NCBI GenBank assembly: GCA_031265015.1
Contig: JAISDG010000052.1
Location: 1 to 39,193 of the forward strand
DNA: 39,193 nucleotides
Direction: 5' to 3'
Source: Spirochaetaceae bacterium
GTDB lineage: Bacteria > Spirochaetota > Spirochaetia > Treponematales > Breznakiellaceae
How positions within the stretch are numbered: the first letter of the stretch is position 1; the number at the start of each line of letters is the position of its first letter. Both the position numbers and the translations under genes were made by a program. Of this stretch, positions 1-39,193 are shown in pieces. The notes beneath the pieces are model-generated. The model saw only the letters and a list, made by a program, of their open reading frames with translations. It did no database searches and was not told where the DNA came from.

Positions 1-207
1 GCCTGGACGGCCCTGCGTTTCGAGACCAACTATCAGGAAGCGGCAATCCTCGGCATGGTAGGCGCCGGCGGCATCGGGTACACCATCATGGCCGCCATGA
101 ACAGCTACAAGCTGGGCCGGGCAGGGCTGGCGGTAGTGATCGTGTTTGTCTTCGCCCTGGGCATAGAACTGTTGTCTACTTACATTAAACGGCGGGTAAA
201 AATTTGA
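1..207 (+). CDS. ABC transporter permease C-terminus, PhnE-like (5' end outside window)
   Basis: Frame 1 is open from base 1 to TGA 205-207: ...FETNYQEAAILGMVGAGGIGYTIMAAMNSYKLGRAGLAVVIVFVFALGIELLSTYIKRRVKI*. The EAA-loop-like motif resembles phosphonate/phosphate-type permeases. Confidence 0.75.
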   Translation, partial: AWTALRFETNYQEAAILGMVGAGGIGYTIMAAMNSYKLGRAGLAVVIVFVFALGIELLSTYIKRRVKI

Positions 208-323
208 TGGATAAACTCACCCTCAGCCGGATCCGCGCCTTTGCCGGGTCGGCGCGGCTTGAATCCCTGGCGGAAAAAGCCGCCGCGGGCCTGAAACAAT
301 CCGCGGGTCCCCGGTCGTCGTAA
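207..323 (+). CDS. Small ORF (38 aa) coupled to the permease stop codon
   Basis: TGATG overlap at 205-209; MDKLTLSRIRAFAGSARLESLAEKAAAGLKQSAGPRSS*. Below the ORF-track length cut-off. Not shown to be expressed. Confidence 0.35.
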   Translation: MDKLTLSRIRAFAGSARLESLAEKAAAGLKQSAGPRSS

Positions 324-371
324 AACCTTCTTCCGGTGGTTCAATCCCCTGAAAACCGCTATACTCTCCCT

Positions 372-974
372 ATGGATCTCGTCAACTGGAACGATTTGAA
401 GCATCGTCCGCCGGATCCCCGTTCAACCGCCCTTACCATCGGGGTCTTTGACGGGGTTCACCGGGGTCACCGGGCACTGATAGGGAGGATCACCGCAAAA
501 GCCCCGGAGCTGCTGCCCGCGGTGGTTACTTTCCGGGAAAATCCAAAAAAAATCGCCCGTCCCGGTTCCTTTGAAGGGGATATTACCGGGTTTGAGGAAA
601 AAATCGCCCTGATCCGCAGCTGCGGGGCGGAGCTTTGCGTGATCATTGACTTTTCCCGGGATTTTAGTACAATGGACGGAAGGTCGTTTATGGAAGCGCT
701 GTGCCGCTTTCTTAATCCCGCGTATATCGCCGTGGGGGCCGGTTTCCGCTGCGGATACCGCCGGGATACCGGCGCTCCGGCCTTTAAAGCCCTGGGAAAT
801 GAGCGGGGCATTGAAGTGGAAATCGTGGAACCCGTCATGGAAGGGGGGGAGCCGGTCAGTTCCAGCAGGATCCGCTCGGCCCTTCGGGAAGGCAGAAGCG
901 CGGAGGCGGAAAAACTTCTGGGCAGGGCCGTGGAAGCGGCGGCGGGGTGTTTTAATCGTGGTTTCAAGGAGTAA
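372..974 (+). CDS. ribF: RibF-like FAD synthetase domain protein (no obvious C-terminal riboflavin kinase domain)
   Basis: TIGVFDGVHRGHRALI nucleotidyltransferase motif and SSSRIRSALREG motif; ATG at 372 preferred over GTG 336 because a TATACT box lies at 360-365. Confidence 0.85.
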   Translation: MDLVNWNDLKHRPPDPRSTALTIGVFDGVHRGHRALIGRITAKAPELLPAVVTFRENPKKIARPGSFEGDITGFEEKIALIRSCGAELCVIIDFSRDFSTMDGRSFMEALCRFLNPAYIAVGAGFRCGYRRDTGAPAFKALGNERGIEVEIVEPVMEGGEPVSSSRIRSALREGRSAEAEKLLGRAVEAAAGCFNRGFKE

Positions 975-980
975 GAATAT

Positions 981-1250
981 ATGGCTTTAAACAAAGAAGA
1001 GGTAACTTCCACCATCGCAAAGTTCGGTAAAGACGAGAAAGATACCGGCGCTTCGGAAGTTCAAATCGCCCTGTTAACAAAAAGAATCAACCAGTTAACG
1101 GAGCACTGCAAACGATTCAAAAAAGACAAATCGGGTCAGCGGGGGCTTTTAATCCTTGTGGGTCAGCGCCGCCGGATGTTAAAATACCTGCAGCGAACGG
1201 GTCTGGAAAGGTACCGGTCCCTGATCAAGGAATTGGGCCTGCGTAAATGA
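981..1250 (+). CDS. rpsO: 30S ribosomal protein S15
   Basis: 89 aa, [20 protein letters not shown]...[24 protein letters not shown] upstream. Confidence 0.97.
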
Positions 1251-3439
1251 TGCAGATCGTAACACACACCATTGCCGGTAAGGAGTTGATCCTCGAAACC
1301 GGCAGGATCGCGAAACAGGCCAACGGTTCTGTTTTTGCCCAATATGAAGGTTCGGCGGTAATCGCCACGGTCTGCGCTTCTTCCGATTCGGTAGAAGGCC
1401 TGGACTATGTGCCCCTGACGGTGGATTACAACGAAAAGTACTATGCCGCGGGTAAAATCCCCGGCGGCTTTATCAAGCGGGAGGGGCGGCCCAAGGACAA
1501 GGAAGTCCTGGTTTCCCGGCTGATTGACCGGCCCATGCGGCCCCTCTTTGACAAAAGCTTTGGCCGGGAAATACAGGTGGTGCCCACCACCATTTCGGCG
1601 GATCAGACCAATCCCCCGGATATCCTGGCGATTATCGCTTCCTCCGCGGCGGTGCATATTTCGGACATACCCTTCGGCGGTCCCATCGCGGGGGTTCGGG
1701 TCTGCGCCCTGGCCGGCGAGCTGGTTGTTAATCCGAGCTATGACGAGATTGAAAGATCCGATCTGGAAATTGTGGTGGCCGGTACCAAAGACGGTATTAC
1801 CATGGTTGAAGGCGGCGCCAGCGAAGTAAAGGAAGAGCTGATGGTCCGGGCCCTGGAAACGGCCCACCGGGTGATCATTGAACTCTGCGAGCTTCAGGAA
1901 AAGCTCCGGGCCCTGGCGGGGAAACAAAAGCTTGCCCTGGTTCCCGACACCCATGTGCTGGAAAACCGCGATGCCATTCACGGCGAAGCGTATCCCAAAC
2001 TGGAACAGGCCTGTTTTGAGCCCACCAAGGAAAAACGCCGGGACGCGATAAAAGCGGTGAAGGCGGAGCTGGCGGAAAAATACGCCGCCCAGCTGGAAGA
2101 CGAATTCCAAAAAAAACTCTTCGACGCCCTGTTCGAGGATATGCAGTACCGGATCCTCCGTTCCTCCATTCTTGACAAGGGAAGGCGGGTAGACGGCCGG
2201 GGTACCGAAGACATCAGGCCCATCACCTGTGAAATCGGGCTCCTTAAACGGACCCACGGTTCGGCCCTCTTTACCCGGGGCGAAACCCAGTCCCTGGTGG
2301 TTACTACCCTGGGCACGGTGTTTGACGAACAGATCTACGACGACATCGAAGGGGACAAGCGGGAAAATTTTATTCTTCATTACAACTTTCCCCCCTATTC
2401 GGTGGGCGAAGTGCGCCGGCTGGGTACAGGACGCCGGGAGATCGGGCACGGTAACCTGGCCCGGAGATCCCTGGCCGCTATGGTTCCATCCAAAGAGGAA
2501 TTTCCCTATACAATCCGGGTTGTTTCGGAGATTATGGAATCTAACGGTTCCTCTTCCATGGCGTCGGTCTGCGGGGGCGCTCTTTCGATGCTCCACGCCG
2601 GGGTCCCCATGAAAAAGTCCGTGGCGGGCATTGCCATGGGTCTTGTCACCGACGGGGACCGCTACGCGGTGCTCTCCGATATCCTGGGCGAGGAAGATCA
2701 CCTGGGGGACATGGACTTTAAGGTGGCCGGTACCGAAGACGGTATCACCGGTTTCCAGATGGACATTAAGATTTCCGGGGTCACCGCGGAAATTATGGCC
2801 AAGGCCCTGGAGCAGGCAAGGCGTGGACGGCTTCACATTCTTTCCATTATGAATCAGACGATTAGCCGCCCTTCGGGAACGATCAGTGAATTTGCTCCCA
2901 AGATTGTCACCATGAAGATCGAAGTGGACAAAATCGGCGCCCTTATCGGGCCGGGGGGCAAGAACATCAAAGCCCTCTGCGAACAGTACAGCGTGACGAT
3001 CAATACGGAAAACGACGGGACGGTTACCATTTACGGTAAAAAAGCCAAGGACGCGGAAGAAGCCAAAGCCGCCGTCATGGGCATTGTATCGGATCCCGAA
3101 ACGGGGCGGATTTATAACGGCGTGGTTAAACGGATCATGGAATTCGGCGCCTTTGTCGAAATACTCCCCGGCAAGGAAGGGCTGGTCCATATCTCCAAGC
3201 TTTCCCGGCAGCGGATTGCCCAGGTAACGGATATTCTTAAGGAGGGCCAGGAAATTCCCGTTAAGCTCGTGGAAGTCGACAAGATGGGCCGTCTTAACCT
3301 TTCCTACATCGACGCGGTTGATCCCGACGGATCGTCCGATATGCCGGCCGGAAGTGACGGCCGGAATGACGGGTCCCGTTATGACGGCCCCCGGAACGAC
3401 GGCCCCGGCAGGGATTCCCGGCCCCGCCGCCGGTTTTAA
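1247..3439 (+). CDS. pnp: Polyribonucleotide nucleotidyltransferase (PNPase)
   Basis: 730 aa with two RNase PH domains, KH ([18 protein letters not shown]) and S1 ([28 protein letters not shown]) domains; ATGA overlap with rpsO. Confidence 0.98.
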
Positions 3440-3442
3440 CTC

Positions 3443-3904
3443 GTGCCGGATACCGCCGTCAAGGTATGCCGCATGGATCCGGCGGTCCGCCTTCCCCGGT
3501 ATGCCACCGCGGGCGCGGCCGGCGCGGATCTGGAAGCCCATATCCCTTCCGATCTTGTTATCGGTCCCGGGGAACGGGTTAAAATTCCCACCGGCCTGGC
3601 GCTGGAAATTCCCCCGGGCTGGGAAGCCCAGATCCGGCCCCGGTCGGGCCTTGCCCTGCGCCACGGCGTTACGGTGCTGAACGCGCCGGGTACCATCGAC
3701 AGCGACTACCGGGGGGAACTGGAAATACTGCTGGTCAATCTGGGAACCGAGCCCTTTACCGTACAAGACGGCGACCGGGTTGCCCAGATGGTATTTGCCC
3801 CGGCTCCCCGGGTGCTGCTGGAAGAAACGGATGCTCCCGGCGGGACCGCCCGGAGCGGGGGAGGTTTCGGGTCCACCGGTACGGCCCGGCCGGCGGGACC
3901 CTGA
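3443..3904 (+). CDS. dut: dUTP diphosphatase
   Basis: dUTPase motifs [44 protein letters not shown] and C-terminal [11 protein letters not shown] start. Confidence 0.95.
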
Positions 3905-3911
3905 ACGGGAC

Positions 3912-5180
3912 ATGGAACAATCTCTACAGGGCGGGTTTTACTCAAAAACCGTTTTTTTCTACATGGCCCGGGAAATTCTTTTTACCTTCTGCGTCTGTTT
4001 TTTGTTTTTCTTTTTTATTTTTTTTGTCAACCAGCTTCTCCTTATGGCCGGGGAAATCCTCGAAAAGCGGGTACCCGTACATCAGGTGGCCCTTCTGATC
4101 CTATACTCCCTGCCGTCGATTATTGCCATGGCTTCCCCCTTTGCCTGCCTGACGGGCACCCTTATGACCATAGGCAGGCTGAGTTCGGACAATGAAATTC
4201 TGGTGCTGCTAAGTTCGGGTTTTTCCTACAGGAGTATCTTTTTTCCCGCCATCGCGGTGGGGACGCTGATTTCCCTCTTTTCCTTTCTTGCCAACGACAT
4301 ATTGCTGCCGGCGGGAACCATTCAGTTTTCACGGCTGTACCGGCGTATTCTGATTTCCTCTCCGGCGCTGGAACTGGAGGCCAATTCGGTCAAAAGGTTT
4401 AAAAATTCCGTGGTAATTACCGGTCCCGTATCGGACAAAACGATAGAGGACATCCTTATCATCGACAGAACCGCCGAAGGAGAACGGCGGCTTATCATTG
4501 CGAAACGGGCCGCGCTTGAGGATATGGAAGACGGAAGGCTCAGCATCAACCTGGAAAAGGCTTTTCTGCAGTCGGGAAAAGAAAACCTGAAACAGGATTA
4601 TGATTATGCTTCCGCCCTGTCCCTAAAATACCTTGTGCCCCGGGATGATCTGGTCCAGGCTGTTTATGCGGCGGGTCCCCGGGAAATGAGCTCCGTGGAC
4701 GTTAAAAAGGAAATACAGGAAAAACGGATAACCCTGTCGCAGACTATGGAAGCCGAATACCGTAAAATTACCGGAGAAACCCTCAAGGTGGAGCAGGATT
4801 TACGGGAAGGAAACAATGAAAGCAGCCGGCCCGGAAACACCGTGGACGATCTGGCCTACATGATCGATGCCGCCCGGGATATGCTCCGGGACAGAAGCCT
4901 TTCCATTTACCGGCTTGAGTATTATAAAAAATTTTCCATTCCCTTTGGAGCGCTTTCCTTTGTCCTGGCGGCGGTTTCCATCGGGCTTATGGCCCGTAAA
5001 AGCGGCCAGACCGTGGGCTTTATCGTTGGGATCTGCATCGCCGCCCTGTACTGGTCGCTGCTGCTTACCGGCCAGGATCTGGGCATGCGGGGCTTTTCTC
5101 CCTTTTGGGCCATGTGGTTTCCCAATATACTTGCCATCGCGGGAGGTTTGATTTTAACGGTGGTACGGGTTTTTGTATGA
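3912..5180 (+). CDS. lptF: LPS export permease family protein, YjgP/YjgQ (LptF-like)
   Basis: Multiple TM segments, YjgP/YjgQ-type organisation, tandem with a second paralogue. ATG 3912 chosen after the dut stop. Confidence 0.8.
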   Translation: MEQSLQGGFYSKTVFFYMAREILFTFCVCFLFFFFIFFVNQLLLMAGEILEKRVPVHQVALLILYSLPSIIAMASPFACLTGTLMTIGRLSSDNEILVLLSSGFSYRSIFFPAIAVGTLISLFSFLANDILLPAGTIQFSRLYRRILISSPALELEANSVKRFKNSVVITGPVSDKTIEDILIIDRTAEGERRLIIAKRAALEDMEDGRLSINLEKAFLQSGKENLKQDYDYASALSLKYLVPRDDLVQAVYAAGPREMSSVDVKKEIQEKRITLSQTMEAEYRKITGETLKVEQDLREGNNESSRPGNTVDDLAYMIDAARDMLRDRSLSIYRLEYYKKFSIPFGALSFVLAAVSIGLMARKSGQTVGFIVGICIAALYWSLLLTGQDLGMRGFSPFWAMWFPNILAIAGGLILTVVRVFV

Positions 5181-6241
5181 TGATCATGGACCGCTATCTC
5201 TTAAAGCAGTTTTTGCCTATTTTTCTTTCGGCCCTGGCCCTCTTTATGATGCTGGTTATCCTGATCGACTTATTTCTTCATCTGACCCGGTATCTGGATA
5301 ACGGGGCGGGACTTTTTGCAATACTGAAGGTTTCCCTGTACTTTGTTCCGAAAAGTTTTCTCTACGCCCTGCCGGTTTCCCTGCTTTTCGCGTCCGCCTA
5401 TACCCTGGGGGATCTGAGCTCAAAAAACGAACTGACCGTTGTGCTTGGCTCGGGTACGCCCTATGGGCGTTTTTGTCTGCCCCTTCTTGTGCTGGGCATC
5501 GTTTCTTCACTGTTTGCCTTTTTTTTTGAAGACCGGGCGGTTATTCCTTCGCTCAAAAGAAAAAACGAACTAAGCCGGGAACTGCTCCATACCAATGACA
5601 GCGCCCTTTCGAATATCGTTATTAAACTGAACGGGGGAAAACTTATCTATCTGGTGGATTATTACGATACCCTGTCGGAGACCATCAACGAAATAACAAT
5701 CGTAGAACTGGATGACGAGTACAGCCTCCGTTCCGTGGTATATTCCGGCCGGGCCGTCTGGCAGGGAGATTCCTGGGCGTTTTCAAACCCCCTGGTTTAT
5801 GAATGGAACGAAGGTTTTTTTAAACCCCGGCCGGCAGGAAACATGGAAAAATATAACGAAGACCCCGAGACTTTCAGGCGGAGTTCGGTAATGCCCGAGG
5901 ATTTGAATGCCCGGGACACGGCCCGGCTTATTAAGGATTTAAAAAGGGCGGGGCTTCCCTACGCTTCGGCCCAGGCCGATTATTACCACCGCTTTTCTTT
6001 TTCCGCGGTATCCTTTGTGGTGATTTTCCTGTCCCTGACCGTGAGCGGCCGGTTCAAAAAAAACATACTGCTGTTAAGCCTCTTGGCAAGCCTGGGAACG
6101 GCGGTAGTATTTTATGTGGTGGAAATGATCAGCATGATGAGCGCCAGGGCCGGCCTGCTCGCGCCGGTTCTTGGGGCCTGGATTCCGGTGTTTGCCTGTA
6201 CCGCCGCCGGTTTTCTGCTTTTGCGGCATGCCCGGACATGA
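5177..6241 (+). CDS. lptG: LPS export permease family protein, YjgP/YjgQ (LptG-like)
   Basis: MMIMDRYLLKQFLPIFLSALALFMMLVILIDLF...; ATGA overlap with the preceding gene at 5177-5180. Confidence 0.8.
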   Translation: MMIMDRYLLKQFLPIFLSALALFMMLVILIDLFLHLTRYLDNGAGLFAILKVSLYFVPKSFLYALPVSLLFASAYTLGDLSSKNELTVVLGSGTPYGRFCLPLLVLGIVSSLFAFFFEDRAVIPSLKRKNELSRELLHTNDSALSNIVIKLNGGKLIYLVDYYDTLSETINEITIVELDDEYSLRSVVYSGRAVWQGDSWAFSNPLVYEWNEGFFKPRPAGNMEKYNEDPETFRRSSVMPEDLNARDTARLIKDLKRAGLPYASAQADYYHRFSFSAVSFVVIFLSLTVSGRFKKNILLLSLLASLGTAVVFYVVEMISMMSARAGLLAPVLGAWIPVFACTAAGFLLLRHART

Positions 6242-7374
6242 ACGGCATCTTTTCCGTAACCGCCAGGGACTCCTCATCCAGAGCGCGGACCGGCCTGCTT
6301 GCCCTGAATCACGGGACGGTGGAAACCCCTGTTTTTATGCCCGCGGCAACCAACGGTACGGTGAAGGCCCTTTCCAACGAAGACCTGGAAGAAATAGGTT
6401 TTTCCATCATTCTGGCAAATACCTACCATTTGTACCTCCGTCCGGGTTCCGGTATTATCGGCGCCGCGGGGGGGCTCCACGAATTTACCCGGTGGAAGGG
6501 CAATTATCTGACCGATTCCGGGGGATTCCAGATCTTTTCCCTGGCCCCCTTTCGCAAAATAACCGGTGAAGGGGTAACGTTCCGATCCCACATCGACGGT
6601 TCCTGCCATATGCTCAGCCCGGAAAAAGCGGTCGGAATTCAGACGGCGCTGAACAGCGATATACAAATGCAGCTGGACGTCTGTACTCCCTGGGGCATTG
6701 ATAAAAAAGAAGCCCGCCGTGCCCTGGAACTGACAAAAACCTGGCTTGCCAGGGCCCAGACCGCCTGGCTTGCCGCGGCGGAGGAAGGGTACCGGGGAGC
6801 CCTCTTTTCCATCGTCCAGGGGAATTTTTTTAAGGATCTGCGGGAGGAAAGCGCCGCCGGAGCGCTGGAAACGGATACGCCGGGTATAGCTATCGGCGGC
6901 CTTTCGGTGGGCGAAAACGAAGATCTCTTCCGGGAGTATCTTGCCTTTAGCTCCCGGCTTCTGCCGGACGAAAAGCCCCGGTATGTTATGGGCATAGGCA
7001 CCCCCGAATATATCCTGTGGGCCATTGAAGAAGGCATCGACATGTTTGACTGCGTTTTACCCACCAGGACCGGACGGACCGGACGCCTCTTTACCCATGA
7101 CGGTCCCTTCTCGGTGAAAAAAGCCGAAAACGCCGCGGATTTTAGGCCGATAGATGAACTATGCGCCTGTAAGGTTTGTCAAACCTACAGCAGGGCCTAT
7201 CTGCGGCATCTTTTTAAAACCCGGGAGATACTCTGTTCCATGCTGGCCAGTTATCATAATCTTTTCTTTCTTAACACCCTGGCGCTTGATTCCCGGCGGG
7301 CAATCAAAGAAAATAGATTTAGTGCCTTTAAAGAAAATTTTTTACGCCGTTACCGCGGCGGAGGTTCCCAATGA
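6238..7374 (+). CDS. tgt: Queuine tRNA-ribosyltransferase
   Basis: LANTYHLYLRPG, DSGGFQIFSL, GGLSVGE, FDCVLPTRTGR and zinc motif CACKVCQTYSRAYLRHLF. Confidence 0.97.
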   Translation: MNGIFSVTARDSSSRARTGLLALNHGTVETPVFMPAATNGTVKALSNEDLEEIGFSIILANTYHLYLRPGSGIIGAAGGLHEFTRWKGNYLTDSGGFQIFSLAPFRKITGEGVTFRSHIDGSCHMLSPEKAVGIQTALNSDIQMQLDVCTPWGIDKKEARRALELTKTWLARAQTAWLAAAEEGYRGALFSIVQGNFFKDLREESAAGALETDTPGIAIGGLSVGENEDLFREYLAFSSRLLPDEKPRYVMGIGTPEYILWAIEEGIDMFDCVLPTRTGRTGRLFTHDGPFSVKKAENAADFRPIDELCACKVCQTYSRAYLRHLFKTREILCSMLASYHNLFFLNTLALDSRRAIKENRFSAFKENFLRRYRGGGSQ

Positions 7375-8876
7375 AAAAATACCTTCCCTGTCTTTGTATG
7401 GTCCTGCTGGCCCTTTCCCCTGCCGCCCAGGAAGAAACTCCCGCTCCGCCGGAGCCCCGGGCCGCCCTTCAGTCTCCGGCTCCTTCCTTAAACCCGATAG
7501 ACGAACAGCGGCGGCAGATTATCCGGTACGGAACGGATTCCGAAATAGCGGCCCTTATCAAAACTCTGCGGGGCGAACAGGCCGGGGAAAACGATTCTCT
7601 GGACGGCGAACTGCTGGCCCTGGCTCAAAAAACAAAAAACCATTCGATCCTTACGGGGATTTTTAGTTTTTTCGGCGACCGGGAGAAGCGGGGCCTTGAA
7701 GAACGGGCCCTGGAAGCCGTCGGGAACCGGGATTATGAAACCTCCGAAACCGTCAACGCCGCCATAGATTATCTGGGCAAGGTCCGGGCCGCGGAAGCCG
7801 GGGAACCGCTTCGGGATATTCTGAACGGAGAGGAAACCCGTTTTCTCTCCGCCGCCGTCCGGTCCCTGGGAAGATGCGCCGGGAAGGAAGGGGCGGAGGA
7901 AACAGCCGAATATCTGGTTGACTATTATACCAACCGTGATGTGGGCGATGAGAACCGCCGGCTTATTATCACCGCCCTGGGGGATACGGGGGCCCGGGAG
8001 TGCGCCGGTTTTTTGGTTTCCATCGCGGAAAATGAGGATGAACGGGCGCCCCTCCGCATGTCCGCCCTGGAAGCGCTGGCAAAAACCGCGGCTCCCGAGG
8101 GGCTGCCCGCCCTTATCAAGGCTTCTTCCGCCCGGGATCCCAATGTCCGTTCCACCGCCATCGCTTCCCTGGGCCCTTTTTCCGGCGAAGAGGCGGATAC
8201 GGCTATTGTCGAAGCCTTTCGGGATTCCTATTACAGAACCAGAATCGCCGCCGCGAAAGCTGCGGGGGAACGAAAGCTGCGGGCCGCGGTTCCCTATCTG
8301 CGGTTCCGGTCCGAAAACGACGATGTTCCCGCCGTCCGGGATGAAGCCATTAAAGCCATGGGCGCCATAGGCGGCGGTGAAACGGAAAAAATTCTGGAAG
8401 AACTTTTTAAGGAACGGAAGAACAGCGATCGCATACGGATCAACGCGGCGGAAATGCTCCTGGCCGGTACATCCGGGGATTACGCTTCGGCGGTTATTGC
8501 GGAACTGGACGAAGCAAAGACAAAAAACCAGACGGCCCTCTATAACGGTTTTCTCCGGATCCTGGGGGGGGCAAAATCCGAAGATCTTAAAAGCTTGGCC
8601 CGCCGTTTTTTTGCCGGGGGCGGGGTGGTGGAAAAATCCTATGCCCTGGACATCTGCCTGAACAATGACTTCCGCGATCTTGCCGGGGAAGTGCGGAGCC
8701 TGACGGACCCCAAACACGGAAGCCTTTCCCGGAAATCTCTGGCCCTGCTGGAAAAATGGGGCCTTCCGGCAGCGGAAGAACCGCCGGCCGCCGCTACTGC
8801 GGGGGAGGAACCCCCGGAGCTTCAGGAAGAGCAATCGAGTGAAGCAGCTGATTCAGCACAAGCAGGGGATCTTTGA
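7371..8876 (+). CDS. Exported HEAT-repeat protein
   Basis: N-terminal signal-like segment MKKYLPCLCMVLLALSPAAQ followed by repeated helical pairs (DPNVRSTAIASLGPF, VRDEAIKAMGAIGG); ATGA overlap with tgt. Confidence 0.8.
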   Translation: MKKYLPCLCMVLLALSPAAQEETPAPPEPRAALQSPAPSLNPIDEQRRQIIRYGTDSEIAALIKTLRGEQAGENDSLDGELLALAQKTKNHSILTGIFSFFGDREKRGLEERALEAVGNRDYETSETVNAAIDYLGKVRAAEAGEPLRDILNGEETRFLSAAVRSLGRCAGKEGAEETAEYLVDYYTNRDVGDENRRLIITALGDTGARECAGFLVSIAENEDERAPLRMSALEALAKTAAPEGLPALIKASSARDPNVRSTAIASLGPFSGEEADTAIVEAFRDSYYRTRIAAAKAAGERKLRAAVPYLRFRSENDDVPAVRDEAIKAMGAIGGGETEKILEELFKERKNSDRIRINAAEMLLAGTSGDYASAVIAELDEAKTKNQTALYNGFLRILGGAKSEDLKSLARRFFAGGGVVEKSYALDICLNNDFRDLAGEVRSLTDPKHGSLSRKSLALLEKWGLPAAEEPPAAATAGEEPPELQEEQSSEAADSAQAGDL

Positions 8877-10311
8877 ACCGCTCAAAACGGAAAAACAGTT
8901 CGTAGTTTTTATCGGACAGGATCCGAATGGTTTTCCCGATACATTCGTTGACCGGAGCGGAACCGATGTCGGGGAAATATTTTGCCTTTAGGGGAGTAAA
9001 GATACAGTTACTGCCGTCAAAATAGATCTGGCCGATCCTGGGAGGGACGGAAACCAGGAAAATAAGAAAATCCGAATTACCCCCGCCCACGGTATAGCTG
9101 TTTCCCTTTTTGAGGGTATGCACATTTCGCCTGCCGATGGCGGTATTTTGTTCTTCCACAAACAGGTTTAACATCGCCGGATTGGTCAGGGGCTGGTTTG
9201 AGTCGTCCCGGTAATGGTAACGGCGCTGGGGCCCCTGCAGGGCCGCCTCCGCCTGTTTGGTCGCGAAACTGTTAAGCAGTTCGGCATTGCTGGCGGCGGT
9301 TTTGTCGGCGGAACCGGCGGAAGCCATCACCTTGTTGGGAGACGCGTGAAGACTGCGGGCCTTCATGAAAATGACCAGCGCAAGGATCACCAGCAGCGCC
9401 AGGCCCGCGATTAAGAGGGGCAGGGGAAGTGCCGTAATCCCGGCATTGCCGGACTCGTTATACGGCGGCGGACTTACCGGGTTGTCTGTTACGGAAACGC
9501 CGTCATTTGATCCGTTCCCCGTTTCCCCGCCGATCACCGGTCCCGAATTTCCCGCCGGGGGAGCCCCGGTTTCGGGACTGTCCGTTTCCGGGGCGGGTCC
9601 GCCGGCCGGGGGAACGTTTTCCGCCGCCGGATTACGGACGCCCGTTTCCGGCGGGACCGCCGGGGTTTCCCCTGTTTCCGGCGCCCGGGTTCCCCCGCCT
9701 GTTCCCGGGGCGGGATTTTCCCGGGGAGTTCCGCCCCTGTTTCCGGCGCCCGGATTCTCCCGCCCGTTCCCGCCGGAAGCGATGCGGCTTGCCGCCTTAA
9801 TAAAGATCAGTTCCGCGCCGCCGGCCCTGAACCGGGGTACGGAAGCCTGGACCAGATTTTCCAGATTATCGTCGCTGATCAAAAAGACTTTTTTGGGCCT
9901 GCCGCCGGGGATACTGCTTTTCACATACTGTTCCGCGTAGGACAAAGCCCCCGCGGAATCCGAAGCCGGTTCCAGGGGATAGAGCAGCCATATCCTGCCG
10001 CTGACCGTTTCAATATCTCCCTGTTCAAGGATCCGCCGGGCAAGTTCAAACCGGGGCTTTGAACCGAACGAAATAATATGTAGGGTATCGTTACGGGCGA
10101 CGTTTTCCGCCAGGAAGGGACCGGTAAGGTAAGTACCCACCTCGTTATAGTAGGAAGACATGCTGGCGGAAGTGTCGACCACAAGAACCACATCCTTGGG
10201 TCCTCCCTGGGCGAAAAGGGAAAAAACGCCGGGAAATAAAAAAAAGAAAACCGCCGCGACCTTCCTGTTCCGGCATAGCTTTCCGGCTGCCGGACCGCTT
10301 GTTTTTTTCAA
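8794..10311 (-). CDS. Exported von Willebrand factor A protein with Pro/Gly/Thr-rich linker, TM helix and FHA-like C-terminal region
   Basis: MIDAS motif DVVLVVDTSASMSSY; linker rich in P/G/T/E; TM ALPLPLLIAGLALLVILALVIF; C-terminal LKKGNSYTVGGGNSDFLIFL... Confidence 0.75.
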   Translation of the reverse strand: MKKTSGPAAGKLCRNRKVAAVFFFLFPGVFSLFAQGGPKDVVLVVDTSASMSSYYNEVGTYLTGPFLAENVARNDTLHIISFGSKPRFELARRILEQGDIETVSGRIWLLYPLEPASDSAGALSYAEQYVKSSIPGGRPKKVFLISDDNLENLVQASVPRFRAGGAELIFIKAASRIASGGNGRENPGAGNRGGTPRENPAPGTGGGTRAPETGETPAVPPETGVRNPAAENVPPAGGPAPETDSPETGAPPAGNSGPVIGGETGNGSNDGVSVTDNPVSPPPYNESGNAGITALPLPLLIAGLALLVILALVIFMKARSLHASPNKVMASAGSADKTAASNAELLNSFATKQAEAALQGPQRRYHYRDDSNQPLTNPAMLNLFVEEQNTAIGRRNVHTLKKGNSYTVGGGNSDFLIFLVSVPPRIGQIYFDGSNCIFTPLKAKYFPDIGSAPVNECIGKTIRILSDKNYELFFRFERFKDPLLVLNQLLHSIALPEAPGVPPPQ

Positions 10312-10322
10312 TGTACGCCCCC

Positions 10323-13061
10323 TTAAAGGACCTTTTTTATTTCTTTTACCAGATATGTCACTTTTTCATCATCCCCGGCCCTTTTGCTCTGATTACCCTG
10401 ATTAAAGGAAAATTCAAATTCTTCCCCCACTTTTCTATTAAGTATAGTACTCCCGAAGGGAGAAAGGTAGGAAATTATTTTATGTTCCGGATCCGATTCC
10501 CAGGGGCCCAGGATAGTAAATTCCTCCTCCGTACCGGCGCTCCGGTTAGCCAGAAGTACCCGGGCGCCGAAGGAAACCCGTTCGGCGCTTACCGTACCGG
10601 GATCAAAAATCTGGGCCCTTTCGATTTCATCCTTAAGCTTTGCCACCGTGGAATTAAGAATTTCCTGTTTTTCCTTGGCGGCCTTGTATTCGGCGTTTTC
10701 CCGGAGATCCCCCAGGGAAAGGGCAAAGGCAATTTCCTTGGAATTGGCGGGAACTTCCACATCCATAATATGGGCAAGCTGCCGCTGCTTTTCTTCGTAT
10801 TTTGCGGCGGTAACCAAAAGGGCCCTGAAGGTCTTTTTCTCCGTCTCGCCTGAGAACTTAAAGTCCGGGTCCCTTTCCTGGATACTGTTCCGGAGCTTAA
10901 ACTTGTCCGCCGGATCCAGATCCTTGACGTCGTTAATCAGGGTATAAATACGGAGCAGCGTATCCCTGTCCGCGCCGGCGATAAAGGATTCAATCAGGCC
11001 GTCGGTAAAAAGAATGGCGTAGACCTGTTTGTTGGTCTTGCGGTTTTCGGCGGTATCCCGGTGGTTGTCAATATCCCGGTAGGTTATGTCCAGAATATAG
11101 ATAAGGGTAATAAGCTTCTTTTCTTCGCTGATATTGGCGTCGGCAAACCACCGGGGTGATTTGACATTTTTGTAAAACCATACCACCGCTTCGCGGAAAT
11201 CACGGTAATGCTCAAAGCAGTTCTGGATCATCGCCGTCAGCTTGTCCTCGTATCCTTCCCTTTCCAGACTGTTGATGATTGACGGCAGCATGGCATGGGG
11301 AAAGAGGCGGACATAGATGTCGGGCCATTCCGGTATAAAGAGCTTGACCTGGAGGAGGAATTCTTCCTTAAGCCGGGTATCTTTCAGGTTCAGGAAGAGG
11401 CCGGTTAGGTCCTCGATATTTCTGAAAATTTCCTCAAAGCCGGCGGTCAGGCTCTTTTCCATGTAGGGATGCCTTCCCGCCAGTTCTTTTACCACCAGGT
11501 AGGACGCTATAATCTGCTCGTTAACCTGGCTGTAGGATCGAAGATAACCGGTAAAATAGCTGAACATTTCGTTAAAAAATTCCGAATCCAGTTCCGCTTC
11601 CTTCTGGGACTCAAAATCCTTAAGGATATCAATGCGGTCAAAGAAATTTTTCTGGGCCTTAAATTCGTTGTAGAGCTTCTCTTCTATGCTGATGGGCCTT
11701 TCCCGGACCGTGAAGTTGTCGATGTTGTCCTGGCTGACCCCGAAAATAGGATCGGTTTTAAGGATTTCCCGGGCCTTGACGCTCCAGCCGGTCCATTCCC
11801 CGGCGGAAAGCACCGAAGGCACCAGTTCCGCCTTAATGCGCTTAAGGTCACAGGAATTGCCGAAGCTCTTGATGATTGTTTTGAGGGTCCAGGAATGTTC
11901 GTTTTTTACCCGGTCGTGGAGCTTTTCCTTTTTCTGGGTGGCCTTAAGCACCCAGATATGGTTTTTCGACAGGGTCTGCAGGGCGTTAACCGCCATCTTC
12001 AGGGACATGGGATGGCTCCGTTTTTTGGCAAAATCCACCACAATCTCGTCGCCCTGCATGGACGCGATCCGGCCCACCCCCCAGGTTCGGTGAAAGACAA
12101 AACTGCCCTTGTCAAAGGCGATGTGTTTTTCAAAATCGGTAATCGCCTCCCGGACATTGCGCCAGTTCTGGGTAAGGTTTGATATTCTGATATATTCTTC
12201 AAGCTGACTGTGATCCGCGTACTTCAGCCTGAAACATTCGGTGATTTCCCTGCGGGCCAGGGAATCCCGCTCGTCGTACTGTAAAATCAGCTTTAAAAGA
12301 CCGATGGCGGTGTCGATTTCGCCCCGTTTTTTGCAGGACGCAAAAACATCCTCCAGCAGGAGCACAGCCTTGTCTTCGCTGACATTTTTGGCAAGCCGTT
12401 TTTCCACGTGCAGAAAAAAGTCGATGTCCTCCGGGCAGTGTTCAATCAGCTTGGCCCAGATCTCCCGGACATTGGCAAAAACTCCCTTGTTGATATACCG
12501 GTGCAGGGCCTTTTTGTAATAATCCACCGCCGTTTCGGCGTCATTAAGCTTTTCGTAGTGTTCCGCCAGGGCCTTGGCAATATCCGCTTCCTCGTAGTCC
12601 GCCTTGACAAGCCGTTCCCAGATACCGATGATGGGCTCTTCCTCGTTTTCGTTTTTGCAGCATTCCGCCAGGGTCCGCAGGGCAAATTTGGACTCCCCGT
12701 AATCCAGGATCCTTTCGCAGAGGTACCGGACTATGCCCCATTTGTGGTTATCCACAAAAATCGTAACCAGGTTCACCAGGACCGCATCGTCGATAAGCTG
12801 CCGGGAGAGGGCAATCATCCCCGACAGGTACAGGGCGATAATGCTGTTCTTGGTATGGACCAGATGTTCGTCGCAGAGCTGTTTCAGTTCGTCGTATATT
12901 TTGTCTTCCCTGGCCTCTTTCAGCAGAACGTCCAGCTCCTTAAACTGTCCGGTTGAATAGTTGCTGAGCGCCGCCCGGGTCCATTTTTCCTCGTTGAGCA
13001 TCTCCTGAACATTTTTAAGAAGCGGTAAAACAACCGCCCGGGTTTCAGCAACTTCTGTCAT
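10323..13061 (-). CDS. greA: Giant GreA: transcription elongation factor GreA fused to a ~700-aa helical N-terminal region
   Basis: C-terminus EIAFALSLGDLRENAEYKAAKEKQEILNSTVAKLKDEIERA... matches the GreA coiled-coil tip (D/E acidic residues kept) and FKBP-like domain; SD AGGAGAGGG upstream. Confidence 0.9.
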   Translation of the reverse strand: MTEVAETRAVVLPLLKNVQEMLNEEKWTRAALSNYSTGQFKELDVLLKEAREDKIYDELKQLCDEHLVHTKNSIIALYLSGMIALSRQLIDDAVLVNLVTIFVDNHKWGIVRYLCERILDYGESKFALRTLAECCKNENEEEPIIGIWERLVKADYEEADIAKALAEHYEKLNDAETAVDYYKKALHRYINKGVFANVREIWAKLIEHCPEDIDFFLHVEKRLAKNVSEDKAVLLLEDVFASCKKRGEIDTAIGLLKLILQYDERDSLARREITECFRLKYADHSQLEEYIRISNLTQNWRNVREAITDFEKHIAFDKGSFVFHRTWGVGRIASMQGDEIVVDFAKKRSHPMSLKMAVNALQTLSKNHIWVLKATQKKEKLHDRVKNEHSWTLKTIIKSFGNSCDLKRIKAELVPSVLSAGEWTGWSVKAREILKTDPIFGVSQDNIDNFTVRERPISIEEKLYNEFKAQKNFFDRIDILKDFESQKEAELDSEFFNEMFSYFTGYLRSYSQVNEQIIASYLVVKELAGRHPYMEKSLTAGFEEIFRNIEDLTGLFLNLKDTRLKEEFLLQVKLFIPEWPDIYVRLFPHAMLPSIINSLEREGYEDKLTAMIQNCFEHYRDFREAVVWFYKNVKSPRWFADANISEEKKLITLIYILDITYRDIDNHRDTAENRKTNKQVYAILFTDGLIESFIAGADRDTLLRIYTLINDVKDLDPADKFKLRNSIQERDPDFKFSGETEKKTFRALLVTAAKYEEKQRQLAHIMDVEVPANSKEIAFALSLGDLRENAEYKAAKEKQEILNSTVAKLKDEIERAQIFDPGTVSAERVSFGARVLLANRSAGTEEEFTILGPWESDPEHKIISYLSPFGSTILNRKVGEEFEFSFNQGNQSKRAGDDEKVTYLVKEIKKVL

Positions 13062-13087
13062 AGCCCTCTCCTGTAAAAAGCACGTTG

Positions 13088-13123
13088 GACTTGTTCGATG
13101 CCCGGCCGGGCATCAAACAAGTC
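13088..13123. repeat. 36-bp near-perfect palindrome (hairpin) in the greA leader
   Basis: GACTTGTTCGATGCCCGG/CCGGGCATCAAACAAGTC, one non-identical pair, which becomes G-U in minus-strand RNA. Confidence 0.9.
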
Positions 13124-13138
13124 TGTTTTCAGCGGAAT

Positions 13139-13164
13139 TTGTCCGGAAGCTAGTTTCCGGACAA
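13139..13164. repeat. 10-bp perfect inverted repeat, 6-nt loop, in the greA leader
   Basis: TTGTCCGGAA-gctagt-TTCCGGACAA. Confidence 0.9.
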
Positions 13165-13184
13165 CTCTACAGCCCTTTAGGGCC

Positions 13185-14204
13185 TTAATTCCTGTACCGT
13201 TCATAGACGGCAGGATCCAGTATTTTTATTTTCAGCATGGTCTCTTCCATGAGCGCCGGTTCCGCCCCGGTATTCTCGTAATGATCGATGAGCCACAAAT
13301 ACCGGTTGATCAGCTTCGGAATCAAAAGCTCCCCCCGGTCACTTTTTCCCCGGACTTCGTTTTCCAGGACAAAAATCGACTGCTTCAGTTTTCCCAGCTC
13401 CGCAAGTTTTAGCTCTCGTTTTACGGAAAATACGCCGTACAGGGTTCCGTAAATGGGTATCCATTCAAGCAGTTCCTGTCCGCCGTAGCCTAAATCCCGC
13501 ACCCTGTCCGCCAGCCGGAGGATCAGCTCAGAATCCATATTTCTGATCTCTATCCCCTGGGGATCGATAAAAAACGCCTCCCTGAATAAAGCCTTGGCCG
13601 CCCGGGTTTCTTCCAGCAGCGCGTTGACATCCGCGAGTTCGGAAAGGGTTTCGCCGTCCTCCCTTTTAAACCGCGCCGCCTGTTCCAGGTATTTAAGGGC
13701 TTCCTCGAAATTGCCTACTCCCTTGTAACACCGCCCTACCTGGAGGAGCAGAAGCGGATCATGCTGATTTTCCCCGCCGCCCAGAAGATCTTCAAAAAAA
13801 CCCAGGGCCGTGGAAAAAACAAAATGTTTTACCGCATACCGGCAGGAATCGTATACGGCCTGTCCTCCTATACGCTCCAAAAAGCTGTAATAACTTTTCC
13901 ACTGGGAAAGGATATAGCCGCCGTTCTCATAGGCCGGGGCTCCGTTAAAGCCGGAACCCTGGTTTCCACTGAAGCCGGAACCCTGGTTTTCGCTAAAGCC
14001 GAAACCCTGGTTTCCACTGAAGCTGGAACCCTTGAGCCTTTCAAGCCACCATGAAAGGCATTGCAGCGCGTACACAACCTCCGGGTGTTCGAAATCAAGT
14101 TTCAGCGCTTCGTTCAAAGCAAACCGAGCCCCTTCGGCATCCGGAATTTTCAGACTGGCATAGGCTTTTTGAATGAGCCCTTCGACCGTTTTTTCAGCGT
14201 CCAT
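13185..14204 (-). CDS. TPR-repeat protein with a Gly/Asn/Ser-rich tandem insertion
   Basis: EEALKYLEQAARFKREDGETLSELADVNALLEETRAAKALFREAFFIDP is TPR-like; internal FSGNQGSG repeats. Confidence 0.75.
   Translation of the reverse strand: MDAEKTVEGLIQKAYASLKIPDAEGARFALNEALKLDFEHPEVVYALQCLSWWLERLKGSSFSGNQGFGFSENQGSGFSGNQGSGFNGAPAYENGGYILSQWKSYYSFLERIGGQAVYDSCRYAVKHFVFSTALGFFEDLLGGGENQHDPLLLLQVGRCYKGVGNFEEALKYLEQAARFKREDGETLSELADVNALLEETRAAKALFREAFFIDPQGIEIRNMDSELILRLADRVRDLGYGGQELLEWIPIYGTLYGVFSVKRELKLAELGKLKQSIFVLENEVRGKSDRGELLIPKLINRYLWLIDHYENTGAEPALMEETMLKIKILDPAVYERYRN
13948..14032 (-). repeat. 24-bp in-frame intragenic tandem repeat (three units plus a partial)
   Basis: aagccggaaccctggtttccactg at 13948-13971, 13972-13995 and 13996-14019, partial after; encodes (F-S-G/E-N-Q-G-S/F-G)n. 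Confidence 0.9.
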
Positions 14205-14218
14205 CCCTTGGGTATATT

Positions 14219-14246
14219 AGTATACCATTTTTTACGTTCTTTACAA
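14219..14246 (-). promoter_or_regulatory. Candidate sigma70-type promoter for the TPR gene
   Basis: Minus strand TTGTAA (14246-14241)-N16-TATACT (14224-14219), 14 nt before ATG. Confidence 0.5.
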
Positions 14247-14319
14247 GGGGTGGGCAAGGGGGTATCATTTCCTATAGAAGCGTTCCGGTAATACCGAAAA
14301 TCGTAGTGACGAGGTGGTA

Positions 14320-15282
14320 ATGATACAAAGAAACCTGTTTTTGTTTCTTGTTTTCCTGGTTTGTTCCCCTTTTATCCCGGTTTTTGCCCAGAACCGTTCT
14401 ACATCGCCGGAAGAACTTCTTAGAACGGGGATCAGCTTTTACGGCGAAGGTAAATTCTCCGAAGCGGTTACCCTTTTACGGCTTGCGGGCCCTGTTCCCG
14501 AGGCGCTGTACTGGATTTCCCTGGCGGAAATATCCTCCGGCGACTATGCCCAGGCCCTTCTGGACCTGGATGCCCTGGAAAAAGCCGGTCCTTCGGCCAA
14601 ATGGAGCGCCGAAGCGCCTTACCACCGGGGACGCTGCCTTTTTTATCTGGGCCGTCATGAGGAAGCCCTGGTTACCCTGACGGACTACCTTGGCCGGGTG
14701 CCCGAAGCCGATACGGCCCGCAGGGCCGCTTCCTGGTACTGGATGGGGGAATCCCTGCTTGCCCTGGGCCGGCTGGACAACGCCGCGGACGCCTTTTCCA
14801 CGGTGGTGGAAAAGTACCCTTCCAGCGTTAAGTACGAAGCCGCCGCTTACCGGCTGGAGCTTATCAACCAAAAGAAGATCGAAGCCGAATTACTGGCGAT
14901 CCTTAAGTGGAGCCATGAAGAATCCCTTAAAACCATGGGAGAATACCAGGCGAGGGAAAAAACCTACGATCAGACCATTGCCGCCTATCAGCAGCGGATT
15001 GCGGAAATGCTGGCAAACGGCCCGGTTCTGTCCGAGGCGGACGGCGATTACCAGAGCCAGCTTGCCGCGGCGGAAATCCGCATTGCCGCCCTGGAGGCCA
15101 GCCTGAACGAGGCCAACGCCGCCCTGGTGGAACTGCGGGGCAGCGGCATAGCGGTGCCGGGGGCCGATGCTCCCAAGCCATTAACAAATACGGAAAAGGC
15201 CCTGCGGCTGATGGAATTAAAGGCCGCGGCCCTGGAATTGAGCAACGCCCTGAACCGCCGCCTGAACGGAGAGGATATATGA
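14320..15282 (+). CDS. Exported TPR / YbgF-like tetratricopeptide protein
   Basis: Signal-like N-terminus MIQRNLFLFLVFLVCSPFIPVFAQ; TPR pairs; coiled-coil C-terminus; SD GAGGTGG. Confidence 0.7.
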   Translation: MIQRNLFLFLVFLVCSPFIPVFAQNRSTSPEELLRTGISFYGEGKFSEAVTLLRLAGPVPEALYWISLAEISSGDYAQALLDLDALEKAGPSAKWSAEAPYHRGRCLFYLGRHEEALVTLTDYLGRVPEADTARRAASWYWMGESLLALGRLDNAADAFSTVVEKYPSSVKYEAAAYRLELINQKKIEAELLAILKWSHEESLKTMGEYQAREKTYDQTIAAYQQRIAEMLANGPVLSEADGDYQSQLAAAEIRIAALEASLNEANAALVELRGSGIAVPGADAPKPLTNTEKALRLMELKAAALELSNALNRRLNGEDI

Positions 15283-16304
15283 AAAAATTTCTCTTGCTGT
15301 TTGCCGTCACCGCGGTCTGTTCGTTCCCGGTAGAATCCGCGGAATATATCGACGGCAGGATACGGCTGGTGATCAACGAAAATACCGGCCGTTTTTCCCT
15401 GTACTTTATGACCGATATTGCCCGGGAGCAGTACGTTCCCTTTTTTATGGATCAGGATCCCCGGACCAGTTTTCTTGCCCTTCTGGCCAACAACAGAAAC
15501 TACCGCCTGGGAGAATCCGCTTCGTTTAAGACCACCCTGGGGGGCACTCCGTTAAATCCCGCCCTGATTTTTGAATCCTCCTTTCTAACGGTGACCGAAG
15601 ATTTTTCGTTCATCAGAACCGGTTCGTCTTCCCTGACCAACGGCGTCCGGATAACCATTACCGTTACCAACAAAGGGGAGCAGCCCGTAGAAGCGGGCCT
15701 CCGTTTTCTGCTCGATACCACCCTGGGCGAAGGAACCGCCGCCCATTTCCTTACCGACCGGCGGCAGATTAGCTCGGAGACCCTTATCGAAGCCGGGGCC
15801 GGCGACCTGTACTGGGTTTCAAAAAACAGCCGCCTTGCCCTGATGGGGAGCATCGGCGGCGAGAACATTACCAGGCCCGATCTTGTCCACTTTGCCAACT
15901 GGAAGCGGCTTAACGACGTTCCCTGGAAAGCTCCCTTTGCCGCGGGAAGAAATTTTAATTTGCTCCCCTATTCCATAGAGGATTCGGCGGTTTGTTATTA
16001 CTATGAACCGTCGGCCATCAGCCGGGGGGGAAGCCGGTTCATATCCATCGTCCTCGCGTCGGAGGACGAAGAAGGTTTTGTTTTAAGCAGCAATGTGCCG
16101 GATGAATTGTCCACCCTGATCCGGGAAAGCTCAAAGATAGAGGGGGATGTTCCCCAGTCCATGCGGACCGATTTGATCGTCCTGCGGGATCTGGTGGCAA
16201 AACTGGACGGTTATATCAGTTCCGGCGCGTTGATACCGGATGACGAACTTTCCGCCCTGGGGCTGCTTATTTCCAAGATCAAGGAAAAGTACGGTATCCC
16301 CTAA
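15279..16304 (+). CDS. Exported protein of unknown function, probably beta-rich
   Basis: Signal-like MKKFLLLFAVTAVCSFPVESAEYIDGRIRLVINENTGRFSLYFMTD...; ATGA overlap with upstream gene. I do not recognise the family. Confidence 0.7.
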   Translation: MKKFLLLFAVTAVCSFPVESAEYIDGRIRLVINENTGRFSLYFMTDIAREQYVPFFMDQDPRTSFLALLANNRNYRLGESASFKTTLGGTPLNPALIFESSFLTVTEDFSFIRTGSSSLTNGVRITITVTNKGEQPVEAGLRFLLDTTLGEGTAAHFLTDRRQISSETLIEAGAGDLYWVSKNSRLALMGSIGGENITRPDLVHFANWKRLNDVPWKAPFAAGRNFNLLPYSIEDSAVCYYYEPSAISRGGSRFISIVLASEDEEGFVLSSNVPDELSTLIRESSKIEGDVPQSMRTDLIVLRDLVAKLDGYISSGALIPDDELSALGLLISKIKEKYGIP

Positions 16305-16308
16305 GTCC

Positions 16309-17391
16309 ATGATCCACGATCCCATACTGAAAAAAGCCGTTACCCTTACCCGGAGGGGAAAATACGATGACTCCATTAAACTGCTTGAGGGGGAGATCTT
16401 CCATTACCATGAGTCGTTCAGCTTTCATCATATTCTTGGATTAACCTGTCTGTACGCCGGCGATTTTGGGGGGGCCCTAACCTACTTTACCAGGGCGAAG
16501 AATATCAAATTCCGGGATCCCATGACCCTCCTGGGCCTGGCGGCCCTTTTTTTAAGACGGGGGGAAACGGAGAAAGCCCTGGATCTCTATTTGGATATCC
16601 AGGATCTGGAACCGGACAATTCCACTGCAAAAAGGGCCCTTAAAATCATCAGGAAATACGGCGGAACCGAAGAACTGGCGGCATGGCTGGCCGGGGGAAA
16701 ACTGCCCGCCCTGTATCCGCCTTTGCCCAAGACCGCCGTAAGCTTTAGGCCCCTGCCTTTTGTTATCCTGGGGATTATTGCCGCCGCGGCGGCGGGGATC
16801 TTTTTGGGGATCCGCTTTGCTCCGCCGGCCGTTCTGCGGGGAGGGCTGGAACAGAGCGGCCTGGAGAAGGAAGAACAGGAACATCCCGTTGATTCCGGGG
16901 GCAGTTACCGGTATGTCCTTACCGGGGACGAGGTGCTTTCCCACTATGCCTCCGCCAGAAATTTTTTTAACAAATACCAGGATGAAGCGGCAAAACGGGA
17001 GCTGAACCGGATCATAGAATCCAACGCTTCGGCGGCGGTAAAAAACAAGGCCCGGCTTCTTAAGGGGTATACGGAAACCCCGGGTTTTGACACCCTGAAG
17101 GACCGGTTCAGTTACGGGGAAGTAAACGCCGATCCGCTCCTTTACCGGGATTGTTATGTCCTGTGGAAGGGCAGCCCCGCCAATGTCAGCGCCGGGCCGG
17201 ACAAAACAAGTTTTGATCTTTTGGTGGGCTACGACACCCGGACCGTTATGGAAGGGGCCGTGGCGGTGGAGCTGGATTTTCCCGCCGCGCTTACCACGGA
17301 GCCCCTGGAAGTGTTAGGCTCCGTTGTTCCCCTGGGACCGGACCGCTTTTATATCCGGGGTACGGGGATACACCAGAGCGGAAAGTACTAA
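16309..17391 (+). CDS. TPR protein with a central TM helix and extracytoplasmic C-terminal domain
   Basis: N-terminal TPRs (HHILGLTCLYAGDFGGALTYFTRAKNIKFRDPMTLLGLAALFLRRGETEKALDLYLDIQDLEPDN), TM VSFRPLPFVILGIIAAAAAGIFLGI. Confidence 0.7.
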   Translation: MIHDPILKKAVTLTRRGKYDDSIKLLEGEIFHYHESFSFHHILGLTCLYAGDFGGALTYFTRAKNIKFRDPMTLLGLAALFLRRGETEKALDLYLDIQDLEPDNSTAKRALKIIRKYGGTEELAAWLAGGKLPALYPPLPKTAVSFRPLPFVILGIIAAAAAGIFLGIRFAPPAVLRGGLEQSGLEKEEQEHPVDSGGSYRYVLTGDEVLSHYASARNFFNKYQDEAAKRELNRIIESNASAAVKNKARLLKGYTETPGFDTLKDRFSYGEVNADPLLYRDCYVLWKGSPANVSAGPDKTSFDLLVGYDTRTVMEGAVAVELDFPAALTTEPLEVLGSVVPLGPDRFYIRGTGIHQSGKY

Positions 17392-17503
17392 CATACCGGA
17401 AGGCCGCACCCCCGGCGGAGATCTTTTCCCGGAAGGCGCTGCCGGCGGCCCGGCAATTCACAGCGGCGCCGGGTATTCTTTCATCCGGCTCTTTGTTCTT
17501 TAA

Positions 17504-18718
17504 TTATTGGTTCAGTACTTCTTCCCGGTCCGCCAGGGTAACCCGTAGTTTAACGGACCTTCCCCCCCGCAGTACCTCCACTTCTACCTGTTCGCCGGGC
17601 TTGTTATCTTCCAGGGCGGAGTACAGATCCGTCAGGGTAGCTATCTTCATGCCGTCCGCCATGGTCAGGATATCCCCCCCCAGGTAGATCACGCTGGAAC
17701 CGTAACGTACCGGCTCCTGGCCCTGGCGGAGACCCGCCCTTTCCGCCAGGCCGTTCCGCCTGGTCCGGGAAATCAGAAGGCCCTCGGATACCGGCAGCTT
17801 GGCGTACTGCACCAGCGCGGGGAAGAGCTGAACCACCGTGGCGTCGATCCAGCCCCGGCGGACCTTGCCGTGTTCGATCAGCTCCGCGACCACCCGTTTG
17901 GCGGTATTCACCGGCACCGCAAAGCCTATACCCACCGAACCGCCGGAGGGGGAATAGATCATGGTATTGATACCGATCATCCGGCCCTGGGCGTCCAGCA
18001 GGGGGCCGCCGGAATTGCCCGGATTAATGGAAGCGTCGGTCTGGATCATGTCCCGGACAATGTTCTGCCGGGAAATCTGGATGGGCCGGCCCAGGCCCGA
18101 AACAATCCCCACGGTCAGGGTCCGTTCCAGGGCAAAGGGGTTACCGATAGCCAGGACCTTCTGGCCGACTTTGACGAGGGACGAATCGCCGTAGGGGATG
18201 GTTTTAAGGGTGATCCCCCGGGGAGGGGTAAATTGAACCACCGCCAGGTCGTTTTCCGGATCCGTCCCTACCACGGTTCCTTCCATCTGGGAACCGTCAA
18301 AAAGATTGATGAACACCTTGTAGGCCTTTTCGATGACGTGGTAATTGGTAAGCACGTAGCCCCGGGTATCGATGATCGACCCGGACCCGGAACCGCCGTT
18401 TTGGGGGACCGGTTCCAGAAACCAGTTGATAGCCACTATTTCGGTGGTAATGTTTACCACCGCTTCGTTATACTGCTCGTAAACAGTGATGTTTTCCCGT
18501 TCATCGGCGCTGTAGGGCTGAATATCCGCCGCGGGATAGGACCGGACATTCTGTCCGGAATCCCGCTCCCCGGAAACCGGAGAACCGCCGGGGGCCGTTT
18601 CCCCCGGAACGGGAGCTGCCCGCCCGGCAGCGTACCTCGCCCCAAGAACCGCCGTGCCCGCAATCAACACGGACAGGACGGAAAAAAAGATAAGCTGCCC
18701 GCGGCTGTACAGTTTCAT
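17504..18718 (-). CDS. HtrA/DegP-like S1C serine protease with PDZ domain
   Basis: N-terminal TM; catalytic motifs YVLTNYHVI, NDLAVVQF, NPGNSGGPLLD; C-terminal PDZ-like region. Confidence 0.93.
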   Translation of the reverse strand: MKLYSRGQLIFFSVLSVLIAGTAVLGARYAAGRAAPVPGETAPGGSPVSGERDSGQNVRSYPAADIQPYSADERENITVYEQYNEAVVNITTEIVAINWFLEPVPQNGGSGSGSIIDTRGYVLTNYHVIEKAYKVFINLFDGSQMEGTVVGTDPENDLAVVQFTPPRGITLKTIPYGDSSLVKVGQKVLAIGNPFALERTLTVGIVSGLGRPIQISRQNIVRDMIQTDASINPGNSGGPLLDAQGRMIGINTMIYSPSGGSVGIGFAVPVNTAKRVVAELIEHGKVRRGWIDATVVQLFPALVQYAKLPVSEGLLISRTRRNGLAERAGLRQGQEPVRYGSSVIYLGGDILTMADGMKIATLTDLYSALEDNKPGEQVEVEVLRGGRSVKLRVTLADREEVLNQ

Positions 18719-18905
18719 CCACGCCTCCGCGCCTGAAACCGGACTCCCAAACCCCCTCGGGGATTTCTGGCGCTCCGGGCCTCAGACCTTTTTAGTATAC
18801 GGGGAAAAAGCAAATTACTCCAGAGGCGGTCCTTGCTCCGGGGCTTTATGATTTTCTACGGGCTGCTGTTCTTCCCTTATTTCCCGTCCTGTGGTAGGAT
18901 TCGGC

Positions 18906-19523
18906 ATGGACCTGTCCCTTCTCTATTCCCAGCTTATCGGCATAGAGGGCCTTGACATGTGGGAAGGCCTTTCCCATGTGGGCTACAGCAGGGAAGGATA
19001 TGCCGATGCCCTGAGGCTCTTTTGCGGGGAATTTAAAAAAAACCTTGCCCTGGCGGTCTCGGCGGCGGAATCGGACAACTGGAAAGACTATACCTTTGCC
19101 CTCCACGCGATAAAGGGCCTCCTGGCGGGGATTGGGGCCTGGGAGCTTTCCCGGAAAGCGCTGGAACTGGAAAGCGCTTCCCGGGAGGGAAAGTATGAAC
19201 CCTGCCGCCGGGACGGCGGGGCGGTCTTTCGGGAAATGGAAGCCCTGGCCGGGGCCCTGTGGGAAACCGCCCTCTTTGAAGGAACGGAGGGGGAACCCAG
19301 GGCAGAAGCTTCCCCGGAAACGCTGGCGGAAAAACTCCAGGCCCTGGCCGGAGCCTGCGCGGCGGGAAACAGCGCGGAGGCGGAAGCCCTGGCAAAGGAA
19401 CTCCGGGGGAAAACCTTCGGCCCGGAGGCCGACGAATTTGTAGAGAGCCTCTGCGCCCTGGTCGATACCCTGGATTATGACCGGGTGCTCAAAGCCCTGG
19501 GCGGCGGCCCCTTCGCCGGATAG
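18906..19523 (+). CDS. Stand-alone histidine-phosphotransfer (Hpt) domain protein
   Basis: NWKDYTFALHAIKGLLAGIGAWELSRKALELE matches the Hpt HxxKG helix-bundle signature; no kinase or receiver nearby. Confidence 0.75.
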   Translation: MDLSLLYSQLIGIEGLDMWEGLSHVGYSREGYADALRLFCGEFKKNLALAVSAAESDNWKDYTFALHAIKGLLAGIGAWELSRKALELESASREGKYEPCRRDGGAVFREMEALAGALWETALFEGTEGEPRAEASPETLAEKLQALAGACAAGNSAEAEALAKELRGKTFGPEADEFVESLCALVDTLDYDRVLKALGGGPFAG

Positions 19524-19530
19524 GGCGGGC

Positions 19531-20571
19531 CTACTGATCCTGGGCCTTGGCCGCTTCCGCCCGTTCCCGGTTTGCTGCGGCCAGTTCGTCCAGCTTTCTA
19601 AGCGCCGCCCGGGAAGCCGGACTCAGCCTGGGGCAATTCTCGAATGCCCTTGCGGCGCTGTCTCCTCCCCAGCCGGCGTCAAAGCCGGTGATTTGTATGG
19701 TATCGGGGTAAGTAACGGTGGTAAGGGAAGTGCAGTTCCTAAAAGCCATCTCGCCTATAGTTTGAAGACCTGCCGGAAGGGCAAGAGCGGTAAGGGAAGA
19801 GCAGTTCTCAAAAGCCTGGTAACTTATACTTTGAAGACCTGCCGGAAAAATAACGGACCTAAGGGAAATGCAATCCCAAAAAGCCCTCTCTTCGATGGTT
19901 TGAAGACCTGCCGGAAGGGTAACGGCGGCAAGGGAAGTACAGCCCATAAAAGCCTCCCCGCTTATGGTTTGAAGACCTGCCGGAAGGATAACGGTGGTAA
20001 GGGAAGGGCAGTCCTTAAAAGCCCCCCAGCCTATTTCCACCCCTCCGGAGATGGTTACCGTCGTAAGGTTTTCGCAGCCCCAAAAAGTACTGTTCATAAT
20101 TTCAGTTACCCCCGGCGGGATGGTGATGGAACTGAGCTTTGTAAAGGCAAAGGCTGCCTCGCCAATCGACGTCAGGCTTTTGGGAAGCGTGACGGAAGTA
20201 AAGAGCGCGCCGGGAAACGCGTTCTTCCCAATTTCCGTGACCCCCTCGGGGATGGTCACGGAAGCCAGCTCGTTGCCGGGGTTGTAGAAAGCATATGCGT
20301 TGATCTTAGTTACCCCGGCGGGGATAACAACGCCGGTAATCCCGGGGCCTGCTACAGGATCCTCTTCCCTGCCGCTCCCAATTTCCCTGACCGGTAATCC
20401 TTCAATGGCCGCGGGAAACCGTATCTGCGCCGCTTTGCCGGTGTATCTGGTGATAACCAGGCCTTCCCCGTCGCCGGTTAAGGTTACGACAAAGTCCGCC
20501 CCGATCTGGGCAAAGGCCCCGGCCCCGCACAGCGCCGCCAGCAGCAGCGCCCGCGTCAGTTTCCTCATCAT
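19531..20571 (-). CDS. Exported BspA/TpLRR-type leucine-rich repeat protein
   Basis: Signal peptide MMRKLTRALLLAALCGAGAFAQ; 23-aa repeats such as FENCSSLTALALPAGLQTIGEMAFRNCTSLTTV; SD AAGGAG. Confidence 0.9.
   Translation of the reverse strand: MMRKLTRALLLAALCGAGAFAQIGADFVVTLTGDGEGLVITRYTGKAAQIRFPAAIEGLPVREIGSGREEDPVAGPGITGVVIPAGVTKINAYAFYNPGNELASVTIPEGVTEIGKNAFPGALFTSVTLPKSLTSIGEAAFAFTKLSSITIPPGVTEIMNSTFWGCENLTTVTISGGVEIGWGAFKDCPSLTTVILPAGLQTISGEAFMGCTSLAAVTLPAGLQTIEERAFWDCISLRSVIFPAGLQSISYQAFENCSSLTALALPAGLQTIGEMAFRNCTSLTTVTYPDTIQITGFDAGWGGDSAARAFENCPRLSPASRAALRKLDELAAANRERAEAAKAQDQ
19761..19983 (-). repeat. 69-bp tandem coding repeat within the LRR gene
   Basis: tttgaagacctgccgg recurs at 19761, 19830, 19899 and 19968, exactly 69 bp apart. 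Confidence 0.9.
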
Positions 20572-20810
20572 CGTACTCCTTTGCGTTTAACGCCGCGTTG
20601 TAAGCCCGCCGGCATAATTCCTTAATCCGGACGAAGAATTCACCGCGAAGGCGAAAAAGTCGAAAAAGTATAAGAGGCAGGTAAGGAAAGAAAACGCCGC
20701 TTTCATAACTTCGCGCGGTAAACTTCTTCGACTGCGAACCTTCGGTTCGATTCGACCTCGCGGTTATATATTCTTCCCCTTACGGAATAATCGCGCTCCG
20801 GACCTCCTAA

Positions 20811-21062
20811 AGAAGATCTTCGGACTTCCAAAGATGATCTTCGGAGCTCCAAATAAGATTTTCGAACCTCCAAAGAAGATCTTCGGAGCTCCAAAGAAGA
20901 TTTTCGGAACTCCGAAAAAGATTTTTGGACCTCCAAAGAAGATTTTCGGAGCTCCAAAGAAGATTTTCGGAGCTCCAAAGATGATCTTCGGAGCTCCGAA
21001 AAAGATTTTCGGAGCTCCAAAAAAGATCTTCGGACCTCCAAAAAAGATCTTCGGAGCTCCGG
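20811..21062. repeat. Twelve-unit, 21-bp tandem repeat array with two palindromic cores per unit
   Basis: Consensus AGAAGATCTTCGGAGCTCCAA; all 12 units are exactly 21 bp, no spacers; contains AAGATCTT and GGAGCTCC palindromes. Confidence 0.97.
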
Positions 21063-21210
21063 AGATGATGTATCTGCCTCCCGGCCCGTACCCAGCATGA
21101 ATGTACGGTATCACGGGGCGGAAAAAGGAGTCAACGGCTCAAAAATGAGCCGCCCGCCGCAATTCGAAGTATTGTCGATCCTCCGGGGTTCGTGGTAAAA
21201 TACGTATTGT

Positions 21211-22422
21211 ATGAAAAGGATAGCCTTCTGTTTAGTGTTCCCGCTGTTATGGGCCTGCGCCGGGGCTCCCGGTCCCGGTCCCGGCCATGATACCTACTAT
21301 GTCATGGCCGGGGGCAGCGACCGCAACGACGGGCTTTCGGAACAAACGCCCTTTCGATCGCTTTTTAAAGCCCTGGTGATGGTAGCGGAGGGTCCCGTTA
21401 AAACCGTTACGGTGATCGGCGCCCTTGATCTGGCCAGCGAGCAGTCTTCAAATAACGAGCGGGTTTTTCTTATCCAGGGTACGGGCAGGGATCCGGTTCT
21501 TATCCGGGGAAAATCTTCCGGCCCGGAGCCGGCGGCGCTTTCCGCCGCGGGCAGCGGCCGCCGGGTTATTCTGGTCAAGGGTGTTGTGAACGTCCGTTTT
21601 GAGGAAATAGAAATTTCCGGGGGAACCGCTTCCGGCGACGGCGGCGGCGGCATGGAAATCGGCCCCGGAGCGCTGGTTACCCTGGGATCCGGCGCGGTAC
21701 TTCGGGACAACAGTTCCGGCAGTATCGGCGGCGGCGTGGTCATTGCCCCCGGGGGCGCGTTTACCCTTGACGGCGGCAGAATTCTCAATAACCGCTCCGA
21801 AGGGGTGGGCGGGGGAGTCGCGGTGGTGGGAAAGACCAGCGTCCTGGCTTTCAGGGGCGGCGAAATTTCCGAAAACCACGGCCAGGGCGGCGGCGGCGTC
21901 GCGGTGTCCCAGGACGCGAACTTTATCTTTTCCGGCGGCATTATCCGGGACAATACGGCGGATTTTGCCGGCGGCGGGGTGATGGCCGGCCAGAACGGGA
22001 TATTTACCATGGAGGGGGGAGTTCTCCGGGGCAACCGGTCCGCCGGTTCCGGGGGCGGCGTCGCCCTGCTGGTCGGGGGGAATGTTACCCTCAAGGGCGG
22101 CGAGATCCACGGCAACCGGGCGGCGGAACACGGCGGCGGCATTGCTTCCGATGAATCCAGCGTTATTACCGTCCAGGGGGGCTATGTCTCCGCCAACCGG
22201 GCGGCCTCCCGGGGCGGGGGGATCTTTACCGCGGGCTCCTTTGTTAAGTCCGGGGGGACGATTTACGGAAACGATGTGCCCGAGGACGAATCCAATGCCG
22301 CTCCCTCCGGGGCCGCGGTGTTTGTGTACCGTGATGACGAGGTATATAAAATCCGGGAAAAAAGCGCCGGGGAAAATCTTATTTTGGACAGTTCCGCGGA
22401 TGACGGCTGGGCTGCCGACTAG
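21211..22422 (+). CDS. Putative lipoprotein with right-handed beta-helix / POMP-like repeats
   Basis: Lipobox-like MKRIAFCLVFPLLWACAG; repeated GGGVAV...GGxIxxNxA pattern. Confidence 0.85.
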   Translation: MKRIAFCLVFPLLWACAGAPGPGPGHDTYYVMAGGSDRNDGLSEQTPFRSLFKALVMVAEGPVKTVTVIGALDLASEQSSNNERVFLIQGTGRDPVLIRGKSSGPEPAALSAAGSGRRVILVKGVVNVRFEEIEISGGTASGDGGGGMEIGPGALVTLGSGAVLRDNSSGSIGGGVVIAPGGAFTLDGGRILNNRSEGVGGGVAVVGKTSVLAFRGGEISENHGQGGGGVAVSQDANFIFSGGIIRDNTADFAGGGVMAGQNGIFTMEGGVLRGNRSAGSGGGVALLVGGNVTLKGGEIHGNRAAEHGGGIASDESSVITVQGGYVSANRAASRGGGIFTAGSFVKSGGTIYGNDVPEDESNAAPSGAAVFVYRDDEVYKIREKSAGENLILDSSADDGWAAD

Positions 22423-22423
22423 G

Positions 22424-24256
22424 TCACTCCGTCCGTCTGACCGCCTTATAAAGATCCTCCCGGCTTAGTTCCACCCAAAGGGGCCTTCCGTGGGGGCACC
22501 GGGGAAGGCTCCCGTTTTTACCCAGGGCCAGCGCCGCTTCGGCCATGGCCAGGGCGGCGGCGTCGTCCAGATAGCCGCCGTCCTTGATCGCCGCCTTGCA
22601 GGACGCCGTGGCGGCCCAGCGTTCGGCGATATTTTCCCCCGCGTCCCGGAGGGAAAGGATATTTTTTACCGTTTCGCCGTCGTCGAGTTTCCATCCCGCG
22701 GGGAGCGCTTCGATGCGCCAGGTTCCGCCGCCTTCGCTTTCCAGAACGATGCCGAGTTTTGCCAGTTCTTCCCGCCGGGTTTGAAGAAAGCTATCCTCCC
22801 CGGCGCTGCCGGTGGTAAAGGGGATAGCCACCAGCAGTTCCTGGGTTGTGACGGGACCCGCCAGAAAATGGTTGTAGAGGAGCCGTTCATGGGCGGCGTG
22901 CTGGTCGATTAAAAAAAGCCGCTCCCCCTTTTCCACGATGATAAAGAGGCCGAAGGCCCGGCCGATAAGCCGGGGCGAACCATACGCCGCCGCCGGTTCC
23001 GCAACCGTATCCGGCAGGTCCCCTTCGTATACGCCGTATGCGCCCTCCGGGGGATTATAGGGCCTTGTTCCGGGAAGCGGGGCAAAGTCATTCCGCCGTT
23101 CCAGCAGCGCCGTCATGGCCAGGGCCCGGGGGGAGCCGAAGTTCAGTTCGCTTTCCTCCGGGCCCCGGGCCGCGGAGAAAGCGCCGCCGGCGGGGACGGT
23201 CCGGCCCGCGTACTCCCGGAGGGCGCTGCTGACCGCGTGGTGAATCGCCCCGGAATCGGCAAAGCGGACCTCCCGTTTTGCGGGGTGGACGTTAAAGTCG
23301 GCCAGCGCGGGATCCACTTCCACAAACACCGCCCCCAGGGGATGGCTTCCGTTGGGGAAAAAACCCTGGAGGCCGTATTCCAGGGCCTGCATAAGGCCGA
23401 AGTCCTGGATCCGCCGCCTGTTGGCAAAGATATACTGCTGCCGCCGGTCCTGGCGGTACAGTTCGGGGCCGCCGAAAATGACCGTTACCGTAAAGCCCCG
23501 GCCTTCCGCTTCGACGGTATGGAGAAACCGCCCTTCGCCGCCGGACAGCAAAAGTTCGGCGAAGCGGTTTTTGAGGCCCGCAGGTTCGGCGGCGCTGCCC
23601 GCGGATTCGGCGGCGGATTCCGGCGCGCCGCCGGCGGGAATTTCGGGTCCCTCCGGCGCGGGTTCCGTCCGGGGCAGCAGATGCAGTTTGAGTACGCCGT
23701 CCTGGGCGAAGCGGAAGGATACTCCGGGAAAGGCCAGGGCTTTTTCCACCAGGACCTGCCTGCACAGGGCCGTTTCGCCGGCTTCCCGTTTCAGAAAACG
23801 CCTGCGGGCGGGGATGGCGGCGAAGAGGCCGAAGGCCCTGACGCTGGTTCCCCTGGTGCGGCGGCTCTGCCGTGTTTCCCCCGTGCCGGTATCCAGCAGC
23901 CAGGCTTCCCCGCCGCCGGTACCGGTTAGTATTTCAAGCCGGGCCACCGCGGCGGCGGCGGCCAGGGCTTCGCCCCGGAAGCCCAGGGTGGTAGAGCGGG
24001 AAAGATCGTCCAGGGATTGAATTTTGCTGGTGGCGTGGCTTTGAACGCAGAGTTCCAGATCGGCACGGTCCATCCCCCGTCCGTCATCGATTACTTCGAC
24101 CTTGTTCATGCCGCCGCTTTCAATGGAAAGCTCAATCCGGCCCGCTCCGGCGTCAAGGGCGTTATCGATAAATTCCCGGACCAGCGCCGCGGGCCGTTCG
24201 ATAACTTCGCCGGCGGCGATCTTTTGCGCTTCCGCCGGAGGCAGGATCCGGATCAT
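22424..24256 (-). CDS. mutL: DNA mismatch repair protein MutL (endonuclease-type C-terminus)
   Basis: GHKL motifs EFIDNALDAGA, DDGRGM, TLGFRGEAL; C-terminal DQHAAHERLLYN, SCKAAIK and CPHGRP motifs. Confidence 0.97.
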   Translation of the reverse strand: MIRILPPAEAQKIAAGEVIERPAALVREFIDNALDAGAGRIELSIESGGMNKVEVIDDGRGMDRADLELCVQSHATSKIQSLDDLSRSTTLGFRGEALAAAAAVARLEILTGTGGGEAWLLDTGTGETRQSRRTRGTSVRAFGLFAAIPARRRFLKREAGETALCRQVLVEKALAFPGVSFRFAQDGVLKLHLLPRTEPAPEGPEIPAGGAPESAAESAGSAAEPAGLKNRFAELLLSGGEGRFLHTVEAEGRGFTVTVIFGGPELYRQDRRQQYIFANRRRIQDFGLMQALEYGLQGFFPNGSHPLGAVFVEVDPALADFNVHPAKREVRFADSGAIHHAVSSALREYAGRTVPAGGAFSAARGPEESELNFGSPRALAMTALLERRNDFAPLPGTRPYNPPEGAYGVYEGDLPDTVAEPAAAYGSPRLIGRAFGLFIIVEKGERLFLIDQHAAHERLLYNHFLAGPVTTQELLVAIPFTTGSAGEDSFLQTRREELAKLGIVLESEGGGTWRIEALPAGWKLDDGETVKNILSLRDAGENIAERWAATASCKAAIKDGGYLDDAAALAMAEAALALGKNGSLPRCPHGRPLWVELSREDLYKAVRRTE

Positions 24257-24483
24257 TCGCCGCCGAAAAGATCCAGCTCGGGGCTGTCCTGGGCTTTCGC
24301 GTCGGGAGCGTTAAGGAGTATCTCGATGCGGCTTTCAATTTTTTCCAGATCCTTTTCCAGGGAACGGGCCAGTTTGATTCCCTCTTCAAAGGCTTTAAGG
24401 GCCTCTTCCAGGGGAATGTCGGTCCTCCGGATGGTTTCACCCAGGGTTTCCAGGTTTAAAAGCCGTTCTTCAAAGTTTTTCAT
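24253..24483 (-). CDS. xseB: Exodeoxyribonuclease VII small subunit
   Basis: NFEERLLNLETLGETIRRTDIPLEEALKAFEEGIKLARSLEKDLEKIESRIEIL; next to xseA. Confidence 0.93.
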   Translation of the reverse strand: MKNFEERLLNLETLGETIRRTDIPLEEALKAFEEGIKLARSLEKDLEKIESRIEILLNAPDAKAQDSPELDLFGGE

Positions 24484-24505
24484 AACCGCCCTTAGTATAC
24501 CCCGT

Positions 24506-25735
24506 TTAGGGGATACTGTCCTCCGTTTTTTCTGTTCTGGCTTTAACCAGTCCCGCCAGCAGCCGTATCGAAAGCCCGTCCCCGGCCAGGGCGTCTTCCG
24601 GGCGGCGTAAAACCAGGCCGGTCCGTTCGTTGGTTACCACCGAAAAGCCCCGTTCCAGTACCGCCAGGGGGCTGCCCGCTTCCAGCCGGGCCGCTGCCAG
24701 TTCGGCCCGCCGGCGGTAACCGGCAATCCGTTCCGTCAGGCTTTTCAGGATCGCCTCCTTGGCGTCGTCAAAGCGGACCAGGGCCGGCTGCAGGATTGCC
24801 CGGAAGCGCCGTTCCAGATCGTCGATACCGAAAGGTTTTGCCAGAAGCCGGGCCCGGTCTATTCGGGCTTTGACGGCGCCGCCGAGTGTTTCCTTAAGCG
24901 CCCCGATCCGCAGGCGCGTTTCGTTCCGGCTGGCGCTGACCAGCTCCGCCGCCGCCGAGGGGGTAGGGGCCCGGAGGTCCGCGGCCAAATCCGACAGGGC
25001 GTTGTCTATTTCGTGGCCCACCGCGCTGATCACGGGAATATCCGATTCCGCCACGGCCCGGACCACAACTTCTTCGGAAAAGGGCAGCAGATCCTCCAGG
25101 GAACCGCCCCCCCGGCCTACAATAAGCACCTCCGCCAGGTTCCACCGGTTGGCCTGTTCTATCCGCCGGGCAATGACCGGCGCCGCGTCAACCCCCTGTA
25201 CCGGAGCGGGAAGGATAATGATCCTGATCCCCTCTGCCCGGCGTTTTAAAATGTTAAGGATATCCTGGACCGCCGCCCCGGTGGGAGAGCTGACCACCCC
25301 CACGGTTTCGGGAAACCGGGGGATGGGTTTTTTCCGTTCCGGGTCAAAAAGCCCTTCCGCGGCCAGGGCCCGCTTCCGGTTTTCCAGCATTGCCAGGATG
25401 TTTCCGGCTCCCGCAAGTTCCATATCTTCGCAGACCAGCTGGTAATTTCCCCGCTGGGGGTATACGGAGATCCGCCCCCGGGCCCGGAGGAGCATGCCGT
25501 CCCTGGGTTCAAACCCCAGGAAGGGCATGCGGTTTTTAAACATCACCCCGTCGATTTTCGCCCCCGGGTCTTTGAGGGAAAAGTACAGATGTCCCGTACT
25601 GGAAGGGCGGCAGTTGGAAAGCTCCCCCTCCACCAGTACCTGGGGAAATCCGTTTTCAAGACTGGCCTGAATAAGGCCGGTTAATTCGGAAACGGTATAT
25701 TTTTGCGGAGCCTCGCCGGTAAACCGCGGGTACAT
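24506..25735 (-). CDS. xseA: Exodeoxyribonuclease VII large subunit
   Basis: OB domain VLVEGELSNCRPSSTGHLYFSLKD; VGVVSSPTGAAVQDIL; VGRGGGSLEDL; SAVGHEIDNALSDLAADLRAPTPSAAAEL. Confidence 0.97.
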   Translation of the reverse strand: MYPRFTGEAPQKYTVSELTGLIQASLENGFPQVLVEGELSNCRPSSTGHLYFSLKDPGAKIDGVMFKNRMPFLGFEPRDGMLLRARGRISVYPQRGNYQLVCEDMELAGAGNILAMLENRKRALAAEGLFDPERKKPIPRFPETVGVVSSPTGAAVQDILNILKRRAEGIRIIILPAPVQGVDAAPVIARRIEQANRWNLAEVLIVGRGGGSLEDLLPFSEEVVVRAVAESDIPVISAVGHEIDNALSDLAADLRAPTPSAAAELVSASRNETRLRIGALKETLGGAVKARIDRARLLAKPFGIDDLERRFRAILQPALVRFDDAKEAILKSLTERIAGYRRRAELAAARLEAGSPLAVLERGFSVVTNERTGLVLRRPEDALAGDGLSIRLLAGLVKARTEKTEDSIP

Positions 25736-25741
25736 GGGGGG

Positions 25742-27229
25742 TCAGAACTCCGGTTTAGGGACATGCCGCACTATCGGATTCCTGGCCGCCGCGGTTTCGT
25801 CCAGCCGGCCCACGGGGGTCGTGTGGGGCGCTTCCCTAAGGAGTTCCGGCCGGGTTCCGGCTTCTTCGGCAATGGCCTTAAGGGCCAGGGCAAAGGCTTC
25901 CAGGGTTTCTTTGCTTTCCGTCTCGGTGGGCTCCGCCATAAAGGCCTCCCTGACGATGAGGGGAAAGTATACCGTGGGCGGATGAAAACCGTAGTCGATC
26001 AGCCGCTTGGCGATGTCGATGGTATGGATACCGTTTCCCAAATCCGGAGACGCGGTAAATTCGTGCATGCAGGGACGATCCGCCCCATAGGGAACAGGGT
26101 AGTCGTCTTTGACGAGGGCCCGCAGATAATTGGCGTTGAGCACCGCGTATTCCGAAACCCGCTTAAGTCCCGCGGCCCCCAGGGTTCTGACATACGCATA
26201 GGCCCGGGCCAGGACGGAAAAATTTCCGTTAAAGGCCTTGAGCCGGCCGATGGACTGCCGGGGCCGCTCCAGCCGGTAACGGCTGTCCGGCTCCGCCGGA
26301 CAGCCGCCGGGACTTTTGCCGGCCACCGGACCGGGAAGGAAGGGACAGAGGGTTTTTCCCGCCATCACCGCTCCCGCTCCGGGGCCGCCGCCGCCGTGGG
26401 GGGTGGAAAAGGTTTTGTGGAGGTTAAGGTGCATAACGTCAAAGCCCAGGTCCGCGGGCTTTACGATCCCCATGAGGGCGTTCATATTGGCCCCGTCGCC
26501 GTAGACCAGGCCCCCCGCTTCGTGGATCATGGCGGTGATCACGGCGATATTTTTTTCAAAAAGCCCCAGGGTACCGGGGTTGGTGATCATCAGCCCCGCG
26601 AGGTCCGCCGCTTTGCCGCCGGATACCGCTTCTTCCAGGGCGGCCATGTCCACCGCGCCGGAGGCGTCGGAGGGAATCGTTTCGGTACCGAAGCCCGCCA
26701 TGGTACAGGTAGCGGGGTTGGTACCGTGGGCGGAATCGGGGATCAGCACCCGTTTCCGTTCCCTGTCTCCCCGGCTCAGGTGCCAGGCGCGGATCATCAG
26801 GATCCCCGCCAGTTCGCCCTGGGCTCCCGCGGCGGCCTGGAGGGAACATCCTTCAAAACCCGTCACCGCCTTGAGGGCTTCCTGGAGCCGGTACATCAGC
26901 TCCAGGTTTCCCTGGTTTCCCGAATCGGGAACCAGGGGATGGGAAAGGCGGAAGCCCCGGAACGAGGCGGCCTCTTCGTTCATCCTGGGGTTGTACTTCA
27001 TGGTACAGGACCCCAGGGGATAGAACTGGCCGTCGACGGAAAAATTTTTACGGGAAAGCCGGGTAAAGTGGCGGACCACCGCCGCCTCGTCCAGTTCGGG
27101 CAGGAAGAGGTCTTTCCGGGCCAGTTTTTCCGGCAGGGGCGTTTCGGGAACATCCGCTTCGGGAAGGATCACCCCGGATCTTCCCGGGGAACTTTCTTCA
27201 TAAACGGTAGGTGTTTCGTATACATTCAT
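25742..27229 (-). CDS. gcvPB: Glycine dehydrogenase (decarboxylating) subunit 2
   Basis: PLP-lysine region HLNLHKTFSTPHGGGGPGAG; PLGSCTMKYNPRMNE; CSLQAAAGAQGE. Confidence 0.96.
   Translation of the reverse strand: MNVYETPTVYEESSPGRSGVILPEADVPETPLPEKLARKDLFLPELDEAAVVRHFTRLSRKNFSVDGQFYPLGSCTMKYNPRMNEEAASFRGFRLSHPLVPDSGNQGNLELMYRLQEALKAVTGFEGCSLQAAAGAQGELAGILMIRAWHLSRGDRERKRVLIPDSAHGTNPATCTMAGFGTETIPSDASGAVDMAALEEAVSGGKAADLAGLMITNPGTLGLFEKNIAVITAMIHEAGGLVYGDGANMNALMGIVKPADLGFDVMHLNLHKTFSTPHGGGGPGAGAVMAGKTLCPFLPGPVAGKSPGGCPAEPDSRYRLERPRQSIGRLKAFNGNFSVLARAYAYVRTLGAAGLKRVSEYAVLNANYLRALVKDDYPVPYGADRPCMHEFTASPDLGNGIHTIDIAKRLIDYGFHPPTVYFPLIVREAFMAEPTETESKETLEAFALALKAIAEEAGTRPELLREAPHTTPVGRLDETAAARNPIVRHVPKPEF
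26280..26306. repeat. 11-bp perfect inverted repeat with 5-nt loop inside gcvPB
   Basis: CGGCTGTCCGG-ctccg-CCGGACAGCCG. Confidence 0.9.
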
Positions 27230-28563
27230 TTGCAGAGCTCCCCCAGGGCGGCGGCAAGGGCGTCGATGTCCTCCCTGGAATTCATCTCGGTTACACAGAC
27301 CAGGAGGGCGTTTTCTTCGCCGGGGAAATACCGGCCCAGGGGAAGCCCCGGCACAATTCCCTTTTTACCCAGGGCCTCAAAAGCCTCTTCCGCCGTTTTT
27401 CCCGCCGGAAGCCGGACGGTAAATTCCCTGAAGAAATCGGATACTCCCTCCGCGGCGCTGAAACCCGGAAGGGAAGCAATCCGGGAGGCCGCGTAGCGGG
27501 AACGGTTCCAGCAGAGTTCCGCCGTTTTGCGCAGCCCCGTTTTTCCCATGAGGGAAAGGTAGATACAGGAACGGAGCATGGAAAGCCCCTGGTTGGAACA
27601 GATATTGGACAGGGCCCGTTCCCGGCGGATGTGCTGTTCCCGGGCGGAAAGGGTCAGGACATAACCCCGCCTTCCCCGGGCGTCCCGGGCCTCGCCCGCG
27701 ATACGGCCGGGAATCTTCCGCATCAGCTCCCGGGTAACCGCCATGATTCCAAGCAGGGGGCCGCCGTAGTTCATGTCGTTCCCCAGGCTTTGGCCTTCGG
27801 CGGTGACAATGTCCGCCCCGTATTCGCCGGGACTTTTAAGGAGGCCGCACATAATCGGATCCGCGTGGACGATAAAGAGGCCCCCGGCCCGGTGGATCGC
27901 TTCGGCCGCGCCGTCCAGGCTGGGGATGGTTCCAAAAAAGTCCGGATACGCCGCCACCAGACAGGCGGGGGAATCCCCTTTTTTAAGGCTTTCCCCGGGA
28001 GGGCCGGTATATTCTTCCACCAGGGGATGGTACGCGGAAAGGTACAGGGCAAGGACTTCCTTGTATTCCGGGTGAAGGGCGGCGGGGATCAGTACCCGCG
28101 CTTCCGCCTCGCCCTTTTGCTTAAGGGCGATGATCACCGCCTCCGCCAGGGCTGTCGCGCCGTCATAGTGGCCGGCGTTGACCACGTCCATGCCGAAAAG
28201 GGCGGCAACCATGCTCTGGTATTCAAAAATGGCCTGGAGGGTTCCCTGGCTGACTTCGGCCTGGTAGGGGGTATAGGCGGTAAGAAATTCCCCCCGGGAC
28301 GCCAGGGCGCTTACCGCGGCGGGAATAAAGTGGCGGTACAATCCCCCGCCGAGAAACCAGCGGCGGTTTCCCGCGTGGATGTTCCGGTCCGCCATCGCGG
28401 AAATTTCCCGCAGGACTTCGGCCTCGCTTTTTCCCCCTTCCATGTTCAGCGGGGGAAAGCGGTACGCGTCGGGGATCTCGCGGAAAAGTTCTTCCAGGGA
28501 GCCGATGCCCAGAAACCGGAGCATCTCTTCCCGCTGGGTATCGGTTACGGGGATGTAGGGCAC
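27226..28563 (-). CDS. gcvPA: Glycine dehydrogenase (decarboxylating) subunit 1
   Basis: FLGGGLYRHFIPAAV, FLTAYTPYQAEVSQGTLQAIFEYQSMV; ATGA overlap with gcvPB. Confidence 0.96.
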   Translation of the reverse strand: MPYIPVTDTQREEMLRFLGIGSLEELFREIPDAYRFPPLNMEGGKSEAEVLREISAMADRNIHAGNRRWFLGGGLYRHFIPAAVSALASRGEFLTAYTPYQAEVSQGTLQAIFEYQSMVAALFGMDVVNAGHYDGATALAEAVIIALKQKGEAEARVLIPAALHPEYKEVLALYLSAYHPLVEEYTGPPGESLKKGDSPACLVAAYPDFFGTIPSLDGAAEAIHRAGGLFIVHADPIMCGLLKSPGEYGADIVTAEGQSLGNDMNYGGPLLGIMAVTRELMRKIPGRIAGEARDARGRRGYVLTLSAREQHIRRERALSNICSNQGLSMLRSCIYLSLMGKTGLRKTAELCWNRSRYAASRIASLPGFSAAEGVSDFFREFTVRLPAGKTAEEAFEALGKKGIVPGLPLGRYFPGEENALLVCVTEMNSREDIDALAAALGELCK

Positions 28564-28950
28564 CTATTTCTCCAGCGCTGCGGTTTTTTCATAGTCTTCG
28601 GGTGAAAGGAGGCTGTCGAATTCCCGCGGATTTTCCGGCGCCACCTTAACAAACCATCCGGTACCGTAACAGTCTTTGTTAACCGTCTCCGGCGCGGAAG
28701 CCAGTTCTTCGTTAACGGCGCTGATCTTTCCCGACACGGGAAGGTAGAGATCGCTCGCCGCCTTGACGGACTCTACCACTCCGAAGGATGCGCCGGCCTT
28801 AAAGCTGACGCCGGGTTTGGGCAGATCCACAAACACGATGTCTCCCAGGCTCTGCTGGGCATGATCGGAAATCCCTATGACGATAAGGTCCCCTTCCTTT
28901 CGGGCCCACTCATGGGTTTTCGCGTAACGGGCATTGGTATCGAGCTTCAC
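28564..28950 (-). CDS. gcvH: Glycine cleavage system H protein
   Basis: Lipoyl-lysine motif FGVVESVKAASDLYLPVSG; YAKTHEWARKEG. Confidence 0.97.
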   Translation of the reverse strand: MKLDTNARYAKTHEWARKEGDLIVIGISDHAQQSLGDIVFVDLPKPGVSFKAGASFGVVESVKAASDLYLPVSGKISAVNEELASAPETVNKDCYGTGWFVKVAPENPREFDSLLSPEDYEKTAALEK

Positions 28951-28990
28951 TTTTTCCTCCCCAAACTATGGTCTGCGGCGAACGCCGTTT

Positions 28991-30133
28991 TTACGATTTT
29001 CTCCGGTATACCGGCATATAAAGCGGGCGCTTTACCACTTCCGCTTCTTTGGCGGCGCCCCGGATTTCCACGGCAAGTTTTGTTCCTGCCCGGGTGTATT
29101 CCGGCGGGATAAAGACATTGGCCGAATAGGTTCCCGTGGTAGGGCAGAACATGCCCGCCGCCGCCGTACCGATTTTTTCCCCCGCGGGATTCAGTACCGG
29201 ATACCCGGTCCGGGGAACGCCGCCGAGGACGTTGACCGTTGCCAGCTTTTTTGTGATCCCCGCGGCCTTTTGGGCCAGGAGGGCTTCTTTGCCGAAAAAA
29301 TCCTTGGTAAAATCGCAGGCCCAGGAAAGAAGCGCTTCCAGGGGGGTAATGCCGGGGTCTATCTCGTGGCCGTGGAGGGGCATCCCCGCCTCAAAGCGGA
29401 GGGAATCCCGGGCGGCGAGGCCGACGGGTCCCGCGTCGATGCCCGCGGAGGCGGCTTCGGCAAGGATCGCTTCCCAGACAGCTAAGGCTTTGTCCGCGGC
29501 GTAAAAAAGTTCCGCCCCGTCTTCGCCGGTATAGCCGGTCCGTCCTGCCCGGACGGGAATCCCCGCCAGGGTTACGGTCCCCATGGCCGCCCGGGGTATG
29601 GAAGAAACGGCCCCTGCGGTTCCCGCAAGCCGGTCCAGGAGCTCCACCGCCCGGGGGCCCTGGACGGCGATCATACAGGTTTCCCCGGAGATGTCCCGCA
29701 GGGTAATGCCCCCGGGCAGTTTTTCGGTAAGCCATGCCAGGTCGGTTTCCCGGTTGCCGGCGTTAACCACCACCAGCCAGGGATCTTTCCCCCCGGGGTC
29801 TTTTCCCCAAGCTTCCCCCTCGGCCAGGCGGTAGATAAAGAGATCGTCGATAACGCCCCCCCGGTCGTTCAGGAGGAGGCTGTACCGGGCTTCCCCGGCC
29901 TTCATGTCCAGGACGGGGCCGCTTACCAGCGCGGAGAGAGCTTCCCCCGCGCCGCCGCCGGACACAATCAGCCGGCCCATGTGATCCACGTCAAAGAGGC
30001 CTGCGGACCGGCGGCACAGCCGGTGTTCTTCCACGGCCCCGGCGGTGTAGTGAATGGGCATGTCGAACCCCGCAAAGGGAGCAAAACGGGCCCCGGCTTT
30101 TTCGTGCCAGGGATGGAGCCGGGTGGTTTTCAT
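28991..30133 (-). CDS. gcvT: Aminomethyltransferase, glycine cleavage T protein
   Basis: FAGFDMPIHYTAGAVEEH, GLFDVDHMGR, GRTGYTGEDGAELF, LRFEAGMPLHGHEID. Confidence 0.96.
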   Translation of the reverse strand: MKTTRLHPWHEKAGARFAPFAGFDMPIHYTAGAVEEHRLCRRSAGLFDVDHMGRLIVSGGGAGEALSALVSGPVLDMKAGEARYSLLLNDRGGVIDDLFIYRLAEGEAWGKDPGGKDPWLVVVNAGNRETDLAWLTEKLPGGITLRDISGETCMIAVQGPRAVELLDRLAGTAGAVSSIPRAAMGTVTLAGIPVRAGRTGYTGEDGAELFYAADKALAVWEAILAEAASAGIDAGPVGLAARDSLRFEAGMPLHGHEIDPGITPLEALLSWACDFTKDFFGKEALLAQKAAGITKKLATVNVLGGVPRTGYPVLNPAGEKIGTAAAGMFCPTTGTYSANVFIPPEYTRAGTKLAVEIRGAAKEAEVVKRPLYMPVYRRKS

Positions 30134-30139
30134 GGATCA

Positions 30140-30169
30140 AGAGTACCCCGGAAAGCGGGATCGTGTAAA
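30140..30169 (-). promoter_or_regulatory. Candidate leaderless promoter of gcvT
   Basis: Minus strand TTTACA (30169-30164)-N18-TACTCT (30145-30140)-TGATCC-ATG; no SD. Confidence 0.5.
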
Positions 30170-30211
30170 TGGCGTAACCTTTGCAAGATTTAACGCGGCG
30201 CAATTCGCCCC

Positions 30212-30241
30212 TTGCCGCGGAAGCGCCGGACATGATACCTT
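30212..30241 (+). promoter_or_regulatory. Candidate leaderless promoter of purE
   Basis: TTGCCG (30212-30217)-N18-TACCTT (30236-30241)-TGATCC-GTG; no SD. Confidence 0.5.
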
Positions 30242-30247
30242 TGATCC

Positions 30248-30724
30248 GTGAAGGCCGCAATCATTTTTGGTTCCCCCTCCGACAGGGTTGTTATGCAAAA
30301 GGCCGCCGATGTTCTGCGGAGCTTTGACATCGCCTTTTCTTCCCATGTGGTTTCCGCCCACCGGGCGCCGGAGCTGCTTGAGGAAGTGCTGGCGGAACTG
30401 GAAGGGGACGGAACGGAAGTTATCATTGCGGGGGCGGGGCTGGCGGCCCATCTGCCGGGGGTCATTGCCGGCAGGACCCTGGTGCCGGTGATTGGGGTGC
30501 CCATTGCGGCGGGGACCCTGGGCGGCATGGACGCGCTTTTCTCCATCGTTCAAATGCCCAAGCCGGTGCCGGTGGCGGCGGTGGGGGTGGATAACGGAGC
30601 CAACGCGGCATACCTGGCGGCGGAAATCCTCAGTTTAAAATATCCTGGATTGAAAAAAAAACTTGCCGATTTCAGAACAACCACAAAGATGAATTCAAAA
30701 CAGGAAAGCAGAATCGATTTGTAG
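30248..30724 (+). CDS. purE: PurE-family AIR carboxylase / N5-CAIR mutase
   Basis: IIFGSPSD, VVSAHRAPELL, AAHLPGVIAGRTLVPVIGVPI; no purK in the window. Confidence 0.94.
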   Translation: MKAAIIFGSPSDRVVMQKAADVLRSFDIAFSSHVVSAHRAPELLEEVLAELEGDGTEVIIAGAGLAAHLPGVIAGRTLVPVIGVPIAAGTLGGMDALFSIVQMPKPVPVAAVGVDNGANAAYLAAEILSLKYPGLKKKLADFRTTTKMNSKQESRIDL

Positions 30725-30736
30725 CGGGAGGATATT

Positions 30737-31474
30737 ATGGCGGACAAGAATGTGGAAAAGAAAGCGCTGCTCTATGAGGGAAAGGCAAAGCAGGTATACG
30801 AAACCTCCAACCGGGATCTGGTGATTATTCATTTTAAGGATGACGCCACCGCGTTCAACGGGGAGAAAAAGGGCCTGATCGAAGACAAGGGCATTATTAA
30901 CAACAAACTTTCGGCAAGTTTTTTCCGCCTTTTGGAATCGGCGGGGGTGGCCACCCATTTTGTAACGCGGATCAATGACCGGGACATGCTCTGCAGAAAC
31001 GTTAAGATTATTCCCCTGGAAGTAATCGTCCGCAATGTGGCTGCCGGTTCCCTGGCAAAACGGACGGGCCAGGCGGAGGGAACGGCGCTGGACAAACCCC
31101 TGGTGGAGCTGACCTATAAGGACGATGCCAAAGGAGATCCCCTGGTTACCAAAGAACAGGCCGTTTCCATGGGGGCCGCCGGTCCGGAAGAAATCGACAC
31201 CATCTGTGGACTGGCCCTGCAGGTTAACGATATCCTGTACCCTTATCTGCTGGAAAAAAAACTTACGCTCATTGACTTTAAACTGGAGTTCGGCCGGTCC
31301 GAAGAACAGATAGTGCTGGCCGACGAAATTTCTCCCGACACCTGTCGTTTCTGGGATTCGGAAACCGGAGAAAAACTCGACAAGGATCGTTTCCGCCGGG
31401 ATCTGGGCGGAGCAAAAGAAGCCTACATGGAAGTCTGGAACCGGGTGGGAGATTTCAGGCTTTCCGGCGTATAG
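30737..31474 (+). CDS. purC: Phosphoribosylaminoimidazole-succinocarboxamide synthase
   Basis: LLYEGKAKQVYET, VIVRNVAAGSLAKR, LIDFKLEFG; SD GGGAGGA. Confidence 0.97.
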   Translation: MADKNVEKKALLYEGKAKQVYETSNRDLVIIHFKDDATAFNGEKKGLIEDKGIINNKLSASFFRLLESAGVATHFVTRINDRDMLCRNVKIIPLEVIVRNVAAGSLAKRTGQAEGTALDKPLVELTYKDDAKGDPLVTKEQAVSMGAAGPEEIDTICGLALQVNDILYPYLLEKKLTLIDFKLEFGRSEEQIVLADEISPDTCRFWDSETGEKLDKDRFRRDLGGAKEAYMEVWNRVGDFRLSGV

Positions 31475-31475
31475 C

Positions 31476-32921
31476 ATGGGCCTTCGCGAGGAGTGCGGCG
31501 TCTTTGGGGTATACTGTAAAGACCCGGATAAGGAAGCCGTTCCCCTGGTGTACTACGGCCTCCTTTCGCTGCAGCACCGGGGCCAGGAAAGCGCGGGCAT
31601 CGCCGCGGTACAGCCCGGGGCGGACGGGAAGGCCGAAAACGTCATCGAGTGCCGCAGGGGCATGGGCCTGGTGGGAGAAGTCTTTGGCGGGGAAAGCCTT
31701 TCCCTGCTGAGGGGTTCCGCCGCGCTGGGCCATGTCCGGTACTCTACCTCCGGCTCCAGCTGCCTGGAAAACGCCCAGCCCTTTGTAAGCCGTTTTAAGC
31801 TTGGCTCCATTGCGGTAGCGCATAACGGTACGCTGACCAATGCCGACGTGGTCCGCGAACTGCTGGAAGACGCCGGAGCCGGTTTTACCTCTTCCAGCGA
31901 CAGTGAAGTAATCGTCAACCTGATAGCAAAAAACTACAAAAAGGGGCTGGAAAAGGCCTTAACCGATACGATCAAGTTTATCAAGGGCTCCTATGCCCTG
32001 GCGGTGCTTACCGGCGATGCCCTGGTGGGGGCCAGGGATCCCAACGGCATCCGGCCCCTCTGCCTGGGCAAGATGGACGGCGGCTGGATCCTGTCCAGCG
32101 AATCCTGCGCCATCGACGCCGTGGGGGGCGAATTTGTCAGGGACATAGAGCCGGGCGAAATGGTGATCATCCGGCAGGGAGATGTTCTTTCCTTTACCTT
32201 CAGCGAAAAAACCAGGCGGGCGGTCTGCTCCTTTGAGTATGTATATTTTGCCCGGCCCGACAGCGTGATTGATTCGGTGGATGTTTACGGGGCGCGGATC
32301 CGGGCAGGGGAAATTCTGGGCCGGGAATCCGCGGCCAGCGCGGATCTGGTAATCGGCGTTCCCGATTCGGGAATCCCCGCGGCCATAGGCTACGGCAGAG
32401 CAACGGGAACACCCTTCGGACTGGGCATCGTAAAAAGCAAGTACGTGGGCCGGACTTTTATTGCGCCGAACCAAAGCCTGCGGGAACGGGCCGTTTCGGT
32501 AAAGCACAATGTTATTGAAAGCGAAGTCCGGAATAAACGGGTAGTGATCATCGACGATTCCATTGTCAGGGGTACCACTTCCCGGCGGCTGGTTTCCATA
32601 CTGAAAGCCGCGGGAGCAAAGGAAGTTCATATCCGGATCTGTTCGCCGCCGGTGCGTTTTCCCTGCTATTTTGGAATCGACACTCCCCACCGCCGGGACC
32701 TTATCAGCAATATGAACAACGCCAGCGAATTATGTTCGTCCCTGGGAGCGGACAGTCTTGCTTTTATCAGCGTAGAAGGACTCCTGGAATCCATCGATCC
32801 CCGGGATCTTTGCCCCGATGCCCGGCAGAACACGTCCGGCTTCAACGGCAGGGAAGACGGTTACTGCCTTGGCTGCTTTACGGGGGAATACCCCATTCCG
32901 GTTCCCGGCGAAGACAGATAA
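31476..32921 (+). CDS. purF: Amidophosphoribosyltransferase
   Basis: Short N-terminal extension then CGVFGVYC; QHRGQESAGIA; PRPP loop VVIIDDSIVRGTTS. Confidence 0.97.
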   Translation: MGLREECGVFGVYCKDPDKEAVPLVYYGLLSLQHRGQESAGIAAVQPGADGKAENVIECRRGMGLVGEVFGGESLSLLRGSAALGHVRYSTSGSSCLENAQPFVSRFKLGSIAVAHNGTLTNADVVRELLEDAGAGFTSSSDSEVIVNLIAKNYKKGLEKALTDTIKFIKGSYALAVLTGDALVGARDPNGIRPLCLGKMDGGWILSSESCAIDAVGGEFVRDIEPGEMVIIRQGDVLSFTFSEKTRRAVCSFEYVYFARPDSVIDSVDVYGARIRAGEILGRESAASADLVIGVPDSGIPAAIGYGRATGTPFGLGIVKSKYVGRTFIAPNQSLRERAVSVKHNVIESEVRNKRVVIIDDSIVRGTTSRRLVSILKAAGAKEVHIRICSPPVRFPCYFGIDTPHRRDLISNMNNASELCSSLGADSLAFISVEGLLESIDPRDLCPDARQNTSGFNGREDGYCLGCFTGEYPIPVPGEDR

Positions 32922-33014
32922 AAAAATCCGCGCATAAGAACCTCTCCAGGATGCCAGAGATTATCGGCATGAGCGACCGGTTTGAAGTTTACCGCGGTTT
33001 CCTCACCCCGTCAG

Positions 33015-33167
33015 TTACTTCTGCCTGCCTTCGTTTTCTTTCCTGGCTTTGTTTTTTTTCTGGCGCTTAAGCAAAGATTCGGCCTTGGCCAGAATTTCCT
33101 TTTTTTGTTCCGCCGATAATTTGTTAAAACAGGCAAATAATCTTGCCGCTTCCGTATTTTCGTCCAT
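33015..33167 (-). CDS. Small helical ORF (50 aa), divergent from the XRE gene
   Basis: MDENTEAARLFACFNKLSAEQKKEILAKAESLLKRQKKNKARKENEGRQK*; GGAG 9 nt upstream. Missing from the ORF track (below length cut-off). Confidence 0.6.
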   Translation of the reverse strand: MDENTEAARLFACFNKLSAEQKKEILAKAESLLKRQKKNKARKENEGRQK

Positions 33168-33255
33168 GGTGACAGCTCCGGAAAATTTACTAAGTAACGA
33201 TTATAAAATGATATAGCAATAAAATCAATATAATAAATTTTCAAACCAAAATTGC

Positions 33256-33284
33256 TTGAAAACCGGATTTTAATTTGTTATCGT
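33256..33284 (+). promoter_or_regulatory. Candidate leaderless promoter of the XRE gene
   Basis: TTGAAA (33256-33261)-N17-TATCGT (33279-33284)-N6-GTG (33291); no SD. Confidence 0.6.
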
Positions 33285-33290
33285 TAAAGT

Positions 33291-33668
33291 GTGGATCAAA
33301 AAACTTTTGAAAAAGTAAACCAGCGTATCAAGCAGCTTCGCAAGGCTCTGAACATGACCCAGGCGGGCTTTTCGCAGGTGATCTCTCTTTCAAGCGGATA
33401 CCTGGCGGGAATAGAAACTGAAAAGCGTAAAGTCAATGACAGGATCATTAAGCTGATCTGTTCTTCTTTTAACGCCAACGAAAACTGGCTGCGCCGGGGT
33501 GACGGGGAGATATTTGCCCAGAACGACGATAAGCAGTTTATCAAACTGGTAGGATTGTTCAGAGAACTGGAACCCAGATACCAGGATTATATTTTTAAAG
33601 AAATAAGCCTCCTCCTGAAAATGCAGATTGACGGCGACGACAGTCAGAAAAGCGATTCTCCGGAGTAG
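33291..33668 (+). CDS. XRE/Cro-like helix-turn-helix regulator
   Basis: RIKQLRKALNMTQAGFSQVISLSSGYLAGIETEKRKVNDRIIKLICSSFNANENWLRRGDGEIF. Confidence 0.92.
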   Translation: MDQKTFEKVNQRIKQLRKALNMTQAGFSQVISLSSGYLAGIETEKRKVNDRIIKLICSSFNANENWLRRGDGEIFAQNDDKQFIKLVGLFRELEPRYQDYIFKEISLLLKMQIDGDDSQKSDSPE

Positions 33669-33740
33669 AAAATATAACCGCATCTTCAGCGCCGTTCCCT
33701 TTAAAATTTTTTTACCCCCCTTCAAAATTCGTAAAGCTTT

Positions 33741-33782
33741 TTGAAAATTCGTTTTTGATTAGTATATTCTATTCCAGGAGGT
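33741..33782 (+). promoter_or_regulatory. Candidate promoter plus strong SD for the AbrB-like ORF
   Basis: TTGAAA (33741-33746)-N16-TATATT (33763-33768); AGGAGGT at 33776-33782, 8 nt before ATG. Confidence 0.6.
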
Positions 33783-33790
33783 ACTGACGT

Positions 33791-33967
33791 ATGCGGTTAA
33801 AAGTAATTTCCCATGGGGACAACATAGCCATGGTTTTTGATCAAAAACTCAGGGACAAACTCAAGCTTACCCCGGACACCGAATTTGAATACCGGACCGA
33901 AGGAACACGGCTTATTCTGTATCCCCAGAACGGCAGCCTGGAAACCGCGGAATCCGGGGTTTTATAG
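33791..33967 (+). CDS. AbrB/MazE-like swapped-hairpin small protein (58 aa)
   Basis: MRLKVISHGDNIAMVFDQKLRDKLKLTPDTEFEYRTEGTRLILYPQNGSLETAESGVL*; absent from the supplied ORF track; strong SD. Confidence 0.7.
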   Translation: MRLKVISHGDNIAMVFDQKLRDKLKLTPDTEFEYRTEGTRLILYPQNGSLETAESGVL

Positions 33968-33980
33968 CCGGAACGCCGGC

Positions 33981-33997
33981 GGCCTGTATCACAGGCC
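33981..33997. repeat. 7-bp perfect hairpin downstream of the AbrB-like ORF
   Basis: GGCCTGT-atc-ACAGGCC, no T tract. Confidence 0.6.
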
Positions 33998-34010
33998 CGG
34001 CCTTAATGCC

Positions 34011-34039
34011 TTGGTAAAAAGGCCTTCTTCTGATACACT
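34011..34039 (+). promoter_or_regulatory. Candidate purM promoter
   Basis: TTGGTA (34011-34016)-N17-TACACT (34034-34039), 15 nt before ATG; no clear SD. Confidence 0.45.
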
Positions 34040-34054
34040 TGATTCCGAAAACTT

Positions 34055-35155
34055 ATGAACTACAGGGAAGCGGGCGTTAACATTGAAGAGGGCTACCGGG
34101 CGGTAGACACATACCGGGGACTGGCCGCGGGAACACTGGGAAGCCTTCGGGACGCGGTGCTCAACGGTATCGGCAGTTTTGCCGGCATGCTTTCCTTAAA
34201 AAATATTCCCGCCTTTCCCTCCATGGAAGAGCCGGTTCTGGTCTGCGGAACCGACGGCGTGGGAACCAAGCTTGATATTGCCTTTAAAATGCAAAAATAC
34301 GACACCGTCGGCATTGACTGCACGGCCATGTGCGTCAACGATATACTATGCCACGGCGCCCGGCCCCTTTTTTTTCTGGATTACCTGGCCTGCGGGAAAC
34401 TTGACGCCGGCATCGCCTCGGAGCTGGTCAGGGGCGTTGCCGCGGGCTGCCGTGAAACGGGCTGCGTCCTCCTGGGAGGGGAAACAGCCGAGATGCCCGG
34501 CTTTTATGACGAAGGAAAGTACGATCTTGCGGGTTTTGCCGTGGGGATCGCGGACCGTCACAGGATCGTTAACGGCGCCGCAATTCGGGAAGGGGACGCC
34601 CTTCTGGGGCTTGCTTCCTCGGGCCCCCATTCCAACGGCTTTAGCCTTATCCGAAAGGTAATCCCTATCCTGGAAGAGGATTTCGGCGGCATGCCCATAG
34701 GCAGGGCCCTTTTGGAGCCGACCCGCATCTATGTTAAGCCGGTGCTGGAACTGCTGGAAAAACTGCCCCTCCACGGCATGGCCCACATTACCGGCGGCGG
34801 TTTTTATGAAAACATTCCCCGGATGTTTGCCGGGCGCCGCTTTGACGCGGTGATCCAAAACAAGCGCTGGACCATCCCCCCGATCTTTAACCGTATCGCC
34901 TACAGCGCCGCCTGCGGCGCCGCGGCCCTGAACAAAACCGGCGCCGGCGCGGAATCCGCGGGGGCCGAACTCCTTGCGGAAGACTCCGCCCTGCGCAGGA
35001 TGATGTTCAACACCTTTAATATGGGAATCGGTTTTGTGATCGCCCTGGACAGGGCGGATCTTCCCCGGGCCGTTGAATTGCTGGATAACCGCGGTTTCCC
35101 CGCGTGGGAAATCGGAACGGTAACGGCCGGCTCCGGCCAGGTCCGCTTCGAGTGA
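34055..35155 (+). CDS. purM: Phosphoribosylformylglycinamidine cyclo-ligase
   Basis: YREAGVNIEEGYRAV, CGTDGVGTKLDIAF, GGETAEMPGFY, HITGGGFYENIPRM. Confidence 0.97.
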   Translation: MNYREAGVNIEEGYRAVDTYRGLAAGTLGSLRDAVLNGIGSFAGMLSLKNIPAFPSMEEPVLVCGTDGVGTKLDIAFKMQKYDTVGIDCTAMCVNDILCHGARPLFFLDYLACGKLDAGIASELVRGVAAGCRETGCVLLGGETAEMPGFYDEGKYDLAGFAVGIADRHRIVNGAAIREGDALLGLASSGPHSNGFSLIRKVIPILEEDFGGMPIGRALLEPTRIYVKPVLELLEKLPLHGMAHITGGGFYENIPRMFAGRRFDAVIQNKRWTIPPIFNRIAYSAACGAAALNKTGAGAESAGAELLAEDSALRRMMFNTFNMGIGFVIALDRADLPRAVELLDNRGFPAWEIGTVTAGSGQVRFE

Positions 35156-35775
35156 GGATCCTTGTTTTGGTTTCGGGAAGCGGAACCAACCTTCAGGCCC
35201 TTATCGACGCGGAAAAGAACGGCCGCTTTGCATCGACCGGCGGATCGGGCCGGATTGCCGCGGTACTTTCCGGCAGGGCCGGCGTTTATGCCCTGGAACG
35301 GGCCCGGGCCGCGGGAATCCCCGCCCTCACCGAAGAACCGGACCGGGGGCTGCCGAAAGAGGAGCGGAGGCGGGAACTGTCGGATCGGATCCTCCGCGTT
35401 GCTCGGGAACAAAACGCCGGTCTTTTGGTCCTGGCGGGATTTCTTTCAATTTTGGAGGGGGACATTATCAGCGGGTACGCGGGAAGGATCATCAACCTCC
35501 ATCCTTCCCTGCTTCCCAAATACGGCGGAGAGGGCATGTACGGCGGCAGGGTCCACCGGGCGGTTCTTGCCGCGGGGGAAAAAGAATCCGGCTGCACGGT
35601 CCACATTGTAGACTCCGGCGCCGACACCGGGCCCGTTCTGCTCCAGCGGAAAGTGCCGGTTCTGGAGGGGGACACGCCGGAAACCCTGGCGGAACGGATA
35701 CGCCCGGAAGAACACATTGCCATTGTGGACGCGGTGGCGGCTATGATACCCCGTTTGACAAAGACAATCAGATAA
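35152..35775 (+). CDS. purN: Phosphoribosylglycinamide formyltransferase
   Basis: VLVSGSGTNLQALI, INLHPSLLPKYGGEGMYG, GCTVHIVDSGADTGPVLLQ; GTGA overlap with purM. Confidence 0.95.
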   Translation: MRILVLVSGSGTNLQALIDAEKNGRFASTGGSGRIAAVLSGRAGVYALERARAAGIPALTEEPDRGLPKEERRRELSDRILRVAREQNAGLLVLAGFLSILEGDIISGYAGRIINLHPSLLPKYGGEGMYGGRVHRAVLAAGEKESGCTVHIVDSGADTGPVLLQRKVPVLEGDTPETLAERIRPEEHIAIVDAVAAMIPRLTKTIR

Positions 35776-35784
35776 GGAGAAGGG

Positions 35785-37506
35785 ATGAAGCGGGCTCTTA
35801 TCAGCGTATTCAACAAGGAAGGGATCCTTGATCTGGCGGCCCGGCTAAGCGGGGCCGGCTGGGAAATTCTTTCTACCGGAGGCACTTCAAAGTATCTGCG
35901 GGAAAACAAAATTCCCGTTACCGACGTTGCTTCGGTGACGGGCTTTCCCGAATGTCTGGACGGCAGGGTCAAGACCCTGCATCCCGCGGTCCACGCGGGA
36001 CTTTTGGCCCGGAGGGACGAAAAGTCCCACAGGGCAGCCCTGGAAAAGCTTGGTATAGGAACTATTGACCTGGTCTGCGTGAACCTTTATCCCTTTTTCG
36101 AAAAAGCCCGGGCGGGCCTTTCCCTGGAAGAAACGATAGAGTTTATCGACATCGGCGGTCCCGCGATGCTCCGCTCCGCGGCAAAGAACTACCGGGACGT
36201 GATTGTCCTTACCGACCCCGCGGACTATGCCGCGCTTACCGGCGGCCTTGACAACCCCGGCCTTTCCGGCAGTTTCAGGAAGCGGCTGGCGGGAAAAGTC
36301 TTTGACCTCACCTCCGCCTATGACGCCGCCGTAGCCCGGTATCTTTTGGGGATGGACCCGCCGGAGCCGGCCGGGCCCTTGGCAGGATCAGCGGAACCGT
36401 CCGAATCGCCGGCAGGGGAAGCCGCCGCGGAAACGGAGGATGAGCCGTATCCGGAGTTCTGGCCCCTGGCCCTGAAAAAAAGCGGGAAGCTCCGGTACGG
36501 CGAAAACGGACACCAGTCCGCGGCGCTGTATCTTTCCACCGGCGGGGCCGGATCGTTAGGCGCTATTGAACAGCTGGGCGGCAAGGATCTGGGGTACAAC
36601 AATATCCGGGACTTGGACCTGGCCTGGAAAACGGTCTGCGCCTTCGGCTTTCCCCCGGAAAGAAAACTCCCCGCGGGGGAAGAAACGCTCCGGCGCTTGG
36701 GCATCGCGGAAGGCGGCGGGTTTCCCGTGTGCTGCGTAGCGGTAAAACACAATACCCCCTGCGGCGCCGCGCTGGGAACAACGCCGGCCGGGGCATATGA
36801 AAAAACCTATAGCTGCGATCCGGTTTCGATCTTCGGCGGCGTTGTGGCGTTCAACGCGCCGGTGGACCCGGCGACAGCGTCAAGGCTGGCGGAACTGTTT
36901 CTGGAAATCATCGCCGCCCCGGATTTTGATCCCGGCGCCCTGGAAATCTTAAGGGGGAAAAAAAATCTGCGGATCCTAAAAATGGGCCGCGCTCCCCGGG
37001 ACCACACCGAATGTATCTCGGTGGACGGCGGTCTTCTGGTTCAGGAAACGGACCGGAAATTGCTGGAAAAGTGGGACCCGGTAACCGCCGCCGCGCCGGA
37101 TCCCGGGGATCTGGCCGATATGGTTTTCGGTATGCGGCTGGTTGGTTACGTTAAAAGCAACGCCATCGCGGTTATTAAGGACCGCTCCGTTCCGGGCATC
37201 GGGGGGGGGCAGACAAACCGTATCTGGGCGGCGGAACAGGCCCTGAGCCGGAGCGCCGCGGCAATCAAAGCCGCCGCGGAAAATCCCGCCCTGGCCGGAA
37301 CAGCCTTCGCCGACGGAAAGCCGGCCCGGGTCCTGGCCTCGGACGCGTTCTTTCCCTTCCCCGACGTGGTGGAAGCCGCCGCCGCCGCGGGGATTAAAGC
37401 GATCATCCAGCCCGGCGGGTCTATTCGGGATAAAGAATCGGTAGAAGCCTGCAACCGTCACGGCATCGCCATGGTGTTTACCGGAACGCGGCACTTTAAA
37501 CATTGA
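35785..37506 (+). CDS. purH: Bifunctional AICAR formyltransferase / IMP cyclohydrolase
   Basis: RALISVFNKEGILDLA, STGGTSKYL, FPECLDGRVKTLHP, LRYGENGHQSAALY, VKHNTPCG. Confidence 0.97.
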   Translation: MKRALISVFNKEGILDLAARLSGAGWEILSTGGTSKYLRENKIPVTDVASVTGFPECLDGRVKTLHPAVHAGLLARRDEKSHRAALEKLGIGTIDLVCVNLYPFFEKARAGLSLEETIEFIDIGGPAMLRSAAKNYRDVIVLTDPADYAALTGGLDNPGLSGSFRKRLAGKVFDLTSAYDAAVARYLLGMDPPEPAGPLAGSAEPSESPAGEAAAETEDEPYPEFWPLALKKSGKLRYGENGHQSAALYLSTGGAGSLGAIEQLGGKDLGYNNIRDLDLAWKTVCAFGFPPERKLPAGEETLRRLGIAEGGGFPVCCVAVKHNTPCGAALGTTPAGAYEKTYSCDPVSIFGGVVAFNAPVDPATASRLAELFLEIIAAPDFDPGALEILRGKKNLRILKMGRAPRDHTECISVDGGLLVQETDRKLLEKWDPVTAAAPDPGDLADMVFGMRLVGYVKSNAIAVIKDRSVPGIGGGQTNRIWAAEQALSRSAAAIKAAAENPALAGTAFADGKPARVLASDAFFPFPDVVEAAAAAGIKAIIQPGGSIRDKESVEACNRHGIAMVFTGTRHFKH

Positions 37507-37560
37507 CATGCTTCGCGGATAGCCGTAAAAAATTTTGGGCCGCCGTGCTAAAGATGTAAA

Positions 37561-38151
37561 CTACCGCAGCGAAAAGCGTACCGGGTAGCGGTACCGGACC
37601 GCCGCGGTTTCCCCGTCCGCCAGGGCGGGGCTTCCCCGCAGGCCCGTAAAGGCCCGGACCGCGGCTTCGCCGAAACCCCGGTCCGGGGGATCCTCCTTCA
37701 GCAGCGATACGTTCCGGACCAGTCCCCGGGCGTCCACAAAAAGTTCCAGATACACCGTGCCCTCCAGCCCCGCCCGCCGGGCTATGGGGGGATAGGTAAG
37801 CTTTTTTCGGATCTCTTCCTCGGAAAATTTCGGCAGGACGGAAATTAAATGCATGGGGAGGAAATCACCCGGTTCTCCGCCTCCCCCGGACACGGTCCCT
37901 TCGGCAAGCTCCGCTTCGGTAAATTGTTCCGCCGTCATCGCTGCCGCCGTCAGTGACGACGGCGCCGCTGCCGGGGAAACCGGCGGGGAAGGGGAAGCGG
38001 GGGCCTCTTCCCGAAGGTCGGTAAGTTTTATCACCGCCGGCATATCCGGCCCGGTTTTGACGGCGGTTTTTACGGTAAAGACCGCGCCGAAGAGGACCGC
38101 CAGATGCAGGGCGGCGGCGATAAAAAATGAAAGGACCGCGGTTTTACTCAT
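37561..38151 (-). CDS. tonB: TonB-family energy transducer
   Basis: N-terminal TM; C-terminal YPPIARRAGLEGTVYLELFVDARGLVRNVSLLK; downstream of exbD genes. Confidence 0.85.
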   Translation of the reverse strand: MSKTAVLSFFIAAALHLAVLFGAVFTVKTAVKTGPDMPAVIKLTDLREEAPASPSPPVSPAAAPSSLTAAAMTAEQFTEAELAEGTVSGGGGEPGDFLPMHLISVLPKFSEEEIRKKLTYPPIARRAGLEGTVYLELFVDARGLVRNVSLLKEDPPDRGFGEAAVRAFTGLRGSPALADGETAAVRYRYPVRFSLR

Positions 38152-38542
38152 CCCCCACCACAAAACTTACCGCCCGGTACTGAAGCAGCTGGAGGAGCTC
38201 CACCACGCCGTTCACCGCCCGGTAGGGAGTATTCCGGTCGGCGATGATGTGTACCCGGGTATCCGGCGCGCCGCGGTACAGTTCCCCCAAAGCGTTTTCC
38301 ACCGCCGCGCCCTCCGCGGGAACTCCGTCCAGGTACAGGCCGCCGTTCCGGTCGATCCACAGTTCCAGGTTTTTGTCCGCGCCGGTCCGTTTGGCGGTTT
38401 CCGCTTCGGGATAATCGATCGGTACTTCCCTGCGGTAATTGATCAGCGAGACCAGCATAATGAAAATAAGGAGGAGAAAGGCCACGTCCGACATGGCGTT
38501 CATGGGGATCAGGGGCGTCCTCCGTTCCCTGCGGAGCTTCAC
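38144..38542 (-). CDS. exbD: ExbD/TolR-family protein, copy 2
   Basis: LIPMNAMSDVAFLLLIFIMLVSLI (conserved TM Asp); periplasmic domain with HIIADRNTPYRAVNGVVELLQ. Confidence 0.9.
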   Translation of the reverse strand: MKLRRERRTPLIPMNAMSDVAFLLLIFIMLVSLINYRREVPIDYPEAETAKRTGADKNLELWIDRNGGLYLDGVPAEGAAVENALGELYRGAPDTRVHIIADRNTPYRAVNGVVELLQLLQYRAVSFVVGDE

Positions 38543-39000
38543 CGGGATCCTCCATTCCCGGCCCCGCCGGGTTCCGGGCCTGTCTCCGGTTCCATGGTAA
38601 GGGAAAAATTTTCCACCCCCAGGCCCCGGGCCAGATCGATAAAGGAAACCACGCTCTGCCAGGGAGCGCCGCCGTTAACGGAGAGGGCCACCGCCATGGC
38701 GGGCCGTTCCGCCGCCAGGGCGCGGATCTTTCCGGACGCTTCGCCGGCGGTGACGCTGTTCCCCTGGAAGAACAGCCTTCCCCGTCCGTCCAGGCTGAAC
38801 CGGAGCAGATCGCCGGACTTAACGGTGGTGACCGAACCCTTCCGGGGCAGATTCATCAGGAACCCGCGGTTCACGTTGAATCCGGCGATGACAATAAAAT
38901 AGATGATCAACAGAAAGGCCATGTCCGAAAGGGCGCTGGAATTTTCGATGCTTCCCCGTTTGCGTCGGCGGAGGGTGATCTTCGGGGACCGGCGGATCAT
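38539..39000 (-). CDS. exbD: ExbD/TolR-family protein, copy 1
   Basis: ITLRRRKRGSIENSSALSDMAFLLIIYFIVIAGF (TM Asp); ATGA overlap with the flanking genes. Confidence 0.88.
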   Translation of the reverse strand: MIRRSPKITLRRRKRGSIENSSALSDMAFLLIIYFIVIAGFNVNRGFLMNLPRKGSVTTVKSGDLLRFSLDGRGRLFFQGNSVTAGEASGKIRALAAERPAMAVALSVNGGAPWQSVVSFIDLARGLGVENFSLTMEPETGPEPGGAGNGGSR

Positions 39001-39193
39001 TCCGTCCCGCCGGTGTAGCCGCCGCCGGTACTGCCGTTATTGCCGTCAACGCTATTGCCGGCAGCGCCGCTATGAGCGCCGCTGCCGGCAGTGGCGGCGT
39101 TCCCGGTTTTTACCAGGGCGGTGATGAGCTCCGAACAGACTTTTTCCGTCCGTACCGAAAAGCGGTCCACGATGCTGGAAAGGATGTAGTGGG
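38997..39193 (-). CDS. Probable ExbB/TolQ/MotA-family C-terminus (5' part outside window)
   Basis: HYILSSIVDRFSVRTEKVCSELITALVKTGNAATAGSGAHSGAAGNSVDGNNGSTGGGYTGGTE*; TGA overlaps exbD ATG. Family assigned mainly from position. Confidence 0.6.
   Translation of the reverse strand, partial: HYILSSIVDRFSVRTEKVCSELITALVKTGNAATAGSGAHSGAAGNSVDGNNGSTGGGYTGGTE
39056..39090. repeat. 35-bp near-perfect palindrome in the ExbB-like coding tail
   Basis: TGCCGGCAGCGCCGCT-ATG-AGCGCCGCTGCCGGCA; 16-bp arms, one mismatch. Confidence 0.9.

Follow-up and report, generated by a model that had tools for sequence, protein, structure and literature searches.

The array and its neighbours

The window analysed here is a stretch of 39,193 nucleotides from a Spirochaetaceae bacterium, whose source assembly comprises 2.09 Mb and is 69% complete. 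Between two surface-protein genes it contains a tandem array of short repeats, the subject of this study. The features of the locus are the following, where X denotes a gene family that recurs beside such arrays in related genomes and G001 a congener.

19531–20571, minus strand: neighbouring gene for a BspA-type leucine-rich-repeat protein (Pfam LRR_5, E 1.4e-58)
20501–20779, minus strand: spacer and start of the BspA gene; the homologous stretch in G001:C114 follows X (89% identity, 302 columns)
20703–21098, minus strand: open frame through the array, (LELRRSS)n, 131 aa, probably not a protein gene
20780–20797, minus strand: remnant of gene X, AGC GCG ATT ATT CCG TAA (SAIIP*), recognised by alignment to the intact X 3' end in G001:C114 (L009 1287–1313) and by the C-terminus of the X family
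20810–21061, no strand assigned: array of twelve 21-bp units with majority unit AAGAAGATCTTCGGAGCTCCA and two palindromic cores, AAGATCTT and GGAGCTCC (TRF, unit listing, symmetry, related arrays)
21062–21140, no strand assigned: conserved array flank, common to two arrays of G001 (84% and 79% identity)
21105–21134, minus strand: promoter-like element TTGACT-N18-TACCGT, directed toward the array (from sequence; flank conserved at G001:C114 and C143)
21211–22422, plus strand: neighbouring gene for a right-handed beta-helix protein (Pfam Beta_helix, E 2.7e-07)

A first-pass annotation of this DNA had described twelve consecutive, nearly self-complementary 21-bp units between two surface-protein genes. 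This description holds, except that its coordinates were off by one. There are neither spacers nor indels, and listed in the register of the KKIFGAP reading frame all twelve units measure exactly 21 bp. TRF places the array at 20799–21060 (12.4 copies, 85% match, 0% indels, score 347). Eight of ten base pairs form about a single axis of the unit (p=0.01 against shuffles), and the Pfam matches agree with the types assigned to the flanking genes. Within the BspA gene, window positions 19713–20023 hold repeats of 69 bp and 138 bp, which are 23-residue leucine-rich repeats. The proposed search of the window's own genome with the 21-mer found related units only once more, where contig C129 ends. 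The element TTGACT-N18-TACCGT, a predicted promoter, was found again beside arrays in G001.

Arrays of 21 bp and gene family X

Arrays with this period are widespread in the window's family, probably Breznakiellaceae, which are spirochaetes of termite guts. In the family's best-sampled genome (G011) tandem repeats most often have a period of 21 bp, and the next period, 23 bp, reaches 7 in total. TRF found 12 period-21 arrays in 269 kb of this genome, three stretches of which had been picked for GAGCTC matches; another 222 kb, from unselected contigs, yielded 5. Unselected stretches from other family members contained more of them; in 272 kb from elsewhere in the order, outside this family, there were none. 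GAGCTC at 21-bp spacing occurs in 27 of 120 family genomes, in many different unit sequences. Since many matches of the genome-wide GAGCTC scan were unrelated coding or chance cases, we adopted period and position instead. The unit sequence is specific to the locus and differs even inside one genome; conservation lies in the 21-bp period and in the inverted repeat that each unit contains. Arrays have about 2 to 22 copies (median 8), adjacent units are mostly 70–97% alike, and the indel rate is 0% in 38 of 47 arrays. Where both neighbours could be resolved, 24 of 25 arrays have a gene starting downstream on one side or both; the remaining one lies between convergent genes. Copy number, suspected in the first-pass annotation to be variable, does differ between orthologs: 12 in the window versus about 5 in G001:C114, 10.9 versus 5.4 at L337 and L336, and 20.8 versus about 13 at L138 and L249.

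Some arrays deserve a remark of their own. Those at G000:C129:15336-15456 and G025:C546:5404-5688 reach contig ends, so short-read assemblies break there and arrays are probably undercounted. At L006:1848-1900 in G001, (GT)26, a possible slippage site, lies between a promoter-like element and a 21-bp array, 5' of a gene for an outer-membrane-like protein. In another family of the order (G039, JADFDI010000010.1), the loci L273 and L115 carry arrays with a GAGCTC(TGTCCC) core and periods of 13, 14, 16, 19 and 21 bp. Hence, not all GAGCTC arrays keep to a fixed period of 21 bp.

Comparing the genes that adjoin arrays led to X, a recurrent multicopy family of about 220 aa with the C-terminal consensus RGKrvY.A.RWEn..g.KGpfseI.sAiIP. 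By eye this C-terminus is like the last strands of a fibronectin-III fold, for which Pfam fn3_4 gives only E 0.25. No match was accepted in Pfam, NCBIfam, PDB, PADLOC or PHROGs, and no X was found in phages, plasmids or viral contigs. Single genomes hold many matches (24 in G011, 27 in G132, 20 in G001). In a sample of the order X is present in 16 of 119 genomes, all from the window's family, and a phylum-wide sample of 197 further genomes contained none.

The tie between X and the arrays is strong. Among 54 X loci fetched by protein similarity, with repeats disregarded, 45 (83%) have a period-21 array upstream, at a median distance of 89 nt from X. Only 5 of 435 non-X genes (1%) have such an array within 300 bp, compared with 3 of 5 X genes in the same stretches (Fisher p=4e-5). 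Of the nine X loci lacking a period-21 array, one has a 22-bp array, one an 84-bp (4 × 21) array, L325 apparently has about three degenerate units, and four are fragments or disrupted. Unit sequences are related between X genes that share more than about 55% identity and fall to chance level below about 45%. Genome G030, probably of a cultured relative, also combines an array with X, at locus L334. In the reverse direction, only about 10 of 45 arrays adjoin an X gene. Beside the other X-less arrays we found no X remnants beyond chance, a weak match at L156 excepted. A rule placing promoters upstream of arrays was dropped: promoter-like sites show no excess over shuffles there, and their position is inconsistent across the family.

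X also occurs outside the family. Among 36 genomes reached via loci with the GAGCTC pattern, homologs are present in a Prevotellaceae bacterium (16 matches), Oscillatoria PCC 10802, a Phycisphaeraceae bacterium and two relatives of the window's family; Filimonas has a marginal partial match (E 6e-4). The Prevotellaceae, Oscillatoria PCC 10802, Phycisphaeraceae and Filimonas genomes also contain 21-bp arrays. Because these 36 genomes were selected for the pattern, they are not an independent test of the association.

The array of the window is one instance of a family-wide module, an intergenic 21-bp inverted-repeat array with X shortly downstream. Both flanking surface genes are bystanders. 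The earlier suggestion that the array tunes them did not survive the comparison, since across relatives the partner of the array is X, which has been lost here. At the orthologous locus of G001 the order is promoter, array, X and BspA gene, with an intact X at L009 624-1313. The minus strand of the window aligns to G001:C114 on either side of the array, with 80% identity over the promoter-like element and the start of the array, and with 89% from the final X codons via the spacer into the BspA gene. In between, the array passes at GGAGGTCCGGAGC directly into the last six codons of X. A search of the window found no intact X, and about 700 bp of the gene are missing. Since the array meets the final X codons and both flanks align, we regard the array as orphaned by a deletion of about 700 bp. 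The window thus contains an orphan array and no complete module: the inverted-repeat array is there, but no intact X lies downstream. Short homology shared by the last array unit and the 3' end of X probably gave rise to the deletion. In a genome that is 69% complete it could instead be a misassembly.

Explanations for the arrays

Inverted repeats within units are longer than in shuffled units, both in X-linked arrays (p=3e-6) and in other arrays (p=6e-6). Arm positions vary less than the rest of the unit (p=0.03 and p=0.0008, respectively). A hairpin in sense-strand RNA was considered and rejected: per array, arm mismatches show no preference for G:U over A:C (10 versus 14, p=0.54), despite pooled arm cells of 100 A:C versus 57 G:T. 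Folding of the arrays beats column-shuffled controls on both strands, and the sense strand has no advantage. The symmetry data favour selection on DNA over selection on the transcript, although they fall short of proof.

We consider a helically phased array of dyad-symmetric protein-binding sites that controls X to be the best explanation, with a probability of roughly 0.45. This reading is based on the strict 21-bp phase, the dyad symmetry, the conservation of the arms, the position at gene starts and the absent G:U bias; the units are dyad-symmetric sites at whole-turn spacing. The tie to X, the near absence of indels and the copy numbers that differ between orthologs also speak for it. Each unit would be one binding site, and the strict spacing would align successive sites along the same face of the helix and allow cooperative binding by a dimeric protein. 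The candidate binder is X itself or a cognate regulator. Once bound, the protein would set transcription of X, and copy number would tune it. The window's sites have lost this target gene but may still have protein bound to them. An operator-like, copy-number-variable element phased at two helical turns had already been among the proposals of the first-pass annotation and is the best-supported class; what has changed is the partner, which is X and not the surface genes. Against an operator count the lack of a recognisable DNA-binding domain in X, the roughly 35 of 45 arrays without an adjoining X, the inconsistent promoter position and the unrelated units of distant X genes.

One could also argue that the module is a type III toxin-antitoxin-like system. 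The array would be transcribed into a repeat RNA that is processed to single units and keeps protein X in check; arrays without X would persist because loss of X is harmless and loss of the array is not. We think this rather unlikely, yet its layout makes it the strongest rival. A tandem array followed by a gene of about 220 aa is what such systems look like, and most X genes have the array upstream. X seldom occurs without an array and arrays often occur without X, as the proposal would have it, and unit length is kept as sequence and repeat number vary, as in ToxIN antitoxins (PMC5086642). Terminator-like hairpins lie between array and X at 7 of 44 loci versus 0.2 in shuffles. However, the remaining 37 loci have none, and type III systems are described with one. 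Promoter position varies, and strong promoter-like sites occur between array and X at L351, L342, L341 and L329. X is unlike ToxN, CptN and TenpN in Pfam, NCBIfam, PADLOC and PDB, the G:U signature of RNA pairing is missing, and a unit of 21 nt is shorter than the 34–36 nt quoted for ToxIN. Alternatively, the arrays could be functionless minisatellites produced by slippage, with 21 bp a habit of replication or repair in this family and X regions merely prone to it. Arrays without X, copy numbers that differ between orthologs, the fast turnover of unit sequence and higher-order periods of 42 and 63 bp, which suggest block duplication, would all fit. Pure slippage is nevertheless unlikely: it leaves unexplained why arrays accompany 83% of X genes and 1% of others, why inverted repeats are enriched and their arms conserved, and why indels are almost absent though adjacent units diverge by 5–39%.

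It is very improbable that the arrays in general encode small proteins of heptapeptide repeats, 21 bp being seven codons. In the window these would be LELRRSS on the minus or KKIFGAP on the plus strand. The frames noticed in the first pass, KKIFGAP (plus), KIFFGAP (minus) and LELRRSS (minus), are all open, and an ATG of the LELRRSS frame, at 21098, follows the promoter-like element, as is common to L009 and L291. Fifteen of the differences from the majority unit do fall at third positions of the KKIFGAP frame, as counted before, but out of 24 and not 25. This bias is not significant in the window alone (permutation p=0.24), and over 39 arrays the differences between units show no codon-position pattern. 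The KKIFGAP frame ends in EMMYLPPGPYPA*, has no ATG, GTG or TTG ahead of unit 2 and is inverted at L006 relative to the promoter-like element and gene. Substitutions in the LELRRSS frame mostly alter residues. Stops interrupt all six frames at L013 and all three X-sense frames in the X-linked arrays L329, L350 and L379. As the period is held in the latter three without an open sense frame, it is not kept for the reading frame. The excess of open frames per array (3.89 versus 3.19) is weak, because units share descent. General coding was rejected on the codon-position test and the stop counts, and the alternative of an ordinary repeat-protein gene, raised in the first pass, finds no support.

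The class does not show what would mark a repeat-protein gene, an open frame with a start signal and a codon-position bias; L249 and its ortholog L138, from two related genomes, are a likely exception. At L249:3897-4232 (111 aa) and L138:1477-2001 (174 aa) the array lies inside a small ORF with a perfect Shine-Dalgarno sequence (AAGGAG), an ATG, heptad repeats (RTERWES, for example) and the conserved C-terminal sequence KDRK.GSFQPYGL.KQW. This ORF lies directly 5' of a gene resembling a radical SAM protein and could be a modified-peptide precursor locus. Hence, 21-bp arrays can be or become coding, yet coding does not define the class. A 302-aa ORF at L248:8196-9104 has an integrase-like N-terminus and shares its 3' half with a 21-bp array; it is possibly a broken insertion element.

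If the arrays are binding sites, recognition would have to co-diversify with X, since units are unrelated between distant X genes. A tentative extension, which we would not bet on, is a new class of two-part elements that extends beyond termite spirochaetes. Every paralog of X would be matched to one diversified 21-bp array of its own and recognise it at the DNA or the RNA level. If true, one genome would carry at least 20 orthogonal self-recognition pairs. In the papers searched we found no description of such arrays. What looked like an isolated repeat becomes a recurrent module, in which the genes of a multicopy family nearly always have an array in front of them, free to change in sequence but fixed in period and dyad symmetry. 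The pattern suggests either recognition pairs that co-diversify or a toxin-antitoxin-like system, within a major group of termite-gut symbionts, and the array of the window may be explained as the remnant of such a pair.

Comparison with known systems

Each of several known systems shares part of these properties. In the type III toxin-antitoxin systems ToxIN, CptIN and TenpIN a tandem array likewise lies directly 5' of a small protein gene. In contrast to these, the unit here is 21 bp long and dyad symmetric and bears no sign of RNA pairing, X is unrelated to the known toxins in the libraries searched, most loci have no terminator, and a genome can hold up to 27 X matches. Intergenic minisatellites (VNTRs) resemble the arrays in position and in copy number that varies among relatives. 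They differ in that here one fixed period spans unrelated sequences, the unit has dyad symmetry and the tie to X is strong.

Plasmid iterons and parC-type centromeres are direct repeats spaced at whole helical turns beside a gene, an arrangement suited to cooperative binding. Such iteron or multi-operator arrays share with the window's class the spacing of direct repeats by whole helical turns beside a gene. Unlike them, the arrays described here are chromosomal, have a different unit at every locus and are accompanied by no replication or partition genes that we saw. The short tandemly repeated sequences of cyanobacteria are heptamers, and Oscillatoria genomes contain 21-bp GAGCTC arrays. The Oscillatoria arrays show a 7-bp sub-period in places, whereas the unit of the window has none.
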